From contig NZ_JAJSAQ010000002.1 in assembly GCF_021729075.1 (NCBI RefSeq), positions 496,001 through 560,000 of the forward strand: a stretch of 64,000 bases of DNA, in the 5' to 3' direction. The DNA comes from Microbulbifer guangxiensis (GTDB taxonomy: Bacteria; Pseudomonadota; Gammaproteobacteria; Pseudomonadales; Cellvibrionaceae). Position numbers and translations under genes: made by a program. Of the stretch, positions 1 to 64,000 are shown in pieces. The number at the start of each line of letters is the position of its first letter. The first letter of the stretch is position 1. The notes beneath the pieces are model-generated. The model did no database searches. It saw nothing but the letters and a program-made list of their open reading frames with translations, and was not told where the DNA came from.

Positions 1-376
1 GGCTGCGGACCCGCTGCAAGTCCGCCCTGGCCCGATCAATTTCCTCCGAGCGAGGCCCCTCACGCAATTCGAGCAACAGCGCTTGCTGCCGCTCCGCTTC
101 TGCGCCCGCGGCGTCCCTACGCGCCCTGACCGAACTGTCATCGAGCACCATCAATATCTGGCCAGCGCTGACACGATCCCCTTCCCGGACTTTGATCTCG
201 ACAATTTTCTCTGCCACCGGGGCCGGTAGCGCTATCCGATCCCACTCGAGCGTTCCCAGTACGCGCGGCGGCTCTGGTTCACAGCCGGACAGGAACACCA
301 CGGTGATGACTGTCAGCGCAAGCTGCACAGGAGCGGGTAGCCTGGAGATCAGGGCCTTGACAGGCAGCGCACGCAT
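1..376 (-). CDS. HlyD-family efflux periplasmic adaptor lipoprotein (N-terminal part)
   Basis: The gene runs off the left edge, so only the first ~125 residues are present. It begins MRALPVKALISRL and has a hydrophobic signal segment ending in the lipobox LSGC (Cys near residue 32), so it is probably an inner-membrane-anchored lipoprotein. The following segment resembles the biotinyl-lipoyl-like part of membrane-fusion proteins (VAEKIVEIKVREGDRVSAGQ), and then the start of the alpha-helical hairpin (RRDAAGAEAERQQALLLEL). Such proteins link an inner-membrane ABC or RND pump to an outer-membrane channel. The pump partner is outside the window, so the substrate cannot be inferred. Start is an ATG at the right end; a 270-base gap separates it from greA. 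Confidence 0.8.
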   Translation of the reverse strand, partial: MRALPVKALISRLPAPVQLALTVITVVFLSGCEPEPPRVLGTLEWDRIALPAPVAEKIVEIKVREGDRVSAGQILMVLDDSSVRARRDAAGAEAERQQALLLELREGPRSEEIDRARADLQRVRS

Positions 377-596
377 CAAGGGCTGGCACCCTGAACAAGG
401 AAAGGATGAGGGAGAAATCGACTGGTCGCTGCTATCCCCGCAGCATCGCTGTCACCGCCCCGTTCAGGCGGATTGAGACCGGCACATTCCCTGGCCATTG
501 ACGGGCTCGACTTTTGGGATGAATGCTCCAAATTAATGAAGATAACGGCCGGGTTCAAGTTTTGGCGTGGCGAGTATCCCCGGGCCCGAGGCAGAA

Positions 597-624
597 ATAA
601 AAAAGGTGGCCCAATGGCCACCTT
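597..624 (-). terminator. Rho-independent terminator of greA
   Basis: On the minus strand a GGTGGCC stem, ATTG loop and GGCCACC stem are followed by six T residues, about 25 bases after the greA stop codon. The stem is perfect. Confidence 0.85.
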
Positions 625-647
625 CTTATTTCCAGGAACCTGCCCGC

Positions 648-1124
648 TCAGAGGTGCTCCACGGAATCAATTTCATACTCCACCGCACCGGAAGGCGTAT
701 GCACTTCCACAACATCGCCCACTTCCTTGCCGATCAGTGCCCGGGCAATGGGTGAATTCACCGAAATCTTTTTCTGTTTCACGTCGGATTCATCGTCACC
801 AACGATCTTGTAGGTGACTTCCTCATCCGTTTCCATATGAATGATGGTGACGGTGGTACCGAAGATCACCTTGTCACTGGGCTCGATGGCCTTTACATCG
901 ATGACCTGAGCGTGCGACAGCTTGGCCTCGATCTCCTGAATGCGGCCCTCGATAAAGCCCTGCTTTTCACGGGCGGCATGGTACTCGGCGTTCTCCTTCA
1001 GGTCCCCGTGCTCACGGGCCTCAGCGATCGCCTGCACGACAGCGGGGCGTTCGACTTTCTTCAGTTTTTCCAGTTCGGCGCGCAGTGCCTCGGCGCCTTC
1101 AACAGTCATTGGTACCCGGTTCAA
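648..1124 (-). CDS. greA: Transcription elongation factor GreA
   Basis: GreA binds the RNA polymerase secondary channel and stimulates cleavage of the backtracked transcript. The protein has the N-terminal coiled coil ([18 protein letters not shown], the family signature) and the C-terminal FKBP-like domain ([18 protein letters not shown]). I chose a TTG start (residues M-N-R-V-P-M-T) because GGAGG lies 6 bases upstream of it and it gives 158 residues, the same length as E. coli GreA, which also starts with a short M-x-x-x-P-M-T segment. An ATG lies five codons further in. A longer reading upstream would cross the hairpin behind carB and is rejected. It is last in the conserved carA-carB-greA order and has its own terminator. 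Confidence 0.95.
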
Positions 1125-1149
1125 GGTGGGCCTCCAGTTTTTATAACGA

Positions 1150-1179
1150 CAGAACCAGAACCCCCGAAAGTTCGGGGGT
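1150..1179 (-). terminator. Hairpin between carB and greA, possible terminator or attenuating stem
   Basis: Minus strand shows ACCCCCGAA / TTCGGGGGT, a strong GC stem with a tiny loop, followed by TTCTGGTTCT rather than a clean T tract. It sits about 70 bases after the carB stop and just ahead of the greA ribosome site, so it may terminate carAB transcripts or reduce read-through into greA. Confidence 0.5.
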
Positions 1180-1251
1180 CCGGCTGCGATTGTTGTGTTC
1201 AGAGTTGCCGACCGTGCCTGCAAAGGGGCAGCACGGTCCGGGCCAGTGCCG

Positions 1252-4200
1252 TTACTCCGGCAGCTTGACCACGCGCTGGTGCAAATCCTGCAGGCGGCGC
1301 ACCTTCAGCGGCTCGCCCAGCTGCATGGCCAGCGCCATCGCCTTGGCTGCCGCCAGTGTGGTGGTGTAGCAAACCTGATGATTTTCTGCACTGCGACGGA
1401 TATCAGCGGAATCGCGAATGGCCTGACGCCCTTCCGTCGTGTTGACCACCAGCGCGATCTCGTCGTTCTTGATCATGTCGACGATATGCGGGCGACCCTC
1501 GCTCATCTTGTTGACGGTTGTAACGGCAATGCCGTTATCTTGCAACACCTGGGCCGTGCCGCGGGTCGCCACCAGCTCGAAACCGAGGGTCGACAGGTCG
1601 CGTGCGACGGAAACCACCGCATCCTTATCGAAGTCGCGCACGGAGATGAACACCTTGCCCGACTCCGGCAGTGTATCACCGGCGGCCAGCAGGCCCTTGT
1701 CGAATGCCTCGGCAAAGGTAGCGCCAACGCCCATCACCTCACCGGTGGATTTCATTTCGGGGCCGAGGATCGGATCCACTTTCGGGAACTTGTTGAACGG
1801 GAATACTGACTCCTTGACGGAGAAGTAATCCGGCACGATCTCATCGGTGAACCCCTGCTCCGCCAGGCTGATACCGGCCTGGCAGCGGGCCGCCACCTTG
1901 GCCAGCGAAGTGCCGATGCACTTGGATACGAACGGCACGGTACGGGAGGCACGGGGGTTGACCTCGATCACGTAAATCTCGCCGTCCTGGTACGCCAGCT
2001 GGGTGTTCATCAGGCCTACCACACCCAGTTCGCGGGCCATCGCCTTCACCTGCTCGCGCATCTGGTCCTGCACGTCCGCCGGCAGGCTGTAGGGCGGCAG
2101 CGAACAGGCGGAGTCACCGGAGTGCACGCCGGCCTGTTCGATATGCTGCATGATGGCACCGATCACCACGTCCTGGCCGTCGGAAACCGCATCGATATCC
2201 ACTTCGATGGCCGCGTTGAGGAAGTTGTCCAGCAGCACCGGCGCCTCTTCAGACACCTGCACCGCCTCCTTCATGTAGTTCAGCAGTTCGTCTTCCTTGT
2301 AGACGATTTCCATTGCACGGCCGCCCAGTACGTAGGAAGGGCGCACCACCAGCGGGTAACCCACTTCCTTGGCTGCCTGCACCGCTTCAGTAATGGAGCG
2401 CACAATGGCGTTCTTGGGCTGCTTGAGGCCAAGGCGCATGATCATCTGCTGGAAGCGCTCGCGGTCTTCCGCACGATCGATCTGCTCCGGCGTGGTGCCG
2501 ATAATCGGCACGCCCTCGGCGGCCAGGTAACGCGCCAGGTTCAGCGGTGTCTGGCCACCGAACTGGACGATCACCCCGGTGGGCTTTTCCTTGCGCACGA
2601 TTTCCAGCACATCCTCGAGAGTTACCGGCTCGAAATACAGCCGGTCGGAGGTGTCATAGTCGGTGGAAACCGTCTCCGGGTTACAGTTGACCATGATGGT
2701 CTCGTAACCGTCATCGCGCATGGCGAGTGCCGCGTGCACACAGCAGTAGTCGAATTCGATGCCCTGGCCGATGCGATTGGGACCGCCACCGAGCACCATG
2801 ATCTTTTTCTTGTCGGAAGGATTGGCCTCGCACTCCTCGTCATAAGTGGAGTACATGTAAGCCGTGCTGGTGGCAAATTCTGCCGCACAGGTGTCCACCC
2901 GTTTGTAGGACGGGTACACGCCCAGCTTCTGGCGGAATTCGCGCACGGTTTTCTGGCTCACACCCAGCAGGTCCGCCAGGCGCTTGTCGGAGAAACCCTT
3001 GCGCTTCAGGTAACGCATATGCTCGGCGGTCAGCGCCGAGGTCGGCAGGGATTTGAGGGGCTCCTCGATCTTGATCAGCTCTTCGATCTGCACCAGGAAC
3101 CAGGGATCGATGGCGGACAGCTCATACACTTCCTCGACGCTCATTCCCATACGGAAGGCATCGCCCACATACCAGATGCGCTCGGCACCGGCCACGGACA
3201 GCTCGCGGCGCAGGCGCTCCTTGGCCCCGTCCTCCTCCGGGTCGATCTTGCTCTCCAGGCCAAAGCTGCCCACTTCCAGGCCGCGCAGGGCCTTTTGCAG
3301 GGACTCCTGGAAAGTACGGCCGATGGCCATCACTTCACCCACGGATTTCATCTGGGTGGTCAGGCGGGCGTCTGCCTCACCGAACTTCTCGAAGGTGAAA
3401 CGCGGAATCTTGGTGACCACGTAATCGATGGAGGGCTCGAAAGAGGCCGGCGTCGCACCGCCAGTGATCTCGTTCTGCAGCTCATCGAGGGTGTAACCCA
3501 CTGCCAGCTTCGCAGCCACCTTGGCGATCGGGAAGCCGGTGGCCTTGGAGGCCAGCGCCGACGAGCGGGATACCCGCGGGTTCATCTCGATGACGACCAT
3601 GCGGCCGGTCTTCGGGCACACACCGAACTGCACGTTGGAGCCGCCGGTCTCGACGCCAATCTCGCGCAGCACCGCGATCGAGGCGTTACGCATCAGCTGG
3701 TATTCCTTGTCGGTCAGCGTCTGCGCCGGGGCCACGGTGATGGAGTCACCGGTGTGCACCCCCATCGGGTCGAAGTTCTCGATCGAGCATACGATGATGC
3801 AGTTGTCGTTCTTATCGCGAACCACCTCCATCTCGTACTCTTTCCAGCCGAGCAGGGATTCGTCGATCAGCAGTTCATTGGTGGGCGAGAGATCGAGTCC
3901 GCGCTTGCAGATCTCCTCGAATTCCGGCCAGTTGTAGGCCACACCGCCGCCAGAGCCACCCATGGTGAAGGACGGGCGGATGATCACCGGGAAGCCGAAC
4001 TCTTCCGGGACTTTCTTCGCTTCTTCCATGGAGTGCACGATCTTGGCACGCGGGGTCTCGAGACCGATGGACTTCATCGCCTTGTCGAACAGGTCGCGGT
4101 CCTCGGCCTTCTCGATGGCTTGCTTGTCGGCACCGATCAGCTCCACGCCGTATTTTTCCAGCACGCCGTGCTTGTCCAGTGCCAGGGCGCAATTCAGCGC

Positions 4201-4482
4201 GGTCTGGCCACCCATGGTGGGCAGGATGGCGTCCGGGCGTTCCTGCTCGATGATCTTGGCTACGGTCTTCCACTCCACCGGCTCGATGTAAGTGGCATCG
4301 GCCATGGCCGGGTCGGTCATGATGGTGGCCGGGTTGGAGTTCACCAGGATGACCCGGTACCCCTCTTCCCGCAGCGCCTTACAGGCCTGGGCACCGGAGT
4401 AATCGAACTCACAAGCCTGGCCGATCACGATGGGACCGGCGCCGATAATCAGAATGCTTTGGATGTCTGTGCGTTTTGGCAT
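1252..4482 (-). CDS. carB: Carbamoyl-phosphate synthase large subunit
   Basis: CarB makes carbamoyl phosphate from bicarbonate, ammonia (delivered from CarA) and two ATP, feeding pyrimidine and arginine synthesis in the cytoplasm. At 1076 residues it is the usual length (E. coli about 1073). Layout: first ATP-grasp half to about residue 400 (opening [24 protein letters not shown]), oligomerisation domain to about 555, second ATP-grasp half ([20 protein letters not shown]) to about 935, and a C-terminal MGS-like allosteric domain ([15 protein letters not shown]). Both halves carry the MNPR/NPRASR nucleotide-binding motifs. Starts with ATG, 74 bases downstream of carA, so the two are almost certainly co-transcribed. 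Confidence 0.98.
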
Positions 4483-4556
4483 CTTTCTTCCGCTTCACGC
4501 CGGCCTGGAACCGGTCGTTTTAAAGTTGTCTCTCGGGCGTCTTGCTGTGGTGTCGC

Positions 4557-5726
4557 TCAGCGGCGTTCCGCCATCAGGTCGATGAACTGATCGAACAGCG
4601 GCGCCATGTCGTGCGGGCCCGGGCTCGCTTCCGGGTGCCCCTGGAAGCTGAACGCCGGCTTGTCCTTCACGCGGATGCCCTGGTTGGTCTTGTCGAACAG
4701 GGACACGTGAGTCACTTCCACATTGTCCGGCAGGGAGCCCTCGTCGATGGCAAAGCCATGGTTCTGCGCGGTAATCATCACGCGACCACTCTGCAGGCAC
4801 TGCACCGGGTGATTGCCACCGTGGTGACCGAATTTCATCTTCGCAGTGCGGGCGCCCACAGCCAGGCCCAGCAGCTGGTGCCCCAGGCAGATACCGTAGA
4901 TCGGCATTTCAGCGTCCAGCAGCTCACGGATAGCCGCGATGGCGTAATCGCAGGGCTCGGGATCACCCGGGCCGTTGGACAGGAAGACTCCGTCCGGCTT
5001 CATGGCCAGCACTTCAGAGGCGGGAGTTTCCGCCGCTACCACGGTGATCTCACAGCCACGGTCCACCAGCATGCGCAGGATGTTGCGCTTTACCCCGAAA
5101 TCGTAGGCCACAACCTTGTAGGGCTGGGCTGCCGGCGCCGGCTTGTGGCCCTCACCCAGCGCCCAGGAGCCCTCGTTCCACGGGTACGATTTCTTGGTCG
5201 AGACCACTTTTGCCAGATCCATACCCTTGAGGCCGGCGAATTCCCGCGCCTTGGCCAGCGCCGCGTCGCGATCGATATCCTCACCGGCAACGATGCAGCC
5301 ACTCTGGGCACCGCCGTCGCGCAGCAACCGGGTCAGGCGGCGGGTGTCGATATCGGCAATGCCGACAATGTTGCGCGCCTTGAGGTATTCCTCCAGTGAC
5401 TGCTCGTTGCGGAAGCTGCTGGCCACCAGCGGCAGATCCCGGATTACCAGGCCCGCCGCCCAGATTTCCCCGCACTCCTCGTCCTCGGCATTGGTGCCGG
5501 TATTACCAATATGCGGATAAGTCAGGGTGACGATCTGACGGGCATAGGAGGGATCGGTCAGGATCTCCTGATAACCGGTCATCGATGTGTTGAACACCAC
5601 TTCACCGGTGGAGCTGCCGTGGGCGCCAATGGCGCGCCCGTGGAATTCACTGCCGTCGGCGAGGACCAGCAGGGCCGGGGTGGTGCGGGGTATCAGGGAC
5701 TCCGGCGTGGGGTCAGTTTTAATCAA
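4557..5726 (-). CDS. carA: Carbamoyl-phosphate synthase small subunit (glutamine amidotransferase)
   Basis: CarA hydrolyses glutamine and channels ammonia to CarB. The N-terminal CPSase-small domain ([18 protein letters not shown]) is followed by a class I glutamine amidotransferase domain with the nucleophile motif GICLGHQLL (Cys near residue 280) and the His/Glu pair in [13 protein letters not shown]. There is no ATG at the N-terminus. I chose the TTG that gives M-I-K-T-D because GGAG lies 6 bases upstream; another TTG four codons earlier (ending at 5738, giving M-E-I-T-L) has only a weak ribosome site. The first residues then resemble E. coli CarA (M-I-K-S). The upstream 100 bases to the yfiR-like terminator should hold the promoter, but I see no clear ArgR or PurR box. 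Confidence 0.96.
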
Positions 5727-5738
5727 CGTGATCTCCAA

Positions 5739-6076
5739 TCTTCAGGACTGCTTCCGGGCGGGACGGTTCGGGGACGCCACAGGGCTGCGCTGGCGCAGGG
5801 ACTGCTCGTATCGCCCCTATAAAAAAGCGAGATGAAACTTCCGCTTCATCTCGCTTTTTGGAATTCTTCACACGCGGCTCTCACACTGTGGCCGGCACGT
5901 GCCGCCGGCGATGACGGGGCCGCCACTACACAGACAGACCTCGCTGTGGGACATGCCCAAACCGGGCGCAGATTCTACGGCAAACAGACCGCTAGCGCCA
6001 GTGCAAAAAAACGCCAATTCCGGCTCGCGCATTGCGGAAACTGCGGCCACACGGTCAGGGCCAACTCCCTTACGGC
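5739..6076. other. carA upstream region and yfiR-like 3' region
   Basis: This 338-base stretch holds a bidirectional terminator at 5821-5859. About 90 bases remain between that terminator and carA, the likely carA promoter/leader. The part from 5860 to 6076 shows no supported gene or RNA. Confidence 0.5.
5821..5859. terminator. Bidirectional rho-independent terminator
   Basis: A perfect 10-bp stem GCGAGATGAA / TTCATCTCGC with an 8-base loop is flanked by six A on the left and five T on the right. It can end transcription of the yfiR-like gene on the minus strand and block the opposite direction, isolating carA from upstream read-through. Confidence 0.85.
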
Positions 6077-6664
6077 TCAGGGCGCGAGCCGGGTGAGCCG
6101 AAAAAGGCTGCTGCCGGTTTTCAGCTCAGCCCGCTCCAGCATGGTCTTGTTGAGGCGCAGGGCCACATTGGAGCCGCTGCCGGAAAACTCCACCATGCCC
6201 CCCGTCGCTGCAAATCGCGGACTGTCGCTCATGGTCAGCACCGGGAAGAATTGCAAGGCGCCAATGATCTCCAGCTGGTCCGCCCTCGGCAGGGCGAGCA
6301 TCAGCAATAACTGGCAATCCCGCGCCCGCCTCAATTCCCCGTGCGCGAGCGTCTCCACAGAGGCCCGCCTCCCATCGATACTCTGGTGCTTGAGCCGGGC
6401 CCAAAGGGGCTCGCGGATCTGGTCGTCGCCGACAATGCATACCCGAAAGGGGGCTCCGGTGCCGTTGAAGGCCTCGATGGGCCACTGGATATGGTGGGCG
6501 AAATGGATGATGTAATTGACCATGACCAGGCGGCCGGCCTCTGTCTCGGACAGTCGCGGCGAGGCGCTGGCATTTCCCGCAAACAGTATCACCACCACGC
6601 AAGCGCCCACCAATGCGGCCCTGCGTAAAGAGTGAATCCCGGAATACAGCCTGCTACTTTTCAT
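6077..6664 (-). CDS. YfiR-family (DUF4154) periplasmic protein
   Basis: A 195-residue exported protein: basic N-terminus (MKSSRLYSGIHSLRRA), a hydrophobic core and an AxA-type cleavage site near NASASPRL. The mature part resembles the YfiR/DUF4154 family, including VNYIIHFAHHIQWP followed by FRVCIVGDD and later SLFRLTRLA at the end. In Pseudomonas, YfiR is a periplasmic inhibitor of the membrane diguanylate cyclase YfiN. No diguanylate cyclase lies next to it here, so a c-di-GMP role is only an analogy. The reading frame is open 45 codons further upstream but that part lacks family character; I chose the ATG before the signal peptide although its ribosome site is weak. Confidence 0.75.
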   Translation of the reverse strand: MKSSRLYSGIHSLRRAALVGACVVVILFAGNASASPRLSETEAGRLVMVNYIIHFAHHIQWPIEAFNGTGAPFRVCIVGDDQIREPLWARLKHQSIDGRRASVETLAHGELRRARDCQLLLMLALPRADQLEIIGALQFFPVLTMSDSPRFAATGGMVEFSGSGSNVALRLNKTMLERAELKTGSSLFRLTRLAP

Positions 6665-6811
6665 GCCAGCGAATCCGTGCGTTTCGCGATCAACGAAGTG
6701 AATCAGAGGGAAACCCTGATCCCCATTGCCGCCCATCCATGGCGGCCAGAGTCCGAATAGGCGGCGGTGGCGGGTGGGGGAGTGCTGCCACCACCGCACC
6801 CGTCACGCCCT

Positions 6812-6899
6812 GGAGACACGCGCAGTCGAATGCGCAGTCTCCCAACTTGAGGGTAGTCTCGGCCCCGACCCTTTGCCAAAGCCGGGCTGCCCGGCAAAG
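6812..6899 (-). promoter_or_regulatory. Two stem-loops between the RimK fusion gene and the yfiR-like gene
   Basis: Minus strand: first GCCGGG-CAG-CCCGGC (6881-6895) immediately after the stop of the upstream gene, followed by a short T run, then a larger imperfect 10-11-bp stem with an 8-base loop (6812-6842). The first may be a weak terminator; the second lies in the 5' region of the yfiR-like gene and could be a leader structure. No known riboswitch class was recognised. Confidence 0.35.
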
Positions 6900-6909
6900 C
6901 TGCGGGCTG

Positions 6910-8346
6910 TCAGTCTTCCGGCGACGAACCGCCAGTATCAGTGGCCTGCAGGCTACTGCTGTTGGCGGAAATGGGCGGGCGCCACTTCAAACCTTTCTCG
7001 ATGGAGACAATCATGGCGCCGGCGATATCCTTGCGGGTGGCGCTTTCGATGCCCTCCAGGCCGGGGGACGAATTCACCTCGAGCAGCAGCGGCCCTTTCT
7101 TCGAGCGGATGATATCCACACCGGCCACCTTGAGGCCCAGCACCTTGGCCGCCTTTACCGCCAGGCGCTTCTCCTCAGCGGTAACCTTGACCACCGATGC
7201 CGTGCCGCCCTGGTGGATATTGGCGCGGAACTCGCCCGGGGCCGCCTCACGCTGGATCGCTGCCACCACCTTGCCGTCGATCACGAACAGGCGCAGATCC
7301 CGCCCCTGGGCCTCGCGGATAAACTCCTGTACCAGCAGGTTGGCCTTGAGGGACTTGAAGGCATTGATCACCGACTCGGCCGCCTTGCGGGTCTCGGCCA
7401 GCACCACCCCGCGCCCCTGGGTACCTTCCAGCAGCTTCACAATCAGAGGGGCGCCACCCACCATGTCGATCAGCTCGTTGGTATCCACCGGCGAGTTGGC
7501 AAAGCCGGAGGTAGGAATATTCAGGCCGCTCTGCTGCAACAGCTGCAGGGAGAACAGTTTGTCCCGTGACTGGCTGATAGCCGCGGAGCCATTGAGAGCG
7601 AAGACTCCCAGGCTCTCGAAGTGCCGTGTGAGCGCGCAGCCGTAGAACGTCTGGCTGGGGCGGATGCGGGGAATGACCGCATCCAGGTTATTGAGGATGC
7701 GCCCATCGCGGTAATGGACTTCCGGATCCGAGGGATCCAGTTTCATATAGCACTGGCGGATATCCAGGAAGCTCATGCGATGGCCGCGTTCGGCGCCCGC
7801 CTCCATGATGCGCTGGTTGCTGTACAAATCCGGGTTGGAGGCCAGCAGGCCGATGCGCAGGCCGGTGCCGGCGATATGGTGCTCGTCCCGGTAGTACTCC
7901 TCCAGCTCACTGGGGCGAACGTCACCGAGACAGAAACTCTCGGAAGGGTCCACCAACATGCGCCCGAGCATCGCTTCGCGCCCCAGCAGCATCCGGTAGC
8001 CCATGCTGTCACGGTTGGTGAGGGTCAGCTCAATATCCCAGACGCTGCCGCCAATGGAGAGGGATGTGCGGATCACCGGACGCTTTTCCGCTTCGCCGGA
8101 AGAACTGCGCACCATGCGCTTGTCCAGCAGCTTCGCCTCACAGCGCACCGAGGGCCGCCGCAAGTGCTGCAGCGGGTGCGCCTCGAAGCTCACCCAGGGC
8201 TCGCCATCCCGTTTGAATGTCTGGATGTTGTAGGCGTGCAGGCTGGAGGTCTTGGCTCCGGAATCCACCCGCGCTTTGATGGCAGGAATTCCCAGAGCGG
8301 GGAAGCTGCACCACTCCTCACTGCCGACAATCAATTTTTTTTCCAA
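6910..8346 (-). CDS. Retropepsin-like (RimB/Zn_protease-type) domain fused to RimK-like ATP-grasp ligase
   Basis: A two-domain protein of about 478 residues. The N-terminal ~140 residues match the ATP-dependent zinc-protease/RimB family (COG4067): [32 protein letters not shown] has the D-S-G-A aspartyl-protease-like motif, later LLGREAML. The C-terminal ~300 residues are a RimK-type ATP-grasp ligase ([58 protein letters not shown]). RimK adds glutamate to the C-terminus of ribosomal protein S6; RimB is a protease of the same pathway in Pseudomonas. I infer that modifier and protease functions are joined in one chain. Start TTG was chosen since AAGGAG lies 9 bases upstream; a GTG two codons earlier is too close to that site. 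It interrupts the usual dapB-carA adjacency. Confidence 0.85.
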
Positions 8347-8409
8347 ACTCACTGACTCCTTGAACTGGAAAACGCTGCGCACTGTGCAGCAGAAAGCATA
8401 CTGTTGAGA

Positions 8410-9255
<846 letters not shown>

Positions 9256-9439
9256 CTACCGCGCAGCACCGGTACCTGTCCCTGCGCTAGCGAAAAGATA
9301 ACAGAGCCGCACCGTCCAACCACGGGATCGGGCAATAGATGGCGGCTATTTTCTCCAACGGCTCGGCGATCACGTTTCCCGCCCTAACCACAGGCCTGGC
9401 TTCGGAACCTCCTGGAGATTGGATAATGCCGCCTCACAC

Positions 9440-9912
9440 AGTCTCACAGGTAATAAGCGCACGGGCGATCCTGCCGCCCAGTTGGGCGCTGCTCACGTCA
9501 TCCGGCTTTCCTTTACCGGCTGTGTACGCGACGAAGGGCCGGGGCCGGACTTCTGAAAAAAATATGACGATATCACCGACGGGGTGAGCCTGCGCCTGGA
9601 ACTGACGCCGGGGCAGGAAGAGAACGCACTGCCGATCCTGGAGCGGAATTTCCAGCGCCAGAAAGAAATGCTGAAGCCCTGTGGTTGCCTTACTGGACGC
9701 TTGCCACACCTTTGTCAGCAGTAAGTGGAGGAGATCAATGCCAGGATGCTCGCCATCTGCGCCGGGACCGGGTTGCGTTGGTACCGTTACTGACACCGGG
9801 CCAGCTCGAGCCCCTGAAGGAAATCCAGCGGGAGCATCATCGGGAGTTTCGCCGACGACTGGAGAAAAAGGGCGGGGCCGCTCTGGAGGAGCATACAGAT
9901 GGCGAAGTAAGG
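9440..9912 (+). pseudogene. Decayed Spy/CpxP-like LTXXQ periplasmic protein
   Basis: No intact frame spans this stretch, yet protein-like pieces read in order on the plus strand. One frame gives YDDITDGVSLRLELTPGQ followed by EENALPILERNFQRQKEML, then a stop at 9722, then VEEINARMLAICA in the same frame; a shift then gives RDRVALVPLLTPGQ and LEPLKEIQREHHREFRRRLE. The two LTPGQ segments and the helical, charged spacing match the LTXXQ repeats of Spy/CpxP-type periplasmic chaperones. An in-frame stop also lies upstream at 9554. At least two stops and one frameshift mean it cannot make a full protein as read. Family assignment rests only on the motif pair; sequencing errors are an alternative to decay. 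Confidence 0.55.
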
Positions 9913-9953
9913 GAGAGGGTTGACGGCGCTGCCGGGGCTGCGCCGCAAACGAA

Positions 9954-11072
9954 TCACAGCTTCATATCACCGAAGAAGTTTTTCACCCCTTCAAACCAGC
10001 CGGTCTGGCGGGGAGAATTTTTCTTTTCACTCAGGGTACCGGCAAATTCCTGCAGCAGCTCCTTCTGCTTGCCCGTCAGGTTGACCGGGGTCTCGACCAC
10101 GACCCGGCAAAGCAGGTCACCGGGCGCACCACCGCGCACCGGAGTCACGCCCTTGCCGCGCAGGCGGAACAGCTTGCCGGTCTGGGACTCGGCCGGGATC
10201 TTCAATTTTACCTTGCCATCCAGGGTCGGCACTTCCAGCTCGCCGCCGAGGGCCGCAGTGACAAAGCTGATCGGCACCTCGCAGTAAAGGTTGCGCCCGT
10301 CGCGCTGGAACAGCTCGTGCTCCTTCACCACCACCTGGACATACAGATCTCCGGGCGGTCCGCCATCCGGCCCCGCCTCGCCCTCGCCAGACAGGCGAAT
10401 GCGGTCACCGGTATCCACACCCGGCGGCACTTTCACGGACAGGGTCTTGGTCTCCTCCACACGCCCGGCGCCGTGACAGCTACTGCAGGGATCGCTGATG
10501 ATAGTGCCGCGCCCGCGACAGTTGGGACAGGTCTGCTGGACGGAGAAAAAGCCCTGCTGTATGCGCACCTGGCCGACACCGCCACAGGTGCCACAGGTTT
10601 GCGGCTTGGAACCGGGCTTGGCCCCAGAACCGTCACAGGTGCCACAGCCAACCAGAGTGGGCACACGGATCTTGACGGTGGTGCCGCGCACTGCGTCCTC
10701 CAGGTCCAGTTCCAGGTCGTAACGCAGGTCAGAACCCCGTGCCGGGCCGCCCCGACGGCCACCACCGCCGCCAAAGATGTCGCCGAACACGTCGCCGAAA
10801 ATATCGGAGAAACCGCCGAAGCCACCGGCTCCGCCGCCCATCTGTCCCTCGACGCCCTCGTGGCCGAACTGGTCGTAAGCGGCTTTCTTCTGCGGATCGG
10901 ACAGCACCTCGTAGGCCTCGTTGGCCTCCTTGAACTTGGCCTCCGCCTCTTTGTCATCGGGATTGCGGTCCGGGTGATATTTCATCGCCACCCGGCGGTA
11001 GGCTTTTTTCAGCTCTTTCTCGTCCGCACTTTTGCTGACACCGAGAATTTCGTAGTAATCGCGCTTCGACAT
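9954..11072 (-). CDS. dnaJ: Chaperone DnaJ (Hsp40)
   Basis: DnaJ delivers unfolded clients to DnaK and stimulates its ATPase. All class A parts are present in 372 residues: J domain with the HPD motif ([10 protein letters not shown]) near residues 31-40, a Gly/Phe-rich linker ([16 protein letters not shown]), and four CxxCxGxG zinc modules ([32 protein letters not shown]) between about residues 140 and 205, then the client-binding C-terminal domains. ATG start. It lies 196 bases downstream of dnaK; a strong hairpin between them suggests partly independent levels. Confidence 0.98.
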
Positions 11073-11087
11073 AAATCTGTTTCTCTG

Positions 11088-11107
11088 GACCGGCCAGCTT
11101 GCCGGTC
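11088..11107 (-). promoter_or_regulatory. Stem-loop just upstream of dnaJ
   Basis: Perfect 7-bp stem GACCGGC / GCCGGTC with a 6-base loop ending about 15 bases before the dnaJ ATG. It lies upstream of the ribosome-binding zone and may stabilise a processed dnaJ transcript. Confidence 0.4.
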
Positions 11108-11199
11108 AGGCTGTCTTTGTTCTCTTTCTCCCGAACCCAAACACGCCGCTCTCCCGTCGGCGATATCGCCCACTACCGGTTCACCGGCCGCAAACGACA

Positions 11200-11237
11200 G
11201 GGGCGCGGCGGCCCCTTTCGGTAAACCGCCGCGCCCC
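11200..11237 (-). terminator. Strong hairpin between dnaK and dnaJ
   Basis: A perfect 12-bp GC stem (GGGGCGCGGCGG / CCGCCGCGCCCC) with a 14-base loop starts about 30 bases after the dnaK stop. No T tract follows on the minus strand, so it may only attenuate transcription or protect the dnaK message from 3' decay. Confidence 0.5.
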
Positions 11238-11268
11238 GCGAAGGACTTTCAGCCCGCTGGTTCGCGGC

Positions 11269-13209
11269 TTACTTGTCCTCTTTCTTGTCGTCCTTCACTT
11301 CTTCGAACTCAGCATCCACGGCGTCGTCGCCACCGGACTGCTGGCCCTGCTCGCCGCCGGCTGCGCCCTCGGCACCCTGCGCCGCCTGCGCCTGCTCGGC
11401 GTACATCTTCTGGGCCACCGGGCCGGAGGCCTCGGTCAGCTTGGTGGTGGCCGCTTCCATGGCCGCCTTGTCGTTGCCCTTCACGGCTTCTTCCGCCTCA
11501 GACAGCGCCGCCTCGATCGCAGACTTCTCATCGGCGGTGACTTTGTCACCGGCCTCCTCGAGGGTCTTCTTGGTAGCAGAAATCAGGCTGTCGAGGGTGT
11601 TGCGCGCTGTGACCAGCTCCTCGAACTGCTTGTCTGCCTCGGCATTGGCCTCGGCATCCTGCACCATCTTTTCGATCTCTTCATCGGACAGGCCGGAGGA
11701 GGCCTTGATCACGATGGACTGCTCCTTGCCGGTGGCTTTGTCCTTGGCGTGTACATGCAGGATGCCGTTGGCATCGATATCGAAGGTCACTTCGATCTGC
11801 GGCATGCCGCGCGGTGCCGGCGGGATATCCGCCAGGTCGAAGCGGCCCAGGGACTTGTTCTGTGCCGCCTGCTTGCGCTCACCCTGCACCACATGGATGG
11901 TCACGGCCCCCTGGTTGTCCTCGGCGGTGGAGAATACCTGCGACTTCTTGGTCGGAATAGTGGTGTTCTTGTCGATCAGCGGCGTGGCCACACCACCCAT
12001 GGTCTCGATACCCAGGGTCAGGGGGGTCACATCCAGCAGCAGCACGTCCTTCACGTCGCCAGACAGCACTGCACCCTGAATCGCAGCGCCCATGGCTACG
12101 GCTTCGTCCGGGTTCACGTCCTTGCGCGGCTCCTTGCCGAAGAACTCGGTCACTTTCTGCTGCACCAGCGGCATGCGGGTCTGGCCGCCGACCAGGATCA
12201 CCTCGTCCACACCGGAAGCGGACAGGTCCGCGTCGGCGAGGGCGGTCTTGACCGGCTCCAGGGAGCGGGTCACCAGGTCTTCCACCAGGCTCTCCAGCTT
12301 GGCGCGGGTCAGCTTCACCACCAGGTGCTTGGGACCGGTGGCGTCTGCTGTGATGTACGGCAGGTTCACCTCGGTCTGCTGGCTGGAGGACAGCTCGATC
12401 TTGGCCTTCTCGGCCTCATCCTTCAGGCGCTGCATGGCCAGGGGATCGCCCTTGAGGTCGATGCCCTGCTCTTTCTTGAACTGCTCGGCCAGGTAGTCGA
12501 TCAGGCGCAGGTCGAAATCCTCACCACCGAGGAAGGTGTCACCGTTGGTGGACAGCACCTCAAACTGCTTCTCACCGTCGACGTCGGCAATCTCGATGAT
12601 GGAGATATCAAAGGTACCGCCACCCAGGTCGTAGACTGCGATGGTGCGGTCACCGCCCTTCTTGTCCATGCCGTAAGCCAGCGCAGCCGCAGTCGGCTCG
12701 TTGATGATGCGCTTTACGTCCAGGCCGGCGATACGGCCGGCATCCTTGGTGGCCTGGCGCTGGGAGTCGTTGAAGTAGGCCGGCACGGTGATGACCGCGG
12801 CATCGACCTTATCACCGAGGAAGTCCTCAGCGGTCTTTTTCATCTTCTTCAGCACTTCGGCGGAGATCTGCGGCGGCGCCTTCTTGTCGCCCCTCACTTC
12901 CACCCAGGCATCGCCGTTGTCGGCTTCGATGATCTGGTAGGGCACCATCTTGATGTCCTTCTGCACCACGTCATCCTTGAACTTGCGGCCGATCAGGCGC
13001 TTGACCGCGTACAGGGTGTTCTGCGGGTTGGTCACCGCCTGGCGCTTTGCAGACTGGCCCACCAGGATCTCGTTGTCATCGGTGAAGGCAACGATGGACG
13101 GCGTGGTGCGGTTACCCTCGGCGTTCTCGATCACGCGCGCCTTATCGCCTTCCAGAACCGCCACACAGCTGTTGGTGGTACCCAGGTCGATGCCGATAAT
13201 TTTTCCCAT
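11269..13209 (-). CDS. dnaK: Chaperone DnaK (Hsp70)
   Basis: The ATP-driven Hsp70 of the DnaK-DnaJ-GrpE folding machine. It has 646 residues, opening with the phosphate-binding signature [16 protein letters not shown], then the nucleotide-binding-domain motifs [13 protein letters not shown] and [10 protein letters not shown], the substrate-binding beta domain from about residue 390 ([14 protein letters not shown]), and a helical lid ending in an acidic tail ([11 protein letters not shown]). The ATG start gives the standard length. A sigma-32-type promoter lies 75-100 bases upstream, inside the grpE-dnaK gap. Confidence 0.99.
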
Positions 13210-13282
13210 CAGTAAGTCCTCTAGTCTCTGCGCGCGGCCCTGTGCCGGGGCCTGTGCGCGTTTGTATTCGGTGTTGCCAGCT

Positions 13283-13310
13283 ATATTGGTGCCGGCCTTA
13301 CGATTTCAAG
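13283..13310 (-). promoter_or_regulatory. Sigma-32-type heat-shock promoter of dnaK
   Basis: Minus strand: CTTGAAA, 14 bases, then CCAATATA. The -35 equals the RpoH consensus (CTTGAAA); the -10 is one step from CCCCATNT. It lies about 75 bases before the dnaK start. Confidence 0.65.
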
Positions 13311-13340
13311 GGGCTTTCTTCAGCTCCGCCCCAAATTCCC

Positions 13341-13988
13341 TTATGGGGCTTTGCTGACAACGACCATCGCCGGGCGCACCAGCCGGCCGTGCAGGCGGTA
13401 ACCTTTCTGGAACACTTCCAGCACGGTGTTGGGCTCCACGTCGCCGTTCGGCACCTGGGTCATGGCCTGATGCAGCTCCGGGTCAAAGGGCTCGCCGGTC
13501 GGGTCCACCGCCTCGACACCGTTCTTGGCCAGGCTGTCCAGGAAAGATTTGCGGGTAAGTTCGATGCCCTCGATGACGGCCTTGTTGGCCTCGTCACCAC
13601 TGTCGATGCTGGCCAGTGCGCGCTCCAGGTTATCCACTACCGGCAGCAGGTCCTGCAGCAGCTTTTCGGTCGCATACTTGCGTGCACGGTCGATATCCTG
13701 CTCCGCCCGCCGCCGGGCATTCTGGGCCTCGGCCTGGGCGCGCAATACCGTATCCCTCTGGATGCCGATCTGCTCCTGCAGGCTGATGACTTGTGCTTTC
13801 AATGCCTCGGCACTGTGGGCCTCTTCGTGCAGGGCCTCCTCGGCCTCGTGCTGCTCCTCGGAGGAGGGGACTTCCATCTCCACCTCGGGCCTGTGCTCTT
13901 CAGGCTCGCTGTGCTGGTCGCTCAGGGCTTCGTGGTGCTCGGCCCCGCTGTCCATATTCTGCTTTTCTTCGCTGCGCTCTCTGGCCAC
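13341..13988 (-). CDS. grpE: Nucleotide exchange factor GrpE
   Basis: GrpE releases ADP from DnaK. The 215-residue protein has a long acidic, Glu/His-rich N-terminal tail (about 60 residues), the long dimerising helix (LKAQVISLQEQIGIQRDTVLRAQ) and the C-terminal beta domain with the family signature near DPELHQAMTQVPNGDVEPNTVLEVFQKGY and a terminal LHGRLVRPAMVVV. Start is GTG with GGAG 7 bases upstream; an internal ATG lies 11 codons in. It leads the heat-shock cluster and is divergent from recN. Confidence 0.96.
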   Translation of the reverse strand: MARERSEEKQNMDSGAEHHEALSDQHSEPEEHRPEVEMEVPSSEEQHEAEEALHEEAHSAEALKAQVISLQEQIGIQRDTVLRAQAEAQNARRRAEQDIDRARKYATEKLLQDLLPVVDNLERALASIDSGDEANKAVIEGIELTRKSFLDSLAKNGVEAVDPTGEPFDPELHQAMTQVPNGDVEPNTVLEVFQKGYRLHGRLVRPAMVVVSKAP

Positions 13989-14092
13989 TGCTGTACTCCG
14001 TCGCGTCGGGTGTCAAATAAATCGCGTGGTGTTCGGTCCGTTCCTCGCCGCCGGACGCCTGTCCCACGGCAAATCTCGGCAAGTGCAGGGCT

Positions 14093-14120
14093 ATATGGGG
14101 CCTAAGCCCTATTCTTCAAG
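14093..14120 (-). promoter_or_regulatory. Sigma-32 heat-shock promoter of grpE
   Basis: Minus strand: CTTGAAG, 13 bases, CCCCATAT. This is an almost perfect match to the RpoH consensus CTTGAAA-N13/14-CCCCATNT and lies about 105 bases before the grpE GTG. Confidence 0.85.
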
Positions 14121-14175
14121 TGGATTTTCACGTGAGAGTAATGTCCCGCTGCCCCTCTGGCGAACAGGCATCCAT

Positions 14176-14195
14176 TACTGTATAAATAACCACTG
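14176..14195 (+). promoter_or_regulatory. LexA-box-like operator of recN
   Basis: TACTGTATAAATAACCACTG matches the 20-base LexA consensus at 15 positions, with an intact CTGT half and CAC in place of CAG in the other half. It lies 61 bases before the recN ATG and resembles the E. coli recN operators. It implies SOS control of recN. Confidence 0.6.
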
Positions 14196-14256
14196 ATTCA
14201 CCCAGTGCCGGACCCGCCCCGGCGACCCAATAAGAACGGCCAAAGAAGCGATTCCT

Positions 14257-15924
14257 ATGTTGCTGCACCTGTCGATCAGTCAGTTCACCCTGGTGGACCA
14301 GCTGGAGCTGGAATTCGGCCCGGGCACCAGCGCCCTGACCGGTGAGACCGGCGCCGGCAAGTCCATCACGCTCGACGCCCTGGGCCTGGCCCTCGGCGAC
14401 CGCGGCAGTGCCGACCTGGTCCGGGCCGGCGCCAACCGCGCCGACATCCACGCCACCTTTGATATCGCTGACCACCCGGAAGCGTCCGCCTGGCTGGAAG
14501 AGCAGGAGATGGACGCCGGCCGCGAAGTGATCCTGCGCCGCACCATCAGCGCCGACGGGCGCTCCCGCGCCTATATCAATGGGCAGCCGGTGACCCTGCT
14601 GCAGCTGCGCGCCCTGGGCGAGCAGCTGATCGATATCCACAGCCAGCACGAACACCAGTCGCTGCTGAAAAAGGAAACCCATCGCCGCCTTCTCGATGAG
14701 TACGCCGAAGCGCAGGCGCTGGCGGCGGAAACCCGCATCCATTTCAAGACCTGGCAGGACCGCTACCGCCGCTACCGCGCCCTGGCAGAGAGTGTCGAGG
14801 AGACCGAAGCCCGCCGGGAACTGCTGCAGTACCAGCTGGAAGAGCTGGAACAACTGGACCTGAAACCGGATGAAATAGAGTCCCTCGAGAGCGAGCAGCG
14901 CCAGCTGGCCAACGCCGGCGAGATCCTCAGTGGCAGCTATCAGCTGGCCGCAATGCTGTCCGGTGGCGAGGGCGATATCGCCGAACAACTGCACCGGGCA
15001 CTGCAACTGCTCACAGCCATGCCGGAACAGTCCCCCGCACTGGCCGAGGTGGGTCAGATGCTCGACAGTGCGCGCATCCAGGTCGACGAGGCTGCCGGCA
15101 CCCTGTCCCGCCATATCGACGGTTTCGAAATGGACCCCGAGCGGCTCGCCGAGGTGGAGGAGCGCCTCAGCGCCATCTACCAGACTGCACGCAAGCACCG
15201 GGTCCAGCCCGAACAACTGCCGGAACTGCAGGCACAGCTGCAGGCGGAACTGGACGAGATCGGCGCACCGGATGCCCTCGACAAGATGGCGGCTGAGTGC
15301 GAGACCCTGGAATCCAGCTATCGGGAGGTGGCCGCGCGCCTCAGCCAGTTACGGGCGAAGGCGGCCCTGCAGCTCGCGGAAGCCGTCAACAGGCAGCTGG
15401 CCGCGCTGGCCATGCCCCACGCGCGCATCGAGCTGGCCCTGCAGCCACTGGAGAAACCCGCTGCCAGTGGCCTGGAGGAAGTGGAGATCCTGATCGCCAC
15501 CAACCCCGGCCAACCGCCGCGGGCTCTGGGCAAGATTGCCTCGGGTGGCGAACTGTCACGAGTCAGCCTGGCCATTCAGGTAGTGACCGCGCAGACCTCC
15601 CGCACCCCCACCCTGGTGTTCGATGAGGTGGACGTGGGTATCGGCGGCGCCACCGGCGATGTGGTCGGACGCCTGCTGCGGCAGCTCGGAGAGTCCCGCG
15701 ACGGCCGCACTGGCCAGGTCATCTGTGTGACCCACCTGGCACAGGTGGCGGCACGGGCGCACCGCCAGTACCTGGTGGAGAAGCATGCCGACGGCGACAG
15801 CGCATTTGTGTCCCTGCGGGAACTGGAAGACGCTGAACGCCGTGTGGAAATTGCCCGCATGCTGGGGGGCGAACCCACCGAGCAGTCCCTCGCCCATGCC
15901 GGTGAGATGCTGGAGCGGGCCTGA
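14257..15924 (+). CDS. recN: DNA repair protein RecN
   Basis: RecN is an SMC-like ATPase that holds sister DNA together during double-strand-break repair. The 555-residue protein carries Walker A (GETGAGKS, residues 29-36), two long coiled-coil arms (about 150-215 and 265-370), an ABC signature region (GKIASGGELSRVSLAIQV) and Walker B (LVFDEVDVGIGG, about residue 450). Length matches E. coli RecN (553). ATG start; the ribosome site is weak. A LexA-like box upstream fits the well-known SOS regulation of this gene. Confidence 0.97.
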   Translation: MLLHLSISQFTLVDQLELEFGPGTSALTGETGAGKSITLDALGLALGDRGSADLVRAGANRADIHATFDIADHPEASAWLEEQEMDAGREVILRRTISADGRSRAYINGQPVTLLQLRALGEQLIDIHSQHEHQSLLKKETHRRLLDEYAEAQALAAETRIHFKTWQDRYRRYRALAESVEETEARRELLQYQLEELEQLDLKPDEIESLESEQRQLANAGEILSGSYQLAAMLSGGEGDIAEQLHRALQLLTAMPEQSPALAEVGQMLDSARIQVDEAAGTLSRHIDGFEMDPERLAEVEERLSAIYQTARKHRVQPEQLPELQAQLQAELDEIGAPDALDKMAAECETLESSYREVAARLSQLRAKAALQLAEAVNRQLAALAMPHARIELALQPLEKPAASGLEEVEILIATNPGQPPRALGKIASGGELSRVSLAIQVVTAQTSRTPTLVFDEVDVGIGGATGDVVGRLLRQLGESRDGRTGQVICVTHLAQVAARAHRQYLVEKHADGDSAFVSLRELEDAERRVEIARMLGGEPTEQSLAHAGEMLERA

Positions 15925-16034
15925 AAATCTGACCAGAGGGCCACGCAAAGCATGGGTCGACGGCCTAAAATGACCGATATCGGCGCAGCAAGTCACCTTA
16001 TACTGCGCCGCCTGAGGTTATTCGGGCCCGACTC

Positions 16035-16628
16035 ATGCAAAGAACCATATTCAACACCCCACTGATCACCCCCCTGTTGCGCCAGGGCGCCCGCCTGCTG
16101 CTCAAGCTGCACGGCTGGCGCGTCGTCAACGACGAAAATGCGCAACAACTGAAGAAATATGTCCTGCTGGGTGCACCGCACACCACCAACTGGGACGGCT
16201 ACTACTTCATCCTCGTTGCGCTGAAGCTGAAACTGGTGCCGCAGTGGATGGGAAAGGACAACCTGTTCAAATTCCCCCTCGGCGGCATCATGCGCTGGTT
16301 CGGCGGCATTGCCGTTGACCGCAGCAAGGCCAACAACCTGGTGGAGGGCACCATCAACGCTTTCAATCGCAATGAATCGCTGATTGTGGCGGTGCCACCG
16401 GAGGGCACCCGCGGCCATGCCGAGCGCTGGAAAACCGGCTTCTACCACATTGCCCGGGGCGCCGGGGTACCGGTGGTGTGCGGCTTCATCAACTTCCCCA
16501 AGAAGGAAGTAGGGCTCGGCCCGGTATTCCAGATGGGGGAAGACCTGGAGGCCGAACTGAAACGCTTCCGGGATTTCTATGCCGACAAGATCGGCAAGTA
16601 CCCGGAGCTTTACACGCCGCCGATCTGA
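16035..16628 (+). CDS. Lysophospholipid acyltransferase-family protein (PlsC-like)
   Basis: A 197-residue protein of the 1-acyl-glycerol-3-phosphate acyltransferase superfamily. The HX4D catalytic motif is seen as HTTNWD (residues about 49-54), block II around WFGGIAVDR, and the block III motif PPEGTR. These residues bind the acyl donor and glycerophosphate. The chain is shorter than PlsC itself (about 245) and has no strong leading transmembrane helix, so it may be a variant acting on another glycerolipid acceptor. It stands alone between recN and yebC and ends before a bidirectional terminator. Confidence 0.85.
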   Translation: MQRTIFNTPLITPLLRQGARLLLKLHGWRVVNDENAQQLKKYVLLGAPHTTNWDGYYFILVALKLKLVPQWMGKDNLFKFPLGGIMRWFGGIAVDRSKANNLVEGTINAFNRNESLIVAVPPEGTRGHAERWKTGFYHIARGAGVPVVCGFINFPKKEVGLGPVFQMGEDLEAELKRFRDFYADKIGKYPELYTPPI

Positions 16629-16667
16629 CCCACCCGGCATACCGGATTGACATCAAAAAGCGCGCAT

Positions 16668-16705
16668 AAAAAAAAGACGGGCCCCGGCCCGTCTTTTTTG
16701 TTTTT
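16668..16705. terminator. Bidirectional rho-independent terminator
   Basis: Perfect 8-bp stem GACGGGCC / GGCCCGTC with a 2-base loop, flanked by eight A and six T. It serves the convergent acyltransferase and yebC genes. Confidence 0.9.
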
Positions 16706-16722
16706 ACCTGCGGTGAAATCGA

Positions 16723-17466
16723 TCAGCCCAGTTCGGCCATCACTTCATCAGGGATATCCGCATTGGTGTAGACGTTCTGGACGTCGTCCAGGTCCTCGAG
16801 CATGTCCACCAACGCCAGTACTTTTTCCGCGCCGTCCCTGTCCATGGGCACAGTGGTGGCGGGAATCATGGCGATTTCGGCATTGTCCGGCTTGAATCCC
16901 GCCGCGGTCAGCGCGTCCTTGACCGCCATATACTCCTGGAATTCGGTGGTGACTTCGATACTGCCGTCATCGTTGGTCTCGATATCCTCGGCACCAGCCT
17001 CCAGGGCCGCCTCCATCAGGGTGTCTTCATCCACGCCCGGCTCGTAATACATCTGCCCCTTGCGCGAGAACAGATAGGCCACGGAGCCGTCGGTACCCAG
17101 GTTGCCGCCGCGCTTGGTAAAAGCGTGCCGGACCTCGGCCACGGTACGGTTGCGGTTGTCAGTCAGGCACTCCACCAGCACGGCCACACCACCCGCGCCA
17201 TAACCTTCGTAGGTCACCGCCTCGTAGTTATCACCCTCAGCGTTACCGGCACCGCGGGCAATAGCCTTCTCGATGGTGTCCTTTTTCATATTGGCCGCAA
17301 GCGCCTTGTCGATGGTGGCGCGCAGCGTCGGGTTGTCTTCCGGGTTGGGACCCGATTTCGCGGCCACGGTCAGCTCGCGGATGATCTTGGTAAATACCTT
17401 GCCGCGCTTGGCATCCTGGGCCGCCTTGCGGTGTTTGATATTGGCCCATTTACTGTGTCCGGCCAT
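16723..17466 (-). CDS. yebC: YebC/PmpR-family transcriptional regulator or translation factor
   Basis: A 247-residue protein starting with the invariant [22 protein letters not shown] and carrying the [14 protein letters not shown] block typical of YebC. The family binds DNA or the ribosome; PmpR regulates quorum-sensing genes in Pseudomonas, and recent work links YebC proteins to translation of difficult motifs. The acidic C-terminal domain ends in [11 protein letters not shown] start. It follows aspS at 72 bases and is probably in the same transcript. Confidence 0.96.
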
Positions 17467-17538
17467 CAGAACTCTCCGGTTGAATCAGTTATGGCTTGAG
17501 TGACTGGCGCCTCCAGAAGGCTGGCGGCGCAGTGACAT

Positions 17539-19317
17539 TCAGCTGACCTGCTCTTCTTTGAGGCGCAGGCGAATATTCAGCTCGCGCAGCTGGCGGGAGT
17601 CCACGGTGCCGGGGGCATCGGTCATCACGCAGGCGGCGCTCTGGGTTTTCGGGAAGGCGATGACATCGCGAATCGAATCGCTGCCGGTCATCAACATCAC
17701 CAGGCGGTCGAGGCCAAATGCCAGGCCGCCATGGGGCGGCGCACCATACTTGAGCGCATCGAGCAGGAAGCCGAATTTTTCCCGCTGCTCGTCGGCATCG
17801 ATGCCGAGAATGCGGAACACGACCTGCTGCATGGCCTGGTCGTGGATGCGCACGGAACCGCCGCCGAGCTCGGTGCCGTTCAGCACCATATCGTAGGCGC
17901 GTGACAGGGCGCCCAACGGATTCTGTTCCAGCTCTTCAGGCGAGCAGGAAGGGGCCGTGAACGGATGGTGCAGCGCGGTGAGGCTGCCATCGTCGTCTTC
18001 CTCGAACATCGGGAAAGCCACAACCCACAGCGGCGCCCATTCGCTGGTATACAGGTTCAGGTCCTCACCCAGCTTGCAGCGCAGCGCGCCCAGGGACTCG
18101 GAAACCACCTTGTGGGAATCCGCCCCGAAGAAGATCAGGTCGCCGGTCTCGGCTTCCAGGCGCTCGAGAATCGCCGCGCGCACTTCCAGCGGCAGGAACT
18201 TCACGATCGGTGACTGCAGCCCGTTTTCCAGGTCGGAACGGTCGTTGACCTTGATATAGGCCAGGCCCTTGGCACCGTAGATGCCGACAAACTTGCCGTA
18301 GTCATCGATCTGCTTGCGGGTGAGCTTGTCGTTGCCGCCGGTTACCTTGATGGCGGCCACGCGCCCTTTCGGGTCATTGGCCGGACCGGAGAACACCTTG
18401 AAGTCCACCTCGGTCATCAGGTCCTTGATCTCCACCAGCTCCAGCGGGATTCGCAGGTCAGGCTTGTCAGAACCGTAGCGCAGCATCGCCTGGTAATGGG
18501 ACATGCGCGGGAACTCGCCCAGGTCCACGTCCAGTAGCTCCTGGAACAGGCTGCGCACCATGCCCTCGGTAATGGACATGATGTCCTCTTCATCGAGGAA
18601 GGAGGTCTCGATATCGATCTGGGTGAATTCCGGCTGGCGATCCGCCCGCAGGTCTTCATCACGGAAACACTTGGCAATCTGGTAGTAGCGGTCGAAGCCG
18701 GACACCATCAACAGCTGCTTGAACAGCTGCGGCGACTGCGGGAGCGCGAAGAACTTGCCGTCGTGGGTGCGGCTCGGCACCAGGTAATCGCGGGCGCCCT
18801 CGGGTGTGGCGCGGGTCAGGATCGGGGTTTCGATATCCAGGAACCCCATGCCGTCCAGGTAGTTGCGGATGGCGGTGGTCAGCTTCGAGCGGAAACGCAG
18901 GTTGCGCTGCATCTCATCGCGACGCAGGTCCAGGTAGCGGTACTTGAGCCGCACGTCCTCGCCCACGTTGGTATGTTCATCCAGCTGGAAAGGCGGCGTC
19001 TCGGCGACATTGAGAATCTCCAGCTCATTGCCGTAAACCTCCACCTCACCGGTATCCATGTTCGGGTTGACGGTGGCCTCGGAGCGGGCGCGCACCCGGC
19101 CCTTGACCTTCAGCACATACTCGGTGCGCACGCGGTCGGCCTGTTCGAAATGCTCAGCGGCGTCGGGGTCAAAGACCACCTGCACGATACCGTCGCGGTC
19201 GCGCAGGTCGATGAAGATGACTCCGCCGTGGTCGCGGCGGCGGTCCACCCAGCCGCACAGGGTTACTTCGCGGCCGATGTCCGCAGAACGAAGGGCGCCA
19301 CAGTAGTCGCTGCGCAT
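17539..19317 (-). CDS. aspS: Aspartyl-tRNA synthetase
   Basis: Charges tRNA-Asp in a class II reaction. The N-terminal OB-fold anticodon domain ([21 protein letters not shown]) is followed by the catalytic domain with motif 2 ([20 protein letters not shown]), the bacterial GAD insertion (about residues 285-420), and motif 3 ([14 protein letters not shown]). I start at the ATG giving [10 protein letters not shown], which matches the family N-terminus; another ATG lies three codons upstream. The gene is followed by yebC and preceded by the fmdB-like gene at about 70 bases, which forms a likely operon. Confidence 0.97.
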
Positions 19318-19389
19318 GGATAACATTCCCGTTGTCTTGTGTTGTCTCTGGGCCGGTGAACGCCGGCCCGGTTTGAATGCCGCCGGGAC

Positions 19390-19656
19390 TCAGCCCGCTG
19401 CGGCGGTGCCCCCGGACGGCTTGTCCGAGCTGGACTGGGCCTTGGCCCCGTCACCGGCCAGGTTTTTCTTGCTGCCGGTTTTGAAATCGGTCTCGTACCA
19501 GCCGCCGCCCTTGAGGCGGAAACCGGCAGCCGAGATCTTCTTCTGCAGGTCGGCCTTCTGGCAGGCCGGACAATCGGTCAGTGGTGCATCACTGATGCGC
19601 TGCAGAGCCTCCAGTTGGTGACCACAGGCTCTGCACTGGTATTCATAGATCGGCAT
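19390..19656 (-). CDS. FmdB-type zinc-ribbon protein
   Basis: A small 88-residue protein with the FmdB/CxxC regulatory zinc ribbon: MPIYEYQCRACGHQLEALQR then CPACQ, so Cys 8, 11, 29 and 32 can bind one zinc. The C-terminal half is low-complexity (Gly, Ser, Lys, Ala). The family is common upstream of aspS in proteobacteria; its role is not known. A consensus -10 (TATAAT) lies about 32 bases before the ATG. Confidence 0.9.
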   Translation of the reverse strand: MPIYEYQCRACGHQLEALQRISDAPLTDCPACQKADLQKKISAAGFRLKGGGWYETDFKTGSKKNLAGDGAKAQSSSDKPSGGTAAAG

Positions 19657-19687
19657 GGATCGGTACCTGGTGCTTTGAGGGGCGCAG

Positions 19688-19693
19688 ATTATA
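19688..19693 (-). promoter_or_regulatory. Putative -10 box of the fmdB-aspS-yebC operon
   Basis: Minus strand TATAAT, a perfect sigma-70 -10, with a weak TTCTTC -35 at 17 bases. It lies 32 bases before the first gene. Confidence 0.5.
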
Positions 19694-19820
19694 CATGAGC
19701 GCTCTGGCGGGAAGAAGCTGGCCCGCGCGCTGCGGAGGAGTCATTGCCTGAACCCCGGAAAAGAGCACGAAGATTCTCCCCGGCCTGTCATATCGTGAAA
19801 AAAAGCACTATTTTTCCCGG

Positions 19821-19842
19821 TTTTTCTCGTGCGAGAGAAAAA
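19821..19842 (+). promoter_or_regulatory. Stem-loop with A/T tracts upstream of the HU-like gene
   Basis: TTTTTCTC, 6 bases, GAGAAAAA; followed by a further A tract and TATACT (19851-19856), a possible -10 for the HU gene about 105 bases upstream of its ATG. Intrinsically bent A-tract DNA here could let HU bind its own promoter; that is inference. Confidence 0.35.
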
Positions 19843-19959
19843 AAACTGGATATACTCACCCCATACCCACACGGCTTTTGACCCCTGCCGGGGCGGAACC
19901 GGTGAGGTAAAGAACACATTTTCACCGGATAGACACCACCAATAGAGAAGGAAGCTACC

Positions 19960-20391
19960 ATGGCCGCACGCAAGAAAGCCGCAGCTAAGAAAGCCCCCGC
20001 CAAGAAGACGGCAGCCAAAAAGGCTCCCGCCAAGAAGACCGCAGCCAAGGCTGCAGCGAAGCCGCGCAAGGTCACTGCGATCAAGGAGAAGTACACCAAG
20101 ACGCAGATCCTGAACGAGATCGCCGAGAACACCGAGCTGAGCCGCAAACAGGTCCAGTCCGTCCTCGACGAGCTGTCCAACGTGATCGAGGGTCACATCA
20201 AGAAGCGCGCAGTCGGTGAGTTCGCCCTGCCCGGCCTGATGAAGATCACCACCGTGAAGAAGCCGGCCAAGAAGGCCCGCAAGGGGATCAACCCCTTCAC
20301 CGGCGAAGAGACCGTGTTCAAGGCCAAGCCCGCCAGCATCCAGGTAAAGGTACGGCCGCTGAAGAAGCTGAAGGAAATGGCCGAAAACTGA
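19960..20391 (+). CDS. HU-family DNA-binding protein with histone-H1-like N-terminal tail
   Basis: A 143-residue nucleoid protein. Residues 1-45 are a Lys/Ala/Pro-rich tail built from repeats of the type KKAPAKKTAA, like histone H1 or AlgP-type tails. Residues about 50-140 form the HU/IHF fold (KTQILNEIAENTELSRKQVQSVLD, then ALPGLMKI and a long beta arm with INPFTGEE). Normal HU is about 90 residues without the tail. The tail should add nonspecific DNA binding and compaction. GGAAG lies 7 bases before the ATG. Followed at once by a terminator, so monocistronic. Confidence 0.93.
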   Translation: MAARKKAAAKKAPAKKTAAKKAPAKKTAAKAAAKPRKVTAIKEKYTKTQILNEIAENTELSRKQVQSVLDELSNVIEGHIKKRAVGEFALPGLMKITTVKKPAKKARKGINPFTGEETVFKAKPASIQVKVRPLKKLKEMAEN

Positions 20392-20413
20392 TTCCGGCAA
20401 TCTCCCCAGCACG

Positions 20414-20437
20414 AAAACCCCGCCCCGGCGGGGTTTT
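20414..20437 (+). terminator. Terminator of the HU-like gene
   Basis: Stem CCCCGCC / GGCGGGG with flanking AAAA and TTTT, 22 bases after the stop codon. Confidence 0.85.
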
Positions 20438-20538
20438 CTGTTTCTGGCCGGGCACTTCCGGCTCCCCGGCCCTACCATCTCGCAGCCCCACCAGCGTAAA
20501 ATGTGCGGCCCCATCAACAAGACAAACCGAAGAGTCCT

Positions 20539-22266
20539 ATGCGCGCATCCCGCTACCTGATTGCCACCCAGAAAGAAACACCGAACGATGCCGTGGTCAT
20601 CAGCCACCAGCTGATGCTGCGCGCCGGCATGATCCGGCGGCTGGCCTCCGGCCTCTATACCTGGCTCCCCACCGGGCTGCGGGTGCTGCGCAAGGTGGAG
20701 CGCATCGTGCGCGAGGAAATGGACCGGGCTGGCGCCCTGGAAGTACTGATGCCGGTAGTGCAGCCGGCCGAGCTGTGGGAGGAATCCGGCCGCTGGCAGC
20801 AGTATGGTCCGGAACTGCTGCGGATCGAGGATCGCCACCAGAACCCCTTCTGCCTGGGCCCCACCCATGAAGAGGTCATCACCGACCTGATCCGCAACGA
20901 GATCAACAGCTACAAGCAACTGCCGGCCAATTTCTATCAGATCCAGACCAAGTTCCGCGACGAGATTCGCCCCCGCTTCGGCGTGATGCGCGCGCGGGAG
21001 TTCACCATGAAGGATGCCTACTCCTTCCATCTGGATGGGGACTCGCTGCAGGAGACCTACGATGTGATGCACGATGCCTACTGCCGCATCTTCGATCGCA
21101 TCGGCCTGGACTACCGCCCGGTACTGGCGGACACCGGCTCCATCGGTGGATCCAGCTCCCACGAGTTCCACGTACTGGCCGCCAGCGGTGAGGACGACAT
21201 CGCCTTCTCTACCGAGAGCCGCTACGCCGCCAACGTGGAGCTGGCAGAAGCCGTGGCTCCCGCCGGTGAGCGCGCAACTCCCGCAAAGGCGATGGAGGAA
21301 GTACACACACCGGGCCAGAAAACCATTGCCGACGTCAGCGCCTTCCTGAAGTCTGACCCGGCCCACTCCGTAAAAACCCTGATCGTGCTCGGCGAGGCCG
21401 AAGAGGGAGAGCAGGCTCCGCTGGTGGCACTAGTGCTGCGCGGCGACCACGAGCTGAACGAGCTCAAGGCGGAAAAACTCGAGGGCGTGGCCAGCCCGCT
21501 GGCATTCGCTCCGGAAGCCCGTATCGCCCAAGAACTGGGCTGCGGTATCGGCTCTCTTGGACCGGTCAACCTGAAGATCGAAACCATTGTCGACCGCGCG
21601 GCCGCCCAACTGGCGGACTTTACCTGCGGAGCCAACAAGGACGACTACCACCTGACCGGGGTCAACTGGGGCCGCGATGCGGAGCCCGGACGCGTGGAGG
21701 ATATCCGCAACGTGGTCGCCGGTGATCCGAGCCCGGACGGCCAGGGCACCCTGGAGATCAAGCGCGGCATCGAGGTCGGCCATATCTTCCAGCTGGGCGA
21801 CAAGTACAGCCGGGCCATGAATGCCACGGTGCTGGACGAGAACGGCAAGGAACAGGTGATGGCCATGGGCTGTTACGGGATCGGGGTCTCCCGCATCGTT
21901 GCCGCCGCCATCGAACAGAACCACGATGATGCCGGCATCATCTGGCCGGAGGCGATCGCCCCGTTCCAGCTGGCAATCGTGCCGATCAACATGCACAAGA
22001 GCGACCTGGTCCGCGAGAAATGCGAGCACCTCTACGACGCCCTGCGTACCGAGGGTATCGATGTGCTGCTGATGGACGAGCCGAAGGCCCGCCTTGGCGC
22101 CATGCTGGCGGATGTTGAGCTGATGGGTGTTCCGCACCGGATCGTGGTCGGTGACCGCGGTCTGGAACGCGGCGTGGTGGAGTACAAGGGCCGCCGCGAT
22201 GCCGAGAGCCAGGATTTCGCCGAGTCCCAGCTGCTGGAAATCCTGCTGGAGAAACTCGCCGGCTGA
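20539..22266 (+). CDS. proS: Prolyl-tRNA synthetase (bacterial type)
   Basis: Charges tRNA-Pro. The 575-residue chain has class II motif 1 around [20 protein letters not shown], motif 2 ([20 protein letters not shown]), a bacterial INS editing domain (about residues 220-400), motif 3 ([17 protein letters not shown]), and the anticodon-binding domain at the C-terminus. I start at the ATG giving [15 protein letters not shown], the canonical N-terminus; the frame is open 12 codons further upstream. Confidence 0.97.
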
Positions 22267-22327
22267 GCCCGCTGGCGCTGTGCGGGCGATGGGGTAAGAT
22301 AACCCGGAGCCCGCTTTGCCACAGACC

Positions 22328-22900
22328 GTGAAGAAAATGATAAGAATCTGCTTAACCCTGCTGCTCGCGCTCGCCTGGGCCCCGGCACAAGCGCAGATGC
22401 AGATCCCCCAGATTGATCCGGAGCAGCGCCGCGCCCTGCGTGCGGCCATCCACCAGGCCCACAGCTTTTCCGACCGCTTCGATGCGGAAGTCTGGCTGAT
22501 GGCCAAGTCCCAGCCCCTTGCCCGCTATATCAAGGATCCCGACGAGCGTATGCGCGTGCTGAAGGCCGTGCACCGGGAGGCCACATTGGCAGGGCTGCAG
22601 CCGGAGATCGTGCTCGCCGTCATCCAGATCGAGAGCGCCTTCGACCCCTATGCCGTCAGCCGCGTCGGCGCCCAGGGCATGATGCAGGTAATGCCGTTCT
22701 GGAAAAACGAGATCGGCAGCCCGGACGACAACCTGATCGACATGGACACCAACCTGCGCTACGGCTGCACCATCCTCAAGCACTATATCGGCAAGGCCAA
22801 GGGCAACCTGGCCAACGCCCTGGCTTATTACAACGGCAGTTACGGCCGCCATACCTACAGCAGCAAGGTGCTGGACGCCTGGGCGGACCGGTGGAGGTAA
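22328..22900 (+). CDS. Exported lytic transglycosylase (SLT domain)
   Basis: A ~190-residue periplasmic protein with a signal peptide (KKMIRICLTLLLALAWAPAQAQ). The SLT/lysozyme-like domain shows the catalytic Glu in IQIESAFDPYAVS, then VGAQGMMQVMPFW and ALAYYNGSYGRHTY. It cleaves the glycan strand of peptidoglycan and leaves an anhydro end. Start is uncertain: GTG at 22328 gives a basic signal-peptide N-terminus, ATG at 22337 is three codons in. The stop lies just before the GTG of the next gene, whose ribosome site (GGAGG) overlaps this gene's end, so the two are coupled. Confidence 0.88.
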   Translation: MKKMIRICLTLLLALAWAPAQAQMQIPQIDPEQRRALRAAIHQAHSFSDRFDAEVWLMAKSQPLARYIKDPDERMRVLKAVHREATLAGLQPEIVLAVIQIESAFDPYAVSRVGAQGMMQVMPFWKNEIGSPDDNLIDMDTNLRYGCTILKHYIGKAKGNLANALAYYNGSYGRHTYSSKVLDAWADRWR

Positions 22901-22903
22901 GCG

Positions 22904-23974
22904 GTGCATAGCAGCTATGTGTTTTTCACCGGCAGTGCCTGCGGCCTCCTGCTACTCGCGGCCGCGAGGCTGCTGATCAGCTATCGCCACCAGCCGGCCG
23001 GGCGCTGGCTGATCCTGATGCTGGCAGGGGTGCTCTGTTATCTGCTGTGGCCGCTGCTGTCGCTGGAGCACCCACTGGCCCGACTGCTGTTCGACCTGCC
23101 CACCATCCTGGTGCCGGCCGCGTTCTGGCTGTTCGCCCACCAGCTCTGCAGCGAGGGAGACGCCTTCCCGCGCTGGGGATGGCCCCTGATCGCACTGTCG
23201 GTTGCAGTGCCAGTAGCGGCCAACCACCTGGAATTTGCCACCGCGCCGGCGCTGCACGAGTCCCTCTACGTGCTGGCGCAACCGCTCAAGCTCGGGCTGA
23301 TCGCAGCGGGCATGCTGGAGTTGTTCCGCCACTTCCAGTCCGACCTGGTGGAAGCCCGGCGCCGCCTGCGTGCGGCTCTGCTGATCACCGTGGGTGGTTA
23401 CATGCTGGTCGTGGTGAGCGCAGAGTTCCTGTTCACCTACTGGCCGATACCTACCGGTATTCCCACCCTGCACGCCCTGCTTGCCACCCTGCTGTCCTTT
23501 GCCGCCTGCCTGTGGTTGCTGGCGCTCTCACCGGAAGCCCTCGGGGAATCCCTGCCGCCGGCGCCAGAGGCGCGCGAACCCGAAGCGGAGGAAGCCCCGG
23601 CACAACCGCCCCCCAGCCTCGACGGACCGCAGCGTCAGCTGCTGCAACAATTACAGTCCCACATGGAGAATGGTGGCTACCGCCATACCGGCCTCACCAT
23701 CCGTGAACTGGCCGAACAGCTGGGTGCCCGCGAGCATGTACTGCGCAGCCTGATCAACCGCCACTTGGGTTACCGCAATTTCAACGAGTACCTGAACGAG
23801 TTCCGTATCGACGAGGCCAGTGCCCGCCTGGCGGACCCGCAGCAGGCGCACCTGCCGATACTGACCATCGCTCTGGATATTGGCTACCGTTCGCTGAGCC
23901 CCTTCAATGCCGCCTTCAAGCGGCGCCACCAGTGCACCCCCACGGAATTCCGACGCGGGCAGCTGCCGGCCTGA
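22904..23974 (+). CDS. AraC-family regulator with N-terminal membrane domain
   Basis: A 356-residue protein with two parts. Residues 1-~215 hold about seven hydrophobic segments (for example LLLLAAARLL, WLILMLAGVLCYLLWPLL, LLATLLSFAACLWLLAL). After a Pro/Glu-rich linker, residues ~240-350 are an AraC DNA-binding domain with two helix-turn-helix units (GLTIRELAEQLGAREHVLRSLIN and IALDIGYRSLSPFNAAFKRR). This suggests a one-component sensor reading a membrane or lipid signal. GTG start with GGAGG 6 bases upstream. Its neighbours downstream, two fatty-acid-hydroxylase-like genes on the same strand, are plausible targets. Confidence 0.88.
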   Translation: MHSSYVFFTGSACGLLLLAAARLLISYRHQPAGRWLILMLAGVLCYLLWPLLSLEHPLARLLFDLPTILVPAAFWLFAHQLCSEGDAFPRWGWPLIALSVAVPVAANHLEFATAPALHESLYVLAQPLKLGLIAAGMLELFRHFQSDLVEARRRLRAALLITVGGYMLVVVSAEFLFTYWPIPTGIPTLHALLATLLSFAACLWLLALSPEALGESLPPAPEAREPEAEEAPAQPPPSLDGPQRQLLQQLQSHMENGGYRHTGLTIRELAEQLGAREHVLRSLINRHLGYRNFNEYLNEFRIDEASARLADPQQAHLPILTIALDIGYRSLSPFNAAFKRRHQCTPTEFRRGQLPA

Positions 23975-24124
23975 TCCCACCAGTTTTCAGAATCCGTCAG
24001 CTGTTTTGCGGATTCCGGAAGCACTTTCCTTGCGTTTGATCCAGACTGGACCCACGGATTTGAAGCTAGCGTCGGGCACCTGCCGGCGGACAGCAGCCAA
24101 TAACAAGAACACGAGGGACAAACC

Positions 24125-24931
24125 ATGGAATTCCTGCTGGAGATGGGCCAGGACTGGGTGCGGCACTTTCAGAGCGACCTGTTCCGCTACCTGCTGGCCA
24201 CCACCACCGTCAGCCTGCTGGTGGGTGTTGTGTTCCGACGCTGGATGGACCGCCGGCGCATCCAGAAACGCCGTGCCGGCTGGCGCGATATCCGCCGTGA
24301 GGTCAGTTTCTCCATGCTCACCTTGGGGGTCTTCTCCACCATCGGCCTGATCACCGGAGTCCTGTATGACTGGGGCTGGCTACAGCTGTACCGGGACTGG
24401 GGCGACTATCCCCTGTGGTGGAATATCGCCAGCCTGCCGGTGGTGATTCTGGTCCACGATGCCTACTTCTACTGGACCCACCGCACCATGCACCACCCGA
24501 AGCTATTCCGGCACTTCCACCGCCTGCATCACCTGTCCCGGACCCCCACCCCCTGGGCTGCTTACAGTTTCTCCGTGGGCGAAGCCGCCCTGATGGCCAT
24601 CTTCTCCCCGCTGATCACCATCCTGCTGCCGCTGCATGTGCTGGTGTGGCTGTCCTTTATCTTCGTGATGATCTTCCGCAATGCCATGCTCCACGCCGGC
24701 TGTGAATTCCATCCCCGCGGCTGGGTGGACGGGCCTCTCGACGTCCTGACAACCACCACCCACCACGACCTGCACCACCAGAAATTCCAGGGCAACTACG
24801 GCTTCTATTTCACCTTCTGGGATCGATTGATGGGGACCGAATTCAAGAACTACAAAGAGGAGTTTCGCAGGGCGGCATCTGGAGGCACCGGGACAAATAG
24901 CGAAGAACAGGGCCTACAATCGATGACCTGA
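24125..24931 (+). CDS. Sterol desaturase / fatty-acid hydroxylase-family membrane protein, copy 1
   Basis: A 268-residue di-iron membrane oxygenase of the FA_hydroxylase superfamily. Several transmembrane segments surround the histidine clusters: HDAYFYWTHRTMHHPKLFRHFHRLHH and, later, TTTHHDLHHQKFQGNYGFYF. These histidines bind the two irons that activate oxygen for hydroxylation or desaturation of a lipid. Substrate cannot be read from sequence. ATG start with GAGGG upstream. A close paralogue follows about 250 bases downstream; the two share nearly all motifs and gene length. Confidence 0.9.
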   Translation: MEFLLEMGQDWVRHFQSDLFRYLLATTTVSLLVGVVFRRWMDRRRIQKRRAGWRDIRREVSFSMLTLGVFSTIGLITGVLYDWGWLQLYRDWGDYPLWWNIASLPVVILVHDAYFYWTHRTMHHPKLFRHFHRLHHLSRTPTPWAAYSFSVGEAALMAIFSPLITILLPLHVLVWLSFIFVMIFRNAMLHAGCEFHPRGWVDGPLDVLTTTTHHDLHHQKFQGNYGFYFTFWDRLMGTEFKNYKEEFRRAASGGTGTNSEEQGLQSMT

Positions 24932-25187
24932 ATACAGCAAAAGACTGACAGACGGTACCGCGGGAACCTGGGAAATCCAGAAAGGAAGACAAACAGCAGA
25001 AGGAATCCCGCGCCAACTGGGTCTGAAAGTGAGAATTCCCCAGCAGCCTCTAATCGAAATGTATCTATTATGGTGACTCGCCCGCTGCCGAAGCCGAAAG
25101 AATCCTCACCCCGGCAGTGAAGCCGGCATGCTCTGTGCTCCTGGCGAATCCTCCCATGGAATTTCAAAGGAATGGCAAGGAGTCACT

Positions 25188-26000
25188 ATGGAGTGGGAAT
25201 TTCTGTCTGAGCTGGCCCAGCCATGGCTGACACAGTACGAAAGGATGCTCTTTCGCTATGTTCTGGCGGCCACCCTGGTGAGTCTGTTTGTCTCCCTCTT
25301 GTTTCGCGGCTGGATGAACAAGCGCCGGCTGCAAAAACGACGCGCCACCTGGCGAGACATCCGTCGGGAAGTGAGTTTCTCGCTACTCACCATGGGAATT
25401 GGCGCCACCATCGGCCTCGGCACGATAGCCCTCAACCGCGCCGGTTACCTGCATCTCTATTGGGAGTGGACTGACTATCCACTCTGGTGGAACATCATCA
25501 GTCTGCCCGTCCTCATTCTCCTGCATGACACTTACTTCTACTGGGTGCACCGGGCCATACACCATCCCAGACTATTCCGGCACTTCCATCGGGTACACCA
25601 CCTGTCTCTCAGCCCCACTCCCTGGGCGGCCTACAGTTTCTCCGTCGGTGAGGGTTTGCTGATGGTGCTATTCACCCCCCTGTCGCTGGTCTTGTTGCCG
25701 ATCCATATCTGGATCGGGATCGCTTTCAGTTTCATCCAGATCTTCCGCAACACCATGCTGCACGCCAGCTGTGAATTCCACCCTCGAGGCTGGGTCGACG
25801 GCCCGCTGGATTTCCTGACCACCACAACCCACCACAACCTGCACCACCAGAAATTCCAGGGTAACTACGGTTTCTACTTCACCTTCTGGGATCGGCTGAT
25901 GGGCACAGAGTTTAAGAATTACAAAGACGAATTCCGCCGGGTCACGGCTGGCGCAGTGGAGAACGATGAAGGAGCAAAAGGCGCTGAGGTGACACCCTGA
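25188..26000 (+). CDS. Sterol desaturase / fatty-acid hydroxylase-family membrane protein, copy 2
   Basis: Paralogue of the preceding gene, 270 residues, aligned without gaps through most of its length: shared blocks include WRDIRREVSFS, TPWAAYSFSVGE, CEFHPRGWVDGPLD and the end GTEFKNYK-EFRR. Histidine clusters are kept (HDTYFYWVHRAIHHPRLFRHFHRVHH and HHNLHHQKFQGNYG), so both copies should be active. The ATG was chosen over an upstream one because AAGGAG lies 7 bases before it. It ends at a terminator. A tandem duplication with divergence is the simplest origin. Confidence 0.9.
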   Translation: MEWEFLSELAQPWLTQYERMLFRYVLAATLVSLFVSLLFRGWMNKRRLQKRRATWRDIRREVSFSLLTMGIGATIGLGTIALNRAGYLHLYWEWTDYPLWWNIISLPVLILLHDTYFYWVHRAIHHPRLFRHFHRVHHLSLSPTPWAAYSFSVGEGLLMVLFTPLSLVLLPIHIWIGIAFSFIQIFRNTMLHASCEFHPRGWVDGPLDFLTTTTHHNLHHQKFQGNYGFYFTFWDRLMGTEFKNYKDEFRRVTAGAVENDEGAKGAEVTP

Positions 26001-26039
26001 AACCGTATTGCGGCTGATCGGCAAAAAACCGCAACCTTT

Positions 26040-26071
26040 GCGCGGCCCGTGTCACGGTGCCGCGCTTTTTT
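26040..26071 (+). terminator. Terminator after the second hydroxylase gene
   Basis: Stem GCGCGGC / GCCGCGC plus inner CCGTG-TCACGG pairing, then six T. It ends three bases before the stop of the convergent small membrane-protein gene. Confidence 0.85.
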
Positions 26072-26073
26072 AT

Positions 26074-26475
26074 TTAGGCCGGAGCATGGCCCTGTTTCCG
26101 TTCCTGAAGGTAACAGGCCGTGCCCCAGAGGATAAGCAGGACCTCGGTAGCGAAGAAGAGCCCGTTGCGCCAGTCAAACCCGCTGTGCGCCAGCATGCCC
26201 ACCAGCCGCCCGCCGCCAAAGCCGGCATAGGCCATCACGATGAGCAGGAAGGCAACCCGGCGATGGCGCCGGAACACCACGGCAAGGCCGATCGCCACAC
26301 CGATCATCACCATCAACCCCCCGAAAGTCGCGAGGAACTCCGGCATGGCTGCCGGTGCGTCCAGGGAGAAATCGATCGTGTTGGTAAATGCGACGGGATT
26401 GGCAAACGCTGACACACCGATGATGGCGAAGATCAGCGCATTCAGAACCAGATAAACTGTCCCACTGTGTCTCAC
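26074..26475 (-). CDS. Small four-helix membrane protein (DUF4345-like)
   Basis: A ~133-residue protein with four hydrophobic helices (VYLVLNALIFAIIGVSAF, FLATFGGLMVMIGVAIGLAVVF, VAFLLIVMAYAGFGGGRLVG, GLFFATEVLLILWGTACYL). The pattern and the GRLVG motif resemble DUF4345 proteins of unknown function. I chose a GTG start with GGGAG 8 bases upstream; the frame stays open 55 codons further but that part is cysteine-rich and not membrane-like. Divergent from the DUF3604 gene. Confidence 0.7.
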   Translation of the reverse strand: MRHSGTVYLVLNALIFAIIGVSAFANPVAFTNTIDFSLDAPAAMPEFLATFGGLMVMIGVAIGLAVVFRRHRRVAFLLIVMAYAGFGGGRLVGMLAHSGFDWRNGLFFATEVLLILWGTACYLQERKQGHAPA

Positions 26476-26749
26476 TGCCAGCTCTCCCAATCCATTGATT
26501 TGACGGCTTTTCCCAAGCCCACTCTTCCTTCGCAGTGTAGAGCAGCCACAACCATAGGCCTGGAGGTTGAGAATTACGCTTCCTCCGGCACTTTGGATGC
26601 CAACCTCGCACACTCCCGCTTCTGCACAACTAACATTCAAGCAGCTTAAACCGTGATCAGGCCAGGGGCATTGGCCATTGCATTCATTATTTGCTCTTCG
26701 CGGTCTTTCGAAGCGCCCTTACCTGGCAGAATCATTTCTGGAGAACCCA

Positions 26750-28768
26750 ATGGAATCGCGCATGCGCAACTTCACACCCGTCCTGCTAGCCCTGATGGCT
26801 GCACTTACTGCCTGTGGCGGTGACCGGGAGCCGGCAGAAGGGGCACAGTCGGGCAGCTCAGGAGAACAGATCATCGGGGAAGAGTTCGGTTCCCGGGACG
26901 CCCCGGTGGATGATACGGACAACGAATCCAATCCCTATGCGGCTTCAGAGTCGGGTAATGAAGGCAACAGAGATACCGCTGGGGCCTCTGGCACTGGCGC
27001 CAGGGGTGACTATCCGACGACTGCCTATTTTGGCGACACACACGTGCATACCGGCTGGTCCGCCGACGCCGGCATGGACGGCGCCACCCTCACACCCGAC
27101 GATGCTTACCGCTTCGCCCTGGGGCAGGAAGTGGAGTCCAACAGCGGACTCAAGGCAAAGCTGCACCGCCCCTATGACTGGTTCATGGTCACCGATCATT
27201 CCGACGGCATGGGGGTCATCAATGAAATCGTCGCCGGCAATCCGGAGATGCTGAAAAACGACACCATCAAGAAATGGAGTGAAGCACTCAACTCTGGTGA
27301 CCCAAAGCAAGCCAGCGCCGCCAAGAGTGAGCTGATCACCATGCAGTCCGAGGAGCGACTACCCAAGGAAGTCATGGACCCCAAGTGGATGAAGTCCGCC
27401 TGGGAAAAGACCATCGAAGCGGCGGAAAAGTATTACAAGCCCGGCGAGTTCTCTACCTTTATTGCCTTCGAGTGGACCGTCAATGCCGACGGAGGCAATA
27501 ACCTGCACCGCAATGTGATCTTTCGCGATGGCGCCGACCGCATTGGTGACCTGCTACCCCTGACCACCTTTGAGACCCAGGACCCGATGAAACTGTGGCA
27601 GTGGATGCAGGCCTACGAGCAGAAAACTGGCGGACAGGTGCTGGCGATTCCCCACAATGGCAATCTGTCCAATGGGCGCATGTTCGAGGAACAGCAGTTC
27701 GACGGCTCGCCCATGACCAGCGAATGGGCGCAAATGCGGGCGAAGTATGAGCCCCTGCTTGAGGTGACCCAGATCAAGGGCCAGAGTGAGTCTCACCCGA
27801 GCCTGTCGCCTGAGGACGAATTCGCCAACTGGGACCTGTGGGATCGCGGCAATCTGATCCTGGTGCCCAAGCCGGAGGGTGCCATCAAGACTGAGTACTG
27901 GCGCGAGGCACTGAAGTCCGGGATGCGGCTGCAGGACAAACTGGGCACCAACCCGTTCCAGTATGGCGCCAACGCTGCCACCGATACCCATACCGGTCTT
28001 TCCACCGCTGAAGAGGACAACTTCTTTGGCAAGTTCAAGACCCTGGAGCCTTCCAACAAGACCCGCTGGAACTACCCGCTGATCGAGGGCAAGAGTGGTG
28101 ACTTCACCGGCTGGGAGCAGGCAGCTTCGGGCATCATGGGCGTGTGGGCGAAGGAAAACACCCGCGAAGCTATCTGGGATGCGATGAAGCGCAAGGAGAC
28201 CTTTGCCACCACCGGTCCGCGGATGACCCTGCGCTTCTTCGGGGGCTTTGATTTTAGCGAGCTGGACGCCAGGGGTGACATTGCGGCTGTCGGCTACAAA
28301 AAAGGTGTACCGATGGGTAGCTCGCTGAGCGCAGCCAAGGAAGGGCAGCCGATAACCTTCCTGGTAGCCGCCATGAAGGATCCCGAGGGTGCCAACCTGG
28401 ACCGGGTGCAGATCATCAAGGGTTGGGTAGACGGCAATGGCAAGGCGCACGAGAAAATCTACAACGTGACCTGGTCTGGCGATCGAACTAAAGATGGTGA
28501 GGGGGAAATCCAGAAAGTCGGCAATTCCGTCAACCTGGAAACCGCTGAATACAGCAACGATATCGGCGCTGCGCAGCTGGTGGGCCACTTCGTGGATGAG
28601 GAATTCAACCCCGACCATAAAGCTGTCTATTACGTGCGGGTACTGGAAATACCAACGCCTCGCTGGACCCTTTACGACAAAGTGCGTTTCGACGTGGAAA
28701 TGGACAAGGACGTTCCGCTGACCCACCAGGAGCGCGGTTTTTCCTCGCCAATCTGGTATACACCCTGA
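26750..28768 (+). CDS. DUF3604 lipoprotein (PHP-like putative metallohydrolase)
   Basis: A 672-residue protein with a lipoprotein signal (LLALMAALTACGG, lipobox Cys near residue 22), a short acidic Ser/Gly linker, and a full DUF3604 domain. The metal-binding-type motifs are plain: YFGDTHVHTGWSADAGMDG (H-x-H) and WFMVTDHSDGMG, with later AIPHNGNLSNG and DTHTGLS. DUF3604 is related to PHP-type phosphoesterases; its substrate is unknown. ATG with GGAG 8 bases upstream. It heads a same-strand run with an outer-membrane protein, a PPIase and a HupE-like protein, genes that are often seen beside DUF3604 in marine bacteria. Confidence 0.88.
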   Translation: MESRMRNFTPVLLALMAALTACGGDREPAEGAQSGSSGEQIIGEEFGSRDAPVDDTDNESNPYAASESGNEGNRDTAGASGTGARGDYPTTAYFGDTHVHTGWSADAGMDGATLTPDDAYRFALGQEVESNSGLKAKLHRPYDWFMVTDHSDGMGVINEIVAGNPEMLKNDTIKKWSEALNSGDPKQASAAKSELITMQSEERLPKEVMDPKWMKSAWEKTIEAAEKYYKPGEFSTFIAFEWTVNADGGNNLHRNVIFRDGADRIGDLLPLTTFETQDPMKLWQWMQAYEQKTGGQVLAIPHNGNLSNGRMFEEQQFDGSPMTSEWAQMRAKYEPLLEVTQIKGQSESHPSLSPEDEFANWDLWDRGNLILVPKPEGAIKTEYWREALKSGMRLQDKLGTNPFQYGANAATDTHTGLSTAEEDNFFGKFKTLEPSNKTRWNYPLIEGKSGDFTGWEQAASGIMGVWAKENTREAIWDAMKRKETFATTGPRMTLRFFGGFDFSELDARGDIAAVGYKKGVPMGSSLSAAKEGQPITFLVAAMKDPEGANLDRVQIIKGWVDGNGKAHEKIYNVTWSGDRTKDGEGEIQKVGNSVNLETAEYSNDIGAAQLVGHFVDEEFNPDHKAVYYVRVLEIPTPRWTLYDKVRFDVEMDKDVPLTHQERGFSSPIWYTP

Positions 28769-28813
28769 AAGCAAACGGTTGGACAGCAAACCCTGGAGCG
28801 GAGGCTTTAACCA

Positions 28814-29815
28814 ATGAGGGGATCAAAACTTTTTTCGCGGATCGTCCTCTCCCGCAAACACGAAAATGTTTGCCCTGGCGTTCTGGGACTGACACTGCTG
28901 ACCCTATCCTCAGCGGCTTTGAGTACAGAGGGTGGCATCGGTTATTACGTGCCCGGCACGGTAGCAACGCTGATCGATCGCGCACCGCTACAGGCCGGGG
29001 TGGTGGTGGAGCCCATCTATCTTAACTACAGCGGTGATTTCAGTATCAGCGCCGATATCCCCATTGCCGGGCTCGTCGCAACCGGCGTTGATGTCGACCT
29101 GGATGCGGTGGTTGTCGGCGGGATTTATACCTTTGAGACACCAGTGCTCGGGGGAAAATACAGTGCAGGATTATTTACATCCTGGGCAGATGTCACCGTA
29201 ACCGGCACCATAGAAAGCGACCTTGGCAATTTCCGTCGTCGCGATTCCACCTCGGGCCTGAGCGATACTAGCCTGGTTCCAGCCATGCTTGCCTGGCAGT
29301 GCGAAAACTGGCAATACAATGCCCTGCTGACTGTCTATGCCCCGACCGGGGACTATGACGTAGGGCGGCTCGCCAACCCCGGACTCAACTACTGGGCGGT
29401 GGACCCCACCTTTTCCGTTGCCTATAGCAACCAGGAATCCGGTTTCAATGCCTCCCTGTTTGCCGGGCTGACCTATAACTGGGAAAATCCGGATACCGAT
29501 TACAAGAGTGGCTCGCTCTTTCACCTGGATGGCAGCCTGCAGCAGATGCTTCCTGCGGGCGAAGGCTTCGTCACCCTTGGACTCAACGCTTTCTGGCTGA
29601 ATCAGATCAGTGATGATGACAATCCTGGACCAGGCCTTTTTATTCAGGAATTCAGGCAGCGGTCCTCGGGCATCGGCCCTGTAGTCGGTTATGTGCTGCC
29701 CATGGGAAAGGAAAACCTGCTGGTGGAATTCAGGTGGCTTCCTGAGCTGGACACCAAGAACACGCCAGAAGGTGATTACTTCTGGCTCAAACTGGTCTAT
29801 CAGTTTGATATCTAA
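28814..29815 (+). CDS. Outer-membrane channel-like protein (SphA / Phenol_MetA_deg family)
   Basis: A 333-residue exported protein. The N-terminus has a basic region and hydrophobic core ending near SAALSTEGG. The remainder alternates aromatic and polar residues like a beta-barrel and ends in LKLVYQFDI. Motifs such as YVPGTVATLIDRAPLQAG, LLTVYAPTGDYDVGRLANPGLNYW and DPTFSVAYSNQESGFNAS are typical of the SphA/COG4313 group linked to uptake of hydrophobic compounds. Only 45 bases after the DUF3604 stop and with GGAGG upstream, it is surely co-transcribed with it. Confidence 0.85.
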   Translation: MRGSKLFSRIVLSRKHENVCPGVLGLTLLTLSSAALSTEGGIGYYVPGTVATLIDRAPLQAGVVVEPIYLNYSGDFSISADIPIAGLVATGVDVDLDAVVVGGIYTFETPVLGGKYSAGLFTSWADVTVTGTIESDLGNFRRRDSTSGLSDTSLVPAMLAWQCENWQYNALLTVYAPTGDYDVGRLANPGLNYWAVDPTFSVAYSNQESGFNASLFAGLTYNWENPDTDYKSGSLFHLDGSLQQMLPAGEGFVTLGLNAFWLNQISDDDNPGPGLFIQEFRQRSSGIGPVVGYVLPMGKENLLVEFRWLPELDTKNTPEGDYFWLKLVYQFDI

Positions 29816-30088
29816 CCTCGCAGACACGATATGACAGCGGGAGGCTGTTTGCAGGCATTGCGAAGGCCGCAAGCACTTATCCCTCTGCTAGATTGATAGC
29901 CAGTATCGCTCCCTAATCGAGTGAGATTCGGTCTCTCTCGGTGCGGAATACAAAATCACAGGGCAGTCACATTGGCATTTGATTTCGGGAATCAATAAAA
30001 AAGCCGCTCCCTCCGCTCGCCTACAGGTATACCCTGAGGCGACTCCACGGATAGGATAAGAGATAACACAGGGAACAGGATTTTAACC

Positions 30089-30943
30089 ATGAGCCACTCG
30101 GTTTTGCGCGAACCTTTGCTGCACTTTACCCTGATCGGTGCGCTGCTGTTCGGTATCAGCACCTTCTTCACCGACGACGATACCAGGCGAGACGAAATTG
30201 TCGTGACGCAGAGCCGCATCGACCACCTGGCCGCAGTGTTCGAACGGCGCTGGCAACGGCCGCCCACCGAACAGGAACTGAGCGGGCTGGTGGACAACTT
30301 CGTACGCGAGGAAGTCCTCTACCGGGAGGCCATCAATCTGGGACTGGATCGGGACGATACAGTGATCCGCCGGCGCCTGCGCATGAAAATGGAATTCCTG
30401 GCCAGGGACCTGATCGATGCCATCGAGCCCGGAGAGCAAGTCCTGCGTGACTATTTTTCCGCAAATGCCGAGCGCTACCGGCAACCGGCGCAGATCAACC
30501 TCCGCCAGATCTATTTCAACCGCGGTGCGCACGATAACCCCGAGGCAGCCATCGAGACCGCAAGAGCACTGTTGTCGGAAGGGGTGTCCGCGAGTGAGCT
30601 CGGTGACAGCAGCCTGCTGCAGAGGCACCTTGAGGGGCAAACCACAGATCAGCTGGACCGCCTGTTCGGCGAGGGGTTTGCCAGCCAGCTCGAAACACTG
30701 CCCCGCGGCGAGTGGGCCGGACCGGTCGAGTCGGCCTATGGCCTGCACCTGGTGCTGCTGGAGTCGGTGAGAAGCGAGCAGCCGGCGGACTTCGAAGACG
30801 TGGCCTCTATCGTGCTGCGCGACTGGCAGAGCGAGGAACAGAAAAAAATCCTGGAAGCGCAGTACGACAGCTATCGCAGCGCCTATGAACTGCGGGTTGA
30901 GGGCAAACTGGAGCGGGCCAGTGAGGAGGTGGCCCTGCAATGA
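30089..30943 (+). CDS. Membrane-anchored parvulin-type peptidyl-prolyl isomerase
   Basis: A 284-residue protein with a single N-terminal membrane anchor (LLHFTLIGALLFGISTFF), an alpha-helical SurA/PpiD-like N domain (residues ~40-125) and a rotamase (PpiC-like) region (INLRQIYFNRG to GPVESAYGLHLVLLESV). It probably assists folding of exported partner proteins, perhaps the DUF3604 lipoprotein or outer-membrane protein beside it. The stop overlaps the next gene's start (ATGA), so it is translationally coupled to the HupE-like gene. ATG start. A 273-base gap separates it from the upstream gene; that gap holds no gene I can see. Confidence 0.87.
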   Translation: MSHSVLREPLLHFTLIGALLFGISTFFTDDDTRRDEIVVTQSRIDHLAAVFERRWQRPPTEQELSGLVDNFVREEVLYREAINLGLDRDDTVIRRRLRMKMEFLARDLIDAIEPGEQVLRDYFSANAERYRQPAQINLRQIYFNRGAHDNPEAAIETARALLSEGVSASELGDSSLLQRHLEGQTTDQLDRLFGEGFASQLETLPRGEWAGPVESAYGLHLVLLESVRSEQPADFEDVASIVLRDWQSEEQKKILEAQYDSYRSAYELRVEGKLERASEEVALQ

Positions 30944-31980
30944 ACCGCCTGTCGCCACTCCATATCACCCTTATTTTTGCAGTACTCAGCCTGCTGCTGG
31001 CCTTTCAGGCCAAGTCCCATGAGTTGCGGCCGGCCTACCTGCAGATCCAGCAGACTGCGGAAGAGGTTTTCTCGGTGTCCTGGCGGGTACCGGCCCGGGG
31101 CGACCTGCGCCTGTCCATGAATGTGCGGTTCGGCGACAGCGTGTCTGCCGTGACACCGCCCCGGGGCACGTTTGCCAATGGGTTTTACACCGAAACCTGG
31201 CAGGTGAGCCACAGTGCCGCGCTGGCCGACGTCCCTGTGGCGATCGACGGCCTCGAGCAAACGATGACGGACGCACTGGTACATATCCGCTGGCAGGATG
31301 GCCGCGAGCAGGTGACGAGACTGCTTCCGGACAGGACAAAACTGGTCATCGATGCGAAAGGGAGCAGCGGACAGATAGCCGGCACCTACTTCGTGCTCGG
31401 CGTCGAACATATCCTGCTCGGCATCGACCACCTACTGTTCGTGCTGGCACTGGTTCTGCTGGTCAGTGGCGTGCAGCAACTGGTGTGGACCATCACCGCC
31501 TTTACAGTGGCCCACAGCCTGACGCTGGCCGCTGCAGTGCTCGGGTGGGTATCGGTACCCCAGGCACCGGTGGAGGCTGTCATCGCGCTGAGCATCGTAT
31601 TCGTGGCCAGCGAGATCCTGCAAAAACATCGCGGGCGCTCGACCCTGGCCATCCGCAAGCCGTGGCTAGTGGCATTCGGCTTCGGCTTACTGCACGGGCT
31701 GGGTTTTGCCGGTGCCCTGTCGGAGATCGGTGTACCGCAGCATGCCATCCCCCTCTCTCTGGCGCTGTTCAATATCGGTGTGGAGGCGGGCCAGCTGGCC
31801 TTTATCGGCGCCCTCGCCCTCCTCTGGTGGCTGCTGCAGCAAGTGCCCCCATCGCCATGGTGGGGCGCCCGCCACAACGGTGCTGATACCGCCGTGGTCG
31901 CCTGGCCGATTGCTTACCTGGTCGGTGGGCTGGCAGCCTGGTGGTTGATCGACCGCAGCCTTTCGATGGTACTGACCTGA
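30940..31980 (+). CDS. HupE/UreJ-family membrane protein
   Basis: A 346-residue protein: signal sequence (LIFAVLSLLLAFQAKS), a periplasmic beta-rich domain (residues ~27-145, starting HELRPAYLQIQ), and a C-terminal HupE/UreJ membrane domain with the hallmark HILLGIDHLLFVLALVLL and later GLLHGLGFAGALSEIG. HupE/UreJ proteins are thought to import nickel or other transition metals; the metal here is unknown. Overlap of 4 bases with the PPIase gene. A metal supply role for the DUF3604 enzyme is an attractive but untested inference. Confidence 0.9.
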   Translation: MNRLSPLHITLIFAVLSLLLAFQAKSHELRPAYLQIQQTAEEVFSVSWRVPARGDLRLSMNVRFGDSVSAVTPPRGTFANGFYTETWQVSHSAALADVPVAIDGLEQTMTDALVHIRWQDGREQVTRLLPDRTKLVIDAKGSSGQIAGTYFVLGVEHILLGIDHLLFVLALVLLVSGVQQLVWTITAFTVAHSLTLAAAVLGWVSVPQAPVEAVIALSIVFVASEILQKHRGRSTLAIRKPWLVAFGFGLLHGLGFAGALSEIGVPQHAIPLSLALFNIGVEAGQLAFIGALALLWWLLQQVPPSPWWGARHNGADTAVVAWPIAYLVGGLAAWWLIDRSLSMVLT

Positions 31981-32039
31981 GAAAACAGGCGGGAGAGCGG
32001 TCCGGGCGGGCCATCATCCGCCCGGGAGGAAGACAGTGT

Positions 32040-32516
32040 TCAATCCTGGAACAGCAGTTCCAGTGGGTAGCCGCCAAAAGGCTTGGTTTTCTCGATCACC
32101 AGGTGGGAAGTCATGCGCGAGATCGCGGCTTCTTCGTTGGCCAGCAGCTGCTCGGAAACCTGGTTGAAGTCTGCCGCGTCCGGGCAGACGAAGCGCAACA
32201 TGTAATCGAACTCGCCGGACATTTTCACGCACGAGACGATCTGTGGAATCTCATTGATGGCACGGCGAAAGCTTTCACTGGTGCGGGCGTCCTGACGCTT
32301 CAGGGCGACGTTCACGTAAAACTCGGCATGGCGCACCTTGTCCAGGTTCACCTCCGCGTGGAACTCGCGAATGTAACGCTCGCTGGTCAGACGCTTTACC
32401 CGCGCCAGACAGGCGCTCTCCGAGAGACCGATCTGCTCGCTCAGATTGAGGTTGCTGATGCGAGCGTTGGTCTGCAGGGCCTGCAGTATCTTCAGGTTAT
32501 GCCGGTCGATTTTCAC
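32040..32516 (-). CDS. Lrp/AsnC-family transcriptional regulator
   Basis: A 158-residue protein: N-terminal winged helix-turn-helix (KIDRHNLKILQALQTNARISNLNLSEQIGLSESACLARVKRL) and C-terminal RAM ligand domain (VNVALKRQ, YDYML-like FDYMLRFVCPD). Such proteins sense amino acids. GTG start chosen since the domain begins right there; no ATG is near and the ribosome site is weak. It lies downstream of, and on the same strand as, the aminotransferase gene, a likely target. Confidence 0.92.
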   Translation of the reverse strand: MKIDRHNLKILQALQTNARISNLNLSEQIGLSESACLARVKRLTSERYIREFHAEVNLDKVRHAEFYVNVALKRQDARTSESFRRAINEIPQIVSCVKMSGEFDYMLRFVCPDAADFNQVSEQLLANEEAAISRMTSHLVIEKTKPFGGYPLELLFQD

Positions 32517-32578
32517 GGTGCTGTTTCTTCTACTACAGAAAAAGGCAAGGATAACGGCAATCGACGGATGTCGAAACA

Positions 32579-32608
32579 GGGGCCCGCGGCTCTTTGACGG
32601 CGGGCCCC
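32579..32608 (-). terminator. Hairpin between the aminotransferase and Lrp-type genes
   Basis: A 9-bp GC stem GGGGCCCGC / GCGGGCCCC with a 12-base loop, about 30 bases after the aminotransferase stop. No clean T run follows. Confidence 0.5.
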
Positions 32609-32640
32609 TCTGCTGCCAACCCGAAAAGGGGTAACCCCGA

Positions 32641-33834
32641 TCAGCCAGCCTGGCGATTGTCGCTGGTGACGAAGTGTTCGATGCGGTCCAGTGCTCGACG
32701 CAGGTCTGCCTCGTCGGCGGCCAGGGTGAGCCGCACATGGTTCACTGCACTCGGGCCGAAGGGGGCACCCGGCAGTACGGACACACGTTCGGCATCCAGC
32801 AGAGCGGAGGCGAAGGCTTCACCGGATTCCGCCACCCGGGATACATCCACCATCACGAACATGCCTGCGTCCGGAGCGTAGCAGCTCAGGCCGGGCATAT
32901 TGCCGATGCGTTCTACGATCAGCTCGCGGCGCTTTTCATAGGCGGAGCGCATCTGCTCCACGAAGTAACCGTCGAACTCCAGCGCGAACGCCGCCGCTTC
33001 CTGGATGAACTGTGGGCAGCCGAACATGGTTGCCCCGGCCCACTGGGCCAGGCGTTCCACCAGTGCCCCCTGGGCGACGGCCCAGCCGAGGCGCCAGCCG
33101 CTCATGGCGTGGGACTTGCTCAGGCCATCGATCACCACCACGTTGTCCAGGTGCTCCGCCGCCGTGCGCAGGGAAGTGTGACGGCGGGCGAAAGTGATCA
33201 TGGAGTACATTTCGTCGCTGACCAGCCACACATTGCGCTCGCGGCAATAGGCCGCCAGTTCCCGCAGCTGCTCCGGAGTGGCCATGGCGCCGGTAGGATT
33301 CACCGGAGTGTTGATCATCACCACGCGGGTGTCTTTGCCGATCGCGGACTTGATGGACTCCACATCAAAGGCGAAGTTGTTGTCCGCCGGGCAGGCCACC
33401 CGCTTCACCTCCAGGCGCAGCGCATCACAGATGGGCACGTAGCCGATGTACATCGGCTCCGGGATGACGATTTCCTCACCCGGATTCAGCAGGCAGGCCA
33501 GTACCGAGTAGATGGCATTGGTGCCGCCGGGGAAGACCACCACGTCATCGGGGCTGCAGGGATGGGGGGATACCTTGCTCTCGATGGTGGCGATGGCGCG
33601 GCGCAAAACCGGCTCGCCGGCGTCGGGGGAATAATGGGTACGGCCAACGCCCAGGCGCGCACGGGTGTAGTCGAGGATGGGCTCGGGAGTATCGAAGTTG
33701 GGGTCGCCCACACACAGGAAGATCACGTCCTCACCCTTGTCGGCCAGCTCGTGGGCACGCGTGCTGACCGCCCAGACATCGGCGTCGGCTCGGTTGAGGG
33801 CATCACTCGGCAGGCTGAACTTTGGCTTGAACAT
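32641..33834 (-). CDS. PLP-dependent aminotransferase, AruH-like (arginine:pyruvate type)
   Basis: A 397-residue fold-type I class I/II aminotransferase. The PLP lysine is in DGLSKSHAMSGWRLGWAV; other family residues are in TPVNPTGAM, SDEMYS and the C-terminal GMFVMVDVSR. From memory it resembles Pseudomonas AruH in many blocks (CVGDPNFDTPEPI, LNPGEEIVIPEPMY, VLPGAPFGPSAVNHVRL), so arginine:pyruvate transamination is a fair guess but the true substrate is open. ATG chosen; a GTG lies two codons upstream. The neighbouring Lrp-type regulator supports an amino-acid catabolic role. Confidence 0.85.
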   Translation of the reverse strand: MFKPKFSLPSDALNRADADVWAVSTRAHELADKGEDVIFLCVGDPNFDTPEPILDYTRARLGVGRTHYSPDAGEPVLRRAIATIESKVSPHPCSPDDVVVFPGGTNAIYSVLACLLNPGEEIVIPEPMYIGYVPICDALRLEVKRVACPADNNFAFDVESIKSAIGKDTRVVMINTPVNPTGAMATPEQLRELAAYCRERNVWLVSDEMYSMITFARRHTSLRTAAEHLDNVVVIDGLSKSHAMSGWRLGWAVAQGALVERLAQWAGATMFGCPQFIQEAAAFALEFDGYFVEQMRSAYEKRRELIVERIGNMPGLSCYAPDAGMFVMVDVSRVAESGEAFASALLDAERVSVLPGAPFGPSAVNHVRLTLAADEADLRRALDRIEHFVTSDNRQAG

Positions 33835-34023
33835 CTTCACTATCCAGTTGTTATCGATACTGCGTAACTTAACAACCGCGCGGGTAATTAATGCCCGATC
33901 TCAGCGTGAATTTCGCATTCCCGTGGCATTTTCTTTAGCCATACCGCAGAAAATTCTGCGCCACCGGCAAGCCGACCAGCCCCGCCGGCACGGTCGCGCC
34001 GGTGGGCCACTCGCCCGGCGAAA

Positions 34024-36201
34024 TCAGAACCGGTAACTGAAATTCAGTCCCCCCAGGGTATCCTCCGGGCGCATCAACAAGGTGCCGCTCACCTGCAACT
34101 GATCGGTGAGATTGAGCCCCACCATGGCACCGCCACCATTCTGGAAGTAGCCGGAGTTACGACTGTCGTAGGCCGCCAGGTTGGCATTGTTGCCGCGTAT
34201 GGACTTGATACCGATATTCACATCCTGCACGTCATCACCGTCATTGGCTTCCACCCAGACTTCACCGAACCAGCGCCATTCCGCCTCTTCCGGGGCGTTA
34301 TAGAAGAAACCCGCGCGATAGCGCCAGTATTCCCGGTTGATGCCGCCTACCCGCAATCCGAAAGGATCGACGGTCTCGCCATTGATGGCGCTGATATAGG
34401 TCAGGTCGTGGTTGGCCCGCTCGGTAAAGCGGTCGGAATCCACGTCGGTCCAGGCCAGGGACACGAACGGGCCGATCTGGCAGGGCAGCGCCGGCGCGGT
34501 GTCGAAACCGCCGCGCACAAACACACTGCTGGCGTCGCCCTCGGTGCTGGCCTGGATCTGGGTCGTATAGGGTCCGATATGAATGTGGCGGTTCACATCG
34601 TCGTAATCGATGTCGCTGTAGGTAAGACCACCGTCCACAAACCAGCGCTCATCATGCCAGCGGGCCAGCCAGCTGAAGTTGAGGTTATCCGCTTCCAGTG
34701 ACCAGTCCCGTGGCCGGTAATCAGAGCTGCTGTAGGACATCGCCAGCGCCCACTCAAAGTTATCGGTGGCGTTGAAGCTGAGACCGAAGAACGCATCCCA
34801 GGCACTGTCGTTGTAATTGGGCGCCGGACCGCCGCCCAGCTCGGTGGTGTTCCAGGCCGCACTGAAAAAGACCGTGGTAGTGGGCTCGCGGAAGCGCTGG
34901 GACAACAGGTGCTGGTCGATATTGGACTGGTGCGCGCGGGTGTTCTGATAGCCCAGGTCCGGTAGCAGGGCAAAGCCCACCGGTGCGCTCAGTACCGAGT
35001 AGTAGTAATCCCCCAGCGCTTCCTGTGTTGCCAGGGTCGGGTGGACACCGTCATTGAAATACAAGCGGTCTGCGTTCGGGGCACTGCCCACCTCGCTGAA
35101 CACCGGATCCGGGTTGGCGCAGGTGCCCGCGGCATAGCAGGTCGCCGCCTGGTCGATATCGGCAAAACCGAACAAAGCTGGTCTCTCCAGCGCCAGCGTC
35201 CCGAAGCCCTCGGTGTCCAGAATCAATACATTGCCGACAAACAGCATCTGGCCGCGCAATTCCTCATTGAACAGGGCTGTGCCGCTGTTGGCCGCTGAAA
35301 CCGCCGCTGGCCCCAGGTCGTTCATCAACGGTGTATTACCCACGCGTGGCGCGTTCGAAACCACCACATATTTTGCCCCGGCAGCACGCAGTTCCTCGGC
35401 AGCGGTCACGAGGAAAGTGGCGGCGCGCTCCATGGACGCGGGACTGATGGTACCGGCGATGGTGTTGGCAATGATGTCGTTGCCACCGCCCTGGAGAAAA
35501 TACAGGGTGTCGCTGGTCACGCTGTTGCGCTGCAGGAACCCCTGCCCCAGTGCGTTGGGCACTCCGGTGAGGCCGATACCGTTATTGGGGTCGTCCACCA
35601 GCGCTTGAAGCGCCGCGGGGTCGCCGAAGCTGGAGACCGCGGCGATCAGTTCCGCCGGCGGCAGGAAGGGACTCTCCCCCGCCGCCGGATCACAGATACC
35701 ATCTTCACCGCAGCGGCTGGAGTCCGGCAGGATGGTGGTGAGCCTGTTGTGATCGGCCAATGTCGTATCGGGAAAGAGACTGCGGAAGCGCTGCGGGCCC
35801 ACCACGTCCAGTAGAACATCCGCCGTCCGATTACCCCCCACTGCCCAGTTGCTGCCATTGGTCAGCACTGAACCGGTAATCTGCGCCACCAGCTCTTCCA
35901 CGCTGCCCGCCGCGGGATAGCAGGGCACCGCGCCACCAAAATCGGGACCGAGCCCGAAGCAGGACGGCGTCAGCGGTTCGAGCCCAAAGCGCTGGGCGGT
36001 AAAGCTGATGGCCGGCTGGCGAGGGGTTTCACCGTCGGGATCGTCACTGGTAAAAATACCCGCATTGCCGCTGTCGGAGAGAGAGTCCCCGAAGACGACG
36101 ACATTGCGGTAAAGCCCGGTGGTGACACTCTCGTCAGCGAAACTCGCCGACGCGCCAGCCAGCGCCACCGCCAGGCTGATGGCTCTTGCCGTGAACGCCA
36201 T
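34024..36201 (-). CDS. GDSL/SGNH esterase autotransporter
   Basis: A 725-residue EstA-like surface esterase. After a signal peptide (MAFTARAISLAVALAGASASFA) the SGNH domain begins with the nucleophile block NVVVFGDSLSDSGN; the GGGND block (LQGGGNDIIA) and the catalytic D-x-x-H block (NDGVHPT) follow near residue ~400. The last ~260 residues form an autotransporter beta-barrel ending in LGGLNFSYRF with terminal Phe. It should hydrolyse short-chain esters or lipids at the cell surface. ATG with AAGGAG 6 bases upstream. Its stop is ~180 bases from the divergent-side neighbour; no operon partner is seen. Confidence 0.93.
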   Translation of the reverse strand: MAFTARAISLAVALAGASASFADESVTTGLYRNVVVFGDSLSDSGNAGIFTSDDPDGETPRQPAISFTAQRFGLEPLTPSCFGLGPDFGGAVPCYPAAGSVEELVAQITGSVLTNGSNWAVGGNRTADVLLDVVGPQRFRSLFPDTTLADHNRLTTILPDSSRCGEDGICDPAAGESPFLPPAELIAAVSSFGDPAALQALVDDPNNGIGLTGVPNALGQGFLQRNSVTSDTLYFLQGGGNDIIANTIAGTISPASMERAATFLVTAAEELRAAGAKYVVVSNAPRVGNTPLMNDLGPAAVSAANSGTALFNEELRGQMLFVGNVLILDTEGFGTLALERPALFGFADIDQAATCYAAGTCANPDPVFSEVGSAPNADRLYFNDGVHPTLATQEALGDYYYSVLSAPVGFALLPDLGYQNTRAHQSNIDQHLLSQRFREPTTTVFFSAAWNTTELGGGPAPNYNDSAWDAFFGLSFNATDNFEWALAMSYSSSDYRPRDWSLEADNLNFSWLARWHDERWFVDGGLTYSDIDYDDVNRHIHIGPYTTQIQASTEGDASSVFVRGGFDTAPALPCQIGPFVSLAWTDVDSDRFTERANHDLTYISAINGETVDPFGLRVGGINREYWRYRAGFFYNAPEEAEWRWFGEVWVEANDGDDVQDVNIGIKSIRGNNANLAAYDSRNSGYFQNGGGAMVGLNLTDQLQVSGTLLMRPEDTLGGLNFSYRF

Positions 36202-36327
36202 AATGCACTCCTTTGCACAGGTCGCGATGGGGCAAGTATAGACACCGACCGAAACGCAATTTTCGCTGTCACTAGCGGCGGCAACAGCATCCTGCAAGGA
36301 ATAACAAACACGCCGACGGCACACCCG

Positions 36328-37788
36328 TCACTTCAGGTCGGCAAAGACCTCAATGGCTTTCTTGCGGGTTTCCTTGACGTCACAAATGGGCGGCGGATAC
36401 CCCTCCATTGGCGGTGGGCTGTGCACTTCTTTGTCGCTGAGCTTTTTTAGCTGCGGCAGAAAATGACGAATAAATTCGCCATGGCGATCAAATTTCTCGG
36501 ACTGGCTGTAGGGATTGAAAACACGAAAATACGGCACGGCGTCGGTGCCGGTGGACGCAGCCCATTGCCAACCGCCGTTGTTGGAGGCGAAATCGCCATC
36601 GATCAGCTGGTTCATGAAATAGCGTTCGCCCCAGCGCCAGTCGATCAGCAGGTTCTTGGTCAGGAAGGAGGCCACCACCATGCGCAGGCGGTTGTGCATC
36701 CATCCGGTCTGCTCCAGCTGCAGCATCGCGGCATCGACGATGGGCACTCCGGTCTTGCCCTTGCACCAGCGACGAAACGCCAGCTCGTCACCGGACCAGG
36801 GCACGCCCTCGGTTTCCGACTTGAACGGCTTGTGTTTGCACAGGCGGGGATAAGCCACGATCAGATGGGTGTAGAACTCCCGCCAGATCAGTTCGCCGAG
36901 CCAGCAGTCGACCCCCTCACTGCCGCCCTTCCAGCGCCCGCGGTTGCACTCGAGCGCCATGTGGGCACACTGGCGCACCGAAAGGGCGCCGGCATTCAGG
37001 TAGGGCGACAGGCGCGATGTACCATCGATCCCCGGGTAATCCCGCTCTTCTTCGTAGGCGTCGATCTGCTCCTCAAAGGCGTCGAGCCTTTTCAGAGCGG
37101 CCTTCTCGCCCGGCTCCCAGCCGAGCAGTTTGCCATCCTGATCAGCGACCGCGCTGTATCCCGCCACGGTTTTCGGAATCGTCTGGCGGAGGTTCTCCTC
37201 ACCCTTGATCTGCAACCAGCTGGGCCAGTCCACGGTGTCGCGCTTGCGTGGTGCGGGCAACGGCGAGAAGTCACCGCCGCCACACTGCTCGATAAATGCA
37301 CGCTTGAAGGGCGTGAAGACCTTGTAGGCATCGCCGCTATTGGTCTTGATCGCGCCCGGGGAGACCAGCGTGCGGTCGGTGCTGTACTCGATGGGAATCC
37401 CGATCTCTTTCAGGGCCTTGCGCACCCCCTCGTCCCGGTGCTGCTCGTTGACCGGATACTCCGCATTGGCGAATACCGCCGCCACCTCGAGTTTGCCGGC
37501 GATCTGTGCCATGGCCTCGGGCACCTGCTCGAAGCGTTTCAGTTCGAGGAAATAAAGCGGGATATTGCGCTCGGCAAGCGCCGCCTGCAATTCGCGCAGG
37601 CAGGCGAGGCGGAAGGCTACCAGGTTGTCACCCTCGTCATGGCTCTGCCAGGTCTCCGGACAGGCGATGAAAACACCCGCGACCGAATGGCAGGCCTGCA
37701 CAGCCCGATGCAACGCCGTGTTGTCATGGACGCGGAGGTCCGTGCGGAACCAGACCAGTCCGCGCTCGTGCTCGAACCTGTCACTCAT
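36328..37788 (-). CDS. phrB: Deoxyribodipyrimidine photolyase
   Basis: Repairs cyclobutane pyrimidine dimers with blue light. The 486-residue chain has the N-terminal antenna domain (GLVWFRTDLRVHDNTALHRA) and the FAD-binding helical domain (DGTSRLSPYLNAGALS, WMHNRLRMVVASFLTKNLLIDWRWGE, and NNGGWQWAASTGTDAVPYFRVFNP, the class I signature). Its ATG overlaps the stop of the upstream MerR-type gene, so translation is coupled to a putative light-responsive regulator. It ends the operon. Confidence 0.96.
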   Translation of the reverse strand: MSDRFEHERGLVWFRTDLRVHDNTALHRAVQACHSVAGVFIACPETWQSHDEGDNLVAFRLACLRELQAALAERNIPLYFLELKRFEQVPEAMAQIAGKLEVAAVFANAEYPVNEQHRDEGVRKALKEIGIPIEYSTDRTLVSPGAIKTNSGDAYKVFTPFKRAFIEQCGGGDFSPLPAPRKRDTVDWPSWLQIKGEENLRQTIPKTVAGYSAVADQDGKLLGWEPGEKAALKRLDAFEEQIDAYEEERDYPGIDGTSRLSPYLNAGALSVRQCAHMALECNRGRWKGGSEGVDCWLGELIWREFYTHLIVAYPRLCKHKPFKSETEGVPWSGDELAFRRWCKGKTGVPIVDAAMLQLEQTGWMHNRLRMVVASFLTKNLLIDWRWGERYFMNQLIDGDFASNNGGWQWAASTGTDAVPYFRVFNPYSQSEKFDRHGEFIRHFLPQLKKLSDKEVHSPPPMEGYPPPICDVKETRKKAIEVFADLK

Positions 37789-38747
37789 GAGAATTGCTCC
37801 CGCAGTTGTGCCAGTACCTCACCCGTGCTGCCATTCAGCAACCCGGTCTGGCCATGCTGTGCAAGCCTGCGCAGGTCCCGTTGCTGCAGTTCGACAAAGC
37901 CGCCGGCGAACCAGAGCGGCACCCGCAGCCCCTTGCGCGCCCGTTCCAGCCCGCTGCCAAGGATGGCCATCGGCAGTGCATGATGGCTGTAACAGACCAC
38001 GCCATCGAGGTGCAGATTCTTCTCGGCAAAGGCCAGCTCGCCGAGCTCCGCCTCGGGTGCAAGCCCGAAAACCTCGAACCCCATATCCGTCAGCGCCGCT
38101 TCGAACAGCTGGGCAAACACCCCCTGCTCGCTCCCGGGGAAAGTGAGCAGCAACAGCCGCCCCAGGGACGGGCCACGCTTGCGACCGCGCCGCCCGGCGC
38201 GCAGGTTCACTGCCAGCAGTTCGCCCAGCTGGCGCCAGAACAGGGCCTGGCCGATGCTGTTACCGTAGCGATGCTGGCGGCTCAATTTGCGGTGCAGTGG
38301 CGCCAGCCAGCGATCCAGCAGCAGTGGCAGGGGGTAGGCGGAAAGCAGCTGCTCCAGATGGCGCTCCAGTTCAGCCGTTTTCAGGTGTTCCACCAGCGAC
38401 TGGGTATCCGCCACCAGCTGTGTCCAGCTGTCCTCCGCCGGTGCGGGCTCATCCGGTTTTTCCAGTAGCGGCCTGACCTTGCCAATGGCGACACCGCGGG
38501 CCAGCCAGGACTGGATATCCCGGATCCTGACCACATCGCACTCGCTGTAGAGCCGGTGGCCCTTGCCGGTGCGCCCCGGAATCAACAGGCCGTAACGGCG
38601 CTCCCAGGCGCGCAGGGTCACCGGGTTCACCCCGGTGCGCTGGGCCACCTCTCCGATGGTCAGGCTGGGCGCGGCCGCCGGGGCTTCGGCGCGGTTGTCT
38701 GTGGGCTTCTCTGTCACTGCCGGTGTCGGTGTTTCTGTATCAGACAC
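37785..38747 (-). CDS. MerR-family regulator, LitR/CarH-like without B12 ligands
   Basis: A 320-residue protein. Residues ~29-100 are a MerR winged helix (LTIGEVAQRTGVNPVTLRAWERRYGLLIP). The rest aligns with the helix-bundle and Rossmann-like B12-binding region of CarH/LitR (LLLLTFPGSEQGVFAQLFEAAL, then LDGVVCYSHHALP and WFAGGFVELQQ). The usual B12 ligands (W-x9-E-H and E/D-x-H-x-x-G) are missing: the His position reads Gln. It therefore resembles the B12-free LitR class known in Pseudomonas that works with a separate light sensor. GTG start with GGAG upstream. It sits between the DUF523/DUF1722 gene and phrB, in one operon. Confidence 0.85.
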   Translation of the reverse strand: MSDTETPTPAVTEKPTDNRAEAPAAAPSLTIGEVAQRTGVNPVTLRAWERRYGLLIPGRTGKGHRLYSECDVVRIRDIQSWLARGVAIGKVRPLLEKPDEPAPAEDSWTQLVADTQSLVEHLKTAELERHLEQLLSAYPLPLLLDRWLAPLHRKLSRQHRYGNSIGQALFWRQLGELLAVNLRAGRRGRKRGPSLGRLLLLTFPGSEQGVFAQLFEAALTDMGFEVFGLAPEAELGELAFAEKNLHLDGVVCYSHHALPMAILGSGLERARKGLRVPLWFAGGFVELQQRDLRRLAQHGQTGLLNGSTGEVLAQLREQFS

Positions 38748-38780
38748 GGTATCTCTTCTCCGGGGAACATCTGCTGCGGA

Positions 38781-39758
38781 CTAGTGAAAGTCGCACAGCC
38801 CCATCTCGGCTGGCTCCGCGGCCAGCAGCATCTGGTTGTGAATGAAACTGTGGGGGGTACGGGGCAGGTAATGACGCAGCAGCGTCAATACTGCCGAGGC
38901 CGGCTTCAGTCCCCGCCGGTACTCGTCAATCAGCTGGGTGAGCTCCGCCTTTTCCTCTTTACTCAGATAGCCCTTCAGGTGCCCCTGACTGTGCATCAGG
39001 GCATTGGTCTTGTCCTTGCGGCTGGCCATGTGGGACAGGATCTCCATCATCCGCCCGCGCACCTCCAGCGCCAGCTCCCCCTGTTCGCGCCCTTTCGAGT
39101 TGGCCAGCACCTGGCCCAGGTCGCGGGTCTTCTGCTGGTGATGGGCCAGCAGCAGGTACTTGTAGGCGGTGAAGAACTCGATCAGGCGGGCCGGTTGCGG
39201 ATCTTCCTCGACGTAACGGAACCAGGCATCGTAGGCAAACACCCGGGTCAGAAAATTCTCGCGAATATCGTTGTTGTTGAGCCGCCCCACTTCCTCCATG
39301 GGCATGTCCGGGAAGCGATCCCGCAGGCGCTCGGCGTAGACACCCATACCGTCGCTGTCGTGGCCGTGCCCGTTGGGCAGGTAGCGGCGGATCCCCTTGA
39401 GGCCACAGCTGGGGGAGTTCTGCATAAAGATGTACCCACGCACCCCCTGCAGCTCCGGCACGACACTGTCGGCGTAATTCCGCAGGGGCTCGGTGACATC
39501 GAGTGTCGGGTCATCCACCCCCAGCACCCGTATCTCCGCCTCCGGGGACGGATCGCTCTTCACCAGCCGGATGGGCTGCCGCGGCACGCCCATGCCGATG
39601 GCGACCTCCGGGCAAAGCGGCACATACTCGAACACCCGCCCGAGCAATTCAGTACAGACCTTGCTGTGTTTGTGGCCGCCGTTATAGCGCACGGCGTCAC
39701 CCATGGCGCACTGACTGATGCCCACGGGGATCTTGCCGGTCAGCAACTCGATTTTCAT
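38781..39758 (-). CDS. DUF523-DUF1722 protein (YbgA-like)
   Basis: A 325-residue protein. The N-terminal DUF523 domain (KIPVGISQCAMGDAVRYNGGHK, VPLCPEVAIGMGVPRQPI, MQNSPSCGLKG) has conserved cysteines (C-x-M-G, L-C-P-E, S-P-S-C-G); the C-terminal DUF1722 domain (FFTAYKYLLLAHHQQKTRDLG) is the YbgA domain. In E. coli ybgA lies next to phrB, and the same link is seen here through the regulator gene. Function is unknown; the cysteines could hold a metal cluster, and a link to photolyase or its cofactor is only suggested by context. It is the first gene of the operon. ATG start. Confidence 0.9.
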   Translation of the reverse strand: MKIELLTGKIPVGISQCAMGDAVRYNGGHKHSKVCTELLGRVFEYVPLCPEVAIGMGVPRQPIRLVKSDPSPEAEIRVLGVDDPTLDVTEPLRNYADSVVPELQGVRGYIFMQNSPSCGLKGIRRYLPNGHGHDSDGMGVYAERLRDRFPDMPMEEVGRLNNNDIRENFLTRVFAYDAWFRYVEEDPQPARLIEFFTAYKYLLLAHHQQKTRDLGQVLANSKGREQGELALEVRGRMMEILSHMASRKDKTNALMHSQGHLKGYLSKEEKAELTQLIDEYRRGLKPASAVLTLLRHYLPRTPHSFIHNQMLLAAEPAEMGLCDFH

Positions 39759-39764
39759 CGCACT

Positions 39765-39836
39765 TGTACACCCTGAAAAACCTGTACAAGTTTTATAACC
39801 CCGAATCCCGAGTTGTACAAGAATAAATTTTGTATA
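39765..39836 (-). promoter_or_regulatory. Promoter of the DUF523-LitR-phrB operon with TGTACA operator repeats
   Basis: Minus strand: -35 TTGTAC (39820-39815), 17-base spacer, -10 TATAAA (39797-39792). Three TGTACA motifs occur at 39765-39770, 39783-39788 and 39814-39819, and a TGTATA at 39831-39836. The first two are separated by exactly 12 bases, the arrangement I recall for LitR sites, T(G/A)TACA-N12-TGTA(C/T)A. One motif overlies the -35 and the pair lies just downstream of the -10, positions suited to repression. The MerR gene two positions downstream is the natural ligand. Read from sequence; binding is inferred. Confidence 0.7.
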
Positions 39837-39994
39837 GGTAAGAGCCCCCTCCCTCTTGCCAGCGTTGCCAATGGTCTTCTGTAGCACCGGTGCGCCACTG
39901 GAATGTCCCCGAGGAGACAGTGACCCGGGCCGCGCTTGCGCCACGATGCCCCACCGCTACAATGCCAGACCTCCTGAGAGTCACGGACAAATCC

Positions 39995-42900
39995 ATGATC
40001 CCAGCACTACGTGAAGTCGATCCGGTTCAGGCCTTGTACCTGCAGTTCCTGCAGGCCCTGCGTGACGCGGGTTTTCGCGGCGACCTGAGCCCCACCTATG
40101 CAAACCGCACGGTGCTGGCCACAGATAACTCCATTTACCAGGTGCTGCCGCAGGCGGTGGTCTACCCCCGCGACAACCATGACCTGCAGCTGCTGGCGCA
40201 ACTCGCGGATAGGGAAGAGTTCCACCAGGTAGTGCTGTCGCCCCGCGGTGGCGGCACCGGCACCAATGGTCAGTCCCTGACCGACGGCCTGGTGGTGGAC
40301 ATTTCCCGGCATATGAACCGGATTCTCGAGATCAATGCAGAGGAGCGCTGGGTGCGGGTGCAGGCTGGCGTGGTGAAAGACCAGCTCAACGCCGCGCTCA
40401 AGCCGCACGGGCTCTTCTTTGCCCCGGAACTTTCCACCAGCAATCGCGCCACCATCGGCGGCATGATCAACACCGACGCCTCCGGCCAGGGATCCTGCGT
40501 CTACGGCAAGACCCGCGACCACGTGCTGGAACTGTCCACCGTGCTGCTCGGCGGAGAGCTGTGGCACTCCGCGCCGGTCAGCGACGACAAACTGGCCCAA
40601 ATCGCTGAGCGAGATGGTCGCGCCGGCCGTGTGCACCGGGTCTGTGACGAGATTGCCCGGGACAAGGCCGAGCTGATCGAACAACGCTTCCCCAAGCTCA
40701 ACCGCTGCCTGACCGGCTATGACCTGGCCCATCTGCGTGAAGGTGACGGAAGGAACGCAGGGAACGCCGCGCAATTCAACCTGAACAGTGTGCTCTGCGG
40801 CTCCGAAGGCACCCTCGGCTTTATCGCCGAGGCCAGGCTCAATGTGTTGCCAATCCCCAAATGCGTCGCACTAGTGAACCTCAAATACGACAACTTCCAG
40901 GATGCCCTGCGGGACGCCAAGGACCTGATGGCCGCCGGCCCCACGTCTATCGAGACGGTGGACAGCAAGGTACTGCAGCTGGCCATGGCGGATATCGTCT
41001 GGCACAGCGTCAGTGAGTTTTTCCCCGCCGATGAGCGCCCGGTGCGCGGCATCAACCTGGTGGAGTACACGGCAGATTCCGAGCAGGTTCTGGAAGAGGC
41101 CCTGCGTGGCTTTACCGACCTGATCGACAGCGCCGTCGGCCAGCCGGGCAAGAGCTTCGGCTACTCCATTGCCCGCGGGCACGACGAGGTCAACCGCATC
41201 TGGGCCATGCGCAAGCGGGCGGTTGGCCTGCTGGGCAATGCCGAGGGGGAAAAGCGTCCCATCCCGTTCGTGGAAGACACCTGCGTACCGCCGGAGCATC
41301 TGGCGGACTTCATCGCCGAGTTCCGCGCGGTGCTCGATGAGGCAGGTCTGGAATACGGCATGTTCGGCCATGTCGACGCCGGCGTTCTGCACGTGCGCCC
41401 GGCCATCGATATGAAGGATCCGGCGCAGGCGGCCATGATCCGGCCCATTACCGACAAGGTGGTGGCGCTGACGCAGAAGTACAAAGGCCTGCTGTGGGGC
41501 GAACACGGCAAGGGGGTACGCTCGGAATACGCGCCGGAATTCTTCGGCGAGCTGTACGCTGAACTGCAAAAGGTCAAGGCGGCCTTCGACCCCCGCAACC
41601 AGCTGAACCCCGGCAAGATCGCCACCCCCAGTCGCGCCTCCGGGCTACTCAAGGTGGATGCTGTGCCCACCCGTGGCGAGCGGGACCGGCAGATCCCGGT
41701 GCAGGTCTGGGACGGTTACAGCGAGGGGGTGCACTGCAATGGTAACGGTGCCTGTTTCAACTGGGACCCGGATTCCGCCATGTGCCCCTCCTACAAGGCC
41801 ACCCGGGAGCGGATCCATTCCCCGAAGGGGCGCGCCTCGCTGATGCGGGAGTGGCTGCGACTGCTCAGCGCCCAGGGCGTGGACGCGGTGGAAGCCAGCC
41901 GCAAATTCCGCGAGCGTTCCTTCTTTGTGGGCCTGCCCGGCCGGATCAAGAATTCTCTCGCCCGGGCGCGGGGCGAATACGACTTCAACCACGAAGTGAA
42001 CGAGGCCATGCAGGGCTGCCTCGGCTGCAAGTCCTGCGTCGGCCAGTGTCCCATCAAGGTGGACGTGCCGGAGTTTCGCGCCAAGTTCCTGGAGCTTTAC
42101 TACAGCCGCTACCTGCGGCCACTGAAGGATTACTTTGTTGGCGCCCTTGAGTTCATCGTGCCACACCTGTCGCGGGCGCCGCAGCTGTACAACTGGCCGC
42201 TGAAGTTTGCGCCGACACGCTGGCTCCTCGAGCGGGGGCTCGGGCTGGCGGACAGCCCGGCACTGTCGCGCAAAAGCCTGCGCGAAGAGATGGAGGAGAT
42301 GGGGGTTCCCCTGGCCCGCCCCGCCACCATCGCGGCCCTGGGTCCGGGACAGCGCAATCGCGCGGTCATCATCGTGCAGGATGCATTCACCAGCTACTTC
42401 GATGCCCAGGTGGTGGCGGACGCACTGCGACTGCTGAAACAGCTGGATTTCTATCCGCTGGTGGCGCCCTTCCGCGCCAACGGCAAGCCCCTGCACGTGC
42501 ACGGCTTCCTCGGGCCGTTCCGCCGTGTGGCCCAGGCCAACAGCGAGCTGCTGCAGGAACTGGCCGCCAGCGGGATCCCCCTGGTGGGCATCGACCCCTC
42601 AATGACCCTCACCTACCGCTCCGAATACCGCAAGGTGCTCGGTGACGGCGCCCCGGCGGTGCAACTGCTGCAGGAGTGGCTCGTGAGCCAGCGCGATCAC
42701 CTGGAACGACAGCGGCCGCGGGTCAGCGCCGGCAGCTTCCGCCTGCTGCCCCACTGCAGCGAGCAGACTAACGCCACTGCCTCGCTGAAAGACTGGCAGG
42801 CCGTGTTTGCGGCCCTGGGGCTGGAATTGCACACCGAGAGCCTCGGCTGCTGCGGCATGGCCGGTACTTATGGGCACGAGACCGCCAACAAGGAGACGTC

Positions 42901-43072
42901 CCGCACCATCTTCCAGCAGTCCTGGGCCCCGCGGCTGAATGGCGACAACCAGTCACTACTCGCCAGCGGCTACTCCTGCCGCTGCCAGAGCAAACGCTTT
43001 GCGGGTGTAACCCTGCGCCATCCGCTGCAGGGATTGCTGGCACAAATGGCCGATTCGCGGTTTACTGAGTGA
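39995..43072 (+). CDS. ydiJ: D-2-hydroxyglutarate dehydrogenase YdiJ-type FAD/Fe-S flavoprotein
   Basis: A 1025-residue two-part enzyme. The N-terminal FAD domain (PCMH type, PRGGGTGTNGQSLTDG; NRATIGGMINTDASGQGS; C-terminal cap with YGMFGHVDAGVLHVRP) is followed by Fe-S modules: CLGCKSCVGQCP near residue ~700 and the CCG-type cluster domain near the end (LGCCGMAGTYGHE, GYSCRCQ). It closely resembles E. coli YdiJ along its length, which oxidises D-2-hydroxyglutarate, passing electrons to the respiratory chain. The ATG giving MIPALREV was chosen by comparison; an upstream reading adds 35 residues of no family character. Divergent from the photolyase operon. Confidence 0.93.
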   Translation: MIPALREVDPVQALYLQFLQALRDAGFRGDLSPTYANRTVLATDNSIYQVLPQAVVYPRDNHDLQLLAQLADREEFHQVVLSPRGGGTGTNGQSLTDGLVVDISRHMNRILEINAEERWVRVQAGVVKDQLNAALKPHGLFFAPELSTSNRATIGGMINTDASGQGSCVYGKTRDHVLELSTVLLGGELWHSAPVSDDKLAQIAERDGRAGRVHRVCDEIARDKAELIEQRFPKLNRCLTGYDLAHLREGDGRNAGNAAQFNLNSVLCGSEGTLGFIAEARLNVLPIPKCVALVNLKYDNFQDALRDAKDLMAAGPTSIETVDSKVLQLAMADIVWHSVSEFFPADERPVRGINLVEYTADSEQVLEEALRGFTDLIDSAVGQPGKSFGYSIARGHDEVNRIWAMRKRAVGLLGNAEGEKRPIPFVEDTCVPPEHLADFIAEFRAVLDEAGLEYGMFGHVDAGVLHVRPAIDMKDPAQAAMIRPITDKVVALTQKYKGLLWGEHGKGVRSEYAPEFFGELYAELQKVKAAFDPRNQLNPGKIATPSRASGLLKVDAVPTRGERDRQIPVQVWDGYSEGVHCNGNGACFNWDPDSAMCPSYKATRERIHSPKGRASLMREWLRLLSAQGVDAVEASRKFRERSFFVGLPGRIKNSLARARGEYDFNHEVNEAMQGCLGCKSCVGQCPIKVDVPEFRAKFLELYYSRYLRPLKDYFVGALEFIVPHLSRAPQLYNWPLKFAPTRWLLERGLGLADSPALSRKSLREEMEEMGVPLARPATIAALGPGQRNRAVIIVQDAFTSYFDAQVVADALRLLKQLDFYPLVAPFRANGKPLHVHGFLGPFRRVAQANSELLQELAASGIPLVGIDPSMTLTYRSEYRKVLGDGAPAVQLLQEWLVSQRDHLERQRPRVSAGSFRLLPHCSEQTNATASLKDWQAVFAALGLELHTESLGCCGMAGTYGHETANKETSRTIFQQSWAPRLNGDNQSLLASGYSCRCQSKRFAGVTLRHPLQGLLAQMADSRFTE

Positions 43073-43157
43073 TGTGTGCCGGGGTGCGGGACAACTGCCC
43101 CCCGCCGCATCACCGGCCAGGCCCGGGCGAGCCCCGGGCCAAACCGCTCTGGAAATA

Positions 43158-43850
43158 ATGAGTACCGCGTTGACTGCCATGCCGAACCTCCTCAAGCCCC
43201 TGCTTCTCTGTGCCGCCATGCTCGCGCCCGCTGCACTTGCGGCGGAGTCTGCCCCCGATCTGGTGGCAGAGGCAGAGGCCCTTGCTATGGAGGGTGATTA
43301 CGATGCCGCCCTGCCCCTCTACGAGCAGGCCATCGCCGCCCTCTCGGAAGAGCCAGGTGAGCAGAACAACCTCCGCTACCGCTACGGCATTGTGCTCAGC
43401 GCCCTCGGCGGCGAGCTGCGGCCAGACCTCTACCCACTGGCCCGGGCACAATTTGAATCCGTCCTCGATTTCCTCGACAGCGGGGAAACCCTGGCCCACT
43501 CACCAGCGCGGGTGCGGTCGGCGCTGGCCCACACCTACCACCAGCAGGCCGCGACGGTGGAAGGCAGCAAGCAGAACGACCTGCTGCGCAACGCCTATTT
43601 CCTCTACCGGGATGCTGTTGCCGATCTGGCCGAACTGGAGGAGTGGCACAACCTCGCCATCACCTACTTCAACCTGGGGCAGGTCTGCGAGTGGCAGGGC
43701 AACCTGACGGAGGCCGTCGACTGGCTGGAAAAAGCCGTGGCCCTGGATCAGCAGCACGGCTTTGCAGACCTGGAAGAGGACCGGGCCTATCTGCTGGCCC
43801 TGCGCGAGCAGCTCAACCCGCCGGCCCGGGCCACCACCACCGCGCTCTGA
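43158..43850 (+). CDS. Exported tetratricopeptide-repeat protein
   Basis: A 230-residue protein with a signal peptide (LLKPLLLCAAMLAPAALAAES) and TPR-type helices: EAEALAMEGDYDAALPLYEQAIAAL early, and LAITYFNLGQVCEWQGNLTEAVDWLEKAVALDQ late. The central part is also helical with conserved aromatic residues. TPR proteins act as scaffolds; no partner can be named. ATG at 43158 with GGAA upstream; an ATG at 43179 is an alternative. It lies 85 bases after ydiJ on the same strand and may be co-transcribed. Confidence 0.8.
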   Translation: MSTALTAMPNLLKPLLLCAAMLAPAALAAESAPDLVAEAEALAMEGDYDAALPLYEQAIAALSEEPGEQNNLRYRYGIVLSALGGELRPDLYPLARAQFESVLDFLDSGETLAHSPARVRSALAHTYHQQAATVEGSKQNDLLRNAYFLYRDAVADLAELEEWHNLAITYFNLGQVCEWQGNLTEAVDWLEKAVALDQQHGFADLEEDRAYLLALREQLNPPARATTTAL

Positions 43851-44255
43851 ACCGTCCCGATCTCCCCGAAGACATCGCTGACAAGCGGCGATGACACCGC
43901 TGACATCCTCTGATCTCCCAGAAATCTCGGATTTTTCATCCGCGCCGCCCGCACTCACATGCATTTGACCTGGCAGTCGCAAATAATCGGGGGAGAATTT
44001 TTTACTTTTGGGACAATGCTTAGAAACCGGATTTCCAGCACAACATCGGCTTTATTAGGAAGACATCGCTGTCATTATCCCCCGATGGTACCGGACTCCA
44101 TTTCTCCAGTGACCGGACCCGGCTGATCATTTATTAACCAAAACCGTGTTTGAAAGAATCATATTCCCCATCGGCACGGTTATGCGAGATGGCTTGCCAT
44201 TCTGTGGCTGAAAAACGTGTTCCTGATCGAACCTGAGTCTAAGGGACAGAAAAAT

Positions 44256-44283
44256 TTGATAAGCCGGACATGGCCCGTAATAT
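44256..44283 (+). promoter_or_regulatory. Putative promoter of the 3D-domain gene
   Basis: -35 TTGATA, 16-base spacer, -10 TAATAT. The predicted 5' leader would be about 95 bases. Confidence 0.55.
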
Positions 44284-44314
44284 AGCGACCACTGTTCAAA
44301 GAGTGATCAGTTAT

Positions 44315-44353
44315 AGCCAAAAGGACTTGGAACTTCGCAAGCACTTTTTGGCT
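44315..44353 (+). promoter_or_regulatory. Stem-loop in the 5' leader of the 3D-domain gene
   Basis: AGCCAAAA pairs with TTTTGGCT, with an inner CTTG/CAAG pair closing an 8-base loop. It ends about 30 bases before the ATG. No known riboswitch recognised. Confidence 0.4.
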
Positions 44354-44385
44354 TGTGACCGTTTGAATCTCGGAGGTATCGGGAC

Positions 44386-44790
44386 ATGTTGAAACAGACT
44401 CTGCGCAACTGGGTATTTTTTGTAACGGCCGTTCTTGCAGGCTCCCTGAGCCTCAGCGCGTCTGCTGCAGTAGAAAAGACCATGACTGTGGACGCGACTG
44501 CCTATAACTCCGTACCCGGCCAGACCGACGACGACCCCTGGGTAGCGGCCTGGAACAACCGCCTGCGCCCCGGTGACAAGGTCATCGCCGTGTCCCGCGA
44601 CCTGGAAAAGCATGGCCTGACCAACGGCGCCAAGGTAAAGATTGAAGGTCTGCCCGGCACTTACACCGTGCGCGACCGCATGAACAAGCGATTCAAGAAC
44701 CGCATTGATGTGTGGATGGAAAAAGACATCAAGAAAGCCCGTCAGTGGGGCAAGAAAAAGCTGAAGATCGTCTACAAGCCGGTCAAGTAA
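44386..44790 (+). CDS. Exported 3D-domain protein
   Basis: A 134-residue protein: signal peptide (NWVFFVTAVLAGSLSLSASAA), then a 3D (three-Asp) domain: VDATAYNSVPGQTDDDPWVAAWNNRLRPGDKVIAVS, ending TVRDRMNKRFKNRIDVWM. The domain has the double-psi barrel fold of MltA-type lytic transglycosylases; here it stands alone with a basic C-terminal tail (KKARQWGKKKLKIVYKPVK). A cell-wall role is probable but not shown. GGAGG lies 10 bases before the ATG. Ends at a clear terminator. Confidence 0.87.
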   Translation: MLKQTLRNWVFFVTAVLAGSLSLSASAAVEKTMTVDATAYNSVPGQTDDDPWVAAWNNRLRPGDKVIAVSRDLEKHGLTNGAKVKIEGLPGTYTVRDRMNKRFKNRIDVWMEKDIKKARQWGKKKLKIVYKPVK

Positions 44791-44843
44791 TCGTCGAAAT
44801 CAAGGGAACAACCCTAAAAACCGCGGCTGACCGCGGTCTGAAT

Positions 44844-44870
44844 GCCCCGCCTCCGAGCGGGGCTTTTTTT
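44844..44870 (+). terminator. Terminator of the 3D-domain gene
   Basis: Stem GCCCCGC / GCGGGGC, 6-base loop, then seven T. A second stem, CCGCGG-CTGA-CCGCGG, precedes it at 44821-44836. Confidence 0.9.
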
Positions 44871-44893
44871 GTCCTGCACCCGTGCGCTACCCT

Positions 44894-45463
44894 CTAGGGC
44901 TCGATCTCGGCGTCGATGCCGGGCAGTTCCACACACTCTTCATGCCCCAGGTGAAAGAGCTCCGGCCGGTACTGTGTACTGTAGTGGTGCTCGAGTCCCT
45001 TTTCGCCAAAAAGGATCACATAGGTATCGTGGTTCCATCCCGCGGGCCCGCGATACTCACTGAGCCACAGCAGTGCCGTCTGGCCCTCATAACAGCGGCC
45101 GTAAAAAAAGCGTGTCTTCTCCACCACTGCCTTGCTCTGGTAGTCGCGGTACTGGCCTGGATAGGTGTAGCGGGCCGCGGGCTCGGTTATCCGCTCCACA
45201 AAGCCACTGCGCGGGGAAATCTTGCGCACATAGAGCGCCGTGTTTTCATCGCAGGCAATGCAGTGGCGACCAGCAATGAGGGCAAAGCCCCGCATTTCCG
45301 CCAGCAGGCGGGCCTCTGCCAGTCCTGTCTCCAGCTTTCGCTGGTCCAGCAGGGTGACCGGCACCGACTGTGCCGTTGATAGTGGCAATGACAACACAAG
45401 GACAGCCGAAACCTGAACGGCAACACGGGGAAGCAAACAGGGAAGATGGGAGAGTGGGATCAT
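44894..45463 (-). CDS. Exported protein of unknown function
   Basis: A 189-residue protein with a hydrophobic N-terminal segment (VAVQVSAVLVLSLPLSTAQS) likely to be a signal peptide. The mature part contains HCIACDENTALYVRKI and a TRFFYGRCYEGQTALLWLSEYR block with three cysteines in total in the mature part plus one in HEECVELPG, which may form disulfides in the periplasm. I do not recognise the family. The ATG was chosen because it precedes the signal peptide. Convergent to the 3D-domain gene across its terminator. Confidence 0.6.
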   Translation of the reverse strand: MIPLSHLPCLLPRVAVQVSAVLVLSLPLSTAQSVPVTLLDQRKLETGLAEARLLAEMRGFALIAGRHCIACDENTALYVRKISPRSGFVERITEPAARYTYPGQYRDYQSKAVVEKTRFFYGRCYEGQTALLWLSEYRGPAGWNHDTYVILFGEKGLEHHYSTQYRPELFHLGHEECVELPGIDAEIEP

Positions 45464-45793
45464 GGATCGCGGAACCGCTCGCTGACGCCAGGTGGTGCCG
45501 CCGAAAACACAACTCCTGGTGTTCCCGGACGGCACCGCGATTGGGTCGTGTGCTGTCACACTGTCGCGATTCCCTTCACTTTTTAACCATAGCAGGAATT
45601 CGCAGGAGCGCCCGGCCGTTCAGCGCAAACCTGAGGCGACCGCGGGAAGTGGAGGAAGCCAATAAGGCAGATAGAACCGGGGATGAAAGGAAATGGGAGA
45701 CCAGCCCCGGGGCCACCCGGGGCAATCAGGGAATGCCGGTGAAATGGAGTCTGGAGAGAGCCACAAGACCTGGGAAACGGGGCTTTGCCCCTG
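45464..45793. other. Intergenic region without a supported gene
   Basis: Contains short GC hairpins, including CCCCGGG-GCCA-CCCGGGG near 45703 and a GGGGC-AAA-GCCCC stem with T residues at about 45779-45791 on the minus strand, a possible terminator of the small acidic-protein gene. Confidence 0.4.
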
Positions 45794-46057
45794 CTACCAG
45801 CTCTCGTCCTCTTCCTCCTCGACCGGGCCGACGAAGGTCATGATGCCCTCATCACGCAATGCCTCGAGGGCCTCTTCCAAGGCCTCCTCCTCCGTGTCGA
45901 AGGGATCCTCCCATACGGTGGAGTTCTCGTCCTCGTCGACAATCTCCAGCAGCCAACCGCCTTCACCGTCCTCATAGATATCGATATGGACGGTGGTATC
46001 CCCCTCCTGATAGGTCCGGCTCAGGGGAGACTCTTTGGGAACAAACTCTTCTTCCAT
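45794..46057 (-). CDS. Small acidic protein of unknown function
   Basis: An 87-residue strongly acidic protein. It has a beta-rich first half (TTVHIDIYEDGEGGWLLEIVDEDENSTVW) and a helical Glu-rich second half (DTEEEALEEALEALRDEGI). No signal peptide. I chose the ATG that opens MEEEFVPKES; an upstream reading of 29 residues lacks this character. Small proteins of this shape occur widely in gammaproteobacteria without known role. Divergent from trhO. Confidence 0.7.
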   Translation of the reverse strand: MEEEFVPKESPLSRTYQEGDTTVHIDIYEDGEGGWLLEIVDEDENSTVWEDPFDTEEEALEEALEALRDEGIMTFVGPVEEEEDESW

Positions 46058-46262
46058 GGGAACAGCCTCGCTGTGGGCAGGGGATAAAATTGACGCAACT
46101 TTGACAACTTGCGGCCCACTGGTCAATAACAAGTCACTGTCCAATAAATGTACGACAAATCCTCTCCGCTAGGATAAAATGCGCGGCGATTTTCGCCCCC
46201 GGCCTCCCGGCCGGGAGACTGTTTGCCCCGGATTTACGCTCCGGCCCGCAAGAGGTAGAACC

Positions 46263-47255
46263 ATGAAACCGATCGTAGTCTGTGCGCTGTACAAGTTTGT
46301 CTCCCTGGACGACTTCGAATCCCTGCGCGACCCACTCCTGAACGTGATGCTCGAACACCAGGTCCGCGGCACCCTGCTGCTGGCCAGAGAGGGCATCAAC
46401 GGTACCGTTGCCGGCTCCCGGGAGGGCATCGATACGCTGCTCACCCACCTGAAATCTGACCGGCGCCTGGCGGAGCTGGATTACAAGGAATCCCACACCG
46501 ATGAGATGCCCTTCCTGCGCAGCAAGGTAAAACTGAAGCGCGAAATCGTCACCATGGGCGTGGAGGGCATCGACCCCCGTCGCACCGTGGGGACCTACAT
46601 CAAGCCACAGGACTGGAATGCGCTAATCAGCGACCCGGAAGTGCTGGTGATCGATACCCGCAACGACTACGAATACCAGGTCGGCACCTTCGAGAATGCC
46701 GTCAACCCGAAGACCGATTCCTTCCGCGAGTTCCCCGACTACGTAAAGGAGCACCTGGACCCGCAGAAGCACAAAAAAGTGGCCATGTTCTGCACCGGCG
46801 GTATCCGCTGCGAGAAGTCCACTGCATTCCTGAAAGAACAGGGCTTCAACGAGGTCTACCACCTGCAGGGCGGCATCCTCAAATACCTCGAGGAAGTGCC
46901 GAAGGAAGAAACCCTGTGGAAAGGCGAATGTTTCGTATTCGACGATCGGGTGACCGTGAACCACGATCTCGAGCGCGGCAACTACCAGCAGTGCAACGCC
47001 TGTCGCATGCCGGTCACCGAGGAGGAAATGCAGTCGCCGCAATTCGAGCAGGGCGTCAGCTGCCCGCACTGTTACGACAAGGTGTCAGAGGCCGACCGCG
47101 CCCGTTACCGCGAGCGGGAGAAGCAGATCCAGCTGGCCAGGCAGCGTGGAGAACAACACATCGGCCAGGACGCCCGGGAAATCACTGCTGCCCGCCGCCG
47201 TGAGAAGTACGAACAGCGGCGCCAGCAGGCCGAACTGGATCGGGCACGGGCCTAG
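46263..47255 (+). CDS. trhO: tRNA uridine(34) hydroxylase TrhO (rhodanese-domain, YceA)
   Basis: A 330-residue protein. The N-terminal acylphosphatase-like domain ([20 protein letters not shown]) precedes a rhodanese domain with the reactive cysteine in [21 protein letters not shown], followed by a zinc-binding-like C-terminal part ([15 protein letters not shown]) and a long basic helix. TrhO makes 5-hydroxyuridine at tRNA position 34 with oxygen, the first step to cmo5U/mo5U. ATG with an AGAGGT ribosome site; the frame is open further upstream but the family N-terminus starts here. Confidence 0.95.
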
Positions 47256-47628
47256 GGCTGATCCCGACGGGAATGGGTCGAATCCCGGCCCACTCCCAGC
47301 CCAGCTGACAGAAAGCGCCCTCCGGGGCGCTTTCTGTCGTTTATGTCCACATGTATTGCTCCGCATTCCTGCCACAAACGCCCCTCCTGCCCGTCGCAAG
47401 CTGTTGCGCCCAGCTGCACAGTGTTAACGTGCCCTCCAGATCGGATACTCAAATAACTTCAATTAACCGATCGCAGTCCCAGCCTGCCCTTCTGCCTTCG
47501 CGCAGAACATTCACTAGTACACGCTAGATGCAACCGGTTTCACCCTGGCACGCAGCCAGTGAAATCCTCTTGAAGCCACCCCTCCAGTCTAATGGAGGCA
47601 CCCGTGGCCCGGCTGAATGGAGATGACT
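47256..47628 (+). other. Intergenic region between trhO and the exported cupredoxin-like gene
   Basis: About 370 bases. Holds the trhO terminator at 47307-47341 and an 18-base hairpin (CCTCCA-GTCTAA-TGGAGG, about 47581-47598) near the next ribosome site. No gene seen. Confidence 0.5.
47307..47341 (+). terminator. Terminator of trhO
   Basis: Perfect 13-bp stem (GACAGAAAGCGCC / GGCGCTTTCTGTC) with a 6-base loop, about 50 bases after the stop; the following T run is short. Confidence 0.7.
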
Positions 47629-48540
47629 ATGCACATGATAAGAAGCACTTTCTCTGCCCTGTGTTTAACCCTGCTGCTGGCACCGGCACACAATGCGCTG
47701 GCCGAGCCGAAAAAAAGTGAGCCACAGACCATCGATATCACCACCCGTGAATACACCATCGAAGGGCCGGAAAAGCTCGACCTGGGTTGGCACCGCTTCC
47801 GCTTCCGCAACCTCGGCGGCCAGGCCCACTTCGTCGCCTTTTACAAACTGGTCGAAGGCAAAACGATCGAGGACCAGCTCAGGGAGGTCGTGCCGGTATT
47901 CGATCCGCTGATGGAGGGCCTGCGCAGCGGTGAACTGACCAAGGCGGACATTGGCCCTTTCATACAGGAGCACATGCCCGCGTGGGGAATGCAGATGACC
48001 TGGGCGGGCGGTCCTGGCCTGATGGCACCGGGCAAGACGTCCTATGCCACCATCGAACTGAAGGAGCCGGGCATCTACCTGATGGAGTGTTACGTCAAGG
48101 CACCGGACGGCCAGTGGCATACGGCCATGGGCATGCTGCAACAAGTGGAAGTAACCGATAACCAGGGCGGCATTGCCGAGCCCACAGCAGGCAGCCAGGT
48201 TTCCGTGCGCAACACGGGCATCGAGGCCCCGGCCAAGATCCCGGCCGGCCGCCAGACGATCCGCGTCAATTTCCTCGAGAATCCCCCCGGCCCCTTCCCC
48301 TATGACCTGCACCTGGCCAGGCTGCAAAGCGACACGGATATCGACAAGGTTGCCTACTGGATGGACTGGAGCAATGTGGGCGGACTGAGGGCACCGGCTC
48401 CGGTTGAATTCGTCGGGGGCATGGAGCAATTGCCGGCCGGCAACCATGGCTACGTCACTGTCGACCTGGAGCCTGGGCGTTACCTGTGGATCTCCAAAAG
48501 TAACGCCAGCGAGATGAACGCTACCTTCCTGGTCGAATGA
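47629..48540 (+). CDS. Exported protein with two cupredoxin-like repeats
   Basis: A 303-residue periplasmic protein: signal peptide (MIRSTFSALCLTLLLAPAHNALA) and two related halves. Each half has a beta-sandwich pattern, the first with LDLGWHRFRFRNLGGQAHFVAFYKL, PGKTSYATIELKEPGIYLMECYV, the second with IPAGRQTIRVNFLENPP and GNHGYVTVDLEPGRYLWIS. The turn PG(I/R)YL near each repeat end is typical of cupredoxin-like folds. A Cys-x-x-x-x-x-x-x-x-His-x-x-x-Met pattern in the first half (CYVKAPDGQWHTAMGM) could bind copper; the second half lacks it. I do not know its role. Start chosen at the ATG 6 bases after GGAG; ATGs lie at 47617, 47623 and 47635 as well. Confidence 0.75.
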   Translation: MHMIRSTFSALCLTLLLAPAHNALAEPKKSEPQTIDITTREYTIEGPEKLDLGWHRFRFRNLGGQAHFVAFYKLVEGKTIEDQLREVVPVFDPLMEGLRSGELTKADIGPFIQEHMPAWGMQMTWAGGPGLMAPGKTSYATIELKEPGIYLMECYVKAPDGQWHTAMGMLQQVEVTDNQGGIAEPTAGSQVSVRNTGIEAPAKIPAGRQTIRVNFLENPPGPFPYDLHLARLQSDTDIDKVAYWMDWSNVGGLRAPAPVEFVGGMEQLPAGNHGYVTVDLEPGRYLWISKSNASEMNATFLVE

Positions 48541-48756
48541 CCATGCGTGGGAGCACGGGCTCCAGAGCGAAGCTCAATGAGGTCGGCGCCGGCCATCGCA
48601 CACGGCTTGGACGGTGCCCCTTTGCTGCCCCCGGGGATAAATCCACAATCAATTACCTGTCCCTCTACGAGGGGCAGGTAAGTGGGCGCTCACGCATTCG
48701 CTGGCTGTGCGTGACTGGGTGTCGATTTCCCCACCAACATCGGCACTCCCCCGGAC

Positions 48757-49905
48757 TCAACCGATCTCGATTTCAGGCCCACCGCCCTCTTCGGCCTTGA
48801 GCCAGATTTCTGCCGCTGCCCGGCGGGCGATCTCCCGGTAGCTGTATGCCACCTCGCCGTCCGGCTCGGCAACCACACTGGGCAGGCCGCGGTCGGTGCC
48901 CTCGCGGATCGCCATGTCCAGCGGCAGCTGCCCGAGCAGGCCGGTGTCGTAGTCGGCGGCAATCTTCTCGCCACCACCGCTGCCGAAGACCGGCTCGGTG
49001 TGGCCGCACTGGCTGCAGGTGTGCAGTGACATATTTTCGACGATACCCAGTACCGGCACCGACACCTTGCGGAACATCTCCACGCCCTTGACGGCATCCA
49101 GCAACGCCAGGTCCTGGGGTGTGGTCACGATCACCGCGCCGGCCAGATGGGTCTTCTGCGCCAGGGTCAGCTGGATATCCCCGGTGCCCGGGGGCATATC
49201 CACGATCAGGTAGTCCAGCTCCTCGCCTTCGCCACACCACAGGGTCTGGGTGAGGATCTGATTTAAGGCGCCGCTGGCCATGGGTCCGCGCCAGACCGCT
49301 GGAGTGTCCTCGGTCAGCAGATAGCCGAGGGACATGGTCTTGAGGCCGTGGGCCTCCACCGGCACGAAGAACTTGTGCTCTTTCACTTCGGGCCGCACAC
49401 CCTCGGTACCCAGCATGGAAGGCAGGCTGGGACCGTAAATATCTGCGTCCAGCATCCCCACCCGGGCGCCCTCGGCCGCCAGTGCCAGCGCCAGGTTCAC
49501 GGCGGTAGTGGACTTGCCCACCCCGCCCTTGCCGGACGCCACGGCGACGATATTCTTCACACCGCGCAGGTGCTCCGGCACCTCGCCACCCTCGGTGGCG
49601 GGAATCTCGCTGAACAGCTCAAGCTGCAGGTGCGCCCCGCCCAGGGGGCCGCCGCGCAGGGTGGGCATGCAGGCCTCCTGTACCCGCTCGCGCCAGTCCT
49701 CCTCCTGGCTCGCGCAGGGGTAGCCCAGGGTGATGCCGACGAACACCGTGTCGTCCTCGTAGCCCACCTCGATATCGGCATCCAGTTCGTCCAGTATCCG
49801 CCCCGTGGCCGGGTCGTGCAGGCTGCCCAGGCACTCTGCCAACCGCTCCAGCTCCGCCTGCGCACCCTCCGGCAGGTCGCCGTGGTCATGCTCGTGTTCG
49901 CTCAC
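48757..49905 (-). CDS. apbC: Iron-sulfur cluster carrier protein Mrp/ApbC
   Basis: A ~382-residue P-loop ATPase that carries Fe-S clusters to target proteins. N-terminal MIP18/DUF59-type domain (residues ~15-95), deviant Walker A ([20 protein letters not shown]), switch regions ([32 protein letters not shown]) and the conserved CSQCGH pair that holds the cluster. The N-terminus is His/Asp/Glu-rich (EHEHDHGD). I chose a GTG start with GGGG 8 bases upstream; a TTG ten codons earlier is possible. It is divergent from metG, a conserved arrangement in gammaproteobacteria. Confidence 0.95.
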
Positions 49906-50079
49906 GTCACCATCCCCTGTTCCGCTGTCAGTCAAAATTTGCCCGCATTGTGCGGGATGCCCCGCGCCAGTGCCAGCACCGCCCCGGCGGGTGCCGTGCA
50001 GGCCGCATATCTGCTATATTCGCCGGTCTTTTCAGGGGCCGCCCGCGGCGGCCGCAAACCGTCTGTCATGGAAAAATCG

Positions 50080-52122
50080 ATGTCCGAATCGCGCTCCCAA
50101 GCCCGCAAAATCCTCGTGACCAGCGCCCTGCCGTACGCCAATGGCTCACTGCACCTGGGTCACATCCTGGAATATATCCAGACCGACATCTGGGCCCGCT
50201 TCCAGCGGGCCCGCGGCCACCATTGCCTGTACATGTGTGCCGACGATGCCCACGGCACTGCCATCATGCTGAAGGCCGAGCAACTGGGCCTAACGCCGGA
50301 GCAGCACATCGCCAACATGCAGGCGGAGCACGAGCGCGACTTTGCCGACTTCCTCATCGGTGTGGACAACTATCATTCGACACACTCCGATGAAAACCGC
50401 GAGCTGTCGGCGATGATCTACAAGCGGCTGCGGGATAACGGCCATATCGCCTCGCGCACCATCACCCAGGCCTTCGACCCCGAAAAGGAGCTGTTCCTCG
50501 CCGACCGGTACATCAAGGGTACCTGCCCGCGCTGTAAAACGCCGGACCAGTATGGCGACAACTGCGAGGCCTGCGGCGCCACCTACAGTCCTACCGAACT
50601 GATCGACCCGGTGTCCGCCATCTCCGGCGCCACGCCAATCGAGAAGGAATCCGAGCACTTCTTCTTCACCCTGCCGGAGTTCACCGACTTCCTGAAGCAG
50701 TGGACCCGCTCCGGCACCCTGCAGGGTGAAGTGGCCAACAAGCTGTCCGAGTGGCTGGATGAGGGACTACAGGAGTGGGATATCTCCCGCGATGCGCCCT
50801 ACTTCGGTTTCGAGATTCCCGATGCCCCGGGCAAGTACTTCTATGTCTGGCTGGACGCGCCGATCGGCTACATGGCCAGCCTGAAGAATTACTGCGACAA
50901 GAACGGTCTGGACTGGCAGGACTACTGGAACAAAGACAGCGACGCCGAGGTTTACCACTTTATCGGTAAGGACATCGTCAACTTCCACGCCCTGTTCTGG
51001 CCGGCGATGCTCGACTCCGCTGACTTCCGCACCCCGACCAAGGTATGCGTGCATGGTTTCCTGACCGTCAACGGCAAGAAGATGTCCAAGTCCCGCGGCA
51101 CTTTCATCAATGCGCGCAACTACCTGGACCACCTGCACCCGGAATACCTGCGCTACTACTTCGCTGCCAAGCTGACCGGTGGCGTGGATGACCTGGATCT
51201 GAACCTGGAAGACTTCATCGCCAAGGTGAATTCAGACCTGGTGGGCAAGGTGGTCAACATCGCCTCCCGCACCGCCAAGTTCGTCAGCAAGTCCGGCGGG
51301 GTGCTCGCCAGCGAGCTGGCCGACGAAGCCCTGTGGAATCAGTTTGTCGAGGCCGCTCCGCGCATCAGTGAATTCTATGAGAGCCGCGAATACGCCCGCG
51401 CCATGCGCGAAATCATGGCCCTGGCCGACGCCGCCAATGCCTGGATCGCCGACAAGGCGCCCTGGTCCCTGGCCAAGGAGGAAGGTAAGGAGGCGGAAGT
51501 GCTGGCGATCTGCTCCCAGGGGGTGAACATGTTCCGCGCCCTGATCACCTGGCTGGCGCCGGTGCTGCCGGAAACTGCCGTGAAGGCAGAGGAGTTCCTG
51601 GGCACCCAGCTGGACTGGCACGCAGCCACCACGCCCCTGTCCGGCCACACCATCAACAAGTTCAAGCCGCTGATGCAGCGGGTCGAGCAAACCCAGGTGG
51701 ATGCGATCCTGGAAGCGGCCAAGGAGTCCCTGGCCCAGCTGCAGGCGGAAGCGGCCAAGCCCGCGACCGGCCCGCTCGCTGACGACCCGATTGCTGACGA
51801 GATCCAGTTCGATGATTTTGCCAGGGTCGACCTGCGCATCGCCCTGATCGCCAATGCCGAACATGTCGAGGGGGCCGGCAAGCTGCTGAAGCTGACCCTG
51901 GATCTCGGCGGCGAGACCCGCCAGGTATTCGCGGGCATCAAGAGCGCCTACAACCCGGAAGACCTGATCGGCAAACACACCGTCATGGTCGCCAACCTGG
52001 CCCCGCGCAAGATGCGCTTCGGTGTCTCCGAGGGCATGGTGCTGGCGGCGGGGCCGGGCGGCAAGGACCTGTGGATTCTGGAACCCCATGCCGGCGCCCA
52101 GCCGGGTATGCGGGTGATGTAG
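50080..52122 (+). CDS. metG: Methionyl-tRNA synthetase
   Basis: Charges tRNA-Met. The class I chain of ~680 residues has the HIGH-type motif (SLHLGH), a knuckle with [18 protein letters not shown] (zinc ligands), the KMSKS loop ([11 protein letters not shown]), an anticodon-binding helical domain and a C-terminal EMAP-type tRNA-binding domain ([27 protein letters not shown]). Start is the ATG giving [10 protein letters not shown]; another ATG four codons upstream is possible. Long readings upstream belong to the opposite strand of apbC. Confidence 0.97.
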
Positions 52123-52442
52123 TTTCTCTGCAGATTTTTTTAGCCGACCACCTATCGCTGGGCAGCACCCTCGGACCAGCGCCAGGCCGAAACGGAAGGC
52201 AAAGTGCAGGGACGGGGATTTCGAACCATCGGCGACAGGACGTCGCCGATGGAGCGTACAGGGACGTATTCACAGCGTTTCGAAATCCCCGTCCCTGTAC
52301 TTTGCCGCCACTACACTGTCTAGACACAAATCTGTCGCTTTCCTGCAGGCTGGTTCGGAACATCAAGTTCGCCTCCTAACCTTTCGCTTGCCGATCGACC
52401 AAGAGCGAACCGAAAAGTACGAATAAGAATGAGGCACACACG
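52123..52442. other. Intergenic region holding a nested palindromic element
   Basis: About 320 bases, of which 52200-52304 is a large palindromic repeat described separately. No gene seen. Confidence 0.6.
52200..52304. repeat. Nested inverted-repeat element (REP/MITE-like)
   Basis: Outer arms of 26 bases (52200-52225 and 52279-52304) are complementary at 25 positions, the remaining pair being G/T-type. Inside, CCATCGGCGAC (52226-52236) and GTCGCCGATGG (52242-52252) make a perfect 11-bp hairpin, followed by GAGCGTACAGGGACGTATTCA, cut here to note its core GTACAGGGACGTATTC. The core recalls intergenic repeats of marine gammaproteobacteria; I saw only one copy in the window. Confidence 0.7.
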
Positions 52443-53378
52443 ATGCGCGGTGTTTTTCTCGATGCCCTGACCATGAAACTGGAAGAGCTGGACACGACTG
52501 CACTGAAAAGCTGCCTAGAGCAGTGGGAATTTTTCCAAACCACCGCACCGGAGCAGGTGGCCGAGCGCATCGCGGGTGCGGATGTGGTGATTACCAACAA
52601 GGTGGTGTTGGAACGTGCGCTGATCGAGAGTGCCGATAATCTCAAACTGATCTGTGTCTGCGCCACCGGCACCAACAATATCGACCTGGAAGCCGCCGCC
52701 GAGCGCAATATTCCCGTGCGCAATGTACAGGGTTATGCCGGCGCTTCGGTGCCCCAGCATGCGCTGGCGTTGATCCTTGCCCTGGCCACCCGCCTGCACC
52801 AGTACGACCGCGATGTGAAAGAGGGCCGCTGGAGCGCATCGCCGGTATTCTGCATGCTGGATTACCCGGTGATGGAACTGGCCGGCAAGAATCTGGGCAT
52901 CATCGGCTATGGCGACCTGGGCCGCAGGACCGCCGAGCTGGGCAGGGCGCTTGGCATGCATGTGCTGGTGGCAGAATCTTTCAGCGGCGAAAAGAAACCG
53001 GGCCGCATACCGATGAACCAGCTGCTGGCCGAGGCGGACGTGATCAGCCTGCACTGCCCGCTGTCACCGCAGACCGACAAACTGGTGAACCGGGAGTTTC
53101 TCGCGGCAATGAAGCCCGGTGCGCTGCTGGTCAACACCGCCCGCGGCGGTTTAGTGGACGAACCCGCCCTCGCCGACGCGCTTCGCAGCGGGCACCTGGG
53201 CGGTGCCGGGCTCGATGTCCTCAGTGTAGAGCCACCCCCGGCGGATCATCCCCTTCTGGATGCTGACATCCCCAACCTGATCATCACCCCACACAGTGCC
53301 TGGATCAGCCGTGAGAGTCGCCAGCGGCTGCTGAATGGCGTCGTCGCCAATATAAAGGACGTGATGGCCACTCACTGA
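52443..53378 (+). CDS. D-2-hydroxyacid dehydrogenase (HprA/GhrB-like)
   Basis: A 311-residue NAD(P)-dependent oxidoreductase. The Rossmann motif is LGIIGYGDLGRRTAELGRAL; catalytic Arg lies in VNTARGGLVDEPAL, Glu in DVLSVEPPPADHPLL, and His in LIITPHSAW. It resembles glycerate or hydroxypyruvate reductases. The substrate may be hydroxypyruvate, glyoxylate or another 2-keto acid. ATG start with a weak ribosome site. Ends 7 bases inside the convergent small gene, so the two 3' ends overlap. Confidence 0.9.
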   Translation: MRGVFLDALTMKLEELDTTALKSCLEQWEFFQTTAPEQVAERIAGADVVITNKVVLERALIESADNLKLICVCATGTNNIDLEAAAERNIPVRNVQGYAGASVPQHALALILALATRLHQYDRDVKEGRWSASPVFCMLDYPVMELAGKNLGIIGYGDLGRRTAELGRALGMHVLVAESFSGEKKPGRIPMNQLLAEADVISLHCPLSPQTDKLVNREFLAAMKPGALLVNTARGGLVDEPALADALRSGHLGGAGLDVLSVEPPPADHPLLDADIPNLIITPHSAWISRESRQRLLNGVVANIKDVMATH

Positions 53379-53701
53379 AGATCCGTTTCCGGCAGCACCT
53401 CCCCGGCCGCCGGGTCGCGAGCCTGGGCTCGGTTGCATTGCCAGCCCCACCCCACCTGTTTTTCTGCGAATTCCCGTGCCCGGTCCTCACAGAACCCGGC
53501 TTGATACTGTGATCGCCACAAAGTCTGGGTGCCGGAAGGTTTGGTGTAGCGCACTTCGCAGGGCAACCCCGCCGGTGGGTTGACTTGAATTACCTCGATC
53601 GTGCGTTCAGTGTTACCCAGCGTGCAGACATAGCGTTCCTGGGCGACGGTTGATGCTGCCCAGAGCAAGATCAGGGAGCCGAGGGAGAGGAATATCTTCA
53701 T
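53372..53701 (-). CDS. Small exported protein of unknown function
   Basis: A 109-residue protein with a signal peptide (MKIFLSLGSLILLWAASTVAQ) and four cysteines in the mature part (VCTLGN, LPCEVRY, GFCEDR, WQCNRAQ), which could make two disulfides. Similar small proteins with an ERYVCTLG-like N-terminus occur in related genera, role unknown. ATG with AAGGAG 4 bases upstream. Its 3' end overlaps that of the dehydrogenase. Confidence 0.75.
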   Translation of the reverse strand: MKIFLSLGSLILLWAASTVAQERYVCTLGNTERTIEVIQVNPPAGLPCEVRYTKPSGTQTLWRSQYQAGFCEDRAREFAEKQVGWGWQCNRAQARDPAAGEVLPETDLQ

Positions 53702-54003
53702 GGCGCTCCTTCCTCAAACGTCAGGACAAGCTCGAGCGTCAGACTGCGGCAGTCGCATCGGGCTGACCTCCACACACAGAGCTTCTCTAAATTCATCTAG
53801 GCACTCTAGTGTGGCTTGAGGAAACCCACCCACTGCTGACGGCAATGGACCTTTCGGTCAGACTCGCATCCATTGTCCGATGGCTCTGACTGATCGGACA
53901 GCCGATCAACCGACAGCCCGGACCGTACAACATGGTTGTTCGTGGGATCAGCCCGGAGCGACTATAGGATTGCCCCACAGTCAAAAACTGTGGAGGTGAT
54001 TTT
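53702..54003. other. Intergenic region upstream of the elaB/yqjD-like operon
   Basis: About 300 bases, no gene seen. It contains CTATAGG near 53961 (possible -10) and a hairpin at 53975-53993 that meets the ribosome site of the next gene. Confidence 0.5.
53975..53993 (+). promoter_or_regulatory. Hairpin abutting the Shine-Dalgarno of the elaB/yqjD-like gene
   Basis: CCACAGT, loop CAAAA, ACTGTGG. The last GG of the stem forms the first bases of the GGAGGTGAT ribosome site, so the hairpin can affect ribosome access or place the site on a stem end. Confidence 0.5.
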
Positions 54004-54288
54004 ATGGCAAGTGCAAAACCGTCATCCAACTCGTCCAGCCGGGAAAAGCTGCATCAGGCGTACAACCTCGCCGGCGAGGCAGCGGCAGACACGGCATCAC
54101 ACATCAAGGAGCGGGCCGCCAACACGGCCTCCAATGTCAAGGAACGCGCGCGCTCCTCTGTCGAGCGAGGCAAACACCGTGCAACTGACATGGAACACCG
54201 CCTGGAAGAATCCATTCAGCGGCACCCGCTGGTCAGCGTCGGCTGTGCCTTTGCCGCCGGTTGGCTGATCTCAAAGATTCTCAAGTAG
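54004..54288 (+). CDS. ElaB/YqjD-type (DUF883-like) tail-anchored membrane protein
   Basis: A 94-residue protein: a charged helical region rich in Lys, Glu and Ala (EKLHQAYNLAGEAAADTASHIKERAANTAS) and a C-terminal transmembrane helix preceded by HPLVSVGCAFAAGWLIS. In E. coli, YqjD and ElaB are inner-membrane proteins that bind ribosomes in stationary phase under RpoS control. GGAGGTGAT gives a strong ribosome site. It leads a three-gene operon with YqjE- and YqjK-like genes. Confidence 0.87.
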   Translation: MASAKPSSNSSSREKLHQAYNLAGEAAADTASHIKERAANTASNVKERARSSVERGKHRATDMEHRLEESIQRHPLVSVGCAFAAGWLISKILK

Positions 54289-54366
54289 AGAAGCCGGTAG
54301 CACATATAACTCGCATTTAGCCGGCAAGAGGTCTACCCAGACGCGACAGCAGCACATAGGTACCCG

Positions 54367-54870
54367 ATGAAGGACGAGCAAAAGCCCGGAAGAGAGAAAG
54401 CGAATCCTGAACCGGCCGCGCAACGACGCGGCCGGCATTCGTATGCCGAGGCCGATCAACCATCGCCAGGAAAGTCTGATGGAGAATCTGCAGAGCAAGA
54501 GGCCTCAACTCTGGCCCGCGCAGAGGCTGCACTGACGCTGGTGACACACTGGACCGGCAATCTGCAGACACTGATGCGCCTCGAATTCGAACGCACACTG
54601 GCTGCCGGCAAGCGCATCGTTGCCCTGAGCCTGGTCCTACTGCCACTTGCCATCACTTTCCTGCTCAGCACCTGCGCCGGGCTCGGGCTTCTTGCCTATT
54701 ACTTTTCCCAGTCCATCTATATCGGTTTTATGGCCTTTTTCCTCGCCCAGCTCGCCATTCTTGTTGTCATCCTGTTGTACCAGAACCGACTCCGCTCCCT
54801 GTTGGGTTTCACACAAACCCGGGAGCAGGTCATGGAGGCAATCGACGATGTCCGTCAGACATTTAAATAG
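54367..54870 (+). CDS. YqjE-like / phage-holin-superfamily membrane protein
   Basis: A 167-residue protein: a hydrophilic N-terminal ~70 residues, then two transmembrane helices (RIVALSLVLLPLAITFLLSTCAGLGLLAYYF and GFMAFFLAQLAILVVILLY) and a short charged tail. The arrangement and operon position match YqjE of the yqjDEK stress operon. Its end overlaps the next gene by 23 bases. Confidence 0.8.
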   Translation: MKDEQKPGREKANPEPAAQRRGRHSYAEADQPSPGKSDGESAEQEASTLARAEAALTLVTHWTGNLQTLMRLEFERTLAAGKRIVALSLVLLPLAITFLLSTCAGLGLLAYYFSQSIYIGFMAFFLAQLAILVVILLYQNRLRSLLGFTQTREQVMEAIDDVRQTFK

Positions 54871-55090
54871 GCAAATAGAGGACTGCGCCCGGGAAATGGC
54901 CCGCCAGCGCCGGGGGGCCCTGGCACTGGTCAGCCAGGAGCAGCAGGCCGTACGCGAACAGGTGGAGGGTATACCCATGCCCGTCCTGCTGGGCATTGCC
55001 TTCATCAGTGGCTTTCTTACCGAGCGATTATTTCACTACCCCAACACATCGCAACTGATTCGGCTGGCCATCGCCTACCGGGCACTGTAG
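54848..55090 (+). CDS. YqjK-like small membrane protein
   Basis: An 80-residue protein that starts inside the end of the yqjE-like gene (23-base overlap, different frame). Charged helical N-terminal half (HLNRQIEDCAREMARQRRGAL) and a C-terminal hydrophobic helix (VLLGIAFISGFLTERLFHY). Matches the third gene of the yqjD-yqjE-yqjK operon in position and shape. The overlap implies translational coupling. Confidence 0.75.
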   Translation: MSVRHLNRQIEDCAREMARQRRGALALVSQEQQAVREQVEGIPMPVLLGIAFISGFLTERLFHYPNTSQLIRLAIAYRAL

Positions 55091-55150
55091 GCACTGGTGT
55101 GATTCATTCGCTGTAAAGGTTCAGGCGCAGCCTCTCCATCGGAGCCCAAA

Positions 55151-55188
55151 TGCAGGAAAGCCCGGTCATCGGACCGGGCTTTCCTGCA
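55151..55188. terminator. Bidirectional terminator
   Basis: A perfect 17-bp stem (TGCAGGAAAGCCCGGTC with its complement) and a 4-base loop between two convergent genes. Confidence 0.8.
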
Positions 55189-55206
55189 ACTCACTGATGA
55201 TGTGCG

Positions 55207-56286
55207 TCAGTTTTGCTCCATGGCCACCAGAGCTTTTTCCATCTCCTCCAGGCGACGGTCGACCGTGGTGTAATCACGGTCTTTGCCCCATTCCCGGGAA
55301 GCCGCTTTCGCGTAGGCTTTCTTCGCTCCTGCGATATCGCCGTTCAGGCGCTTGTGGAAACCGATACTGCGGTAGACACCTTTCATCGCCGACTTTTCCG
55401 CCTTTTCGGTAGGGAAGTCCAGTGCAGCCACCGTGCGAATGTATTGCTCCTCCGAGAGTTTACCGGAGTAGTACAGGACTTCACTCTCCAGGAAAGCGGC
55501 CCAGATAGACTGGTTTGCTGCCTGCCAGTCACTGTCAGCGATGATTTTACGAATTTCCTCCAGCCGCTTACCGGCCACATCCTCTTTACCTAGCTCCCGC
55601 AGTGCGCTGTATCGCCAGAGCATGACCTCCGCATACCGAAGCGATTTTGGATCGCCCATATCCGCATTTTCGATTTCGGCGAGAAACTTTTTATACTCAC
55701 CATTATCATAAAGCTTTACGAGGTACTCTTTATCGGTCACCGCGACGGTCATCGGCACTTCGTGAATATCAACGGTGCCAATCTCTACTTTTCCTGGCCC
55801 CGCGAGACCGGCTCCCAGAGCGAGGAAACTGGCCTCTTCAGGCACCTGTAATACCATCTCTTTACTCTGCCAATCACTGGTGCCGCGAATGGGCTCCACC
55901 CAGGTGCTATCCCAGGCCAGCGTCTTACGCTCATTCTCAAGCTGTTTTTGGGCATTGAAAAAAACAATGACCGACTGTTTGACATCAGTCGGCTTGAAGT
56001 CGACTTTCAGCCTGACCCTCTTGCCGAGAAAAGGTGTCGCGTCTATGCGTTTTACAACCAACCCATGCTGATCCATTCCTGCTTTATCGGACCGAATGAC
56101 CAAAGTTTTATCATCTATTGCGCCGGCACGGGTAAATACGCCCTTTGCATTGGCATCATAAATCCACTGGGAATACTCCTGCTTCCCGTCAAAAGGCACC
56201 ATTCCTACTTCTTTGTTTTCAGCTGCAGCGGTAGCTGCACCGCAAAGCATCGCACTAACAATTACCGCAGATTTCAGAATATTCAT
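55207..56286 (-). CDS. Exported protein of unknown function with helical C-terminal repeats
   Basis: A 359-residue periplasmic protein. Signal peptide (MNILKSAVIVSAMLCGAATAAAEN), then a beta-rich domain (residues ~30-190: KRVRLKVDFKPTDVKQSVIVFFN, EEASFLALGAGLAGPGKVEIGTVDI) reminiscent of carbohydrate-binding folds, and a helical C-terminal half with TPR-like periodicity (GEYKKFLAEIENADMGDPKSLRYAEVMLWRYSAL and a final GDIAGAKKAYAKAASREWGKDRDY). Its base composition is less GC-rich than neighbours. Function unknown. ATG with GGGAGG 5-6 bases upstream; the frame is open upstream but not protein-like. Confidence 0.7.
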   Translation of the reverse strand: MNILKSAVIVSAMLCGAATAAAENKEVGMVPFDGKQEYSQWIYDANAKGVFTRAGAIDDKTLVIRSDKAGMDQHGLVVKRIDATPFLGKRVRLKVDFKPTDVKQSVIVFFNAQKQLENERKTLAWDSTWVEPIRGTSDWQSKEMVLQVPEEASFLALGAGLAGPGKVEIGTVDIHEVPMTVAVTDKEYLVKLYDNGEYKKFLAEIENADMGDPKSLRYAEVMLWRYSALRELGKEDVAGKRLEEIRKIIADSDWQAANQSIWAAFLESEVLYYSGKLSEEQYIRTVAALDFPTEKAEKSAMKGVYRSIGFHKRLNGDIAGAKKAYAKAASREWGKDRDYTTVDRRLEEMEKALVAMEQN

Positions 56287-56663
56287 ATATTCCTCCCTGG
56301 TTTTGCCGCGCTGACTCCGTGTCAGGCAGTATCGGGAGACTACATAAGCAAAAATATTCCAACAAGCTTTAGGCGGCCATATGAAAGGCCGTGTAATAGT
56401 GCAGGGAACAGCACGCCAGAAAACCCGGTGCAGTCGTGATTCACCTGACCCAAGTACTCCGCCGCTGTTTTGCTGACAATCTCCCACTTCTCCACTTTTC
56501 GTATCATCGGGCGCCAACAGGGAATCCATTGAAGTTTTGGCATGGCTTGTCGCACCGCCTCTCTGTCACTCACTACACTCCGCTCTGCAGTGGTATGACG
56601 ACCACCGGGGCAATACCGGACAGCCCACCATTTACCCGCCGCACGTTACCCTGAGGTTTTCAG
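56287..56663. other. Intergenic region without supported gene
   Basis: About 377 bases between two divergent genes. No clear promoter pair or RNA seen. Confidence 0.4.
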
Positions 56664-57884
56664 ATGGAAGCACCAATCGTCAGAGAGCTTACCGGCAATG
56701 CCGCGAGGCAGGATGCTGCGCTTTCCCGCGCACTTCCGCAGGTGGGCAGGGATACGGATTCAGCCCGCAGGATTCTGGAATCCTGGGCAGCGATGCGCAA
56801 TCGAGATCTACCCACTTCCGTTGATGCCGATCCTGACTTCTACCTGCCATTCCTCAATGCCCGTGAGGGCGAAAACACACCCCATGCAGTGCTGTGGAGC
56901 CAGGGTGACCAGTCCATCGGCATCCTGCTAGGCCGCCGCAGTCTCGGCCGCCCGCGACTGTCCATCGGCCCGGTGAAGATCCCCATGCCCAGGCTCCGCA
57001 GCCTGGACGTTACCTACGGGGGCCTCGAAGCCGCAACGGAAGAAGTCGCGCGATTGCAGGCGGATTACCTGCTGGCGTTGTTGCAGAGCGGTGCGGTGGA
57101 CTGTATTTCCGTGCACCACCTGCCGCTGGAGAGCCACATAGGAAAAGTCCTTATGGCCGGGCTGCGGGGAGCCGGGGACGGCAAACCCATTATCAGCGGA
57201 CAGTGGTTCGCCGAACTGACCGACAGTGATAGACAGCCGCTGGTGACCAATTCGGCCAAGACCCGCAGCTCATTCCGGCGCAAGGATCGCAAACTGGAAA
57301 AGTCCTTCGACGGGACAGTGGATATTTGCGAGTACCGGCAGCTCGAGGAAGTGGGCGCCTTTATTGAGTCCGCTGCCAACATCGGTGAGCAGAGCTACCA
57401 GGGCAATATCGGGGTGGGAGTGCGGGATAGCCGCCACTGGCATGCGGTCCTCGGCATCCTCGCCGGCAACGGCTATCTGCGTGGATACCTGCTCAAAGTG
57501 GGCAATGCTCCGATCGCCTATGCGGTGGGTCCACGGGTCGGTAACACTTTCACCCTGATGGCCACCTCGTTCCTGCCAGAGCATCGCCAGCTGGCCCCGG
57601 GAGCCTACCTGATTCGCCGGATGATCGAGCGGCTCCAGGCCGAAGGGGTGCGCTGGCTGGATTTTGGCTTCGGCGATGCGCCCTACAAGGAACTGCACGG
57701 CACCTGGCGAAGGGAGACCGCAAACCTGCACCTGTACGGGCACACCCCTGCTGCCCGTGTTGCGCGGGCACTGGACACTGCGGTGAAGTGGAGTGATCGC
57801 TCCATTCGCCGGTTGCTGCACGACAGTGGACTTTACGACCGGGCGCGTAAACTCCTGCAACGGGGCGCCGAGCGTCTGCGCTGA
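56664..57884 (+). CDS. CelD/BcsL-type GNAT acyltransferase, paralogue A
   Basis: A 406-residue soluble protein. Residues ~40-200 form a first GNAT-like half (DFYLPFLNAREGENTPHAVLW ... PMPRLRSLDVTYGGLEA) and residues ~240-400 a second (RDRKLEKSF region, GYLRGYLLKVGNAPIAYAVGP, APYKELHGTWRRETANLHLYGH). The paired-GNAT layout and the YK-LHGTWRR block are typical of the CelD/BcsL/FemAB-like acyltransferases (BioF2 type). Substrate unknown. Two close paralogues lie at 61105 and 62583. ATG start by analogy with the M-E start of the paralogues. Confidence 0.8.
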   Translation: MEAPIVRELTGNAARQDAALSRALPQVGRDTDSARRILESWAAMRNRDLPTSVDADPDFYLPFLNAREGENTPHAVLWSQGDQSIGILLGRRSLGRPRLSIGPVKIPMPRLRSLDVTYGGLEAATEEVARLQADYLLALLQSGAVDCISVHHLPLESHIGKVLMAGLRGAGDGKPIISGQWFAELTDSDRQPLVTNSAKTRSSFRRKDRKLEKSFDGTVDICEYRQLEEVGAFIESAANIGEQSYQGNIGVGVRDSRHWHAVLGILAGNGYLRGYLLKVGNAPIAYAVGPRVGNTFTLMATSFLPEHRQLAPGAYLIRRMIERLQAEGVRWLDFGFGDAPYKELHGTWRRETANLHLYGHTPAARVARALDTAVKWSDRSIRRLLHDSGLYDRARKLLQRGAERLR

Positions 57885-57963
57885 CCCGCTTGCAGCTGCG
57901 GGCCCGTCACTACCAGACCAAAAGCTCATGGCTTTCCGGTCACGGCGGGGTGGATTACAGTAG

Positions 57964-58887
57964 ATGCACGAGGCACCCGCTGTTCCGGAAACCGCCATGA
58001 CCCAATCAACCAACCCCACCGCGAGACACCCTCACTCGCCCCCCGCGCCATCGGCCAGTCCGCTGTCACCGGATGAGGCTGCGGCACGACTGGCGACGTT
58101 TGTCCGCCAGCACCCGCGACTGATGATCCTGACCGGTGCCGGCGTCAGCACCGACTCCGGCATCCCCGATTACCGTGACGAGGACGGTGCCTGGAAGCGA
58201 AAACAGCCGGTGCAGCATCAGGATTTCATGAACAACCTGGATACCCGTCGGCGCTACTGGGGTCGCAGCCTGGTGGGCTGGCCGGTGATCCGCAGGTCCA
58301 GACCCAACCCGGCCCACCACCATCTGGCGGAGCTCGAACGACGTGAGCTGGCCGAGCTGCTGGTGACCCAGAATGTGGACCGGCTGCACCAGCGCGCTGG
58401 CAGCCGGCGGGTCATCGACCTGCACGGCCGCGCCGACCAAATACGCTGTATGACCTGCGATTACCGCTGCGACCGCCAGCTGGTGCATGATCACTGTTTC
58501 GAGTTGAACCCCGCGTTCCGCAAGTTCCAGGCAAGTGTGGCCCCGGATGGGGATGCCGACCTGGAGGTAGACTTCAGCGGTTTCCGCGTCTTCGACTGCC
58601 CACAGTGCGGCGGCATCCTCAAACCGGACGTGGTGTTCTTTGGTGACAATGTGCCATCGGCAAGAGTACAGACGGCGCTGGAAGGGCTTCGTGCCAGTGA
58701 AGGACTCCTGGTAGTGGGGTCGTCCCTGATGGTCTATTCCGGGTTCCGCTTCTGCCGCTACGCTCGGGAATGGAACAAACCCATCGCAGCCCTCAACCTG
58801 GGCCGCACCCGGGCCGACGAACTCCTCGACCTCAAGCTTCACGCCCGCATCGGCGAGACCCTGGCCCAGACCCTGGCCCTACTGTAA
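57964..58887 (+). CDS. Sir2-family NAD-dependent deacylase
   Basis: A 307-residue sirtuin. NAD-binding motifs GAGVSTDSGIPDYRDEDGAW and TQNVDRLHQRAGS, the catalytic His in DLHGRADQIRC, and the zinc cysteines CMTC and CPQC are all present. It has an insertion before the second Cys pair. It resembles class II (SIRT4-like) enzymes, which often remove longer acyl groups rather than acetyl. Start could also be the ATG at 57997. It lies 79 bases after acyltransferase paralogue A on the same strand, so an acyl-lysine or acyl-amine relation is plausible but not shown. Confidence 0.92.
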   Translation: MHEAPAVPETAMTQSTNPTARHPHSPPAPSASPLSPDEAAARLATFVRQHPRLMILTGAGVSTDSGIPDYRDEDGAWKRKQPVQHQDFMNNLDTRRRYWGRSLVGWPVIRRSRPNPAHHHLAELERRELAELLVTQNVDRLHQRAGSRRVIDLHGRADQIRCMTCDYRCDRQLVHDHCFELNPAFRKFQASVAPDGDADLEVDFSGFRVFDCPQCGGILKPDVVFFGDNVPSARVQTALEGLRASEGLLVVGSSLMVYSGFRFCRYAREWNKPIAALNLGRTRADELLDLKLHARIGETLAQTLALL

Positions 58888-58914
58888 AAACACGCGGGCT
58901 GGGTGTCCGTCACT

Positions 58915-60654
58915 TCAACTGGCCGGCAAGAAGCGTCCGAAACCGCACTCTCTGCCGAGCTGCGGCTGTAGTTCCCCACCCTGAACCGCCAGGCGACCGT
59001 TGATCAATACATGGCTGACGATGCCGGGATTGCGGTTGACCAGGCGCTGCAGGCCAAAGTTTTCCATCTCGGCCCAGTGCACCTGCTCCAGGTCCTGTGC
59101 CAGCCCGTTGGGATCGATGACGACCAAATCTGCACGATCACCCTCACGGATCCTGCCCGCGTCGATACCGAACCAGTCAGCCTGATCCCCGGTCAGACGC
59201 CAGACAGCCTGTTCCATGGACATGATCGGCTTTCCTTCATCAATCGACTCCTGCACCAGTTTCAGCAACCGCAGGGGCAGGTTGTAGAACGCCATATTGC
59301 GGATATGGGCACCGGCGTCGCTGAAGGTGATCAGTGCATGGCGGTCGCGCACCATTTTACGCAATACCTTTTTCCGGTGGTTGGCCACCGTGGTATACCA
59401 GCGCAGGCGCGTGCCGTACTTCACCACCAGGTCGAGGAACAGGTCCACCACGTGGATGCCGCGCTCCGCGGCAATCTCGGCGAAGTTCCTGCCCACCAGC
59501 GAATCATCCGGGCAGCCAATAATCTGCGCGTCGCCGAAGTCCCGCTGCCAGACCCGCGGACTGAGTTTTTCCCCGTAAAAGCGCCGAAATTCACGCCGAT
59601 ACTGCTCGTCCTGTAGCAGCTGGTTGCGCTCGACGGCATCCTTCAGGTCCAGCGCCATTTCCCCGGCACCGAACTCCTCGAAGAACACCACATCGATTCC
59701 ATCGGCATAGACGGTGAATGGCGTCGGCAGCACCTGCCAGCGGAAACTGCCGCGCAACGCGTTGGTGACCCGGGAGGTCAGCCTGGTAAGCAGGTTCAGG
59801 TAGGCACTGCCTTTCAGGTCCATCTGACTGATCAGAGTGGTCTTCAGCGGGCGCCGCAGCCAGCCTATACATTCGCGCATGTACTGGGTGATCTGCAGTG
59901 GCCTGGCGGCATCTGGCGCCCCCTGGTGCACCCGGTTATAGCGACGCACCAGTCTGTTCAGGCGGGACACTTCGCTCCAGTGGGCGTAGGTGCTGGGCAG
60001 GCTTCGGGACCAGGCGCGCTCGCCATCCACCTTGTCCCATTTCAGGCACATGGTGGAAAGACCGAGGAAACCGCACTCCAGGGCCTCCTTTAGCAGTGCT
60101 TCCATGGCCTGCAGTTCCTGTTCGGAGGGCTGGTCACTGCGATCCGTGGCGCGCGCCAGCCCCATCACACCGGCGCGCAGATCACTGTGGCCGAGCAGGC
60201 TGATGACATTGGGGCCGAGAGGTAATGTGGCGAGATGATCGATCCACTGGCGCGGACTGTGCCAGGTCTTTTTCTCGCGCAGGATCGGCAGCACCTTTTC
60301 CCTTGGCACTGTCTCCACCCGGGTGAAAATATCCGAGGCATCCTCCGCCGCACTGCATACCATGCTGAGGGAGCAGCTCCCGACCAGCACCGTGGTCACG
60401 CCATGACGGACCGACTCGGAGAGGCTGGGGCTCACCAGCAACTCCGCATCGTAATGGGTGTGGGTATCGAGAAAGCCCGGCATGATCCACTGGCCGCGCG
60501 CGTCGATGACCTTTTCCGCTTCATGGTGATCGATCGCCTCTTCGGTCACCCGTGCGATGCGACCGTCGCTGATGGCGATATTCCTGACCGACGATGGCCC
60601 CCCGGTGCCATCAAAGTAGCGACCGCCCTCCAGCAGGATATCGTATTGCGCCAT
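58915..60654 (-). CDS. N-acyl-D-amino-acid deacylase-family amidohydrolase
   Basis: A 579-residue metal-dependent amidohydrolase (D-aminoacylase group). The metal motif is PGFLDTHTHYDAELLVSPS, with later GHSDLRAG, DSLVGRNFAEIAAERG and FSDAGAHIRNMA. The C-terminal strand domain reads DAGRIREGDRADLVVIDP. It should cleave an N-acyl bond of an amino acid or related compound. ATG with GGGGACAGG upstream. It points towards the sirtuin gene (convergent, about 27 bases apart) and sits between acyltransferase paralogues A and B. Confidence 0.9.
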   Translation of the reverse strand: MAQYDILLEGGRYFDGTGGPSSVRNIAISDGRIARVTEEAIDHHEAEKVIDARGQWIMPGFLDTHTHYDAELLVSPSLSESVRHGVTTVLVGSCSLSMVCSAAEDASDIFTRVETVPREKVLPILREKKTWHSPRQWIDHLATLPLGPNVISLLGHSDLRAGVMGLARATDRSDQPSEQELQAMEALLKEALECGFLGLSTMCLKWDKVDGERAWSRSLPSTYAHWSEVSRLNRLVRRYNRVHQGAPDAARPLQITQYMRECIGWLRRPLKTTLISQMDLKGSAYLNLLTRLTSRVTNALRGSFRWQVLPTPFTVYADGIDVVFFEEFGAGEMALDLKDAVERNQLLQDEQYRREFRRFYGEKLSPRVWQRDFGDAQIIGCPDDSLVGRNFAEIAAERGIHVVDLFLDLVVKYGTRLRWYTTVANHRKKVLRKMVRDRHALITFSDAGAHIRNMAFYNLPLRLLKLVQESIDEGKPIMSMEQAVWRLTGDQADWFGIDAGRIREGDRADLVVIDPNGLAQDLEQVHWAEMENFGLQRLVNRNPGIVSHVLINGRLAVQGGELQPQLGRECGFGRFLPAS

Positions 60655-61104
60655 GGGCCTGTCCCCCTGTTATTTTCCTTTGGCGGAGCCGTTCGAGGCC
60701 GATAGTGTCACTGATTTGGTGGTAGCAGAACAGTACTTTACTGCCATCCTGCCTCGGTCAAACGGCGACACCATCGGAAACAGGATCACATGGAGACTAT
60801 CGGCTGGCGTGCTTGCTGACTCTTAAACGGTCGCCGGCAGGCAAGACACCCCTGGCGTCAGATAGCAGCAAGTTCAGCGACAGCACTGCAGTCCACGCCA
60901 CAACAAAAAAATATTGGCAGGTTTATCGGCCCGGCAGGAACACTTTCACCCAGAATCTATCAAAAGCGAAAATTGCGACCCAGCAGGAGCCCCTGTATTC
61001 GCGCTGGTTTCTGTCCCAGAAGTCGAATGAGCGCTGAACCAGCCCCAGCTGTATCGTTATCAGCTAAAGCCAAGCCTGAAATCCCCGATAGTTCCGGATC
61101 TGTC
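60655..61104. other. Intergenic region upstream of acyltransferase paralogue B
   Basis: About 450 bases, AT-richer than genes. No supported gene; a short open frame here reads into paralogue B but lacks any family character. Confidence 0.4.
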
Positions 61105-62334
61105 ATGGAAAGTCTTTCAGCGACGAGTCCAAACGCCAGCGCAGAGCGCAGTCCCCTTCTGCCGGGGCTTACGCATGCCCCCCGCCTTGCAATGACAACC
61201 GAGGGTGCCCGATCCCTTCTCCATGCCTGGGAGAATACAGACCACGGTGGGACACCGCGAAAAGCCGCTGCAGCTGCAGACTTCTACCTGCCATTTCTCC
61301 CCGAAATCGACAGAAACAGCACACCGTATGTCGCGTTGTGGGAGAAAGGAGGCGTGCCAGACGGAATCCTGATTGGCCGCCTCGGCAACAGGCGCCCCCT
61401 GGTGCGCATTGGCAAGTGGCAGTTTCCCATGCCCAGGCTGCGGACATTGAACATCACCGAGGGAGGACTGGAAGCACGAAGCAGCGAGACCGCGGAACGG
61501 CAAGCCGAATACCTGCGCCGACTCCTTGCCGATGGAGATCTTGACTGTATTTCTGTTTTTCGCATCCCCGGGGATACTGAAATCGGCGGCATCCTGGCAA
61601 GCGGTCTCAGGAGCCCCGGTGATGGGAACCCCGAGACCATTGGACGCTGGTTTACAGAATTGAACGATCGCAACGGGAGACCGATAGTCTCCTACTCATC
61701 CAAGGCCCTCAGGAACTTCCGCCGCAAGGACCGCAAACTGGTCAGCGCCTTTGATGGCGCTGTTGATGTCATTGAGCTTCGCGGTCCAGGGCAGATCAAC
61801 GGTTTCATCAGTACCGCTGCCAAAATTTGCGCGGCCAGCTATCAGCAATGTATCGGCGTCGGTATACAGGACAACGGTTGGTGGAACAGGATGCTGGGCA
61901 TTCATGCCGAAAACGGCAACCTCCGCTGTTACCTGCTGGAGGCTGGGGGGGAGCCGATTGCGTATCTGGCCGGACCGGTCGTCGGCGGCACATTTACCAT
62001 GATGGCCACCTCATTCCTGCCAAAATTCCGGACCCTGGCACCGGGTTGCTATCTACTCCGGCGCGTGATCGAGCGGCTGCAACTGGAAGGCGTGCGCTGG
62101 ATTGACTATGGGGTAGGCGACTACCGCTACAAAAAACTGCACGGTACCTGGCGCCGGGATGTGGCGACCCTGAACCTCTATGCACCGTCGCCAATTGGCA
62201 AAGCGGCGCAGTTTCTGGATACCATCGTCAAGAGACTCAACCGCGCCCTCTACCGAACCCTCGAGCATCGCGGCTGGCTGGAGCGTATCAGGCACCAGCG
62301 CCGACAGCTTGGCCAACGCCGCAAAAGCTCTTGA
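61105..62334 (+). CDS. CelD/BcsL-type GNAT acyltransferase, paralogue B
   Basis: A 409-residue paralogue of genes A and C. It shares IGKWQFPMPRLRTLNITEGG almost unchanged with C, the DRKL block and the C-terminal GDYRYKKLHGTWRRDVATLNLY. The N-terminal ~35 residues are variable and Ser/Pro-rich. Start chosen at the ATG that begins M-E-S-L because the 14 bases ahead of it (GTTCCGGATCTGTC) resemble those ahead of paralogue C (TTACCGGACCTCTG), and all three paralogues then begin M-E; in-frame ATGs exist at 61027 and 60973. Confidence 0.78.
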   Translation: MESLSATSPNASAERSPLLPGLTHAPRLAMTTEGARSLLHAWENTDHGGTPRKAAAAADFYLPFLPEIDRNSTPYVALWEKGGVPDGILIGRLGNRRPLVRIGKWQFPMPRLRTLNITEGGLEARSSETAERQAEYLRRLLADGDLDCISVFRIPGDTEIGGILASGLRSPGDGNPETIGRWFTELNDRNGRPIVSYSSKALRNFRRKDRKLVSAFDGAVDVIELRGPGQINGFISTAAKICAASYQQCIGVGIQDNGWWNRMLGIHAENGNLRCYLLEAGGEPIAYLAGPVVGGTFTMMATSFLPKFRTLAPGCYLLRRVIERLQLEGVRWIDYGVGDYRYKKLHGTWRRDVATLNLYAPSPIGKAAQFLDTIVKRLNRALYRTLEHRGWLERIRHQRRQLGQRRKSS

Positions 62335-62582
62335 AGCACACCCTCCCTCCTCTCTGACCTCTGAGGTTCATGGCTCGACTGAGACCTCGTGTGAGCGCGC
62401 ATACAACTACCCCGGGTGCGGTTAATCGTTCATATATTGCTGCCATGAGGTGTAAATGTTGGCAGACAGAGCTACACGAGCTGAAGCACATTTACCAAAA
62501 TCTGTCCGGCACCAGTCCCAGCCTGATGCAAGGGACACGCAACTGACATCGTGCCAGCCTCACATCCTTTACCGGACCTCTG

Positions 62583-63836
62583 ATGGAAACAACTACGCCG
62601 ACCCGATCGAGAACGACCACCGCAGTAAAACCTGCCGCCAAGAAAGCGGGACAGGGCCCACTTGTCGAGCTGACTATGAGCGGTGCACAGGCGCTTCTGG
62701 ACGCCTGGGAACAGGTGGATCACGACGGTGCACCGCGATCTGCCGCAGCCGCTGCCAATTTCTACCTGGATTTTTTGCCGGAAATTCCCGGAGACAATAC
62801 GCCGCATATTGCATTGTGGGAAAGGGACGGGACACCCGACGGTATCCTGGTGGGGCGTCTGGGAGTCAGGCGTCCCGTGGTACGCATCGGCAAGTGGCAA
62901 TTTCCGATGCCGCGGCTGCGCACGCTGAATATCACCGAGGGAGGACTCGAGGCGCGGACCACTGCCACCGCTCAGCGCCAGGCTGAATATTTACGCCAGC
63001 TGCTCGAGGGCGGCACCATCGACTGTATTTCTGTTTTCCGCGTGCCACTTGACAGCGAACCGGGTCGCATTCTGGCGCAGGGCCTGAGGAAAGCCGGTGA
63101 TGGCAACCCCGAGCTCATCGGTCACTGGTACACCGAGCTCACTGATCGACAGGGATGCCCGGTGCAGCCCAACTCCGCCAAGACCCGCAGTGCTTTCCGC
63201 CGCAAGGATCGCAAACTGTTGCAAACATTCAACGGCAGGGTTGAGGTGCGGGAACTGCGTAGCCGCGACCAGCTTGCCGATTTCATCAGGATCTCCGCCC
63301 GGATCGGCGAGGCGAGCTATCAGCAGGGTATCGGCGTCGGTGTGCAGGATAACGCCTGGTGGGCAAGGATTCTGGGCATTCATGCCGACAATGGCAGTCT
63401 TCGAGGCTACCTTCTGGAGGCTGATGGAGAAAACATCGCCTACCTGGTTGGCACCCTGATCAGTGGCACTTTCACACTCATAGCCACCTCTTTCCTGCCG
63501 CAGTATCGCGCGGTGGGCCCGGGCGCCTTTATGCTTCGCAGGGTGATCGAACGATTACAACAGGACGGGGTGCGCTGGCTCGACTACGGCGTTGGTGATT
63601 ACAGCTACAAGGAGTTGCATGGCACCTGGAGACGGGAAAATGCCACATTGAACCTCTACGGGACATCACCCGCCGCCAGACTGGCCAGCATCCTGGATAC
63701 CACGGGCAAGAAAATCAACCGCGCCCTGTACCGCGTGCTGAAGGCTGGCGGCATGCTGGAGCGCCTGAAGCGCCTTCGCCGGCACCTGGCTGAGCGCTCC
63801 GGCTCGTCGCAACCGGATCAGCCGCCGCAGCAATAG
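62583..63836 (+). CDS. CelD/BcsL-type GNAT acyltransferase, paralogue C
   Basis: A 417-residue paralogue, closest to B: from residue ~35 on, most positions are identical or conservative, including PDGILVGRLGVRRPVVRIGK, ECISVF-like DCISVFRVP, YQQGIGVGVQDNAWWARILG and YSYKELHGTWRRENATLNLY. It differs mainly in a Thr/Lys/Ala-rich N-terminus (METTTPTRSRTTT) and a Gln/Ser-rich C-terminus. ATG start. B and C are likely a recent tandem duplication; A is more diverged. Confidence 0.8.
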   Translation: METTTPTRSRTTTAVKPAAKKAGQGPLVELTMSGAQALLDAWEQVDHDGAPRSAAAAANFYLDFLPEIPGDNTPHIALWERDGTPDGILVGRLGVRRPVVRIGKWQFPMPRLRTLNITEGGLEARTTATAQRQAEYLRQLLEGGTIDCISVFRVPLDSEPGRILAQGLRKAGDGNPELIGHWYTELTDRQGCPVQPNSAKTRSAFRRKDRKLLQTFNGRVEVRELRSRDQLADFIRISARIGEASYQQGIGVGVQDNAWWARILGIHADNGSLRGYLLEADGENIAYLVGTLISGTFTLIATSFLPQYRAVGPGAFMLRRVIERLQQDGVRWLDYGVGDYSYKELHGTWRRENATLNLYGTSPAARLASILDTTGKKINRALYRVLKAGGMLERLKRLRRHLAERSGSSQPDQPPQQ

Positions 63837-63850
63837 CGCCATTCAACGCT

Positions 63851-64000
63851 TCAGCCCTCTTCAGACCCGCCCAGCTTGTCCTGTGTGCGAGTCTGAAAAT
63901 CACTCGCATTGTGGCGCTCGTGTAACTGCGAACTGGGCTCCCCCCAGGTTCGGTTGACCATGCGCCCACGCTGCACTGCCGGCCGCTCGGCAATCTCATC
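63851..64000 (-). CDS. yghU: YghU-like glutathione-dependent disulfide-bond oxidoreductase (C-terminal part)
   Basis: Only the last ~49 residues are in the window; the gene runs off the right edge. The sequence has RPAVQRGRMVNRTWGEP and LHERHNASDFQTRTQDKL, which matches the distinctive C-terminus of YghU (nu-class glutathione transferase family) from memory. That family reduces disulfide bonds and peroxides with two bound glutathiones. The active site is outside the window. Confidence 0.8.
   Translation of the reverse strand, partial: DEIAERPAVQRGRMVNRTWGEPSSQLHERHNASDFQTRTQDKLGGSEEG

Follow-up and report, generated by a model that had tools for sequence, protein, structure and literature searches.

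The locus lies on the minus strand of a 64,000-nucleotide window, the whole stretch of Microbulbifer guangxiensis DNA that we analysed, and comprises three consecutive genes, rudS, litR and phrB. The first of these (38781–39758) encodes a fusion of a TudS desulfidase with DUF1722 (Pfam PF04463 and PF08349) and is a predicted tRNA 4-thiouridine eraser. Its residues Cys17, Arg24, Cys49, Glu51 and Arg60, whose functional roles we take from PMC11417400, are invariant in all 92 aligned RudS proteins, and the third cluster cysteine lies within an SPSC motif at residues 115–118, so that the protein combines the domain fusion with all three cluster cysteines expected of RudS. The second gene (37785–38747) encodes a MerR-family regulator that resembles class II LitR, with a CarH fold lacking the B12 ligands. 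It overlaps the third, phrB (36328–37788), by 4 bases (37785–37788). PhrB is assigned as a class I CPD photolyase by NCBIfam PRK10674 and Pfam PF00875 and PF03441, scoring 522.7 bits against the PRK10674 equivalog (NF007955), above its cut-off of 506.

The preliminary description had placed a DUF523-DUF1722 protein, a LitR-like MerR protein and phrB in one operon with a 4-base overlap, and this arrangement is both real and conserved. We compared an order-level sample of 80 regions drawn from 72 of the 77 LitR genomes (G159, G179, G239 and G281 were left out and the window genome was kept separate) with a family-level sample of 130 genomes in which every LitR region except that of G316 was taken in; RudS, LitR and PhrB co-occur in 51/80 order regions and 37/40 family regions. 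Within the genus all 20 regions keep the three genes together as a single unit, flanked by the same divergent gene, and 17 of these operons share the 4-base overlap between LitR and PhrB. The only other conserved co-oriented neighbour is a gene for a GDSL-lipase autotransporter (11/20), and no gene cluster shared by 6 or more of the 20 regions offered a candidate for a dedicated sensor. The operon is patchy within the genus, with 20 LitR-positive genomes versus at least 20 LitR-negative ones among the matches listed. A related-locus search of genome contigs with a single protein query returned one locus, which was irrelevant.

Upstream of rudS, the minus strand carries a candidate promoter with a −35 hexamer TTGTAC (39815–39820) and a −10 hexamer TATAAA (39792–39797) separated by 17 bases, a spacer that does not call for MerR-type activation. 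Two predicted LitR sites are superimposed on it: an upstream operator, TATACA-N11-TGTACA (39814–39836), which encloses the −35 hexamer, and a downstream operator, TGTACA-N12-TGTACA (39765–39788), which spans the predicted transcription start and leader. A motif search of the window recovered the three TGTACA motifs (starting at 39765, 39783 and 39814) and the single TGTATA (39831–39836) previously noted over the promoter, as well as the exact 12-base spacing between two of them. The strict pattern T(G/A)TACA-N12-TGTA(C/T)A matches once in the window, at the downstream operator, and its N11 version matches once, at the upstream operator; neither occurred in any of 100 shuffles. Lone TGTACA hexamers are mildly enriched (10 in the window vs 4.9 ± 2.4, with 3 of 100 shuffles reaching 10), and a search for an N14 spacing variant was empty and uninformative. 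The promoter had also been called consensus-like, and its sequence and spacing are as described; the term suits the −10 hexamer and the spacer better than the −35 hexamer, since TTGTAC agrees with TTGACA at only 3 of 6 positions and a promoter scan, which requires T as the last −10 base, reported nothing for the operon promoter.

Genome-wide, the strict N12 pattern has a single copy, so the second copy that the preliminary description had named as a check is absent at this spacing. A reversed-pattern control likewise gave one match, and the genome-wide count alone is therefore no proof of an operator; position and conservation bear the argument. The genome's DASH-type photolyase and BLUF regions contain no strict operator, and matches with up to 3 mismatches are no commoner there than chance. 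Conservation, in turn, supports the promoter as described: TTGTAY-N17-TATAA stands upstream of RudS in 20/20 operons of the genus, and these are the only 20 matches in the 482,436 bases searched on both strands. In 19/20 of these operons a strict upstream operator (N11–12) begins 70–79 bases ahead of the RudS start codon, and a strict downstream operator (N11–12) lies at about −30 in 10/11 operons of the near subclade vs 0/9 of the distant one. Across 1.02 Mb of LitR regions the strict N12 pattern occurs 58 times, against a mean of 0.15 (maximum 1) in 20 mononucleotide shuffles, and half-site spacing in these regions peaks at 12. Operators with N10–13 spacing were found within 300 bp upstream of RudS at 35/55 loci of the order sample and 37/40 of the family sample, compared with 89 of 4000 random 300-bp windows; the remaining 20/55 and 3/40 RudS loci have no strict operator within that distance, although half-sites are visible by eye at some.

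The regulator had been introduced as a CarH/LitR-type MerR protein, of which the LitR part stands. Full-length CarH is its best match in both sequence and fold, which speaks for a sensing mechanism in which LitR would bind adenosylcobalamin and itself be released by light. The position of the B12-ligating histidine, however, is occupied by Gln208, a replacement kept in at least 19 of the 20 own-genus proteins; the Wx9EH and ExHxxG motifs that mark CarH and class I LitR are missing, and the protein matched no Pfam B12-binding domain at E ≤ 0.01. With the ligand residues absent, CarH-type B12 sensing is unsupported, and we regard it as extremely improbable and already largely refuted by sequence: the protein has kept the CarH fold and lost the B12-binding residues, and it is not a B12 photosensor. 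A MerR helix-turn-helix followed by a degenerate CarH-like C-terminus without B12 ligands, together with operators at the −35 region (N11) and leader (N12) of its own operon, is what class II LitR proteins display. In a LitR tree restricted to rows of 270–370 aa without internal stops, the 20 sequences from the genus come out together as one clade (support 100) within a 102-row group (98) that includes rows beside short LOV genes; this was a quick, midpoint-rooted tree in which 36 of 118 inner branches are open and which contains no named PplR/PmlR or class III–V sequence. A LitR alignment comprised 44 rows after removal of L292 (internal stop) and L294.

Taken together, these features make it fairly probable, judging from sequence and from homologues, that class II LitR-type autoregulation governs the rudS-litR-phrB operon, which would be repressed in the dark and induced by light. 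In the dark, the LitR-like protein would occupy both TGTACA-type operators, at the −35 region and at the start site, and block RNA polymerase at its own promoter; blue or UV-A light would relieve the block, and RudS, more LitR and the CPD photolyase would then be produced together, with RudS predicted to strip photosensitive 4-thiouridine from tRNA. Autorepression, which the preliminary description had proposed for the dark state, is consistent with the placement of the operators over the −35 hexamer and start and is well supported by the sequence. The proposed likeness to LitR-type sites at Pseudomonas phr genes also holds, as footprinting of the P. mendocina class II LitR revealed the same arrangement of two sites, with Site 1 over the −35 region and Site 2 between the start site and the ATG, and P. 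mendocina phrB is induced by light about 27–33 fold (PMC9758184). By analogy with such homologues, light induction of the operon is likely; it could nevertheless have been lost or replaced, since the known light input is missing.

According to PMC9758184, the light sensor of characterised class II LitR systems is a separate short LOV protein that acts as an anti-repressor. Calling the operon self-contained and light-responsive, as had been done, is right about its operators, regulator and photolyase and presumes a sensor, yet a short-LOV profile matched nothing in this genome at E ≤ 1e-12, and two PAS_9 matches proved on reading not to be LOV domains. The profile was built from 14 short LOVs out of LitR regions and thus favours its own class; its scores leave a clear gap between 6.5e-57 and 1.2e-39, and within the genus it was applied to 7 genomes, among which the LitR carriers are the window genome and G169 (2 of 20). 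An NCRFLQ DNA pattern was dropped as a LOV detector, because its reversed control matched many genomes and it missed DCRFLQ short LOVs beside LitR; its one match in G169 does not lie in an open NCRFLQ frame and is unsupported by the profile. From presence lists of LitR, LOV and BLUF compiled by hand for 293 genomes of the order, all 38 short-LOV genomes carry LitR, yet a short LOV is detectable in only 38 of the 77 LitR genomes and goes undetected in the other 39. Since operon and operators persist in the absence of a detectable short LOV, a second way of controlling a class II LitR-type repressor probably exists. It is very improbable that light is sensed here by adenosyl-B12 bound to LitR or by a short LOV protein, which leaves either another photoreceptor acting in trans, an operon product, or a light-generated signal.

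A photoreceptor in trans could be a stand-alone BLUF protein, substituting for the short LOV as a blue-light anti-repressor of LitR in the manner of E. coli BluF, which antagonises the MerR-like BluR (PMC3509220). This genome encodes one such protein (~170 aa), and a hand tally finds BLUF in 9/11 LitR genomes of the near subclade vs 0/9 of the distant one, a pattern that may reflect mere species phylogeny, as a gene downstream of the operon splits alike. In G015 RudS-LitR is immediately preceded by a co-oriented BLUF gene (L120), but that genome possesses a short LOV too and is the one linked case in 80 order regions; in the window genome the genes are unlinked. Order-wide there is no association (BLUF in 24/77 LitR-positive vs 75/216 LitR-negative genomes, p 0.67), 11 of the 20 own-genus LitR genomes lack a BLUF match while 8 own-genus BLUF genomes lack a LitR match, and none of 21 BLUF regions contains an N10–13 operator. 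From co-occurrence in the 293 order and 130 family genomes and from BLUF neighbourhoods, we reject BLUF as a general LOV replacement; as the sensor in this species it is kept as a possibility, and a rather doubtful one.

Slightly better placed, though still tentative, is the idea that the operon's products themselves sense light, with the photolyase (FAD and antenna) or RudS ([4Fe-4S]) lifting repression, or LitR binding a non-B12 chromophore. The invariable three-gene unit and frequent LitR-PhrB overlap within the genus agree with it, as does the fact that its sole other conserved co-oriented neighbour, the autotransporter gene, encodes no photoreceptor. The same-genus genome G169, one contig rated complete, retains the operon and the upstream operator with no BLUF match and no LOV-profile match at E ≤ 1e-12, and 22 of the 77 LitR genomes lack short LOV, BLUF and multi-domain LOV at E ≤ 1e-20, the three classes searched; in one of these, G162, LitR still carries the B12 motifs. 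On the other side, any such interaction is hypothetical, and linkage to PhrB is expected without any sensing role because PhrB is the regulated product. A more speculative, improbable extension would make the photolyase, or else a further product of the operon, the photoreceptor that frees LitR from its own promoter in lineages without short LOV and BLUF; if true, one three-gene unit would hold sensor, switch and repair enzymes.

A signal generated by light would dispense with a photoreceptor: LitR might answer photo-oxidative or redox cues, as proposed for the V. cholerae MerR-like protein VCA0056, encoded beside phr (VCA0057). We consider this unlikely, as none of the C-terminal residues conserved in 19/20 or more own-genus LitR proteins is a cysteine, Vibrio LitRs belong mainly to class IV (PMC9758184), and VCA0056 is likened here by description, unaligned. 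Less likely again is an operon that LitR still represses and that light no longer regulates, being governed by another signal or leaky expression. The missing known sensor and the patchy distribution in the genus would fit such a loss; the operators, however, are kept about equally at RudS loci of genomes without (20/33) and with (15/22) short LOV.

We favour the light-induced, autorepressed operon with its sensor among the routes above. A partial literature search found no published account of LOV-less class II LitR, and the interest of the locus lies in this class, which can be put to the test using a single operon and a handful of purified proteins; the answer would reveal how the photoprotection of DNA and tRNA is timed in bacteria that have no LOV partner.

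The operon belongs to an already known kind. Like CarH and class I LitR of Thermus thermophilus, its regulator has a MerR helix-turn-helix, a four-helix bundle and a Rossmann-like domain, but the B12-ligand and Wx9EH residues of CarH are lost. E. coli BluR/BluF (PMC3509220) pairs a MerR-like repressor with a distinct blue-light flavoprotein that lifts its repression, though the target operon here is different and the BLUF link hypothetical. In V. cholerae VCA0056-VCA0057, a MerR-like gene likewise shares a predicted operon with phr and the pair is induced by blue light; in contrast to our reading, a reactive-oxygen signal was proposed there. Closer are the Pseudomonas systems PplR1-3/PpSB1/2-LOV and PmlR1/2/PmSB-LOV described in PMC9758184, which the present locus appears to match in regulator type and lack of B12 dependence, and matches in TGTACA-N12-TGTACA operators over the −35 region and leader and in an operon joining LitR to phrB. 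They differ in having short LOV partners and several regulators, the P. putida PplRs reportedly controlling 19 light-inducible genes, whereas this genome has a single LitR and one strict N12 operator. The light-linked RudS operons of PMC11417400, among which a PhrB-LitR-RudS operon is named, share the domain fusion and the Cys/Glu/Arg positions used in catalysis; that source calls class II LitR adenosyl-B12-dependent, while the sequence here and PMC9758184 argue for a B12-independent regulator.

The operon is a conserved one of a known kind, in a LOV-less variant, and encodes on the minus strand RudS (38781–39758; TudS fused to DUF1722, PF04463 and PF08349), a LitR-like MerR-family protein (37785–38747) and the photolyase PhrB (36328–37788). 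By its domain fusion the first product is RudS, a predicted tRNA 4-thiouridine desulfidase, as described for TudS-DUF1722 proteins (PMC11417400). Its Cys17, Arg24, Cys49, Glu51 and Arg60 show no variation in 92/92 aligned proteins, and its third cysteine lies within SPSC at residues 115–118. PhrB, called a photolyase in the preliminary description, scores above the photolyase equivalog cut-off. Two minus-strand operators lie 5′ of the ATG at 39758, TATACA-N11-TGTACA upstream (39836–39814) and TGTACA-N12-TGTACA downstream (39788–39765), and each pattern has a single match in the 64-kb window and none in 100 shuffles. The upstream operator contains all but the first base of the −35 element (TTGTAC, 39820–39815), which a 17-base spacer separates from the −10 element (TATAAA, 39797–39792), and the predicted start near 39785 falls inside the downstream operator, confirming in detail, at the level of sequence, the TGTACA-type operators and promoter described previously. 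The −35 agrees with TTGACA at just 3 of 6 bases, and a consensus promoter scan did not list the promoter; TTGTAY-N17-TATAA is found 5′ of RudS in 20/20 own-genus operons and has 20 matches in total in 482,436 bases of own-genus regions, both strands counted.

The LitR had been described as CarH/LitR-type, which holds for its relationship and fold: CarH is the best solved relative, and the AlphaFold model (mean pLDDT 89.9) matches both CarH and the CarH cobalamin domain. It does not hold if CarH-type means a B12 sensor. Where CarH has its B12-ligating histidine, the window LitR has Gln208, which at least 19/20 own-genus proteins keep, and it lacks both the Wx9EH and the ExHxxG motif. Among 83 LitR rows examined, both motifs are present only in that of genome G162 (region L158), and a Wx9EH match near the C-terminus of the LitR in region L153 looks like chance. 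The LitR gene of a same-family genome (G340, L292 5135–6103) carries one in-frame stop codon. In family f23, the LitR C-terminus is very different and LitR is divergent from RudS-PhrB (L143, L146–L150, L154, L157, L164, L169, L172), with several TGTACA/TATACA half-sites packed upstream of LitR in the regions viewed.

At E≤1e-15 the regulator occurs in 77/293 order and 46/130 family genomes, and all three operon genes (RudS, LitR, PhrB) are present in 51 of the 80 regions fetched from 72 order genomes and in 37 of the 40 further regions from the family. In 1.02 Mb (the 80 order regions plus 15 kb of the window), T(G/A)TACA-N12-TGTA(C/T)A has 58 matches, where 20 mononucleotide shuffles average 0.15, and spacers N10/N11/N12/N13/N14 give 9/22/58/10/6. 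The 300 bp upstream of RudS hold an N10–13 operator in 35/55 order and 37/40 family cases (none by this strict rule in 20/55 and 3/40), compared with 89/4000 random 300-bp windows, true operators included. The 20 own-genus LitR proteins group as a single clade (support 100); their operons carry the strict upstream operator in 19/20 cases, and the strict downstream operator at about −30 occurs in 10/11 near-subclade and 0/9 distant-subclade genomes. A 4-base LitR–PhrB overlap is present in 17/20; in the other three it hinges on automatic start-codon choice. A divergent FAD-linked oxidase/4Fe-4S gene (39890–43072, by Pfam) adjoins the operon in 20/20 own-genus cases, a constant neighbour even though the operon has a patchy distribution across the genus; a GDSL-lipase autotransporter gene (34024–36324) directly follows phrB on the same strand and is found 3′ of the operon in 11/11 near and 0/9 distant genomes. 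A short tandem array of 30/15-base units lies elsewhere in the window (19971–20049).

A second genomic copy of the motif, named as a check in the preliminary description, did not appear: the strict N12 pattern has one copy in G000, the genome carrying the window. The reversed-pattern control also gave one match, so the motif count alone is not informative; by this test the circuit would be a single-target switch. A second photolyase-family gene in G000 (L010 5636–8500, G000:C4 about 161600; 436 aa, DASH-like by eye) precedes a 511-aa photolyase-related gene of the DPRP family (PF04244), and no strict operator was found in this DASH-type region.

A profile built from 14 short LOVs finds no match in G000 at E≤1e-12; of the two PAS_9 matches in this genome, one reads as a histidine kinase and the other as a GGDEF/EAL-type protein, neither a LOV. 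In the order, short LOVs (E≤6.5e-57; next match 1.2e-39) occur in 38/293 genomes, every one of which carries LitR (Fisher p 1.6e-26, nominal because genomes are not independent), and the profile search found none in 39/77 LitR genomes. LitRs from genomes without short LOV make up whole clades of the tree (f40, f23), and others are scattered among relatives having it. Among own-genus LitR carriers the search covered G000 and G169. P. aeruginosa is reported to be without LOV proteins (PMC8508746). In the same-family genome G306, a second LitR adjoins a short LOV (L302 4237–8179) that is 83% identical to that of region L122 (family f18), a sequence similarity that suggests transfer of the LOV module.

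The light input may instead come from a BLUF protein, from one of the operon's products, or from a photo-oxidative signal of the kind suggested for V. cholerae VCA0056 (PMC5241685). G000 has a stand-alone BLUF gene (L009 5395–5907, G000:C1 about 718400; about 170 aa); in 6/8 near-subclade relatives fetched, BLUF adjoins a shared set of TPR, lipase-like and MscS-like genes (gene names assigned by eye). By hand tally, BLUF occurs in 9/20 own-genus LitR genomes, 9/11 near versus 0/9 distant. In one order genome, the distantly related G015, BLUF immediately precedes RudS-LitR in the same orientation (L120 6192–8476), and a short LOV gene sits at the border of that region. Across the order BLUF is found in 24/77 LitR-positive versus 75/216 LitR-negative genomes (p 0.67), and none of 21 BLUF regions examined has an N10–13 operator. 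Of the 39 LitR genomes lacking a short LOV, BLUF is present in 14 and missing from 25, and 22, including G162, have neither BLUF nor multi-domain LOV (E≤1e-20). In the same-genus species G169 (one contig, rated complete) both the operon and its upstream operator persist, with no BLUF or LOV-profile match, and no photosensor-like gene was found conserved beside the operon in 20 own-genus regions. The LOV-less operon exposes a clear, testable gap in what is known of light sensing by this class of repressor.

Most likely, LitR would occupy both operators in the dark and shut its own promoter, and light would relieve this repression; RudS would then strip near-UV-absorbing 4-thiouridine from tRNA and PhrB would repair pyrimidine dimers. 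In P. mendocina (PMC9758184), a class II LitR protects DNA holding two TGTACA-N12-TGTACA sites, of which Site 1 covers the −35 and Site 2 falls in the stretch from the start site to the start codon; phrB there is light-induced about 27–33 fold, and the sensor is a short LOV whose lit form binds LitR and stops LitR-DNA binding. The window has the two-site arrangement of P. mendocina, differing in its upstream site, which is N11 in the window and N12 in P. mendocina. Given this shared layout, the preliminary description is right on the operators and the photolyase and, by analogy, on autorepression.
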